From Ignavibacteriae bacterium HGW-Ignavibacteriae-3 (GTDB lineage Bacteria; Bacteroidota; Ignavibacteria; Ignavibacteriales; Melioribacteraceae), in the NCBI GenBank assembly GCA_002839795.1, contig PGYS01000018.1, positions 1-33,882 of the forward strand: a stretch of DNA of 33,882 bases. Direction: 5' to 3'. The translations under genes were made by a program, and so were the position numbers. Of this stretch, positions 1 to 33,882 are shown piece by piece. The stretch's first letter is position 1, and each line of letters opens with the position of its first letter. The notes under the pieces are model-generated. The model saw only the letters and a program-made list of their open reading frames with translations. It searched no databases and had not been told where the DNA came from.

Positions 1-111
1 ATTTTCAAGATTTAGCAGCTCCCGTCTGCTACGGTTCATCCGGGCATTATGAAATTCAATGTTCCAAGATTTCCTTTTATATATTTTTACGGTTTCAAGT
101 AATCGGGACAT
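1..111 (-). CDS. pabC: Class IV aminotransferase, probable aminodeoxychorismate lyase (N-terminus only)
   Basis: Only the first 37 codons are visible; the gene runs off the left edge. The start ATG at 111 lies inside the end of pabB, a 17-base overlap that suggests translational coupling. The visible residues include an EFHNARMNRSRREL stretch near residues 18-31. This matches the start of the short PabC-like class IV (PLP) aminotransferases that accompany PabB in Bacteroidota-type genomes. The inferred role is conversion of 4-amino-4-deoxychorismate to p-aminobenzoate and pyruvate for folate synthesis in the cytoplasm. The PLP lysine and the rest of the fold are outside the window, so the call rests on the N-terminal motif and the pabB neighbour. 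A branched-chain aminotransferase is less likely in this position. Confidence 0.7.
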   Translation of the reverse strand, partial: MSRLLETVKIYKRKSWNIEFHNARMNRSRRELLNLEN

Positions 112-1072
112 ATACTTTATCTATTAACTCCTGATATTCTGATTCCGGATTGCTCAGGTAAGTAATTCCCCCTCCGCTTTTAAAAATCAGCCCGTCTTCC
201 GTTTTTTCAATAAACCGTATCATTACTCCGCTGTCAAGTGAAGAACCGTCGAAGCAGCCGAATATCCCTGTATAGAAGCCTCTCGAATAAGTTTCAACGT
301 CTTTTATTATTTCAACTGTTTTCTTTTTTGGGGCCCCGCTTATTGAACCGGCAGGGAGTAAATTGAATATAATATCGCCTATCTTCCCGGGGTAATCATC
401 ATCCAGCATACCGGTGATCTTAGAACTGACCTGCAACAGTGTTTTATCATTGGTGACTATTTTATCAACATAACGAAATTTTTCCACCTTAACATTTTTA
501 GCAACAATGCTTAGATCATTTCTTATCAGATCTACAATCGTAGTGTGCTCTGCAGTTTCCTTTTCATTTCCAAGGATTAAATCTTGCGCATCTTTAATTA
601 ATGCGTCAATAGTTCCTTTCATCGGGTAAGACGATATAATCCCATCCGATATTTTTACAAACGATTCCGGAGAGAAAACCACAAACATATTTTTATAGAG
701 TAATTTATAATTCGCTCGGCTGTAGAAAAATATTTCGTCGAGTGAGAGGTTCGTTTCTATATTAGTAGGAAATGTGAGATTAAGGAGATAACTATTTCCC
801 GCCTTAATTTCAGAAAGTATTTTATTGAACGCTGCTTTATATATATCAATCGAAACTGGACGCTTCTCTAAGACGGTCTTTTTGTTTTGCACCGGATGCA
901 CATGATAATTTTTTGTTCCGTTTATATCAAAAAGCAAAACAGCGGGATCTATTTCCTTCAATTTGACAACTATTGGCTTGTTCATTTCGAAATCTATGAT
1001 GAACAGAAACGGAATATTATTACGGCCATATTCGTTCATCAGATTAATTGCAACGGTTTTTTGATAACTCAT
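95..1072 (-). CDS. pabB: Aminodeoxychorismate synthase component I
   Basis: This 325-residue chorismate-binding enzyme is predicted to aminate chorismate to 4-amino-4-deoxychorismate for p-aminobenzoate/folate synthesis. The C-terminal catalytic core is well preserved: PMKGT (150-154), DLIRNDL, a GSISGAPKK loop, and the terminal SGGGITYLSNPESEYQE region. The lysine in PMKGT (K152) separates PabB from anthranilate synthase TrpE, which normally has alanine there. Its N-terminal domain is much shorter than in E. coli PabB (about 450 residues), as is usual for the compact PabB of this bacterial group. No glutamine amidotransferase partner (PabA) is visible. The stop codon overlaps the start of the pabC-like gene. 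The upstream gap to the MauE-like gene is 93 bases, so it could share that transcript or have its own promoter. Confidence 0.9.
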   Translation of the reverse strand: MSYQKTVAINLMNEYGRNNIPFLFIIDFEMNKPIVVKLKEIDPAVLLFDINGTKNYHVHPVQNKKTVLEKRPVSIDIYKAAFNKILSEIKAGNSYLLNLTFPTNIETNLSLDEIFFYSRANYKLLYKNMFVVFSPESFVKISDGIISSYPMKGTIDALIKDAQDLILGNEKETAEHTTIVDLIRNDLSIVAKNVKVEKFRYVDKIVTNDKTLLQVSSKITGMLDDDYPGKIGDIIFNLLPAGSISGAPKKKTVEIIKDVETYSRGFYTGIFGCFDGSSLDSGVMIRFIEKTEDGLIFKSGGGITYLSNPESEYQELIDKVYVPIT

Positions 1073-1165
1073 ATAACCTGAAGTGTAATTAATAAATTAA
1101 TAATCATAAATATGATTTTATCATTTACAGATAATATTCTAAAATCGCCGGAAGATATTTATTTG

Positions 1166-2041
1166 TCAGTTTTGTAAAATTTTCTTTTCAATATTTTCTA
1201 TAAAATCTTTGTCCCAGAATTCTTTAACAGTTCCATCAATCAGCCAGTAGAGCCGCGGAGGCGATTGCCCAATTAAACTAAAAAATTCGTTCATCTCAAT
1301 CATATGATAAGGGAAATCTGATCCTGTGAGCACTTTAAACGAATCCGGGGTTACAGTGCCTTCGGTGAACATTAAAGCATAAATCTCCGGCAATTGTTTT
1401 GCCTTTTGGCTCATAACGGTCAGGTCCGCCGCAAGATGCTGGCAATGATCGCATTCTGTATTGAATATTGCGATCAGTTTTTCTCCCTGCGATAGATCCA
1501 CCCGGCCCGCATCATTAAAATTTGTGTATTGAGCGAAAAGCAAATCATTTTGCGACTTTATGGGGATAAAAATAAAGACCAGCGCAATTGAAATAATTGT
1601 AATTACGGGGACAATAAAATAATTTTTCTTTTCCACGCTCAATTTAAAGACCAGAATAAGCATACCTATAAGAACAATATTTTTTATTATAGATTCAACG
1701 GGCGACATTTTTATCATCTCTCCGAAACATCCGCAGTTTTGTGCGTCTTTCAGGATTAAAGCCGTGTACCCTAAATAAATTGTAAAACCGATCAGAAATA
1801 AAATTGAAACCGGGACAACAATTTGTTTTATAGCGAACGGCTGAAAGAACGATAGACCCAGGGCAAACTCAAATCCGATTAAGATCCTCACGACTACAGC
1901 CGCAGTTTCGCGTGAAGCGGCAAGTCCGTGATCGAGCAATATTATCTCTATCAGTCCGGGCGAAATCATTTTTGAATAAGCCGAAAGCAGGAAAAGTACC
2001 CCTAAAATAAGACGTATAACTAACGGGATTTTTAATTTCAT
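1166..2041 (-). CDS. MauE/DoxX-like membrane protein fused to a thioredoxin-like domain
   Basis: This 291-residue protein has an N-terminal four-helix MauE/DoxX-type membrane domain (about residues 7-135) with the family's CGCFGE motif at 103-108. One more membrane segment (about 141-160) precedes a periplasmic thioredoxin-like domain carrying C197-D-H-C200. MauE-type proteins move reducing or oxidising equivalents across the membrane to assist disulfide formation in periplasmic proteins. The CXXC in the second domain fits a thiol-disulfide role. The start overlaps the upstream acetyltransferase by ATGA, so the two are probably co-translated. Its target is unknown; periplasmic cytochromes encoded nearby are possible clients, but that is inference. 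Confidence 0.75.
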   Translation of the reverse strand: MKLKIPLVIRLILGVLFLLSAYSKMISPGLIEIILLDHGLAASRETAAVVVRILIGFEFALGLSFFQPFAIKQIVVPVSILFLIGFTIYLGYTALILKDAQNCGCFGEMIKMSPVESIIKNIVLIGMLILVFKLSVEKKNYFIVPVITIISIALVFIFIPIKSQNDLLFAQYTNFNDAGRVDLSQGEKLIAIFNTECDHCQHLAADLTVMSQKAKQLPEIYALMFTEGTVTPDSFKVLTGSDFPYHMIEMNEFFSLIGQSPPRLYWLIDGTVKEFWDKDFIENIEKKILQN

Positions 2042-2448
2042 ATTAATTCTCTAACGTCATTAAGAATAAAACAGTGATCATGTTTTTTCATTCCGATTTT
2101 AGGATAATAATCAATTGCAGCCGGGGCCGATAGCAGTATTAATTTTGCTTTACCCCCTGCAAGTTTTGTTCTGCGGATCAATTCCCTTCCAATTCCTCTA
2201 CGCTGAAAATTTTTTCTCACAGCTAGATCAGAAAGATATGTGCAATATGAAAAATCGGTAACAGAACGCGCAATTCCGACAAGCTGCCCGTCAGCACGTG
2301 CGGTTATAATGAGATTTGCGTTATCGATCATTTTCTTAATTCTCTCAAAATCAGTAACAGGCCGGCGCTCTCCAAGCGTTGATTCTATGAGGCACTCGAT
2401 GAATTCAGCTGCACTTGGATGATTTTCAATTTGATAAGCTATTTCCAT
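2038..2448 (-). CDS. GNAT-family N-acetyltransferase
   Basis: This small cytoplasmic protein of 136 residues has the acetyl-CoA pyrophosphate-binding motif A of GNAT enzymes (QRRGIG at 82-87, preceded by a LSDLAVRKNF beta strand) and a C-terminal YYPKIGM segment typical of the family. The length is normal for a single GNAT domain. The acceptor cannot be read from sequence. Its stop overlaps the start of the MauE-thioredoxin gene by four bases (ATGA). About 225 bases separate it from the divergent permease gene, which presumably contains promoters for both directions, though no clear consensus is visible there. Confidence 0.8.
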   Translation of the reverse strand: MEIAYQIENHPSAAEFIECLIESTLGERRPVTDFERIKKMIDNANLIITARADGQLVGIARSVTDFSYCTYLSDLAVRKNFQRRGIGRELIRRTKLAGGKAKLILLSAPAAIDYYPKIGMKKHDHCFILNDVRELI

Positions 2449-2673
2449 TTCACGTTCTTAATTTTGCATGAAATATAATCAATGCTGATAAATATTGTAC
2501 TCACTTCACTTTGTAAATAAATCAACTTCATCTTTATCAGGAATAATCACTTATATAATCAATTTTTCCTTCTTTCCAAAAATCAGCTGAAATAAATAGC
2601 TGCTTCCATTTAGACTATTTTTTAGCTATCATGAAGTAATAGATTATTAAAAACCTTTTCAAAAGCACCCACT

Positions 2674-4770
2674 ATGTTTGAAGCAAAAAAAATAAAACCG
2701 CTTAAGAAAGGTTTAAAACTGTTTCAGGTTTATGCTATTACCACAGGAACAACTATAAGTGCTGGTTTCTTTTTGCTCCCGGGTTTAGCTGCCTCCCAGG
2801 CCGGGCCGGCGATAGTATTAGCATACGTAATTGCGGTCATTCCGCTTATTCCTGCGATTTTTAGCATACTGGAACTTGCAACCGCCATGCCCAAGGCCGG
2901 CGGTGTATATTATTTTTTGGATAGAACTCTCGGCCCTTTGATGGGCACGATCGGGGGCTTCGGCACCTGGTTCGTTCTCATATTAAAAGTGGCTTTTGCA
3001 TTAATTGGAATGAGTGCGTATATAACTTTATTTTTTCCAAATTTTCAATTCACTCCGATAGCTATAGTAATTGCAATGGTGATCGGGATTATAGATTATT
3101 TCGGCGCTAAAAAAAGCGGGGGTTTTCAATCCGTATTAGTAACGATTCTTTTGATCATATTACTTGGTTTTTTAGGGGAAGGGCTGGTTTTTGTAAAGCC
3201 TGAACACTTCACAGGTTTTTTTGATTCCGGATTTTCTCAGATTATCTCTACAGCCGGAATGATTTACATCAGCTACGCCGGCCTTAGCAAGATCACCAGC
3301 CTGTCTGAAGAAATTCATAATCCTGAACGCAATCTGCCATTGGGTGTATTCCTTGCTTTAGGAACGGCACTGGTGCTCTACATTCTGGGAACTCTTGTGA
3401 TGGTTGGAACAATCCCTATGAGCAGTCTCGCCGGGGACTTAACACCAGCGGCGACTGCGGCCAGGTTTTTCTCAGGCAAAATAGGGGTAGCCGTTATTTC
3501 CATAGCTGCGTTAGTTGCATTCATGTCTGTAGCTAACGCAGGAACAATGAGCGCAACCAGATATCCGCTTGCCATGAGCCGCGATCAGATTATGCCTGCG
3601 ATATTCAAGAAATTAAGCAAGAGGGGAACTCCGGTATACTCTATCATTCTGACTGTCAGCATTACAATACTTGTTTTGCTTTTACTAAATCCCACAAAGA
3701 TTGCTAAACTCGCCAGTGCCTTTCAGCTCCTTATGTTTGCATTAATATGTTTAGCGGTAATAATAATGAGAGAAAGCCGAATTGAATCATACGACCCCGG
3801 CTATCGATCTCCATTGTATCCGTGGATGCAGATATTCGGTATTATCTCGTCTATCTGGCTGATTTTCCAAATAGGTTGGTTATCGATTGTATTTTCTCTA
3901 ATTCTTGTAGTGCTATCTGTAGTTTGGTATTGGGTTTATGTAAGGGGAAAAGTTGTAAGAACAGGGGCTATTTACCATATTTTTGAAAGACTTGGCCGTC
4001 AGCGTCATCCGGGACTGGATAGCGAACTTCGCGGGATTCTTAAAGATAAAGGATTACGGTTAAATGATCCCTTTGAAGAAATTGTTACACGCAGTTTGGT
4101 AATTGACCTTAAAAATAATTCAGAGTTTGAAGAAGTTGTTGTGACTGTTGCTCACTGGCTTGCCACGATGGTTCCATATAATGCGTCGGAAATTAAAGAG
4201 CAATTTTTAGAGGGAACCAGAATTGGAGCTACGCCTGTTACACACGGCATTGCTTTGCCTCATTTGAGAATCGACGGACTAACGCGCGCGGAAATGGTTC
4301 TTGTAAGATGCAATGAAGGTGTCAATATTACTTTTAATAATCCACTCAGCCATCATGATGCTGAAGAAAAAGCAGTTGTAAAAGCAATATTCTTCCTTAT
4401 AAGTCCGGAACAAAATCCGACGCTTCATTTGCGTATTCTCGCACAGATAGCAGGACGTGTTGAAGAGGATAATTTTGCACAAGAATGGAATAATGCCCAG
4501 GGTGATCAGGAACTGAAAGAAGTTCTTCTAAATGATGAGCGATTTGTTTCTTTTCAATTGCAGAGTAATAATAAAACAGGAATGATGGCAGGAAAAGCGC
4601 TGAAAAATATTGATTTTCCCCAGGGCTGTCTTGTAGCAATTCTCTGCAGAAATGGCGAGTCAATTGTGCCGGATGGAAAGACTGTACTACAGGATGGGGA
4701 CCGTTTAACGGTGATAGGCGATCCGAAAGGGATGAGCAAGTTTAAAAAACTATTTATTGAAGAAAGTTAA
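2674..4770 (+). CDS. APC-family permease fused to PTS EIIA-like and TrkA-C (RCK-C)-like domains
   Basis: This is a 698-residue three-part protein. Residues about 15-425 form a 12-helix amino acid-polyamine-cation permease with the glycine-rich first helix and an EEIHNPERNLP loop (212-222) typical of the superfamily. Residues about 465-620 resemble the EIIA domain of the fructose/mannitol PTS, with GIALPH placing H530 where the phosphorylated histidine of EIIA lies. Residues about 633-695 resemble the RCK-C/TrkA-C ligand-binding domain found on ion channels and transporters. The protein probably imports an amino acid or related solute at the inner membrane, with the two cytoplasmic domains sensing phosphorylation state and a small ligand or nucleotide. 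Substrate is unknown. It is flanked by a divergent gene upstream and a convergent gene only nine bases downstream. Confidence 0.85.
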   Translation: MFEAKKIKPLKKGLKLFQVYAITTGTTISAGFFLLPGLAASQAGPAIVLAYVIAVIPLIPAIFSILELATAMPKAGGVYYFLDRTLGPLMGTIGGFGTWFVLILKVAFALIGMSAYITLFFPNFQFTPIAIVIAMVIGIIDYFGAKKSGGFQSVLVTILLIILLGFLGEGLVFVKPEHFTGFFDSGFSQIISTAGMIYISYAGLSKITSLSEEIHNPERNLPLGVFLALGTALVLYILGTLVMVGTIPMSSLAGDLTPAATAARFFSGKIGVAVISIAALVAFMSVANAGTMSATRYPLAMSRDQIMPAIFKKLSKRGTPVYSIILTVSITILVLLLLNPTKIAKLASAFQLLMFALICLAVIIMRESRIESYDPGYRSPLYPWMQIFGIISSIWLIFQIGWLSIVFSLILVVLSVVWYWVYVRGKVVRTGAIYHIFERLGRQRHPGLDSELRGILKDKGLRLNDPFEEIVTRSLVIDLKNNSEFEEVVVTVAHWLATMVPYNASEIKEQFLEGTRIGATPVTHGIALPHLRIDGLTRAEMVLVRCNEGVNITFNNPLSHHDAEEKAVVKAIFFLISPEQNPTLHLRILAQIAGRVEEDNFAQEWNNAQGDQELKEVLLNDERFVSFQLQSNNKTGMMAGKALKNIDFPQGCLVAILCRNGESIVPDGKTVLQDGDRLTVIGDPKGMSKFKKLFIEES

Positions 4771-4779
4771 ATAAGGTAT

Positions 4780-5358
4780 TTAACCGGGCATACTTTTAGA
4801 ACGGGCTTCTTTTAAGGCATTAGCATACCATTCAAATTCGTCAAGAAATTTTTTGACCTTGCTGTTAATTACATCATCAGCAGGTTTACCTTCCGAATCA
4901 AAAGCTTTGTGTATTCCGGGGATGCCTAATATCATTCTCGGAGTAACCATTCCGAGTTCGCCTAAAAATACTCTGGCCTGAACTGCGGAGCGCATTCCCA
5001 TTATTGGTCCCCCGCTGTAGCTTGTTATGGCAGCAGGTTTGAAAAAATACTCCTCGCGGAAATGATCCATCAAGTTGGTTAAGGCGGGGGGTAATGAATG
5101 GTTGTATTCTCCTGTTACTATTATGTAACCGTCCGAACTGGTTAATATTTCATGGAGTTTTTCAAGTCCTTCCGGTGCGGTTCCCTTTGGATACTCTTTA
5201 AACATCTTATCGAGCAGAGGTAAATTGTATTCTTTTGGATCTATAATCGTAACATTAAACTTTCTTTCGGAACATTTTTCCGAAAGATATTTTGCGGCTT
5301 TAATCCCCTGGCTTTTTTCCCTAACTGAACTGAGAATTATTGAAATATTTAACGGCAT
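4780..5358 (-). CDS. NADPH-dependent FMN reductase family flavoprotein
   Basis: A 192-residue flavodoxin-like protein of the size usual for NADPH-dependent FMN reductases and related quinone or chromate reductases. The N-terminal strand-loop (ILSSVREKSQGIKAA, about 8-22) is the FMN phosphate-binding region. GEYNHSLPPALTNLMD (about 83-98) is the conserved loop that contacts the isoalloxazine ring, and YSGGPIMGMRSA follows. It is expected to be cytoplasmic and to use NAD(P)H to reduce FMN, quinones or other acceptors; the physiological acceptor is unknown. It is separated from radA by 97 bases on the same strand and is convergent with the permease gene. Confidence 0.85.
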   Translation of the reverse strand: MPLNISIILSSVREKSQGIKAAKYLSEKCSERKFNVTIIDPKEYNLPLLDKMFKEYPKGTAPEGLEKLHEILTSSDGYIIVTGEYNHSLPPALTNLMDHFREEYFFKPAAITSYSGGPIMGMRSAVQARVFLGELGMVTPRMILGIPGIHKAFDSEGKPADDVINSKVKKFLDEFEWYANALKEARSKSMPG

Positions 5359-5455
5359 GTTTTACCTTTTTAGCTACTAAACACTTTAGCAAATGAAAAG
5401 TTCAAATGGGATATAATATTAAAGCGAAACTATTAATGAGCAGCGGTTCCTTTTT

Positions 5456-6805
5456 CTACTTAATTATAGTTTTAAGAGCAGTCAGAATATTATCAATGGG
5501 TATAATTTCTGTCGAACTTTTGACTTTTGCCGCTTTATAATTATTGGCTGGTATAACCACTTTCTTGAAGCCCAACTTAGCGGCTTCCTGTATGCGCTTC
5601 TCTATATTACTGACACTCCTCACTTCGCCCCCCAGGCCAACTTCACCTATCACAACCATATCATTTTGCGCAAACTTGTTTGAGAAATTGGATGCGATCG
5701 CGCAGCAGACGGCAAGATCAACTGCAGGTTCATCAATCCTTATACCGCCGGCAATATTAAGGAAAACATTCTGAGCGGAAAGACGCATATTTGCTCTCTT
5801 TTCCAAAACAGCAAGGAGAATTGAAAGACGGCGGTAATCAAATCCTGTGGCGACCCGTTGAGGATTGCCGTATGATGACGGAGTTACAAGCGCCTGTACT
5901 TCAAGAAGGATAGGACGCGTTCCCTCCATGCTTGAAGTTACTACTGATCCGGTAATTTCTTTTTCACGTTCGCTTAAAAATATTTCACTCGGATTTTTTA
6001 CTTCTTTTAATCCGTCATCGTGCATCTCAAATATTCCGATCTCGTTTGTGCTTCCGAATCTGTTTTTTTGCGCTCTCAGGATCCGGTACGAATAGCTTTT
6101 CTCGCCTTCAAACTGCAGGACAGTATCAACAATGTGTTCCAGAACTTTTGGTCCGGCAATGGCACCTTCTTTTGTAACATGTCCGACAATTATTATCGCC
6201 GAATTCTTTTTCTTGGCGAGTTGCATTAATTCTGCAGTACATTCACGTATTTGGGTAATTGTTCCGGGTGCGTTATTAAAGTCGGTTTTATAAGTAGTCT
6301 GTATCGAATCTACAATTACTACGTCGGGAGCGTTTTTTTCAATTGCATTAAGAATAATATCAAGATCGGTTTCTGTCATAACAGAAATTCGGGTGGAGTG
6401 GATTTTCAGTCTTTTAGCGCGGAGATTAATCTGATTTACGGATTCCTCGCCGGTAATGTATAAAACATCGCCATCAATTTTTGCGGCAGCCTGCATAACA
6501 AGAGTTGATTTACCAATTCCCGGGTCGCCGCCGAGCAGCACAATGGATCCAGGCATCAGGCCTCCGCCCAGAACCCTGTCGAATTCTTCTATATTTGTTT
6601 TAATTCTCTCTTCGCTTTGATGTGCTTCCGCGTTTAATTTTGTAAAGGAAGGTTCACCGGAATATTTTTTTTTGGAGGATTTTTTTTCCTCGACTAATTC
6701 TTCTGTAAATGAATTCCAGCTGTCGCATGAAGGACATTTCCCCATCCATCTTAATTCTTCGTGTCCGCAGTTGGAACAGACATATTTGATTCTGTTCTTT
6801 GCCAT
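5456..6805 (-). CDS. radA: DNA repair protein RadA (Sms)
   Basis: A full-length 449-residue RadA. It starts with a four-cysteine zinc finger (C10, C13, C24, C27), followed by a RecA-like ATPase core with Walker A GGDPGIGKST (92-101) and the RadA-specific KNRFG motif (247-251). The C-terminal domain is Lon-protease-like and non-proteolytic. RadA is a hexameric helicase that drives branch migration during homologous recombination. The start ATG overlaps the stop of the upstream ABC ATPase gene by one base (TAATG), so translation of the two is probably coupled. Confidence 0.97.
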   Translation of the reverse strand: MAKNRIKYVCSNCGHEELRWMGKCPSCDSWNSFTEELVEEKKSSKKKYSGEPSFTKLNAEAHQSEERIKTNIEEFDRVLGGGLMPGSIVLLGGDPGIGKSTLVMQAAAKIDGDVLYITGEESVNQINLRAKRLKIHSTRISVMTETDLDIILNAIEKNAPDVVIVDSIQTTYKTDFNNAPGTITQIRECTAELMQLAKKKNSAIIIVGHVTKEGAIAGPKVLEHIVDTVLQFEGEKSYSYRILRAQKNRFGSTNEIGIFEMHDDGLKEVKNPSEIFLSEREKEITGSVVTSSMEGTRPILLEVQALVTPSSYGNPQRVATGFDYRRLSILLAVLEKRANMRLSAQNVFLNIAGGIRIDEPAVDLAVCCAIASNFSNKFAQNDMVVIGEVGLGGEVRSVSNIEKRIQEAAKLGFKKVVIPANNYKAAKVKSSTEIIPIDNILTALKTIIK

Positions 6806-7536
6806 TAGAATCCCGTCCGCTGAATAAAATTTTTAATTACCGGATCACTGCTTTGCATAATCTGCGCGGGGGTACCCGTGTAATATATTTCCCCTTCGTG
6901 CATCATGGCTATTTTATCGGCAGTATTTTTTACACTGAACATATCATGTGTAACAATTATCGATGTTACATTAAGTTTTTCATTAAGTGATTTTATCAGG
7001 TCGTCAATTGCATCAGACATTACAGGATCGAGTCCTGTGGTTGGCTCATCATATAGAATATATTCCGGATTCGTAACAAGGGCTCTGGCTAGTGCTACAC
7101 GTTTTTTCATTCCGCCGGAAAGCTCGGATGGTTTTAGATTTTGAATACCGGGTAGTCCAACCAGTTCGAGTTTCTCGGCAACAATCCCATTGATTTCATC
7201 TTGAGGAAGTCTGTTTTCACTTTCAATTAATGCCAGAGAAACATTTTCCTCCACAGTCATTGAGTCAAACAGAGCGGCGCCCTGAAAAAGAAAACCAAAC
7301 TTTCTTCTGACTTCATAGAGAACCTTGCGCTCCATTTGCGTAATAGATTTGCCATGGAATCTGATTTCTCCCTCGTCAGGAAAAAGCAATCCGACAATAT
7401 GTTTCAAAAGCACACTCTTCCCGCACCCGCTTCTTCCGATTATCGCAAGCGATTCCCCCTCGTTTATAATAAGATTAATTCCCCGCAGGACCTTATTACT
7501 GCCAAAACTCTTGTGAAGATTTACTATTTCTATCAT
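6805..7536 (-). CDS. MlaF-type ABC transporter ATP-binding protein
   Basis: This 243-residue ABC ATPase has Walker A GRSGCGKS (34-41), a Q-loop in FLFQGAALFDSMTVEENV (about 82-99), signature LSGGMKKR (139-146) and Walker B ILYDEP (160-165). The GALFDSMTV-type stretch after the Q-loop is characteristic of the MlaF/Ttg2A branch, which powers phospholipid or lipid transport between membranes with an MlaE permease and MCE-domain proteins. No permease or MCE gene lies beside it; the next gene upstream is a cytochrome. The gene is coupled to radA through a TAATG overlap. The partner proteins must be encoded elsewhere. Confidence 0.88.
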   Translation of the reverse strand: MIEIVNLHKSFGSNKVLRGINLIINEGESLAIIGRSGCGKSVLLKHIVGLLFPDEGEIRFHGKSITQMERKVLYEVRRKFGFLFQGAALFDSMTVEENVSLALIESENRLPQDEINGIVAEKLELVGLPGIQNLKPSELSGGMKKRVALARALVTNPEYILYDEPTTGLDPVMSDAIDDLIKSLNEKLNVTSIIVTHDMFSVKNTADKIAMMHEGEIYYTGTPAQIMQSSDPVIKNFIQRTGF

Positions 7537-7625
7537 TATGTTTAACAGGTTTTTTCAGATGAAAATATATGAAAGAAAAAAACATTATTCGAACTTTACC
7601 TTATTTACACTAAATCATATATCAT

Positions 7626-7653
7626 AAAAAAACCCGGTCTGGGGAACCGGGTT
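7626..7653 (-). terminator. Rho-independent terminator of the cytochrome cluster
   Basis: An 8-bp perfect stem (7631-7638 with 7646-7653, AACCCGGT/ACCGGGTT) encloses a 7-base loop. On the minus strand it is followed directly by a run of T. It lies 23 bases beyond the stop of the heptaheme cytochrome gene and before the ABC ATPase gene, so it separates the two transcription units. Confidence 0.85.
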
Positions 7654-7676
7654 AAATAAATCTGGCCGCGGAAATA

Positions 7677-9185
7677 TTATGGATTTAAACCCGTATGGCA
7701 ATCTGAGCAATTCATTTCTTTCCAGGCATCTCCCGAATCTTTATCAGGATGCTTGAATACCAGGAACGAATTTATTGATGAAACTTCCAGATTAGCAGGA
7801 GGTCCCTGAGCATTGATATAATGACATTGATTGCAGTCCTTTTTTATCAATCGTCCTTTATCCGTTGAATGATTATCAGTATGACACCGGAAACATCCCA
7901 GGAATTCAAAATGACCAATGTTATTGGGATAAACGTCCCATCTCACTTTCATTTCCGGGAAAATATTTTTCTTAAATTCATCCTGAATTCCTTTAACCGC
8001 CTGATCGATAATATTCTTTTTCTTGGAATATATTTCAGGATAATTCTCCTTGTAATATGTATTTATACCGTCTCTTATGGCAATCATTGCCGTATCAGTA
8101 GTTGAATATTTCTTGCCAACGAGTTCCAATGCCTGGGCTTTTACCCACGGCAGATCTTTTGGAATAGTACCGGACGCGAGCGCCGTATTTATGAAAAAGG
8201 ATGGCGGCTGATAATTATGCGAAGGTCGATTGTGGCAGTCCATACAATCCATTGTTCTTGTCATCATTGTATCGAGAGATTTTTTGTCAACACTTTCATT
8301 AATATCCTGATAAATCTGGATCTCCCCGGTTTTAAGATTGGTATATCTGACCCACGGAATTTTTTCGCGTTTTTTATCTGTTGATTTATATTCAATCTTG
8401 ATATCGGGATTAATATGCCAGTGAATTCCCTCGGTTGTTCCAAATGCGCTTATCAAAGATCCTATCTTCATGGTGAGCGATATGTCCCATTCGGAATTTT
8501 TTTCATCCGTTAGATAGTGTCTTTGAGTGACAATATTTCTTGAGTAAAATTTTTGAGGCCAGTGACACTGCTCGCATGTTTCGCGGGCAGGACGCAAATT
8601 GGATATCGGTGTTTCGATTGGTCTAGGAACAGTTCCCAGTGTTACGGCATAGACCTGATATAAGCCTGAAAGTTTTGATCTGACATACCAGTCAGCTCCT
8701 TCGCCCACATGGCAGGCAACGCAGGCAACTTTAGCATGCGGAGAATTCTGATAGGCTATGTATTCGGGCGCCATAACACTATGGCATAATTTCCCGCAAA
8801 ATTCCACCGATTCTGTGTAATGAAATGCTTCATAGCTTCCGAAAGCAGTTAAAAAAAGGAAAATTGTAGTCCCGATCGAAAAAATGTAGAATGCATGTCT
8901 GTGGCGCAAATCATTAAGATTGACATGCGGCCACTCTCTTGGCGGAAGAATGTGATGTTTTTTATCGCGCTTTACCTTCAGAAACATTCCGATGGGAATC
9001 ATAACCAGGCCGGCAACTAAAAATCCGGGCAGAATAATATATACAACGAGTCCAAGGTATGTTCCGCCCCCTGACGAAAATGTAATAACAAATAAAAAGA
9101 TAATCATGAAAAGACTGATCAGCGCAATAGTAGCGCCGATAAGAGAAATCCAGTTTTGTGAAGAATGTGGTAATTTCAGCTTCAT
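7677..9185 (-). CDS. NapC/NirT-like membrane-anchored heptaheme cytochrome c
   Basis: A 502-residue protein with three predicted N-terminal membrane helices (about 12-36, 44-70, 98-118) followed by a long periplasmic region. Canonical CXXCH sites are at C155, C204, C314, C431, C451 and C493. A seventh site reads CGKLCH (130-135), a CX3CH spacing at the position of the first NapC/NirT-type heme and followed by SVMAPE. NapC/NirT proteins take electrons from the quinol pool and hand them to periplasmic reductases; this one is much longer than a tetraheme NapC. It is the last gene before the terminator at 7626-7653. It is 148 bases downstream of the nonaheme gene, with a GAAGGA ribosome-binding site, so it may also have its own promoter. 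The electron acceptor is not encoded in the window. Confidence 0.88.
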   Translation of the reverse strand: MKLKLPHSSQNWISLIGATIALISLFMIIFLFVITFSSGGGTYLGLVVYIILPGFLVAGLVMIPIGMFLKVKRDKKHHILPPREWPHVNLNDLRHRHAFYIFSIGTTIFLFLTAFGSYEAFHYTESVEFCGKLCHSVMAPEYIAYQNSPHAKVACVACHVGEGADWYVRSKLSGLYQVYAVTLGTVPRPIETPISNLRPARETCEQCHWPQKFYSRNIVTQRHYLTDEKNSEWDISLTMKIGSLISAFGTTEGIHWHINPDIKIEYKSTDKKREKIPWVRYTNLKTGEIQIYQDINESVDKKSLDTMMTRTMDCMDCHNRPSHNYQPPSFFINTALASGTIPKDLPWVKAQALELVGKKYSTTDTAMIAIRDGINTYYKENYPEIYSKKKNIIDQAVKGIQDEFKKNIFPEMKVRWDVYPNNIGHFEFLGCFRCHTDNHSTDKGRLIKKDCNQCHYINAQGPPANLEVSSINSFLVFKHPDKDSGDAWKEMNCSDCHTGLNP

Positions 9186-9333
9186 ATTTTTCCTTCAGAA
9201 TTGCTTATTAATATCTGGGAAGCAAAATACACTTTTTTTTAATTAGCGGGGTGCCCTTCGGCAGAGAGGACTATAAAGCCAAATTAAATATTTGGAAAAA
9301 TAGTCCACTTTACTTCACTCCAACGGTATATTA

Positions 9334-10608
9334 TTATGACCTTTTCTTTTCGCTATCTTTTATCTTAAAATACAGAGCAACAATAAAGACCAAGAATATA
9401 AGTGTGGCCAGGGCAAATCCGTTTCGTCTTGTATAATACTCATCTATTTCTATTTGCGCCAAGGCAGAAGCTTTTTCCGAAAATTCCACACCCTTAACGG
9501 TTTTTTCGCTTACCCTTGAAGAATCGAAAGTATGGACCAACGTTCGGGATTGTATTAAAGCCTGTTTGGCATCCTGAAGCTGGAATCCTATTTCAATATC
9601 ATTCATTCCTTTCTGTCTTACTTCTAAGTACTTAGCATTCGCTTCATCGAATTTATTTTTTAAGTGAATTAAAGATGAATATATTTTTTGCGAAACGGCA
9701 TATCCGCTGTCTCCGGTGGTATGACACTCAATACATGTAGATTCTTTTCCTATTCCGATCATTTCATCGTTTGGTTTTTGAACGCTATGATTACCGTGGC
9801 ATTGCTCGCACCCGTGAATTCCTTTTTGTTCAAATATTTTCGAAATTTTGGTTGCATTGAAATATTCGTAATTGGTTACATGACATGTTCCGCATACATG
9901 CGAAATGGATTTTACACCGGGGGGTGTGGCACCATGATTTCCGTGGCAATCATTACAAGCGGGAGCGCTAACGTCTTTATTTTTTAACAGAGCAATACCA
10001 TGCACACTTTTTGAATATTCCTCAAGCTGGTTTGTTGGAATTTTGTAATTTTTCATGAATTCTAAATTGCCGTGGCATTTATTACATGTATTCGGCACAT
10101 TTAACGCGTACACAGATGATCGGGGATCTTTCGCCGGCAGGATTGAATGCGCTGAATGACAGCTGGCGCATTCCGCTACATTTTGGTCTCCTGCCAATAA
10201 TTTCTTGCCATGTGCACTCGTATAATATTGCTCCACCTGATCAGTAGCTATTCTGGGTTGATATACCCTCATTATGTTTATATTCGAATGACATTTTCCG
10301 CAGAATTTTGGAATATCCTTTCGTTTAGGAACACCGACATATCCCTTCTTTGGACTCATTGCAATTTCCTGATCATCACTACTCGGATCGCCGCCATGAC
10401 AGGAAGAACAACTCAGAGCTGCATGCCGGTGAACATCACTTTCCAAAAAATCAGCCGGCAATAATTCAATTTCTTTATGGCATTTATAACATTGGTCTTC
10501 TTCAGAATTCCTATTTCCGGTAGCAGCCGTCTTTTGTGCGTTCACCGAACTTAGGAGGAAGAAAAACGGGAATGCATATATCGATAAGTTTATAAATATT
10601 TTTTTCAT
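9334..10608 (-). CDS. Nonaheme periplasmic cytochrome c with C-terminal membrane anchor
   Basis: From the ATG at 10608 the product is 424 residues and begins with a good signal peptide (about 1-24, ending VNAQ). An in-frame start further upstream would add 32 residues inside the cytochrome b gene and bury the signal peptide, so I reject it. Nine CXXCH motifs are visible, at C40, C67, C103, C147, C175, C218, C239, C267 and C292. After the heme region comes a helical stretch (about 300-395) and a membrane helix (397-414) with a basic tail, giving a periplasmic heme domain tethered at its C-terminus. It begins 11 bases after the cytochrome b stop, where bc complexes would place cytochrome c1 or an electron-accepting cytochrome. 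I infer that it receives electrons from the Rieske/cytochrome b module. Confidence 0.9.
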   Translation of the reverse strand: MKKIFINLSIYAFPFFFLLSSVNAQKTAATGNRNSEEDQCYKCHKEIELLPADFLESDVHRHAALSCSSCHGGDPSSDDQEIAMSPKKGYVGVPKRKDIPKFCGKCHSNINIMRVYQPRIATDQVEQYYTSAHGKKLLAGDQNVAECASCHSAHSILPAKDPRSSVYALNVPNTCNKCHGNLEFMKNYKIPTNQLEEYSKSVHGIALLKNKDVSAPACNDCHGNHGATPPGVKSISHVCGTCHVTNYEYFNATKISKIFEQKGIHGCEQCHGNHSVQKPNDEMIGIGKESTCIECHTTGDSGYAVSQKIYSSLIHLKNKFDEANAKYLEVRQKGMNDIEIGFQLQDAKQALIQSRTLVHTFDSSRVSEKTVKGVEFSEKASALAQIEIDEYYTRRNGFALATLIFLVFIVALYFKIKDSEKKRS

Positions 10609-10619
10609 TTTGTTGTTCC

Positions 10620-11702
10620 CTAAATTAAGTAGCCGACAACTGTCATTATCACGATGAACGCCACCACAATTATTCCGATTAAGGTTAAGGGTTGAATTTT
10701 CCAATTAGGTTTGTTTTTAATCTTTATATAGGGAATTATCATCCAGAAGAAACCTGCCACACCGAAGAACAGAACTCCCACCAGCTCTCCTTCCAGAAAT
10801 AATATATGAGCAGGCAAAAATTTAAGGGATTGGAACATGAACATAAAATACCATTCCGGTTTGATGCCTGCGGGTGCAGACGCAAATGCTTCCGCCTTGT
10901 TGCCCAGCTCCCACGGAAAATAAAGAGACAAGAAAATTAATAGATTAAAAACTACAATCCATAAAAGAAGATCTTTCAACGCAAAATCCGGGAAAAATGG
11001 GATATATTTTTTCTTCTCTTCTGGCAAATTCTTGAAGTGATCCGGTTCATGCATTCCCTGCTGCTGAATAAACAATAAATGCAGACCAAGAAATACAGTA
11101 AAAATTGCCGGAAGAATTGCCACGTGAATTCCAAAAAATCTTGAAAGAGTTGCCCCGGTTACATCTTCGCCCCCTCTCAAAAATGTTTTCAGCGGTTCGC
11201 CGATAATTGGCACGACTCCAACAATGTCTGTTCCTACTTTTGTAGCGAAGAAAGCAAGCTCATTCCACGGGAGAAGATAACCGCTGAATCCAAATGCGAG
11301 AGTAAAAACCAAAATAATAAAACCGGTTACCCACGTTAACTCTCTGGGTTTTTCATATGCTTTGGAAAAGAAGACGCTGAACATATGAACGAACGCAAAG
11401 AACACTAACAGATTAGCGGACCAGCTATGGACATTTCTTATCAACCATCCGAATCTAACTTCAGTGATAATAAACCGGACACTCTCATATGCGCTGTCTT
11501 CTCCCGGTCTGTAATATAAAAGAAGAAGTATTCCAGTGAACAACTGAACTAAAAAGAGAAAGAGTGTCACTCCTCCCATATAGTACCATAATGAATGTTT
11601 ATGTGCCGGCACTTTCTTGTGCTGAAGCAGATTACGAATAGGCGAGAGATCATACCGTTCATCTATCCAAGCTATAAACTTACTTCCAGTATTTTTGATC
11701 AT
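10620..11702 (-). CDS. Cytochrome b of a bc-type quinol oxidoreductase (fused b6 + subunit IV form)
   Basis: A 360-residue integral membrane protein with about seven helices, equal to cytochrome b6 (four) plus subunit IV (three) in one chain. The b-heme ligands appear to be H92/H106 and H193/H208; the 14/15 spacing is b6-like. The quinol-site PEWY motif is intact at 282-285. The b6 cysteine that binds heme ci lies in a FYCLGG context; here the equivalent reads WYYMGG (39-44), so a covalent ci heme is not expected. It oxidises quinol, probably menaquinol, at the periplasmic face together with the Rieske protein encoded two bases upstream. No cytochrome c1 gene follows; a nonaheme cytochrome takes that place. 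Confidence 0.95.
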   Translation of the reverse strand: MIKNTGSKFIAWIDERYDLSPIRNLLQHKKVPAHKHSLWYYMGGVTLFLFLVQLFTGILLLLYYRPGEDSAYESVRFIITEVRFGWLIRNVHSWSANLLVFFAFVHMFSVFFSKAYEKPRELTWVTGFIILVFTLAFGFSGYLLPWNELAFFATKVGTDIVGVVPIIGEPLKTFLRGGEDVTGATLSRFFGIHVAILPAIFTVFLGLHLLFIQQQGMHEPDHFKNLPEEKKKYIPFFPDFALKDLLLWIVVFNLLIFLSLYFPWELGNKAEAFASAPAGIKPEWYFMFMFQSLKFLPAHILFLEGELVGVLFFGVAGFFWMIIPYIKIKNKPNWKIQPLTLIGIIVVAFIVIMTVVGYLI

Positions 11703-11704
11703 AA

Positions 11705-12136
11705 TTAACCCTGTTTAGTAATTACAATTTCATCTTGAATTACTTTTACATCAAACTGTTCAAGGGGTCTTGGTGGCGGGCCAGAAACATTGCGTCCGTT
11801 AAGGTCGTAGATCCCATTGTGACAAGCGCATAAAATTTGCTTCGTATCAGTCTTATACTGAACAATACAATCGAGATGTGTACAGCCGGCAGATAATGCT
11901 TTTAACTGATTATCTTCTGTTTTTATGAGAATTACCGGCTCTCTCCCGAACTTAATTATTTTAGCGCTGTTTGTCGGGAGTTCTGAACTTAAACCCGCTT
12001 TGACAGAATTAACTTTTGGTTCGGCGCTTTTAGGCGGAATGAGAAACGAGAATACCGGATATAAAACGGCAACAATCCCGCCTATTCCCCCAACCCCCAG
12101 CAATGTGTTCAGAAATTTTCTTCTATCTAATTTCAT
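11705..12136 (-). CDS. Rieske [2Fe-2S] iron-sulfur protein
   Basis: A 143-residue Rieske protein with an N-terminal twin-arginine motif (RRKFLN, 5-10) and an adjacent membrane segment (about 12-33) that likely serves as an uncleaved anchor. Cluster ligands are C85/H87 (CTHLDC) and C103/H106 (CACHNG); C90 and C105 sit where the stabilising disulfide of bc-type Rieske proteins forms. The serine normally following CXCHG that raises potential is replaced by glycine or asparagine, while the nearby tyrosine (Y110) is kept, which suggests a lower redox potential. The protein shuttles electrons from the cytochrome b quinol site to a c-type heme. It precedes cytochrome b by two bases and follows the NrfD-type gene by 36. 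Confidence 0.95.
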   Translation of the reverse strand: MKLDRRKFLNTLLGVGGIGGIVAVLYPVFSFLIPPKSAEPKVNSVKAGLSSELPTNSAKIIKFGREPVILIKTEDNQLKALSAGCTHLDCIVQYKTDTKQILCACHNGIYDLNGRNVSGPPPRPLEQFDVKVIQDEIVITKQG

Positions 12137-12172
12137 GTTTAGTTCTAGTTTAATGAATAATCAGTTGATTAA

Positions 12173-13366
12173 TTATGGATTTCTGGCTTCCTCCCACGGC
12201 GGAAGAATTTTTGTCAGAAGATACAGTAACACAAATGGCAGACAAAAAATAACAACGGAGGCAAAAAATCCTTCCAAACCGAAAAACGTGATTTTATAAA
12301 CCGTCAAGCCTCTAAAACTTTTCGAGAACAATTGTCCACCGATCACAATGTTCCAGCGGGTAGAAAAAATCCCCACTTGGACAAGTATTGCCGAAATAAA
12401 ATAAACCATTTTTTTAAGATCTGATGGAGCTTTAAATATTTTAATCAGCGAAATCATTGCAAGGGGTATTAACATACCCATAAATAATTGTATTACAATT
12501 AAACTGATAAACAATTTATTGGAAACAAGATATGCTAAAATATTAATAGATTCCTCAGATTCATAAATACGGTGTATAAAATCTAACGCCTCAAGCGAGA
12601 AGTCTATTATCATTGCATAAAACAAGTAGCTCGCTAATTTGTCCAGACAGACAATATCCAACTCTTTGCCGCGGATAGGAGTGATTATCATGTACAAAAT
12701 GAGGACCATCGCTATACCGGAGACAATTGCAGAGAAGAGAAAAACAATCGGCATAAGAACACTAGACCACCATGGATTTGCCTTTATAGATCCGAATATG
12801 AAACCAACATAACCGTGCAGAAGGAACGCTGAAGGAATTCCAATAATCGTGATTATCTTAACCCATTTTTTATCAAAATGAATCGCTTTTTCAGAAATAT
12901 CCTTTGAAAAAAGGGAAATAATTTTATGAATCCATTTTTTGATGCCGGTTTCTTTCTGCGCCCACAGAATAATATCTCTTCTGTACTCAAACCAAATTTC
13001 CAGGCACAATACCGCCATCAGATACCAAGCATAAACAAATCCGAACATGGCCATTGCCGATGCACTGTTCGGCGTAATCAGTATTTCATATGATTTTTCC
13101 GGATGCCCCAAGTGACCAAGCAATGGAAGGGGCGCGACTATTAAGAACGCCATGGCCGTCAGCATTGCAAGGCGGTATGTCGGCTGAAGTTCTTTTACGT
13201 TAAATACCTTAACGAGAGATGCCAAGATGAAAGCTCCTGCGACAAGTCCTGTTAGATAAGGATATAATACTATGAGGATTCCCCAATGGAGTTCAATTTC
13301 ATTTGGAAAAATATATCCCCATACTTCCTTGAGTATCGGTGTCAGGTGTTGAATCAGCTCTTCCAA
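12173..13366 (-). CDS. NrfD/PsrC-superfamily quinol-interacting membrane subunit
   Basis: A 397-residue protein with about ten membrane helices and the general pattern of the larger NrfD-like branch (HybB/DsrP/HmcC type). Supporting features are the GHLGHPE loop around residues 83-89 and a RWNIVIGGQ segment near the C-terminus, a stretch that recurs in these proteins. Members exchange electrons between membrane quinone and a periplasmic ferredoxin-like subunit, which is encoded immediately upstream with a two-base gap. With the octaheme cytochrome and the [4Fe-4S] protein it forms a three-gene module resembling Nrf-, Qrc- and Cbc-type quinone oxidoreductases. The direction of electron flow cannot be told from sequence. 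Confidence 0.92.
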   Translation of the reverse strand: MEELIQHLTPILKEVWGYIFPNEIELHWGILIVLYPYLTGLVAGAFILASLVKVFNVKELQPTYRLAMLTAMAFLIVAPLPLLGHLGHPEKSYEILITPNSASAMAMFGFVYAWYLMAVLCLEIWFEYRRDIILWAQKETGIKKWIHKIISLFSKDISEKAIHFDKKWVKIITIIGIPSAFLLHGYVGFIFGSIKANPWWSSVLMPIVFLFSAIVSGIAMVLILYMIITPIRGKELDIVCLDKLASYLFYAMIIDFSLEALDFIHRIYESEESINILAYLVSNKLFISLIVIQLFMGMLIPLAMISLIKIFKAPSDLKKMVYFISAILVQVGIFSTRWNIVIGGQLFSKSFRGLTVYKITFFGLEGFFASVVIFCLPFVLLYLLTKILPPWEEARNP

Positions 13367-13368
13367 TT

Positions 13369-14169
13369 CTATTTTACCTCCACGTCTAAATTAGCGTAAT
13401 AGACTTTAGGTTCTGTATTGAGAGAAGGTTTAAGAATTCCGATTTTATTCATTCTTAAAAAGCGAACTAAAGGACTGGATTTTTTAGTAAGTTCACCAAA
13501 TACTCTTGCCTGGGTAGGACACACTTCAACACATGCAGGAACTTTATCCTGAACAATTCTATGATAACAGAAAGTACATTTCTCCGCCGTATGGGTTTCC
13601 GGGTGCAAGAACCGTGCGCCATAAGGACATGCCTGGATGCAATATCTGCAACCGACACAATAATCTGAATCAACAAGAATTACTCCGTCTTCACCGATAA
13701 AAGTGGCGCCTACCGGACAGACTTGAACGCACGGGGGGTTGTCACAGTGGTTGCAAATTTTTGGTACAAAAAAACTTCTTAGCAACTTTCGGTTCGAATT
13801 CGACAGATTACTGAACCCATCTATTGAACCATTAGGACTCTCAACCTGTACTTCGCCATTTTCATAGATTCGGTAGCGTTCAACCCAGGTTCTAAAGAAA
13901 AAGGGTACTTTAGGAACATTGTTTTCATTTTTACAGGCAACTGCGCATCTTCCGCATCCTATACATTTATTAATGTCTATGCCCATTCCCCATTTGTGGT
14001 TGCTCGGTACGTATCCATTTTTAAGCATCCATTTTTTTACAGTCTTTAATTTGTCGGTTGCTCCCAGCAGTCCAAATGCAATAGGCGCTAATGCGAGAAT
14101 GGCAATTTTTTTAAGAAAAGTTCTTCTCTCGACTTTCTTATCTATCACTTTTAAATTGCTTTCCATCAT
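13369..14169 (-). CDS. Periplasmic 4x[4Fe-4S] ferredoxin-like subunit with Tat signal
   Basis: The chosen ATG at 14169 overlaps the octaheme gene stop as ATGA and gives 266 residues; an in-frame ATG ten codons upstream would extend further into the cytochrome gene. A second ATG follows at 14166. The N-terminus has a twin-arginine motif (RRTFLKK, 15-21) and a hydrophobic segment, so export is in folded form. Sixteen cysteines form four clusters: C69/72/75/79, C139/142/147/151, C171/174/177/181 and C198/201/213/217. This is the DmsB/NrfC/HybA-type electron-transfer subunit. It should relay electrons between the NrfD-type membrane protein and the octaheme cytochrome. Confidence 0.93.
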   Translation of the reverse strand: MMESNLKVIDKKVERRTFLKKIAILALAPIAFGLLGATDKLKTVKKWMLKNGYVPSNHKWGMGIDINKCIGCGRCAVACKNENNVPKVPFFFRTWVERYRIYENGEVQVESPNGSIDGFSNLSNSNRKLLRSFFVPKICNHCDNPPCVQVCPVGATFIGEDGVILVDSDYCVGCRYCIQACPYGARFLHPETHTAEKCTFCYHRIVQDKVPACVEVCPTQARVFGELTKKSSPLVRFLRMNKIGILKPSLNTEPKVYYANLDVEVK

Positions 14170-14915
14170 TGGGCCTCGGGTAAATGTGGATAATGACATT
14201 GCCAGCAGACATATCTTGGTTCATGTGTAACCATATTTATCCTCGGAATAAATTTATCCGCTTTGGCACTTTGTGAATGGCACTGACCGCAAAATTCTCT
14301 ATCTACCGGTTTAGTAGGTCTGAATTCTCTCGGATGCAGTCTGTGTTTTTCGGTAGTAACATGACATTTTGTACAGGGAATATCCATATGGCTCGACACA
14401 GACTTCACACTCGATATTTCTGCATGACATGCAGAGCATTCCTTTGGTGCTTGTGGGGGGGTCGGGTTGTGCGGATTATGGCATGTTACACAAATTTTTC
14501 TCGGGTTATGAGCTTCAGAAACGATCTGCGGATAGCCCGTAGGCCGCGATGTATTATATTCGTGGCAGACAACGCAAAAAGTTCTGTCCCGTGGAATTTC
14601 CGGTTTAAACTGATCCGGATCGTTGGTATGATTAATAGACGGTCCATGACAAACTTCGCAAGAAAGGTTTTTATGATAATTCGCATTTTTAAGTTTCCAA
14701 AGATCATCATGACAATCAGCGCAAGCCTCCTGTCCAGCATATTTCAACTCCCGATCAGCATTCTCTTGAATTGAACCCGCACGGTAATGACCAACCAGTC
14801 CAAAATCTTTCGGTGTAAGAAGTGAGTTTGCTACAATAAAAACAGCTACAATGACAATTAAAAGCACTGACAAACGCTTAACTTGTTCTGGGATTTTATG
14901 CCATATTTTTTTCAT
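14166..14915 (-). CDS. Membrane-anchored octaheme cytochrome c
   Basis: A 249-residue protein with one N-terminal membrane helix (about 15-33) and eight CXXCH motifs, at C65, C86, C114, C142, C160, C181, C209 and C237, in a compact periplasmic domain. The TPKDFGLVGHYRAG segment just after the helix is a stretch I associate with cytochromes that accompany NrfD/ferredoxin modules. It heads the seven-gene respiratory cluster and overlaps the following ferredoxin gene by four bases. The inferred role is electron carrier between the iron-sulfur subunit and periplasmic acceptors. No strong ribosome-binding site is visible at its start; DUF2339 ends 49 bases upstream. Confidence 0.92.
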   Translation of the reverse strand: MKKIWHKIPEQVKRLSVLLIVIVAVFIVANSLLTPKDFGLVGHYRAGSIQENADRELKYAGQEACADCHDDLWKLKNANYHKNLSCEVCHGPSINHTNDPDQFKPEIPRDRTFCVVCHEYNTSRPTGYPQIVSEAHNPRKICVTCHNPHNPTPPQAPKECSACHAEISSVKSVSSHMDIPCTKCHVTTEKHRLHPREFRPTKPVDREFCGQCHSQSAKADKFIPRINMVTHEPRYVCWQCHYPHLPEAQ

Positions 14916-14964
14916 TAAGATGCTCGTTGTTACTTTTAGTATATGTTTTTACAAATCCGGTCTC

Positions 14965-16608
14965 TTAATCGTTAGTAAGTTCACTTCCTTTCTTTCGCTT
15001 TGAATATAAAATTGAGATTACCAGCAGAACTGCTCCGAGGAAAATAAACGAAATAATTCTGTAGCTCGGGTCCAAATTCGTCGTTCCCACAAACAGTACA
15101 TATACTACAGTTAATACAAATGTTAAAAGCGCCATCCATCTGTATTTCCTGTTCTTCAGAATGATGCTCATTACATAGTAGCCGATCGCAACTGCAGTCC
15201 AGGAAAGCCCGACATAATCACTTGGGACTATATGATATAGTGCATATGGAAAGATGATGAACGCCGATCCGAGATAGGCCAGTCTCATTGAATCGGTTGT
15301 TAAATCGAGTCTACTCTTTTGCCAATTTAATATACGCGCGCTTATCAACGCAACGACACCGAAACTGAGTGCAATCGCTCCTATTTCTTCTTCAAGAACC
15401 AGGTAGGTGAAGAATATGATCAGATACATTATAAAATTGGCAACAATTATAATTTTTGAACGGAACCAAAGCGCGGTAGCCACAACTACCAAACTCTGCC
15501 AGCTTAACCAAACAAAATAATCGGGCTTGGGAAAGTTATTAACTATTGCAATGCTTAACGCTGTGTACCCGAGAATAGCGTAGAAGAAAGTTGAATATTT
15601 GCTTTTCAGTTTCTCATAATAGAGGATAGAAAGAAGAAGGAATAATACTGAGAAAATTAACTCGGATACAGCTACGGCACTCATAAATTTCGAAAGTGAG
15701 ATAATCAGAAAAAGAAGAAAACACATAAATGAATTCAGCAATGTATTCAGCACCGCGTTCATCGACTCTTCTTCACTTCTTTTTCCCGACAGATTTCCAT
15801 ACGCATAGATGAGGCAATACAGAAGAAGAAAATAAATATTTATCAGAGGTGAGCTTTCGAGACCAAAATTATTACCGGCGACGGGATTACCGACAAACCA
15901 GGCTAAGTGTGAAAAATAAACTAAGACAATTGAGTAGGTATAAAATGGATTCCAGTCGAATGTTTTTTTTACGTAAACAGACCACACGGAAATCAAAACC
16001 ATTAAAGGAAAAATCACCCAAAATGTGTCACTCGTCAAAGCTGTTACGGAAACCAGAGTAATTCCCAACGACATTAGATAAGGTGATTTTCTTTTCAAGG
16101 AATAGAAGATGTGAAAGGTGGATACTATACCAAGAAGCAATAATTCAACGGTTAAATTCTCTATTGCCGGGTCGAGAGAAAAATAGTGTAAGCGCAAGGT
16201 GGAGAAGAAAAGCAGTAAAAGCGCTCCGCCAAAAATGTATTGTGAAATGAACTGAAGCGAATTTTTCCAGTAGTTCGATAACCAGAAGAGAAAACCAACT
16301 AAGACATATCCCACTAAACTGGGCAAAAATGATGGTAAATTTCGATAAGGGAAGGTCAGCAGGAATACAATACCGATTGCGAGAATAACAATTCCGGTCT
16401 TCGCAAACCAAACTTGACCTATCTGAGTTTCAAGTGAGTCCGAACGGTCGGTAGGACTCTCGGGCAAAATTTCCGGAATAGGGCTTTCACTCTCTGAAGA
16501 TTCAGCACCTAAGTTTAGATGTGTTTCGAGTTTTGAAACTCTACTTTCAATATTCTTTAGATAAGAAACAAGCTGGTTTATTTTTTCGCTGTCGGAGTTA
16601 TTTTCCAT
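14965..16608 (-). CDS. DUF2339-family polytopic membrane protein
   Basis: A 547-residue protein with a short N-terminal coiled coil (about 8-35), an acidic Ser/Pro/Glu linker (about 36-58), and then a long series of hydrophobic helices, probably 14 or more. The ETQIGQVWFAKTGIVILAIG region at the first helix is the hallmark of DUF2339 proteins, whose function is unknown. The start has a GGAG site upstream. It lies on the same strand only 49 bases before the octaheme cytochrome gene, so it may be co-transcribed with the respiratory cluster, but nothing in its sequence binds a redox cofactor. Confidence 0.8.
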   Translation of the reverse strand: MENNSDSEKINQLVSYLKNIESRVSKLETHLNLGAESSESESPIPEILPESPTDRSDSLETQIGQVWFAKTGIVILAIGIVFLLTFPYRNLPSFLPSLVGYVLVGFLFWLSNYWKNSLQFISQYIFGGALLLLFFSTLRLHYFSLDPAIENLTVELLLLGIVSTFHIFYSLKRKSPYLMSLGITLVSVTALTSDTFWVIFPLMVLISVWSVYVKKTFDWNPFYTYSIVLVYFSHLAWFVGNPVAGNNFGLESSPLINIYFLLLYCLIYAYGNLSGKRSEEESMNAVLNTLLNSFMCFLLFLIISLSKFMSAVAVSELIFSVLFLLLSILYYEKLKSKYSTFFYAILGYTALSIAIVNNFPKPDYFVWLSWQSLVVVATALWFRSKIIIVANFIMYLIIFFTYLVLEEEIGAIALSFGVVALISARILNWQKSRLDLTTDSMRLAYLGSAFIIFPYALYHIVPSDYVGLSWTAVAIGYYVMSIILKNRKYRWMALLTFVLTVVYVLFVGTTNLDPSYRIISFIFLGAVLLVISILYSKRKKGSELTND

Positions 16609-16781
16609 CTTCTCATTCTCCGTTATATGTTAAATGATTAAACCTTTCTCAAAAATGAATAATTAGTATATAATTCTAAACCGGATATCGGTCCACCATA
16701 TCCGATTTCAAAATAGTTTTTAAATTTCCCTGATGCAAGATATTTTTTCTTCGGAAAAGAAATTTTTGAGAGGGATAATAA

Positions 16782-16814
16782 CTCAAAAGGGAATCGTTAC
16801 GATTCCCTTTTGAG
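16782..16814. repeat. 33-bp perfect hairpin (15-bp arms, TTA loop)
   Basis: CTCAAAAGGGAATCG (16782-16796) and its exact reverse complement (16800-16814) flank the three-base loop TTA. It lies 34 bases past the stop of the secreted Cys-rich protein gene (minus strand) and 173 bases before the DUF2339 start. There is no run of T directly after either arm, but the outer arms are AAAA/TTTT. It may act as a terminator or RNA-stabilising hairpin for the secreted protein transcript. The rest of the 16609-16848 gap shows nothing further that I can support. Confidence 0.7.
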
Positions 16815-16848
16815 CTGAAATGAACTTAATTCTTATATCATGAAAATA

Positions 16849-17553
16849 CTATTTTTTATTCGTATTTGTTTGTTCCTTTTTTTCGATCTTCTTTTCAATG
16901 ATTATCTTTGAATCTTTGCAATCCTTACCCATTTTTTTCATCATCATTTTATGTATACTCTTTCCATGCTTAGTTGACATCTCCATTTTGCAACCGCCTC
17001 CGCAGCATTCACATTTGCCTTCTCCCTTTTTCCCTTTATCCATTTTATGTTTGAAGTAGAAAACATTACTTTCGGATTCATGCCTGTCCCCATCTTTGGT
17101 TACCCAATTTTTAGCGGAGCCATCCCCTTCTTTCATAAAATTCTCTGCGTCCTCTCCTTCATAGGTTTTGGTCTCTTCCTTACCGTCTTTTGTGGTTGTA
17201 ACGGTAACAATTTTTTTTCCGTCCTCAACATTTACCATTACTTTTTTTGTTATACCGTCTTTTTTAATATCAAAATCCCCGTCTTTGAGCTCTTTCAGAT
17301 CACCGGAAGAAAAAATTCTGATCTTTTTTTCAGACCTCATCTTGTCTGCCATATTCTGGGCATCCTTTCCTTCAAATACGACCTCTTTACCATCCACCTT
17401 AACAGTAATTTTTTCAACTTTGCCTTTAAGCTCGTTCAACTTTGAATCATCATCGTTGGTTGTTTGCGCAAAAATGTTGGTTGATAATAATCCCAGAAGA
17501 ATGACTGCCGCGAGAGTCAGAAATTTTGATTTGTTTTTAATAGTTATTTTCAT
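16849..17553 (-). CDS. Secreted Lys/Asp-rich protein with Cys/His/Met-rich putative metal-binding tail
   Basis: I do not recognise a named family. The 234-residue product has a signal peptide (about 1-30, ending NIFAQ). Two related blocks follow, one with GKEVVFEGKDAQNM (55-68) and one with GKEETKTYEGEDAENF (124-139), which look like a degenerate internal repeat. The C-terminal third holds CECCGGGC (181-188), then M190, M192, H196, H201, M203-205, M208 and C212, a cluster able to bind soft metals. An AGGAGAAG site precedes the start. The gene is divergent from a histidine kinase/response regulator pair across 135 bases, so it is a plausible target of that system. A metal-sensing or metal-buffering envelope role is inference only. 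Confidence 0.7.
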   Translation of the reverse strand: MKITIKNKSKFLTLAAVILLGLLSTNIFAQTTNDDDSKLNELKGKVEKITVKVDGKEVVFEGKDAQNMADKMRSEKKIRIFSSGDLKELKDGDFDIKKDGITKKVMVNVEDGKKIVTVTTTKDGKEETKTYEGEDAENFMKEGDGSAKNWVTKDGDRHESESNVFYFKHKMDKGKKGEGKCECCGGGCKMEMSTKHGKSIHKMMMKKMGKDCKDSKIIIEKKIEKKEQTNTNKK

Positions 17554-17688
17554 TTTGCTTCTCCTTATTTGATTTAGCCGTTTGGAAGTTATCTAATCTT
17601 ACAAACAAAAGATGAAAAGGGTCCACAAAATATGTTAAAAATTGTTAAAGGTAAGAATTAAGAGCAATATTCCCCTAAATTTACAACC

Positions 17689-19263
17689 ATGAAAGAGAAG
17701 AAAATCAAATTTATAGTAGCATTGATGACGGTGGCGGTTATCGGCTTAATAACAGTTCAGCTTTATTGGATCTCTAATTTGATTCAAGTGGAGCGTGAAC
17801 GGTTCCGGAGAAACGTTTTTCATTCGCTGATTAAAGTAGTTGACCAAATCGAAAAAGAGGAAGCGGCCAAAACCGTGATAGCCAATATTCTGGAGGATAA
17901 GAAATTAAAGTCAGGTGCATCCGGCAAAAAATCACAGAAGCAAAAAGACTCCTCTTTTTTTATTGATGACTCCGTTTCAAATTCTAAAATGGTAAAACTT
18001 TTTACCGATGAAGCTCCCTACAGAATTAATCCTAAAAATGATTTTGACTCGACTAAGAAAGGTGTTCAATTAAGGGTGTTTGCTTATTCACCCGACCGAA
18101 GATCGAACATGCCGAGATATGTCTGGCGTTCTGATATTGATACTATAGTACGGAGCCGGGAAACTCTTATTCAGAAAGTTGTAGCTGAAATGGTGGAAGT
18201 TAACTCCCAGAAAAAAATTGAAGAGCGGATTTCAACTAATCAGATTGATAAACTGCTCTCGGATGAATTTAAAACCAGAGTTTTCAGCGGCGAGTTTTAT
18301 TTCGGTGTTTATAAAACCAGAAATAACAGCTTTACATTGTTAAAAAATGGCACGGATACAACTCTAATACGAAAGTCCAGATTGAGAACATTGCTCTATC
18401 CCGCAGAGATGTTTTTAGACAGAAACGAATTGGTTGTTTACTTCCCCGATCAGGAGCGGCAGATATTAAGTTCTATTTCCGGGATGATGGGACTGTCAGT
18501 TGGCCTGATTTTTTTAATTGTCTGGGTTTTTTACAAAACAATTCAGATGCTTCTTCGCCAGAAAAAAATCACGCAGGTAAAAAATGATCTGATAAACAAC
18601 ATTACGCATGAATTCAAAACCCCCATTTCTACTATTTCTCTTGCGTGCGAGGCGCTTAATGAACCGACCCTTTTGACTGAGAAATCCTCGGTTATGCGTT
18701 ATTCTAAAATAATAAAAGAAGAAAACGATCGGCTGAAGATAATGGTCGAGACCCTGCTTAACACTGCGGCTATGGAGAAGAGTGAATTTCAATTATCAAA
18801 AGAAGATATTGATATTCACGACGTTATACGATCCGCCGCGATGATGCATGAGGAAACATTGAGACAGAAAGATGGAAGGATAATTTATGATTTTAAGGCC
18901 GCGCAGTCTTTAGTGAATTGCGACGAATTTCATGTGACAAATATTATAGCAAATTTGATTGACAACGCTATAAAACATAATGCTAATAATCCGGTTATAA
19001 ATATTTCGACAATAAATAAAAACAAATCCGTATCAATAATCATTAAAGACAACGGAATAGGAATTGCCAGGGAATTTTACGGTAAAATTTTTGAGACATT
19101 TTACCGGGTTGAAACCGGGAATGTGCAAAGCGTGCGGGGATTCGGAATCGGGTTAAGTTACGCAAAGAAAATTGTTGACGCGCATGGAGGAAGCATATCT
19201 GTGAAAAGCGATCCGGATAATGGAAGCGAGTTTTTATTAACGTTTCCTATCGAGGGCAAATAA
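17689..19263 (+). CDS. Membrane sensor histidine kinase
   Basis: A 524-residue kinase with membrane helices at about 8-28 and 264-284. They enclose a periplasmic sensor region of roughly 235 residues without a domain I recognise. The HisKA motif NNITHEFKTP carries the phosphorylated H307. A complete HATPase domain follows, with an N box (NLIDNAIKHN), a G1-type DNGIG, and a GFGIGLSYAKKI G2 region. It phosphorylates the response regulator encoded next, whose start overlaps this stop by one base (TAATG). The divergent upstream gene encodes a secreted Cys-rich protein, a candidate regulon member or ligand-binding partner. Confidence 0.95.
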   Translation: MKEKKIKFIVALMTVAVIGLITVQLYWISNLIQVERERFRRNVFHSLIKVVDQIEKEEAAKTVIANILEDKKLKSGASGKKSQKQKDSSFFIDDSVSNSKMVKLFTDEAPYRINPKNDFDSTKKGVQLRVFAYSPDRRSNMPRYVWRSDIDTIVRSRETLIQKVVAEMVEVNSQKKIEERISTNQIDKLLSDEFKTRVFSGEFYFGVYKTRNNSFTLLKNGTDTTLIRKSRLRTLLYPAEMFLDRNELVVYFPDQERQILSSISGMMGLSVGLIFLIVWVFYKTIQMLLRQKKITQVKNDLINNITHEFKTPISTISLACEALNEPTLLTEKSSVMRYSKIIKEENDRLKIMVETLLNTAAMEKSEFQLSKEDIDIHDVIRSAAMMHEETLRQKDGRIIYDFKAAQSLVNCDEFHVTNIIANLIDNAIKHNANNPVINISTINKNKSVSIIIKDNGIGIAREFYGKIFETFYRVETGNVQSVRGFGIGLSYAKKIVDAHGGSISVKSDPDNGSEFLLTFPIEGK

Positions 19264-19955
19264 TGAAAGATAAAGCCAAAATACTGCTCGTTGAGGATGA
19301 TACAAATCTTGGTACGATTCTAACCGAATTTCTTGCGGTGAAAAAATTTGATGTGACTCATTCCCTGAATGGCGAAGACGGTTTCAATCAATTCAAAAAT
19401 TATAAGTTTGACCTCTGTCTGATTGATGTGATGATGCCGAAAATGGACGGATTTACTCTAGCAAAAAAAATCAGAATGATTAATAAGAACGTCCCTATAT
19501 TATTTGTAACCGCTAAATCCATGCTCGATGATAAAATCGAGGGCTTCAAAATAGGCGCCGATGATTACGTTACTAAACCCTTCAGCATGGAAGAGCTTAT
19601 TTTGCGAATTAACGCAATTATGAAACGCACAAAGTCATCCAATGCCGAAGATGACAGAAGTGAATTTAAAATTGGAGAATACGAATTTGATTTCAACAAG
19701 AGGGTTCTTGCGCATAACGGAATTGAACAGAGACTCACACAAAAGGAAAGCGATCTGTTAAGACTTCTCTGTATTAATAAAAACAGAATTCTTGAACGGT
19801 CGGAAGCATTAATAAGGATATGGAAAGACGAAAGCTATTTTACCGGCCGCAGCATGGATGTATACATAACAAAGCTCCGAAATTATCTCAAGTTGGACAA
19901 ATCAATTGAGATTATTAATGTACACGGCACAGGATTTAAATTAATCTCCAAGTAA
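19263..19955 (+). CDS. OmpR-family response regulator
   Basis: A 230-residue transcription factor with a receiver domain (about 6-118) and a winged-helix DNA-binding domain (about 135-228). The phospho-acceptor is D55 in CLIDVMMPK, the acidic pair ED is at 11-12, and the conserved lysine lies in YVTKPF near 104. The DNA-binding half ends with the usual SMDVYITKLRNYL and GTGFKLI segments. It is translated from a start overlapping the kinase stop, so the two form a cognate pair. The gene is followed after 35 bases by a convergent transporter gene; I see no clear terminator in that gap. Confidence 0.96.
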   Translation: MKDKAKILLVEDDTNLGTILTEFLAVKKFDVTHSLNGEDGFNQFKNYKFDLCLIDVMMPKMDGFTLAKKIRMINKNVPILFVTAKSMLDDKIEGFKIGADDYVTKPFSMEELILRINAIMKRTKSSNAEDDRSEFKIGEYEFDFNKRVLAHNGIEQRLTQKESDLLRLLCINKNRILERSEALIRIWKDESYFTGRSMDVYITKLRNYLKLDKSIEIINVHGTGFKLISK

Positions 19956-19990
19956 ATCAATTATTGCCACATTAAGTGCGTTATTTAATT

Positions 19991-21301
19991 CTAATTATCT
20001 TTTATCTTCATTACTTCTTTATCAAAAGGCCTGATCAAAAATAAGATCGCAGCAATTCTGCCGGCGAGATAAGCCGTTACTGCCGCGACCATTCCAATGA
20101 ACGAAAAGAAATTTATAGTTATTAATAGAGTGAGGGTGATACCTGAAACTTCTATTAGTGTGGCATAAGTTATCGGTTCTGTTTTTCTTGAATGAACGAG
20201 TATCGCTCTTTGAAAACTTATCCACACTGTAGCCGCAGGAAAGATAGTATAAAGCAGCAGGGGAAATTTGGAAAATTCGGTCAGCGTTGGCGATAATCCC
20301 GCTACCTGTCTGAACCAGATTTCGGAAAGGGGTGTAAAAGAAATTAGACCCAGACTTGCAACGACTCCGACGGCAATTATTGCGGCAAAATTTTTCAGCT
20401 TAATATAATTATTTCGATTGCGCATGAGTGCTATCACCACTTCCTGATAGGATAACCCGAAACTCCTGAAGAAAAACACAAGCGAATTCAGAACAGGCAA
20501 TACAGCCAGCGATTCAAGCGGCATTCTGCTCTGACCCATAAAAAATGTTACTACAGGATGAACGCCGAGTGAAATAAATGAAGTAAGAGCAAGCGGATAG
20601 TAAAATTGAATAATGCTGCGATAAGAAAGTTTATCAGAATCTATCAATTCATTTTTTGCCTTTACTTCTTTTACGAATTTATTGGCCATAATCCTGCTTG
20701 CCAGCGCCTCCATAATAACACCTCCGGAAAGCGCCAACGCACCAACAATAACTCCATCCAGATCAAAAAATGTGACGGAAACAACCGCCGTCAGAAACAT
20801 TGAAGCCATACGGATAATTGTCCCGTAAGCAACCCGGCGAGTGGCATTGCAGCTGATCATAATTCCCTGGTAAAATCTTCTAAAACCTATGGCCGCGGGC
20901 CAGGGCATCAGAATTATTACTGCCTTGTGAGTAAGGAAAGCTACCTGAGCCGGAAGATTCATAAGATCAACAGTTAAAAAATAAAATACCGAAGGAATTA
21001 TCAGAATCAGAATAGAACCGGTAATAATAAAATTTACGGAATAGACAAAATATTGTAGTTTATTAAATGAAAACTTATCATGAACAAGTGCGATCGATGC
21101 GCTCATCATCATGATAACGGGTGATTCGATAATCAAAGCCAGAGCGAAAGCAACCCCGTAAGCGGCAAGATTATATTCAGGATTCGGCATTCTTGCAATT
21201 AAAGCTGTAAGAAACGGGCCTTCAACGGACATCATAAGCCAAGTTGCCGAAAGGGGCAGCCAGAATTTCAGGATTTTTTTATACGTTAGTTTTTCGTTCA
21301 C
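19991..21301 (-). CDS. MOP-superfamily (MATE/ANKH-like) membrane transporter
   Basis: A 436-residue protein with about 12 predicted membrane helices in two similar halves. The halves begin with ILKFWLPLSATW (about residues 10-21) and SIIQFYYPLALTS, a pattern shared by MATE and related multidrug/oligosaccharidyl-lipid/polysaccharide exporters. The first-half motif LAAYGVAFAL and the second-half PLALTS also resemble the ANKH branch of this superfamily, known in animals for exporting small polyanions, but this is a weak impression. The start overlaps the TrpF-like stop by ATGA. It is the last gene of a three-gene overlapping set with an acetyltransferase and a TrpF-like protein. The substrate is unknown. 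Confidence 0.75.
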   Translation of the reverse strand: MNEKLTYKKILKFWLPLSATWLMMSVEGPFLTALIARMPNPEYNLAAYGVAFALALIIESPVIMMMSASIALVHDKFSFNKLQYFVYSVNFIITGSILILIIPSVFYFLTVDLMNLPAQVAFLTHKAVIILMPWPAAIGFRRFYQGIMISCNATRRVAYGTIIRMASMFLTAVVSVTFFDLDGVIVGALALSGGVIMEALASRIMANKFVKEVKAKNELIDSDKLSYRSIIQFYYPLALTSFISLGVHPVVTFFMGQSRMPLESLAVLPVLNSLVFFFRSFGLSYQEVVIALMRNRNNYIKLKNFAAIIAVGVVASLGLISFTPLSEIWFRQVAGLSPTLTEFSKFPLLLYTIFPAATVWISFQRAILVHSRKTEPITYATLIEVSGITLTLLITINFFSFIGMVAAVTAYLAGRIAAILFLIRPFDKEVMKIKDN

Positions 21302-21954
21302 TTGAGGCTGTCAGAAACATTCGCAAAAAATAATTTTAGTTTGTTCCCGTCTAATTTTCCATCGGTTCTTACTCCAGAGCAAATATCAACACCGTAAGGT
21401 TTAACCTGCCTGATCGCGTCAGAAACATTTTGAGGATTTAATCCCCCCGCAAGAAAAACTGGACATTTTACAGAATCAACTATTTTTTTGCTGACGCTCC
21501 AATCATGGGTTCTCCCCGTTCCCCCTAATTCCTTAACGGCCAGTTTCTGATTGCCTGAATCGAGAAGAATGGCATCCACAAACCCGGAGATTTCTTCAGC
21601 TTCTCGAAGGGATTCATCATCGGTGACATGCACCACCTGAACAATTTTAATTCCCGGCATGGCTTTTTTCAGTTCAAGGTAAGATCCCCCAATCAGTTTA
21701 TCGCAGATTTGAATTGTATTTGTCCTGCACCTTTTATGCTGATCAATTATCTCGCTCACACTCTGCCTGCTGGTGAGTAAAAACGTTGATATTGCGGGGG
21801 GCATTGCATCAGCGATTTCCGCTATTAAAATTTCAGGAATTACGCCCGGTCCGCTTGGCATTTCCGAAACCAATCCGATGGCCGAGGCGCCGTTTTTAAC
21901 TGCAAGCTTCGCCTCGGCATGAGATGAGATGCAGCATATTTTAACTCTTATCAT
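21298..21954 (-). CDS. Divergent phosphoribosylanthranilate isomerase (TrpF)-like protein
   Basis: A 218-residue TIM-barrel protein of TrpF length. It keeps the catalytic cysteine in VKICC (C7), the catalytic aspartate in AILLDSG (D132), the GGTG loop (144-147) and the AGGLNP phosphate-binding loop (169-174), followed by GVDICSGVR. The region equivalent to SKRYISPE of Thermotoga TrpF, whose arginine binds the anthranilate carboxylate, reads SGPGVIPE here, so that arginine is absent. The usual VQLHG is replaced by IQICDK. There are no other trp genes nearby. It may therefore act on a different ketose or phosphoribosyl substrate. The gene overlaps both neighbours (14 bases with the acetyltransferase, 4 with the transporter). 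Confidence 0.8.
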   Translation of the reverse strand: MIRVKICCISSHAEAKLAVKNGASAIGLVSEMPSGPGVIPEILIAEIADAMPPAISTFLLTSRQSVSEIIDQHKRCRTNTIQICDKLIGGSYLELKKAMPGIKIVQVVHVTDDESLREAEEISGFVDAILLDSGNQKLAVKELGGTGRTHDWSVSKKIVDSVKCPVFLAGGLNPQNVSDAIRQVKPYGVDICSGVRTDGKLDGNKLKLFFANVSDSLK

Positions 21955-22513
21955 TCTGATACTCGCTTTTAAGAATAGAATACATTTTCATGGAACGGTA
22001 TCTTTCCTTTACAAAAACTTTCTGCCGCAAAAGTCCTTCAAATTTCATCCCGCACTTTTCCATTACTCTCCATGAACCGATATTTTCCTCTTCACAATGC
22101 GCCTCCACACGATTCAATTGCAATTCCTCAAAGCAAAATCTGATAACAGACCGTAAGACTTCTGTAAGTATTCCCTTATTCCAATACTTTTTGGAAAGAA
22201 CATAACCGATATCCGCGCAGTTATTTTCTCCTTTCCAGTCCCGAACATCGATACTGCCGATGAGTTTTTTCTCATTTTTAATTTCAATTCCGAAAATTAT
22301 CCAACTATCCTTTTCAAATTTCTCTTTTGCAAATTTTATAAAACTTAAAGAGTCCTGAATTGTTTGATGAGAATACCACGGAAGAAACTCCGAGACCTCC
22401 GGCAAATGCGCGTATTCGAATATATCGGCAGCATCATCAGATGTAATTTTTCGGAGAATTAACCGCTCAGTCTCCAATTTGGGAATCTCCAGAAGGCCTA
22501 TCGGATTATTCAT
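21941..22513 (-). CDS. RimJ/RimL-like GNAT acetyltransferase
   Basis: A 190-residue GNAT protein of the RimJ/RimL type. It has the N-terminal LETERLILRKIT entry, an acetyl-CoA loop in SKKYWNKGILTEVL, and the characteristic C-terminal block with NRVEAHCEEENIGSWRVMEKCGM. Family members acetylate protein N-termini, or small molecules and antibiotics in some cases. Its end overlaps the start of the TrpF-like gene by 14 bases, so it leads a coupled three-gene set. It is divergent from the Trm112-like gene across 97 bases. The acceptor is unknown. Confidence 0.88.
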   Translation of the reverse strand: MNNPIGLLEIPKLETERLILRKITSDDAADIFEYAHLPEVSEFLPWYSHQTIQDSLSFIKFAKEKFEKDSWIIFGIEIKNEKKLIGSIDVRDWKGENNCADIGYVLSKKYWNKGILTEVLRSVIRFCFEELQLNRVEAHCEEENIGSWRVMEKCGMKFEGLLRQKVFVKERYRSMKMYSILKSEYQNDKS

Positions 22514-22610
22514 ATATTGCTTCAGTTTTTAGATGAAAATTAGTTAGATTTATTCCGGAAGAATTTATATGCAATTTACCAATTAAGAATTAAATAATTC
22601 AGAGGCTTTT

Positions 22611-22826
22611 ATGATTTCAAAGGAACTTTTAGATATTCTTTGCTGTCCGGACTCCAAAGCGGATCTTGTCCTTGACGGTGATTTTCTTGTCTCCGTTGAT
22701 AAAACTACAAGAAGACGGTACCGCATCGAAAATGATATACCTATTATGTTGATTGATGAATCCGAACAGCTCGATATTTCAGCATGGAAATCCATTATGG
22801 AAAGACACAGCAAACCGACCGAATGA
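22611..22826 (+). CDS. Trm112-like (UPF0434-type) small protein lacking most zinc ligands
   Basis: A 71-residue protein with the Trm112 family frame: LLDILCCPDSKADL near the N-terminus and YRIENDIPIMLIDES near residues 42-56. Typical members bind zinc through four cysteines (CPxC and a later CxxC); here the first pair is reduced to CCPDS and the later pair is gone, so zinc binding looks lost. Family members activate methyltransferases or are of unknown role in bacteria. It heads a tight plus-strand operon, with the flavoprotein gene starting six bases after its stop. Confidence 0.8.
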   Translation: MISKELLDILCCPDSKADLVLDGDFLVSVDKTTRRRYRIENDIPIMLIDESEQLDISAWKSIMERHSKPTE

Positions 22827-22832
22827 TGTATT

Positions 22833-24326
22833 ATGATTGTTAAAACAGACCCGGCCGAGTTTCAGGATTTTCTTTCAGACGCATCCAATTACAAAGGATA
22901 TGCGGAATCCATTTATTTCCCTGAATCGGAAATTGAATTAGTCGAGCTTTTAAAAAAATTAAATTCCCGGAAAATTAAAACAACAATAACAGGAAACGGA
23001 ACCGGCTTGACCGGCGCGAGAGTGCCTGAAGGCGGTGTTGTAATATCTCTTGAGAAATTCAACCGAGTTCTCGGGGTTAACGGGAAAGAGATGTATGCGA
23101 GGGTTCAACCTGCGGTAATACTTAAAGAACTGCAGGATTATGCTGAGTCAGTAAAATTATTTTATCCTCCGGACCCAACCGAAAGGAATTGCTACGTGGG
23201 CGCCACCGTTGCAACAAACGCCTCGGGCGCAAGGACTTTCAAATACGGTGCTACACGAAATTTTGTTCTCGGTCTCAGAATAGTATTACCTGACGGCGAA
23301 ATTATAACAATAGAACGGGGAAATAATTTTGCGGAAGGATCAACGGCACGGCTTAATACTGAAAACGGAAGGGAGATTTTGTTTTCACTTCCGGCATATA
23401 AAATGCCCGCGACAAAGAATACTGCAGGCTATTTCTGCGCGGAGAATATGGATTTGATCGATCTATTTATAGGCTCGGAAGGAACACTTGGAATAATTAC
23501 AGAATTAAAATTGAAATTGATTGAACTGCCGAAAAATGTTTTATCCTGTGTAGCTTTTTTTCTTAATGAGGAAGACTCACTTAATTTTATAGATGAAGCC
23601 CGCTCTACCACTGCCGAAAATAAATTAAGGGATCGGTCATCTCACCCGGTTTTAAACGCGAGGGCTTTGGAATTTTTTGATCACAACGCAATTGAATTCT
23701 TACGTCCTGACTATCCGAACATTCCGGAGAATACTCAGTCTGCCGTCTGGTTTGAAGAGGATTTTAATTTTAACGAAGATGTTGTAATAAGCAGCTGGAT
23801 AGAGTTGCTAAGAAAACATAACTGCGATGAAGAAAGTGTGTGGCTTGCCCTCGATAAAAATGAACAGGATAAATTTCATGAATTCCGCCATGCAATTTCG
23901 TGGAAGGTAAATGAATACATCTCACTGAGGAATCTAAAGAAGGTCGGGACGGACATTGCAGTTCCCGAAAAAAAATTCAGATTGTTTTATACCTGGATGA
24001 AGCACCAAGTAACTAAAGCGAATATGAAATATGTTATTTACGGACACTTCGGGGACTGCCATCCGCACCTTAACATGCTTCCTCAAGATGAAGATGAATA
24101 TAAAAGAGCTAAAGCGATTTATAGTGAGATCTGTAAAGAGGCCGTCCGGCTGGATGGAACAATTTCAGCTGAGCATGGTATAGGTAAATTAAAAAGGGAC
24201 TATTTATTTAGTATGTACGGGGAAAGTGTAATAAAAAAAATGGCGGAATTAAAGCTTGTCTTCGATCCAAACAGGATCTTAAACCTCGGCAATATATTTG
24301 CCGCGGAATATCTGGACGGGAATTAA
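22833..24326 (+). CDS. GlcD-like FAD-binding 2-hydroxyacid dehydrogenase
   Basis: A 497-residue flavoprotein of the vanillyl-alcohol oxidase/PCMH family. The FAD domain shows TGNGTGLTGARVPEGG (53-68), YPPDP (111-115), GATVATNASGART (123-135) and IGSEGTLGI (213-221). The C-terminal catalytic domain has GHFGDCHPHLN (404-414), whose histidines usually bind metal and substrate, and EHGIGK (447-452). Relatives oxidise D-lactate, glycolate or D-2-hydroxyglutarate and pass electrons to quinone or cytochrome. No iron-sulfur partner (GlcF) is adjacent. It lies six bases after the Trm112-like gene and one base before the TPR gene start. Confidence 0.9.
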   Translation: MIVKTDPAEFQDFLSDASNYKGYAESIYFPESEIELVELLKKLNSRKIKTTITGNGTGLTGARVPEGGVVISLEKFNRVLGVNGKEMYARVQPAVILKELQDYAESVKLFYPPDPTERNCYVGATVATNASGARTFKYGATRNFVLGLRIVLPDGEIITIERGNNFAEGSTARLNTENGREILFSLPAYKMPATKNTAGYFCAENMDLIDLFIGSEGTLGIITELKLKLIELPKNVLSCVAFFLNEEDSLNFIDEARSTTAENKLRDRSSHPVLNARALEFFDHNAIEFLRPDYPNIPENTQSAVWFEEDFNFNEDVVISSWIELLRKHNCDEESVWLALDKNEQDKFHEFRHAISWKVNEYISLRNLKKVGTDIAVPEKKFRLFYTWMKHQVTKANMKYVIYGHFGDCHPHLNMLPQDEDEYKRAKAIYSEICKEAVRLDGTISAEHGIGKLKRDYLFSMYGESVIKKMAELKLVFDPNRILNLGNIFAAEYLDGN

Positions 24327-24327
24327 G

Positions 24328-26178
24328 ATGCGTTTCTTTTTGATTCTCTTATTGATATTTATTACCTCAGTTGTATCAACAGCGCAGATTGAAAAAAACA
24401 TTGAAAGCCGTTATCAGCTTGCACTCAGTTATGAACAGGCAGGCTATCCGGAAAAAGCAGAACTAATCTACCGCGAATTAACAGATGCCCAGCCATGGAA
24501 TAATATATATTTTGAATCGCTTAATAAAATTCTGATCTCCCAAAAAAAATACGATCAATCGATAGAACTGCTCAGCAACAGAATTAAACAGAATCCGGGA
24601 GACTTAAATTTATTCGGGCTTCTCGGATCAACTTATTTTATTCTTGACCGGCCGGATAAAGCGTTCGAAATATGGGACTCCGGTATTGCTATGAATCCAT
24701 CCTCAGTTATCACGTACAGGATAATGGCCAATTATGCCATCGAGAACAGAGCATTTGATAAGGCGGTGGATTTTCTTAACCGCGGCAAAAAATATTCGGG
24801 CGATCCGGCAATTTTTTCTATGGACTTAGCTAATATTTACGCTGCTAACATGAAATTTAAAAATGCGGCATTAGAGTTCTGCAATTTAATTTCCAGGCAT
24901 CCGGAACAGCTGCCCGCAGTTAAAGCCAGAATGAACAGTATTTTAAAAGGGCCGGGAGCTATTGAACAATCGATTGAAGCTGTGAAAGATTTTATTGATT
25001 CAAATTCTATTTTAGAGATTTATGACCTTCTTACATTCATTTATCAGGCTGCCGGAGATTATCAGGAAGCATTTAAAAACGTAGTTTCCGCGGAAAAGAA
25101 ATTTAATGGAACCGGAACTCAGATTTTCATTTTTTCACAGGATGCATACCGAAACAGGCAATTTGAATGGGCTTCCAACTGTTATAATTATTTAATAAAA
25201 CAATATCCGAACTCGCCATATATTGCAACTGCCAGAATCGGTTATGCACGAACCCTCGAAGCCTCGTTGGACCAGAAATTCATCCTCCGGACTGAATCCT
25301 GGAAGCCTATTGTAAAGCCGGTCCCACATTTTAATGATGAGTATATAAAAATTATTGATTCTTATAATAAATTTATCGCGGAATATCCAAATAACTCAAT
25401 CAATATTGAGGCGCTCTTTAGAACCGCGGAGATATACAGGAACAGATTGTTAGATAAGCATAAAGCCGATTCAATTTATAGCCGGGTAGGCGAAATCTCA
25501 CCGATGAGCGAGTACTTTATTTTATCTAATATGGCGCGCGGTATTATTGCCGTAGAAGAAGATAATCTGGACAAAGCTAAAAACTTTTTTGAAACAGTCA
25601 GAAAATATCCCCGGGTTGATCCCGAAAATCTAGCAAATGCTGATTTCTATCTTGGCCGGATAGAGTTCTGGAGGGGAAATTTTTCAAATTCAATTTCATA
25701 CCTGATGAGTGTTACAAAAAACAGTTCAGCGGATTGTGCAAACGATGCGCTTGAACTTTCCGCTCTTATTAACATCTCAAAAAAAGATTCAATAAATCTT
25801 TTTCGCTATGCTCAGGCGGATCTTTTAGTTATACAAAACAAGCAGAAAGAAGCCGGTGTTGAATTTAAAACTCTAAGTGATAATCCCAACTTATTTGTTA
25901 TAAATGACTTCGCAAAAAATAAATTTGCAGAAATTTTAATTTCGAATGATGATCTTCCAACAGCCATCAAAGTGCTTGAGGAGATCACACAGAACACAAA
26001 AAATGCGATTTTCGCCGATAAAGCCACTTTTTTACTTGCTGAGTGCTATAAATACGGGATAAAAGATCTTCAAAAAGCGGGGCAAACTTATCAGAAATTA
26101 CTTGAAACTTTCCCAAACTCACTCTATTTTGACCGTGCGCGTGAAGCGCTACAAAGTCTTCCAACTAAAAATGGTTAA
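24328..26178 (+). CDS. Secreted TPR-repeat protein
   Basis: The ATG at 24328, one base after the flavoprotein stop, gives 616 residues beginning with a clear signal peptide (about 1-20, ending VSTAQ). An earlier in-frame ATG inside the upstream gene adds ten residues before it and is rejected. The whole mature protein is built of tetratricopeptide-like helical pairs, for example [20 protein letters not shown] near the N-terminus and further units down to the C-terminal [20 protein letters not shown]. It probably acts as a periplasmic or outer-membrane-associated scaffold, in the style of YfgC/BamD-like or gliding-related TPR proteins, but no specific family is recognisable. clpX starts two bases after its stop. 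Confidence 0.85.
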
Positions 26179-26180
26179 AA

Positions 26181-27434
26181 ATGAGCGATACTAGAGAACC
26201 ACGCACTGTAAAATGTTCTTTCTGCGGAAGAGACGGCAGCGAAGTTACTTCCATGGTTGCCGGTCCGGATGTTTACATCTGCGACATATGCATCAAGACA
26301 AGCGTAGATATTTTAAAGAATAATATTACATCATTCCCTAAAAAAGAAACTTATCATTCATCCCTTACCCCGGATCTTATTAAAAAAAGCCTGGATGAAT
26401 ACGTGATTGATCAGGACCTGGCAAAGAAAATCCTTGCCGTGGCAGTTTATAATCATTACAAACGTGTGAATGCCTCAAATTCCTTGTTTGATATGGATGA
26501 GGTGGAAATTGAAAAGAGTAATATTCTTCTGATGGGACAAACGGGCGTGGGTAAAACTTTACTCGCCCAGACTCTCGCAAGGATTCTTGACGTACCTTTT
26601 GCGATAGCCGACGCCACTACATTAACCGAGGCCGGTTATGTAGGAGATGATGTTGAGACTGTTCTTGTCCGCTTGCTACAGGCTGCCGATTACAATCTTG
26701 AAAAGGCACAAAAGGGAATTGTTTACATAGATGAGATTGATAAGATTGCACGGAAAAGCGAGAGCACTTCAATCACGCGGGACGTATCCGGCGAAGGCGT
26801 TCAGCAGGCACTGCTAAAAATTCTTGAAGGCACTGTAGCGGGAGTTCCTCCCCGAGGCGGAAGAAAGCATCCGGAACAGAGTCTTATAAACATTAACACG
26901 AAAAATATTCTATTTATCTGCGGCGGCGCTTTTGACGGAGTGGAATCTGTAATCGCATCCCGTATAAATAAAAGCACGATAGGATTTGATACAAGTTTCA
27001 CAAATCCTTCCGAAACCGAAAGGGATAATCTGATTCAGAAAGTTCAGCCGGAAGATCTTGTGCACTACGGATTAATTCCGGAACTGGTAGGAAGACTTCC
27101 GATCATCGCTCCGCTTGCGTCATTAAATGCTAAAGCAATGAAAAATATTCTTACCGAACCGAAGAATGCGATCATAAAGCAGTACCAAAAATTATTTATG
27201 ATGGAAGGCGTTGAATTGAGCTTCGATCAGAGCGCTCTTGAAGAAATTGTTAAAAAGGCCATAGAGAGAAAAACCGGCGCGCGTGCCCTCCGTTCCATTA
27301 TAGAAGGAATTCTTCTCGATATTATGTATGAACTTCCCACTAAAGAAAATGTTGATAAATGTCTGGTCACCCGCGATACGGTTATCAAGGGTGAAAAACC
27401 GGTTTATATTGAGAGTGACAGAAAAACTGCTTAA
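26181..27434 (+). CDS. clpX: ATP-dependent Clp protease ATP-binding subunit ClpX
   Basis: A complete 417-residue ClpX. The N-terminal zinc-binding domain has C12, C15, C34 and C37. The AAA+ module has Walker A GQTGVGKT (119-126), the GYVG pore loop (152-155), Walker B VYIDEIDK (181-188) and the RKH pore loop (228-230). It also has an STIGF loop (265-269) that docks ClpP, and a C-terminal GARALRSI sensor-2 region. It unfolds tagged proteins and feeds them to ClpP in the cytoplasm. clpP is not in the window. It is the last gene of the operon that begins with the Trm112-like gene and ends at the terminator at 27458-27502. Confidence 0.98.
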
Positions 27435-27457
27435 GGAAAAATTTATTTTATACTTTT

Positions 27458-27502
27458 CAGCTCGATTCATTTAGTATTGAATATGGATCGGGCTGTTTTT
27501 AT
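27458..27502 (+). terminator. Rho-independent terminator after clpX
   Basis: CAGCTCGATTCAT (27458-27470) pairs with ATGGATCGGGCTG (27483-27495); two of the 13 pairs are G-U type mismatches in DNA. It has a 12-base loop and is followed by TTTTTATT. It begins 24 bases after the clpX stop and 68 bases before the next start. Confidence 0.8.
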
Positions 27503-27525
27503 TCCAGCACAAGAATAAATTTCTA

Positions 27526-28779
27526 ATGAAAAAAATAATATTAATCATATCACTCACCTCTGCATCATTATTTGCGCAGACAAAACTATTGATTTACATG
27601 GATTTGCAGCAGACAGACCATCTTAAAGCATACGGAATAACTTTCAATGCTCTTAATAATGGTTCTACTGCCGACTGGCTTCTTAATTACCGGGGCGGAT
27701 CTTTTATGTTCGATTATACCGAACAGATTGCCCTGCAGTGCAGATTAAAGGGAGTATCTTTTAAGACATTATCAAATGAAGAAACAGTACAGATTTACTC
27801 ACTTGTCCAGAGCGAAGATCAGAATATGGAAGTGATGCGTCTCGAAAAAGCCCCGAAGATAGCGGTATACATACCGCCCGGATTTCAGCCATGGGACGAC
27901 GCTGTAACCCTTGCCTTAAATTATGCCGGAGTTCCGTATGACAGAATCTGGATCGATGAAATTCTTAGAGGAGATCTGGAAAAATATGACTGGCTCCACT
28001 GTCACCATGAGGATTTTACGGGGCAATACGGAAAATTTTACTCCTCGTTCAGCGGTGCACAGTGGTACATCGAACAGCAGCTCCTTTATGAAAATGAAGC
28101 CAAGAAACTTGGCTATAAAAAAGTATCTCAAATGGAAACGGATGTGGTACTCACAATAAAAAATTATGTCGGCAATGGGGGATTCCTTTTCGCTATGTGT
28201 TCCGCCACGGATTCGTTTGATATCGCCCTTTCGGCAATTAATGTAGATATAGTCGACAGAATGTATGACGGTGATCCGTCTGATTTGGGTGCACAGGCAA
28301 AACTGGATTTTGGGAATACTTTTGCATTTGAAAATTTTAAAGTGGAGATGAATCCTCTTATTTACGAGTACAGTGATATTGATATCCAGCCGATAGAGAT
28401 TGGCGATCAGAGAAATGATTACTTCACACTTTTTGATTTTTCAGCCAAGTATGATCCTGTGCCGACGATGCTCACTCAGGACCATGTGAATGTTGTTCAC
28501 GGTTTTATGGGACAGACCACAATGTTCCGCAGAAAACTCATCAAGAACTCGGTATATATACTCGGTGAGCGTGCCGGCACCGACCAGGTGAAATATATTC
28601 ATGGAAGTTACGGACGCGGAACATTTACTTATTACGGCGGGCATGATCCTGAAGATTATCAGCATGCCGTGGGAGATCCACCTACAGATTTAAGTTTATA
28701 TAAGAACTCGCCGGGCTACAGACTTATACTGAATAATATTCTTTTCCCCGCAGCAAAGAAAAAAAAACAAAAGACCTGA
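27526..28779 (+). CDS. Secreted protein of the family usually labelled 'asparagine synthetase B'; GATase-like fold suspected
   Basis: A 417-residue product with a signal peptide (about 1-18, ending LFAQ). I recognise the opening pattern (MDLQQTDHLKAYGI near 25-38, WLLNYRGGSFM at 51-61) from a Bacteroidota/Ignavibacteria family often named asparagine synthetase B. It has neither the glutaminase nor the ATP-PPase domain of that enzyme and is exported, so the name is almost certainly wrong. Two segments suggest a class I glutamine-amidotransferase-like (ThuA/BPL_N-type) sandwich: KIAVYIPPG...VTLALNYAGVPYD (about 111-139) and NYVGNGGFLFAMCSATDSF (213-231), with C225 at a nucleophile-elbow-like position. 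Function unknown. It ends 76 bases before the FAA hydrolase start. Confidence 0.7.
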   Translation: MKKIILIISLTSASLFAQTKLLIYMDLQQTDHLKAYGITFNALNNGSTADWLLNYRGGSFMFDYTEQIALQCRLKGVSFKTLSNEETVQIYSLVQSEDQNMEVMRLEKAPKIAVYIPPGFQPWDDAVTLALNYAGVPYDRIWIDEILRGDLEKYDWLHCHHEDFTGQYGKFYSSFSGAQWYIEQQLLYENEAKKLGYKKVSQMETDVVLTIKNYVGNGGFLFAMCSATDSFDIALSAINVDIVDRMYDGDPSDLGAQAKLDFGNTFAFENFKVEMNPLIYEYSDIDIQPIEIGDQRNDYFTLFDFSAKYDPVPTMLTQDHVNVVHGFMGQTTMFRRKLIKNSVYILGERAGTDQVKYIHGSYGRGTFTYYGGHDPEDYQHAVGDPPTDLSLYKNSPGYRLILNNILFPAAKKKKQKT

Positions 28780-28855
28780 ATCTTGCTGCTTGAAGCTTGA
28801 TACTAGATACAATAGTTTTGAATCTAATTTTATTAACCATCATCTAACACGAACA

Positions 28856-29515
28856 ATGAAATCTCTAAAATTCAAAAACAGTGAAGAAAAAGTACCGATT
28901 GGCAAAATTGTATGCGTAGGCAGAAATTATGCCGCTCATGCAAAAGAACTTGGAAATGATGTCCCGGATCAGTTTCCAATTATTTTTTTGAAGCCGGCAT
29001 CGAATGTTATTTTCTCCGGCCAATCAGTTATACACCCGCCTTATTCGAACAATTTGCACCATGAGGTAGAACTTGTTCTTTATATCGGGGCAGATATTAA
29101 AAACGCCAACGATGAGACAGCTGAGGCCGCTATACAGGGTTATACAGTTGGACTTGATATGACTCTGCGCGATCTTCAATTTGAGTTCAAAGAGAAAGGA
29201 GATCCATGGACGCTGGCAAAATGCTTTGATACGGCAGCGGTTCTGACAGATGTAGTTTTAAAAAGCAATTATAATCTGAAAGGAGACGAGAACATTTCTC
29301 TTTTTGTAAACGGAATAGTGAGGCAAAACTCTTCCATAAAGAATATGATCTTTCCGCCCGTCGAAATTGTAAAGTTCATCTCCGCAAGGATGACTCTTGA
29401 GAAGGGTGATTTAATATTTACGGGCACCCCGGAAGGAGTGGGAAGAGTGGTTCCTGGAGATAAAATAGAAGCTTCGCTTGAAAATGTAGGAAGTATAACA
29501 ACACAAATAATTTAA
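28856..29515 (+). CDS. Fumarylacetoacetate hydrolase family protein
   Basis: The ATG at 28856 gives a 219-residue protein that begins just before the conserved core. An upstream in-frame ATG would add 22 residues of non-conserved, intergenic-looking sequence. Core motifs are VCVGRNYAAHAKEL, PIIFLKP, HHEVELVLYIG (E-x-E metal ligands), GLDMTLRDLQ, KGDPWTLAKCFDT and IFTGTPEGVGRV. Single-domain members of this size cleave C-C bonds of acylpyruvates or decarboxylate oxaloacetate using Mg2+ in the cytoplasm. The exact substrate is unknown. It is followed by a short inverted-repeat element and the FmdB-like gene. Confidence 0.9.
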   Translation: MKSLKFKNSEEKVPIGKIVCVGRNYAAHAKELGNDVPDQFPIIFLKPASNVIFSGQSVIHPPYSNNLHHEVELVLYIGADIKNANDETAEAAIQGYTVGLDMTLRDLQFEFKEKGDPWTLAKCFDTAAVLTDVVLKSNYNLKGDENISLFVNGIVRQNSSIKNMIFPPVEIVKFISARMTLEKGDLIFTGTPEGVGRVVPGDKIEASLENVGSITTQII

Positions 29516-29520
29516 AAAAA

Positions 29521-29569
29521 TTTGTCATACTTAATGGATGAGATGCTATACTTCGTTCAGCATGACAAA
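29521..29569. repeat. Short inverted-repeat element (TTTGTCAT...ATGACAAA)
   Basis: A 49-base intergenic segment bounded by the perfect 8-base inverted repeat TTTGTCAT (29521-29528) and ATGACAAA (29562-29569). Read on the minus strand it begins GTCATGCTGAACGAAG, the look of small dispersed repeats common in this group of genomes. A second GTCAT...ATGAC-bounded element lies at 33261-33358. It sits between the FAA hydrolase stop and the FmdB ribosome-binding site. Confidence 0.6.
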
Positions 29570-29585
29570 ATAGAAGGAGTAAGTT

Positions 29586-29828
29586 ATGCCTATCTTTGAA
29601 TACAGATGCAACGACTGCAACAAAAAATTCGACGTGCTTCATAAATCATCAACAAACCTGGAAGAAGTTATCTGTCCGGAATGCCAATCGAAGAATTATA
29701 AGAAGCTTCTTTCATCATTCAGCGCTTCAGTGGGATCATCTTACGACGGCGGATCATCATGTTCTGACGGAAGCTGCGGTGTGCCTTCCTATGGCGGCTG
29801 TGCATCCGGGAATTGCGGATTGAATTAG
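29586..29828 (+). CDS. FmdB-type zinc ribbon protein
   Basis: An 80-residue protein whose first 45 residues are the FmdB (CxxC-CxxC-SSSS-type) regulatory zinc ribbon: MPIFEYRCNDCNKKFD and then EVICPECQSKNYKKLLSSFSA. The tail is Gly/Ser/Cys rich, with SCSDGSCG and CASGNCG. It has a strong ribosome-binding site AGAAGGAG (29572-29579), seven bases before the start. The role of FmdB-like proteins is not established in most bacteria. The stop is only three bases from the convergent response regulator gene. Confidence 0.9.
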   Translation: MPIFEYRCNDCNKKFDVLHKSSTNLEEVICPECQSKNYKKLLSSFSASVGSSYDGGSSCSDGSCGVPSYGGCASGNCGLN

Positions 29829-29831
29829 GGT

Positions 29832-30572
29832 CTATAGTGAGCGGGGAAGATTATTTTCTGTTTCATCATCGAATTTATAGCCCGCACTTCTGACACTTTT
29901 AAAATAAACCGGGCGTTCAGGATCCGGTTCGAAATATTTTCTGAGCCTAGAGATAAAATTATCAATTGTACGTGTTTCAATTTCCGAACTCAGATGCCAG
30001 ACATTTTCAAGTAATTCTTTACGGGAAACTATTTTTCCTTTTTTCTCTATCAGATACTTTAGAACCATTGCTTCGCGCTGCGTAAGAACGAATTTTTTCA
30101 CTCCATTGGTGCAACTCAGATTTTCAAAATTGATTGTATTATCTCCAAAACTATAGGTTGGTTCACCAAGCGAAGAAGACTGATACCACATCTTTCGTTT
30201 AAGCATTCCCCTCACCCGGAGAAGCAGCTCCTGAAGATTGAACGGCTTGGTTAGATAATCATCCGCTCCGATTTCCAGACCCCTCACCTTGTCTTCCGCA
30301 TTTGTCCGAGCAGTAAGCATTAATAAAGGCATTTGCGGGGATTTACCGCGTACACGTTTGGCGATTTCAAAACCGTTAAAATACGGAAGCATTATATCCA
30401 GAATAATAAGGTCGTAATCGTTGGCTTCGTAATATTCGAGCGCTTTCCTGCCGTCTTTTGCCCAATCCACAATGTATCCTTCATCAGTAAGATTATATTC
30501 AAGTCCAACGGCAAGAGTTTCTTCGTCTTCCACAAGAAGTATTTTTTTTCCTTTATACGGATTATTCTCCAT
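29832..30572 (-). CDS. OmpR-family response regulator
   Basis: From the ATG at 30572 the product is 246 residues; a GTG two codons upstream is a possible alternative, but AGAGAAG is well spaced for the ATG. The receiver domain has the acidic pair near 15-16, the phospho-acceptor D59 in IILDIMLP and YLTKPF. The C-terminal winged helix ends with TIDNFISRLRKYF and SVRSAGYKF. It overlaps the end of the histidine kinase gene by 11 bases, marking a cognate pair. It is convergent with the FmdB gene with a three-base gap and no visible terminator. Confidence 0.95.
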   Translation of the reverse strand: MENNPYKGKKILLVEDEETLAVGLEYNLTDEGYIVDWAKDGRKALEYYEANDYDLIILDIMLPYFNGFEIAKRVRGKSPQMPLLMLTARTNAEDKVRGLEIGADDYLTKPFNLQELLLRVRGMLKRKMWYQSSSLGEPTYSFGDNTINFENLSCTNGVKKFVLTQREAMVLKYLIEKKGKIVSRKELLENVWHLSSEIETRTIDNFISRLRKYFEPDPERPVYFKSVRSAGYKFDDETENNLPRSL

Positions 30573-31587
30573 TTTCACTTCTCTGTTTTTTTTGTTTGCG
30601 GGCAGTTTCTCTAAGTAATCTATTTACATAGAATTTTTTGGACGACTGATAAATTGGCAGTTCTATTTTAAAAGTTGTGCCTTTATTCAGACCCTCACTG
30701 GAGGCGGTTATTTTTCCTCCGTGGAACTTAATAATTCCTTTAACCCAGTAGAGACCGAGTCCGGTTCCCTTTACATTCGGGATATTCCTGTTATCAATAC
30801 GCTGAAATTTATTAAAGATATACTTCTGATTATTTTGATTTATCCCAATTCCTTTGTCGGCGAACTCAACTACAACATATTTTTTTGCGCATGAAAGTTT
30901 TATAGTGATTTCTGCGGGCTGGATAGAATATTTCATCGCGTTATCCGTGAGATTATCAAATACAATCTGCATAGCATCCTTGTCTACAACGCATTTGCAA
31001 GGCGCTTCCCCGAGTATTTTAACTGCGCCCTCCGTAAGCCTGAATTGTTCGATTGAATCCGATATCAGCTGGCGGATCACTTCATCAGCATTGTAAATAT
31101 GAAAATTGTGAGCTATTCTTTTTTTCTCCAGACGTGAGATTTCCAGAATAGAATCAATAAGTTTTTTTAATCTCTTGGAATCCCTTATCATCAACGCATA
31201 AAACTCCTTCTGCTTTTCAGGCGGTACGTCTTTAAAGTGAAGCGTTTCAAGATAAAGCTGAATTGATGCGAGAGGGGATTTTAATTCGTGCGTTACATTT
31301 GAAATGAAATTATCATACAACTTTGTAAGTTTCACCTGGACTGTCAGATTTCTGAATATCAAGAACATTGCTGTTGCAATCAGTACGATCAGTATTATCC
31401 CGCCGACAAAGATCAGCACGTTTGGACTGTCCAGAACGATCTGAGGGGAAAGTTTATCGCCGACCTGCTCTATTATCAGATAATTTACAACATACCAGTA
31501 TATCCACAGCCCCAGCAATCCAAGCCAGGCAAATTGTGCGAATATGAATGCAAATATTAAGAATAACAGCGACCTGTTTTTTTTCAT
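30562..31587 (-). CDS. Membrane histidine kinase with minimal periplasmic loop
   Basis: A 341-residue kinase with two membrane helices (about 7-35 and 58-78) separated by only about 20 residues. The signal is therefore probably sensed in the membrane or through a partner rather than by an extracellular domain. HisKA has SNVTHELKSP with H100. The ATPase domain has NLTDNAMKYS, DKGIG and a GTGLGLYWVKGI G2 box. It ends in a short basic tail. It partners with the response regulator whose start it overlaps. The 173-base region upstream is shared with the divergent radical SAM gene. Confidence 0.95.
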   Translation of the reverse strand: MKKNRSLLFLIFAFIFAQFAWLGLLGLWIYWYVVNYLIIEQVGDKLSPQIVLDSPNVLIFVGGIILIVLIATAMFLIFRNLTVQVKLTKLYDNFISNVTHELKSPLASIQLYLETLHFKDVPPEKQKEFYALMIRDSKRLKKLIDSILEISRLEKKRIAHNFHIYNADEVIRQLISDSIEQFRLTEGAVKILGEAPCKCVVDKDAMQIVFDNLTDNAMKYSIQPAEITIKLSCAKKYVVVEFADKGIGINQNNQKYIFNKFQRIDNRNIPNVKGTGLGLYWVKGIIKFHGGKITASSEGLNKGTTFKIELPIYQSSKKFYVNRLLRETARKQKKQRSENGE

Positions 31588-31760
31588 TTCCTGTTACAAA
31601 TTGTTTTTGATGAGCAGCGCTTAATCTTTTCTCTTTTACATTTCTTTTACAAACATACAATATTTTTTTGCGCATTATTATAGTGTCAGTTAGAATAACG
31701 CCGTTTTGGTTTTACAGGGGTTTTAACTGGATTGATCCCACATAATATCGAGAGGTCATC

Positions 31761-33239
31761 ATGAAGATATTACTTGTTTATCCGGAAACTCCATCAACAT
31801 TCTGGAGTTTTAAAGATGCATTGAAATTTGTTTCGAAAAAATCTGCCGAACCGCCGCTGGGACTAATTACCGTTGCCGCAATGCTTCCAATTGAATGGGA
31901 GAAAAAATTGATTGATATGAATGTTTCAACGCTCAGAGATAAAGATTTGCTCTGGGCAGATTACATATTTTTAAGTGCCATGAACATCCATGCATATTCG
32001 GTTAAAGATATTGTTAAAAGATGCAATAAACTGGGTGTCAAAATTGTAGCCGGCGGACCTTTATTCACAACACAATACCAGGATTTTCTCGGAATAGATC
32101 ATTTTGTTTTAAATGAAGCCGAAATTACACTTCCAATGTTTTTAAAGGACCTTGAGTCCGGCACGCAGAAACATCTTTACAAAACGGATGAATTTCCTGA
32201 TGTATCACTTACTCCAATGCCAATGTGGGAATTACTGGACAGGAAAAAATATGCATCAATGAGCCTGCAATATTCCAGAGGATGTCCTTATGATTGCGAA
32301 TTTTGCAGCATAACAATGCTGAACGGGCGGATTCCCCGCACAAAAAGCAAGCAAAAATTTTTGGGAGAATTAGACAGATTATTTGAGCTCGGCTACCGCG
32401 GAGATATTTCAGTTGTTGATGATAATTTTATCGGCAACAAGAAAAAATTGAAAGATGAAATTCTTCCCGCATTGATTAAATGGCTTAAAGAAAAAAAATA
32501 TCCTTTTCATTTTGTTACTGAAGTTTCTATTAATCTGGCAGATGATGAGAAACTGATGGATCTGATGGTGGAAGCCGGCTTTTACAGCATCTTTGTCGGA
32601 ATCGAAACACCAAATGATGAAAGTCTTGCAGAGTGCGGTAAATCCCAGAACCAGAAACGGGATCTGGTTTCTTCCGTTAAAAAACTTCAGCAGCATGGAA
32701 TGGTCGTCTCCGCCGGTTTCATTATCGGATTCGACAATGATCCGCCTGACATATTTGAAAGACAGATAAATTTTATAAGGCAAAGCGGGATTGCCGCAGC
32801 AATGGTCGGTCTATTAAACGCACCAAGCGGCACGCATCTTTTTGAAAGGCTGAAAAAAGAGAACCGGCTTCTGGATGGGTGGAGCGGAAACAATATGGAC
32901 GGCGCGACAAATTTCAGACCAAAAATGAACTACCGTGATCTTGTCGCTGGGTACTCAAAAATAATCAGGACGATTTATTCACCTCAGGAATATTATAAAA
33001 GGGTGAAAACCTTTCTTAATGAATATACCGTTCCCGCCTGGAAATCCCAGATACTTACATTTACAGAGATCAAAGCATTTATAAAATTACTGTGGCTGAT
33101 CGGAATTCTTGAAGAAGGAAGAAGATATTTCTGGCGTAACCTCGTATACAGTCTATTTAAATATCCCAAAAAGTTTTCGCTGGCTATGACGCTCACTGTT
33201 TACGGATATCATTTCAGAAGAATTGCCGCAACTATTTGA
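31761..33239 (+). CDS. B12-binding-domain radical SAM protein (DUF4070 type)
   Basis: A 492-residue enzyme with an N-terminal Rossmann-like cobalamin-binding domain (about 1-140). It is followed by a radical SAM core with the cluster motif C175-PYD-C179-EF-C182 and a GFIIGFDND strand-loop. The C-terminal part (about 345-492) resembles DUF4070, including GLLNAPSGTHLFERL. The B12 domain shows no DxHxxG motif, so any cobalamin would be bound base-on or by another route. Relatives modify lipids, hopanoids or natural products, often as methyltransferases. The product here cannot be predicted from its solitary context. A GAGAGG ribosome-binding site precedes the start. Confidence 0.88.
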   Translation: MKILLVYPETPSTFWSFKDALKFVSKKSAEPPLGLITVAAMLPIEWEKKLIDMNVSTLRDKDLLWADYIFLSAMNIHAYSVKDIVKRCNKLGVKIVAGGPLFTTQYQDFLGIDHFVLNEAEITLPMFLKDLESGTQKHLYKTDEFPDVSLTPMPMWELLDRKKYASMSLQYSRGCPYDCEFCSITMLNGRIPRTKSKQKFLGELDRLFELGYRGDISVVDDNFIGNKKKLKDEILPALIKWLKEKKYPFHFVTEVSINLADDEKLMDLMVEAGFYSIFVGIETPNDESLAECGKSQNQKRDLVSSVKKLQQHGMVVSAGFIIGFDNDPPDIFERQINFIRQSGIAAAMVGLLNAPSGTHLFERLKKENRLLDGWSGNNMDGATNFRPKMNYRDLVAGYSKIIRTIYSPQEYYKRVKTFLNEYTVPAWKSQILTFTEIKAFIKLLWLIGILEEGRRYFWRNLVYSLFKYPKKFSLAMTLTVYGYHFRRIAATI

Positions 33240-33260
33240 GAATGCTGAGATGTATTTTTT

Positions 33261-33358
33261 GTCATTTCGATTCCCGCGAAGCGGGAATCGAAATCTTTAT
33301 TCAATCTACGATTTCGCAGTCACTAATGCCTGTCGGCAGTCCGTTCCTTCGAAATGAC
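33261..33358. repeat. Inverted-repeat element bounded by GTCATTTCGA/TCGAAATGAC
   Basis: A 98-base intergenic segment has perfect 10-base terminal inverted repeats (33261-33270 and 33349-33358). Inside it lies a strong hairpin with a 14-bp stem (33264-33277 with 33281-33294, loop GAA). The hairpin is followed by TCTTTAT, so it may also terminate the radical SAM gene, which stops 24 bases earlier. The terminal GTCAT/ATGAC matches the element at 29521-29569, suggesting a shared class of small non-coding repeats. Confidence 0.65.
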
Positions 33359-33380
33359 TTTAAAATATTCTGACCGGTTA

Positions 33381-33882
33381 CTAATTATACGTTGGCAGAA
33401 ATGAATATTCCTTAGCGTATTTCAACATCTGCTTTGTAAAATCATCAGGGTATTCAATCTTAACGTCTATTATCTGATTATTTTTAAACACAGGAACAAG
33501 TTCGGGATTAATAAATCCTGCATAAGGGGCAATATTTAATTTTTTGTAACGTTCCAAAACTTCTTTATGAAGCACATGGTCCACTTCAACACCATAATTC
33601 TCGACTAAAGCTTTTCCCGCATTGTAATTTCCTTCAGACTTAATTTTCTGGATCTCTCTCAGAAGCTGTCCGAATAATGTTCTTAATTTATTATAATCAT
33701 TAATCACGAAAAAGGTTTTACCGTCTCTTTCCTTCTTTTCAATTACATTTTCAGCTTTACCTTTTTCATATACCCACATCGCAACGAGCTGACGGTTTCT
33801 CATATGCGCCTCTTCGATATTCTCTCCCGGCTGAATACGCGCGAGCTGAACCATCAGACCATTTCTTATATAACTGTCGTAT
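33381..33882 (-). CDS. Dipeptidyl peptidase III (M49), C-terminal part
   Basis: About 166 C-terminal residues are visible; the reading frame is open to the right edge, so the start lies outside. The motif RNGLMVQLARI followed by EEAHMRNRQLVAMWVYEKG and VEVDHVLHKEVLERYKKLNIAPY matches the C-terminal domain of Bacteroides-type dipeptidyl peptidase III. This zinc enzyme of about 670 residues releases dipeptides from peptide N-termini. The HExxGH-type zinc motif of the M49 family is in the missing part. An internal ATG at 33854 is not the true start because conserved codons continue upstream of it. It is convergent with the radical SAM gene across the inverted-repeat element. Confidence 0.88.
   Translation of the reverse strand, partial: YDSYIRNGLMVQLARIQPGENIEEAHMRNRQLVAMWVYEKGKAENVIEKKERDGKTFFVINDYNKLRTLFGQLLREIQKIKSEGNYNAGKALVENYGVEVDHVLHKEVLERYKKLNIAPYAGFINPELVPVFKNNQIIDVKIEYPDDFTKQMLKYAKEYSFLPTYN

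Follow-up and report, generated by a model that had tools for sequence, protein, structure and literature searches.

The closest described relative of the protein studied here is phosphoribosylanthranilate isomerase (PRAI or TrpF; EC 5.3.1.24; PF00697), represented by the Thermotoga maritima structures 1NSJ and 1LBM. The same type of reaction is carried out on the same kind of barrel by the HisA/PriA phosphoribosyl isomerases (PF00977). In the literature on the T. maritima enzyme (PMC2667513), Cys7 and Asp126 are given as the catalytic residues, His83 is placed among the active-site residues, and Arg36 is described as forming a salt bridge with the carboxylate of a product analogue. The subfamily to which the present protein belongs, hereafter clade A, has in common with TrpF the fold, both catalytic residues and the GGTG, AGGLNP and DxxSG motifs, but differs from it in residues of the active site and is retained where the tryptophan pathway is absent. 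No paper on this subfamily was recognised among the open-licence PMC articles searched.

The whole stretch of DNA analysed (33,882 nucleotides, hereafter the window) contains at 21298-21954, on the minus strand, an ATG-initiated open reading frame encoding a TrpF-like protein of 218 amino acids. Its single Pfam match was PRAI PF00697 (88.2 bits against a curated cut-off of 22.7, profile positions 1-192 of 193), which places it over its full length in the TrpF family in the broad sense. In NCBIfam, 13 TrpF-type equivalog models matched the protein, but all scored below their cut-offs, the highest score being 124 bits where 215 were required. HisA/PriA PF00977 did not match, PF00697 being the only Pfam family found at an E-value of 0.001. 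Strong PF00977 matches are present elsewhere in the same genome, which therefore probably does not depend on this protein for HisA function. Elsewhere in the window, genes at 7677-14915 for a multihaem cytochrome c, a cytochrome b, a Rieske protein, an NrfD-like protein and 4Fe-4S proteins make up a cluster for an electron-transfer complex.

An AlphaFold2 model built with a 24-row alignment adopts a (beta-alpha)8 barrel (pLDDT 90.1, pTM 0.88), with a loop at residues 136-148 whose pLDDT falls below 50. Its best fold match was T. maritima TrpF 1NSJ (Z 27.1, rmsd 2.2 Å, 204 residues, 30% identity). TrpF entries headed the ranking with Z scores from 27.1 to 21.5, the next family reaching at most 20.0; PriA and HisA-like entries scored about 18, and thiamine phosphate synthase, hexulose-phosphate synthase and ribulose-phosphate epimerase appeared lower down. 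A phage origin of clade A was also considered and rejected: nine phage records matched, at 27-32% identity, and did not fall near clade A. The best match in a viral fold library had 14% identity and was uninformative.

Alignment with T. maritima TrpF confirmed most of what the earlier note had claimed from the sequence. The catalytic pair is kept, as Cys7 (codon at 21934..21936, minus strand as for all codons given here), which is followed by the Cys8 of clade A, and as Asp132 (21559..21561), the counterpart of Asp126. The loop after strand 2, MPSGPG (residues 32-37, 21844..21861), lacks the arginine and has Gly37 at the place of Arg36. The segment QLHG is replaced by QICD (residues 82-85, 21700..21711), so that His83 becomes Cys84 and Gly84 becomes Asp85, in agreement with the claim that VQLHG is altered to IQICDK. 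The statement that the phosphate loops are conserved held in part: Gly158, Asp178 and Ser181-Gly182 are kept as Gly170, Asp190 and Ser193-Gly194, but Ser180 is replaced by Cys192 and Glu184 by Arg196 (21367..21369), an arginine of clade A beside the phosphate loop. In addition, Phe139 corresponds to His150.

Relatives were gathered from four sources: 38 loci of named genomes, in 35 of which the clade-A gene is complete or almost so; 35 of 296 genomes from the phylum of the window, its own genome included; 18 of 199 genomes from the phylum of G007 (Acidobacteriaceae), of which two (G426 and G450) fell outside clade A and one further gene is a fragment; and plasmids. Residues were compared in an alignment of 121 sequences, comprising 83 clade-A sequences of at least 180 residues after identical copies had been merged; the canonical L039 served as a comparison row, and the fragments L040, L041 and L128 were excluded from residue counts and tree. 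In the tree, whose bootstrap is not fully settled and in which several comparison rows are long, clade A forms one side of a branch with 100/100 support and a stem of 1.57 changes per column, and true TrpF, including the Thermotoga enzyme, forms a separate branch (99/95).

Cys7, Cys8, Asp132, Ser133, His109, His150 and the glycine at the Arg36 position are invariant in all 83 clade-A sequences. Because the same letters recur in 83 distinct relatives, these residues of the window protein are neither chance nor a sequencing slip. Relative to T. maritima TrpF, clade A shows Arg36 to Gly, with no arginine or lysine within three alignment columns in any of the 83 rows; His83 to Val (49/83) or Cys (34/83); Gly8 to Cys; Glu184 to Arg; and Lys190 to Leu. 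The last two replacements, together with Cys192, occur in all 81 rows with a residue there (two of the 83 are gapped), and Asp85 is present in 81 of 83. Among the 30 rows classed as canonical from a KxCG motif, Arg36 is kept in 28 and a glutamate stands at the Glu184 position in 26; the two rows without Arg36 (L129 and L130) were placed outside canonical TrpF in the tree.

The window's own genome contains three PF00697 genes: the clade-A gene, a third gene without the catalytic cysteine, and a canonical trpF with the KICG and SRR motifs that adjoins trpC, which is the second TrpF whose presence the earlier note had proposed to check. As read from translations, its trp cluster also includes trpD and a gene for DAHP synthase. 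No trp gene was found near 21298-21954 among the 30 window ORFs scanned with Pfam, as had been claimed; the sole chorismate enzyme of the window, at 95-1072 on the minus strand, lies 20 kb away and scores above the cut-off of aminodeoxychorismate synthase (folate).

The same separation from tryptophan synthesis was found across other genomes. In the window's phylum, canonical TrpF was present in 28 of 34 other clade-A genomes (at least 97% completeness), and the six without it (G092, G134, G213, G265, G288 and G308) all lack both trpC (PF00218) and trpA (PF00290), whereas both were detected in five of five controls picked from the 28. One of the six, G213, carries a clade-B gene (see below) besides clade A, and another, G265, a degenerate TrpF homologue (L192, frame from approximately position 6941) that has Ser for Cys7, has lost GGTG and seems to be a relic of the lost trp pathway. 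In the phylum of G007, 13 clade-A genomes were compared: all eight with trpC hold another PRAI gene, which in G489 is divergent (29.6 bits) and lies beside trpC, and all five without trpC have clade A alone. Pooling both phyla, each of the 13 genomes with trpC among the 24 other clade-A genomes scanned for trpC and PRAI carries a second PRAI gene, and each of the 11 without trpC keeps clade A and has no intact canonical TrpF. Among the named metagenome-assembled genomes (MAGs), 28 of 35 clade-A carriers show another canonical-type PRAI gene, with the motif read in 25 of the 28, and five of those without a second one also lack trpC (G001, G005, G014, G030 and G032). The exceptions are two lower-grade Verrucomicrobia MAGs, G020 and G022, which have trpC and clade A but in which canonical TrpF was not found. 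Since 490 bases separate trpC from a contig end in G022, and the trpC of G020 is on a 5.3-kb contig, their canonical trpF was likely lost with a missing piece of the assembly. The earlier note had named, as one half of what would count against its reading, the absence of a second trpF; such an absence alongside an intact pathway occurs in none of the 24 scanned genomes, G020 and G022 standing apart. Its view that this is not the tryptophan enzyme is borne out by the canonical trpF beside trpC in the same genome and by the persistence of clade A where trpC and trpA are missing. It is therefore well supported that clade A is not the TrpF of its host genomes and is independent of the trp pathway.

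Clade A is a distinct and probably horizontally spread subfamily of the TrpF family. According to record titles, its hosts include Ignavibacteria, other Bacteroidota, Acidobacteriota, Verrucomicrobiota and one betaproteobacterial MAG, and plasmid-borne members occur in Acaryochloris marina (61% identity) and in Sphingomonas aliaeris and Sphingobium cloacae (47%). The distribution is patchy within the window's phylum, where 28 of 139 genera have it. Between the 26 genomes with both genes, clade-A proteins had a median identity of 59.6%, compared with 36.5% for canonical TrpF, and clade A was the more similar of the two in 317 of 325 genome pairs; among close relatives of the window, the two identities are approximately equal (e.g., 71 and 69%). 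This greater likeness of clade A between genomes is best explained by transfer between phyla, to which strong constraint may add.

In the window, the gene is embedded between two neighbours on the same strand. Upstream, a GNAT acetyltransferase gene (21941..22513; PF13302, 120 bits) overlaps its start by 14 bases; downstream, a gene at 19991..21301, encoding a hydrophobic protein of 436 amino acids without any Pfam or NCBIfam match, overlaps its stop by 4 bases. Homologues of the acetyltransferase and of the membrane protein were found in 11 and 6 further clade-A loci, respectively, of the 93 searched, one strain being counted twice in each case, and the arrangement is restricted to relatives of the window. 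A comparison of 74 clade-A loci, in which three strains or plasmid copies are duplicated and one gene is a fragment, revealed neighbours conserved only inside lineages; two Bacteroidota, for instance, have guaA and an LptE-like gene in common. In one branch of Acidobacteriaceae, clade A is surrounded by genes for a DeoC-type aldolase, a large aldehyde dehydrogenase and a nucleoside hydrolase, and a PfkB kinase gene occurs in three loci, in one of which (L010) it lies approximately 5.5 kb downstream and is cut by the end of the stretch. When 52 of 55 same-strand neighbours were scanned together, no Pfam family recurred in more than two proteins, and ten selected neighbours, mostly tightly packed, comprised eight unrelated families and two proteins without a match. 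Since the neighbours change from lineage to lineage, they indicate no pathway for clade A, and the neighbourhood was dropped as a guide to function.

Other groups of PRAI genes outside tryptophan synthesis were also detected. The third PRAI paralogue of the window's genome (L003, 1459-2133; C205:18007-18606) belongs to what we call clade B, with further rows L131, L132, L133, L177, L194 and L199. Clade B shares the THD(W/L) segment with clade A, keeping THDW, and the two were grouped against canonical TrpF in the tree (96/77). Unlike clade A, with which identity is 23-32%, it retains QLHG and replaces the catalytic cysteine by alanine (QIAG, QVAG or QAAG; five of five rows). A clade-B homologue is located on the pigment plasmid pET44827 of Corynebacterium aurimucosum, in the pigment cluster, together with an NRPS-like gene, upp (uracil phosphoribosyltransferase) and a pseudouridine-5'-phosphate glycosidase gene. 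A third set, clade C, comprises PRAI-like proteins of Halostella and of plasmids from Sinorhizobium, Ensifer, Shinella and Aminobacter (L046, 4995-5663; L145, L146, L147 and L148). The Halostella protein is 29-33% identical to clade A and has the THDW and AGGL segments, but lacks the cysteine (QIYSL); like clade A, it is encoded outside trp clusters. The neighbours of clade-C genes are genes for sugars, nucleosides or purines. In Halostella they encode a nucleoside hydrolase, a PnrA-like binding protein and an ADP-ribosylglycohydrolase, and in the rhizobia a sugar ABC transporter, a PfkB-type kinase, an aminotransferase and an RpiR regulator; in Aminobacter, the clade-C gene shares a plasmid cluster with purH and with genes resembling purC and beta-RFA-P synthase. 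Finally, two genomes (G382 and G394) contain three PRAI genes each, namely a trpC-linked copy, clade A and an extra KICG-type gene (L203 and L204) with Ser at the place of Arg36.

Judged by its fold, the Cys7/Asp132 pair and the putative phosphate site, the protein is most likely what the earlier note suggested, an Amadori-type isomerase with a new substrate. More generally, we think it probable, with considerable room for doubt, that clade A has left tryptophan synthesis and isomerises a 5-phosphoribosyl compound other than phosphoribosylanthranilate; catalysis, phosphate binding and substrate class are what we infer for it. The substrate would be either a free pentose 5-phosphate or an N-riboside 5'-phosphate, the latter converted in an Amadori-type reaction. 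Its 5-phosphoribosyl group would sit in the barrel, and the AGGL and CSGV loops, which follow strands 7 and 8, would hold the phosphate. In TrpF the aspartate acts as acid and the cysteine as base, and in clade A Asp132 would be the general acid and Cys7 the general base. Because the carboxylate-binding Arg36 and also His83 are gone in every member, anthranilate is improbable as the attached group, so that the group on the sugar is probably a different one; the MPSGPG loop would suit a group that is small or uncharged, or no group at all. Cys8, His109, His150, Cys192 and Arg196 are candidates for the residues behind the changed specificity, and our guess is that the enzyme may help to salvage or repair ribosyl compounds.

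The Acidobacteriaceae neighbourhood, with its nucleoside hydrolase, DeoC-type aldolase, aldehyde dehydrogenase and PfkB kinase (three loci), would fit a catabolic isomerase of the pentose-phosphate or nucleoside type, performing an aldose-ketose step on a ribose-type 5-phosphate after nucleoside hydrolase and PfkB, with no amine involved. The non-trp PRAI genes of Halostella, rhizobia and Corynebacterium likewise adjoin nucleoside or sugar genes, and 13 of 35 clade-A genomes encode a nucleoside hydrolase, against 30 of 261 others (Fisher p = 3e-4, kinship ignored). However, the cluster represents a single lineage, tblastn detected PfkB in 4 and the hydrolase in 5 of 93 loci, and 22 of the 35 genomes, including that of the window, have no nucleoside hydrolase, which also led us to reject this enzyme as an obligate partner of clade A. 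We regard such a catabolic role as rather unlikely, while keeping it in mind.

The same fold and catalytic pair could also belong to a back-up second TrpF that still isomerises phosphoribosylanthranilate, in which Arg196 or another residue might bind the carboxylate in place of Arg36; G020 and G022, with trpC and no canonical TrpF found, would be in line with this. Nevertheless, clade A is kept in the 11 genomes without trpC, is never the sole PRAI gene in the 13 trpC genomes of the two scanned sets, and has the Arg36 and His83 positions altered in 83 of 83 sequences, making this explanation very improbable. Barrels related to TrpF catalyse many reactions, and some of them were seen lower in the fold search; the new invariants Cys8, His109, His150, Cys192 and Arg196 could mark a different chemistry, which Cys7 and Asp132 could serve, in a sugar-phosphate-binding or otherwise non-isomerase protein (lyase, cyclase or sensor) on a TrpF scaffold. 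Against this stands the invariance of both TrpF catalytic residues in clade A, whereas clade B has alanine for the cysteine, and we consider a non-isomerase quite improbable.

The clade-A gene is named phosphoribosylanthranilate isomerase in all three plasmid records examined, so that a tryptophan gene may be attributed to some organisms that lack the pathway. Cultured carriers include Fibrella forsythiae, Terrimonas ginsenosidimutans, Sphingobium cloacae and Acaryochloris marina; as clade A is small, strongly conserved and present in cultured strains, its substrate can be sought directly. As a tentative proposal, to which we give somewhat less than an even chance, clade A may constitute an undescribed one-function family, a free-standing and mobile phosphoribosyl isomerase that would act in several phyla on a common damaged or salvaged ribosyl phosphate (for example, an N-riboside 5'-phosphate whose aglycone is small). 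With clades B and C counted in as well, the TrpF family would then be a broader collection of ribosyl-phosphate isomerases, and tryptophan synthesis would occupy one of its branches. Clade A represents a natural counterpart to laboratory work on substrate change in TrpF and HisA barrels.
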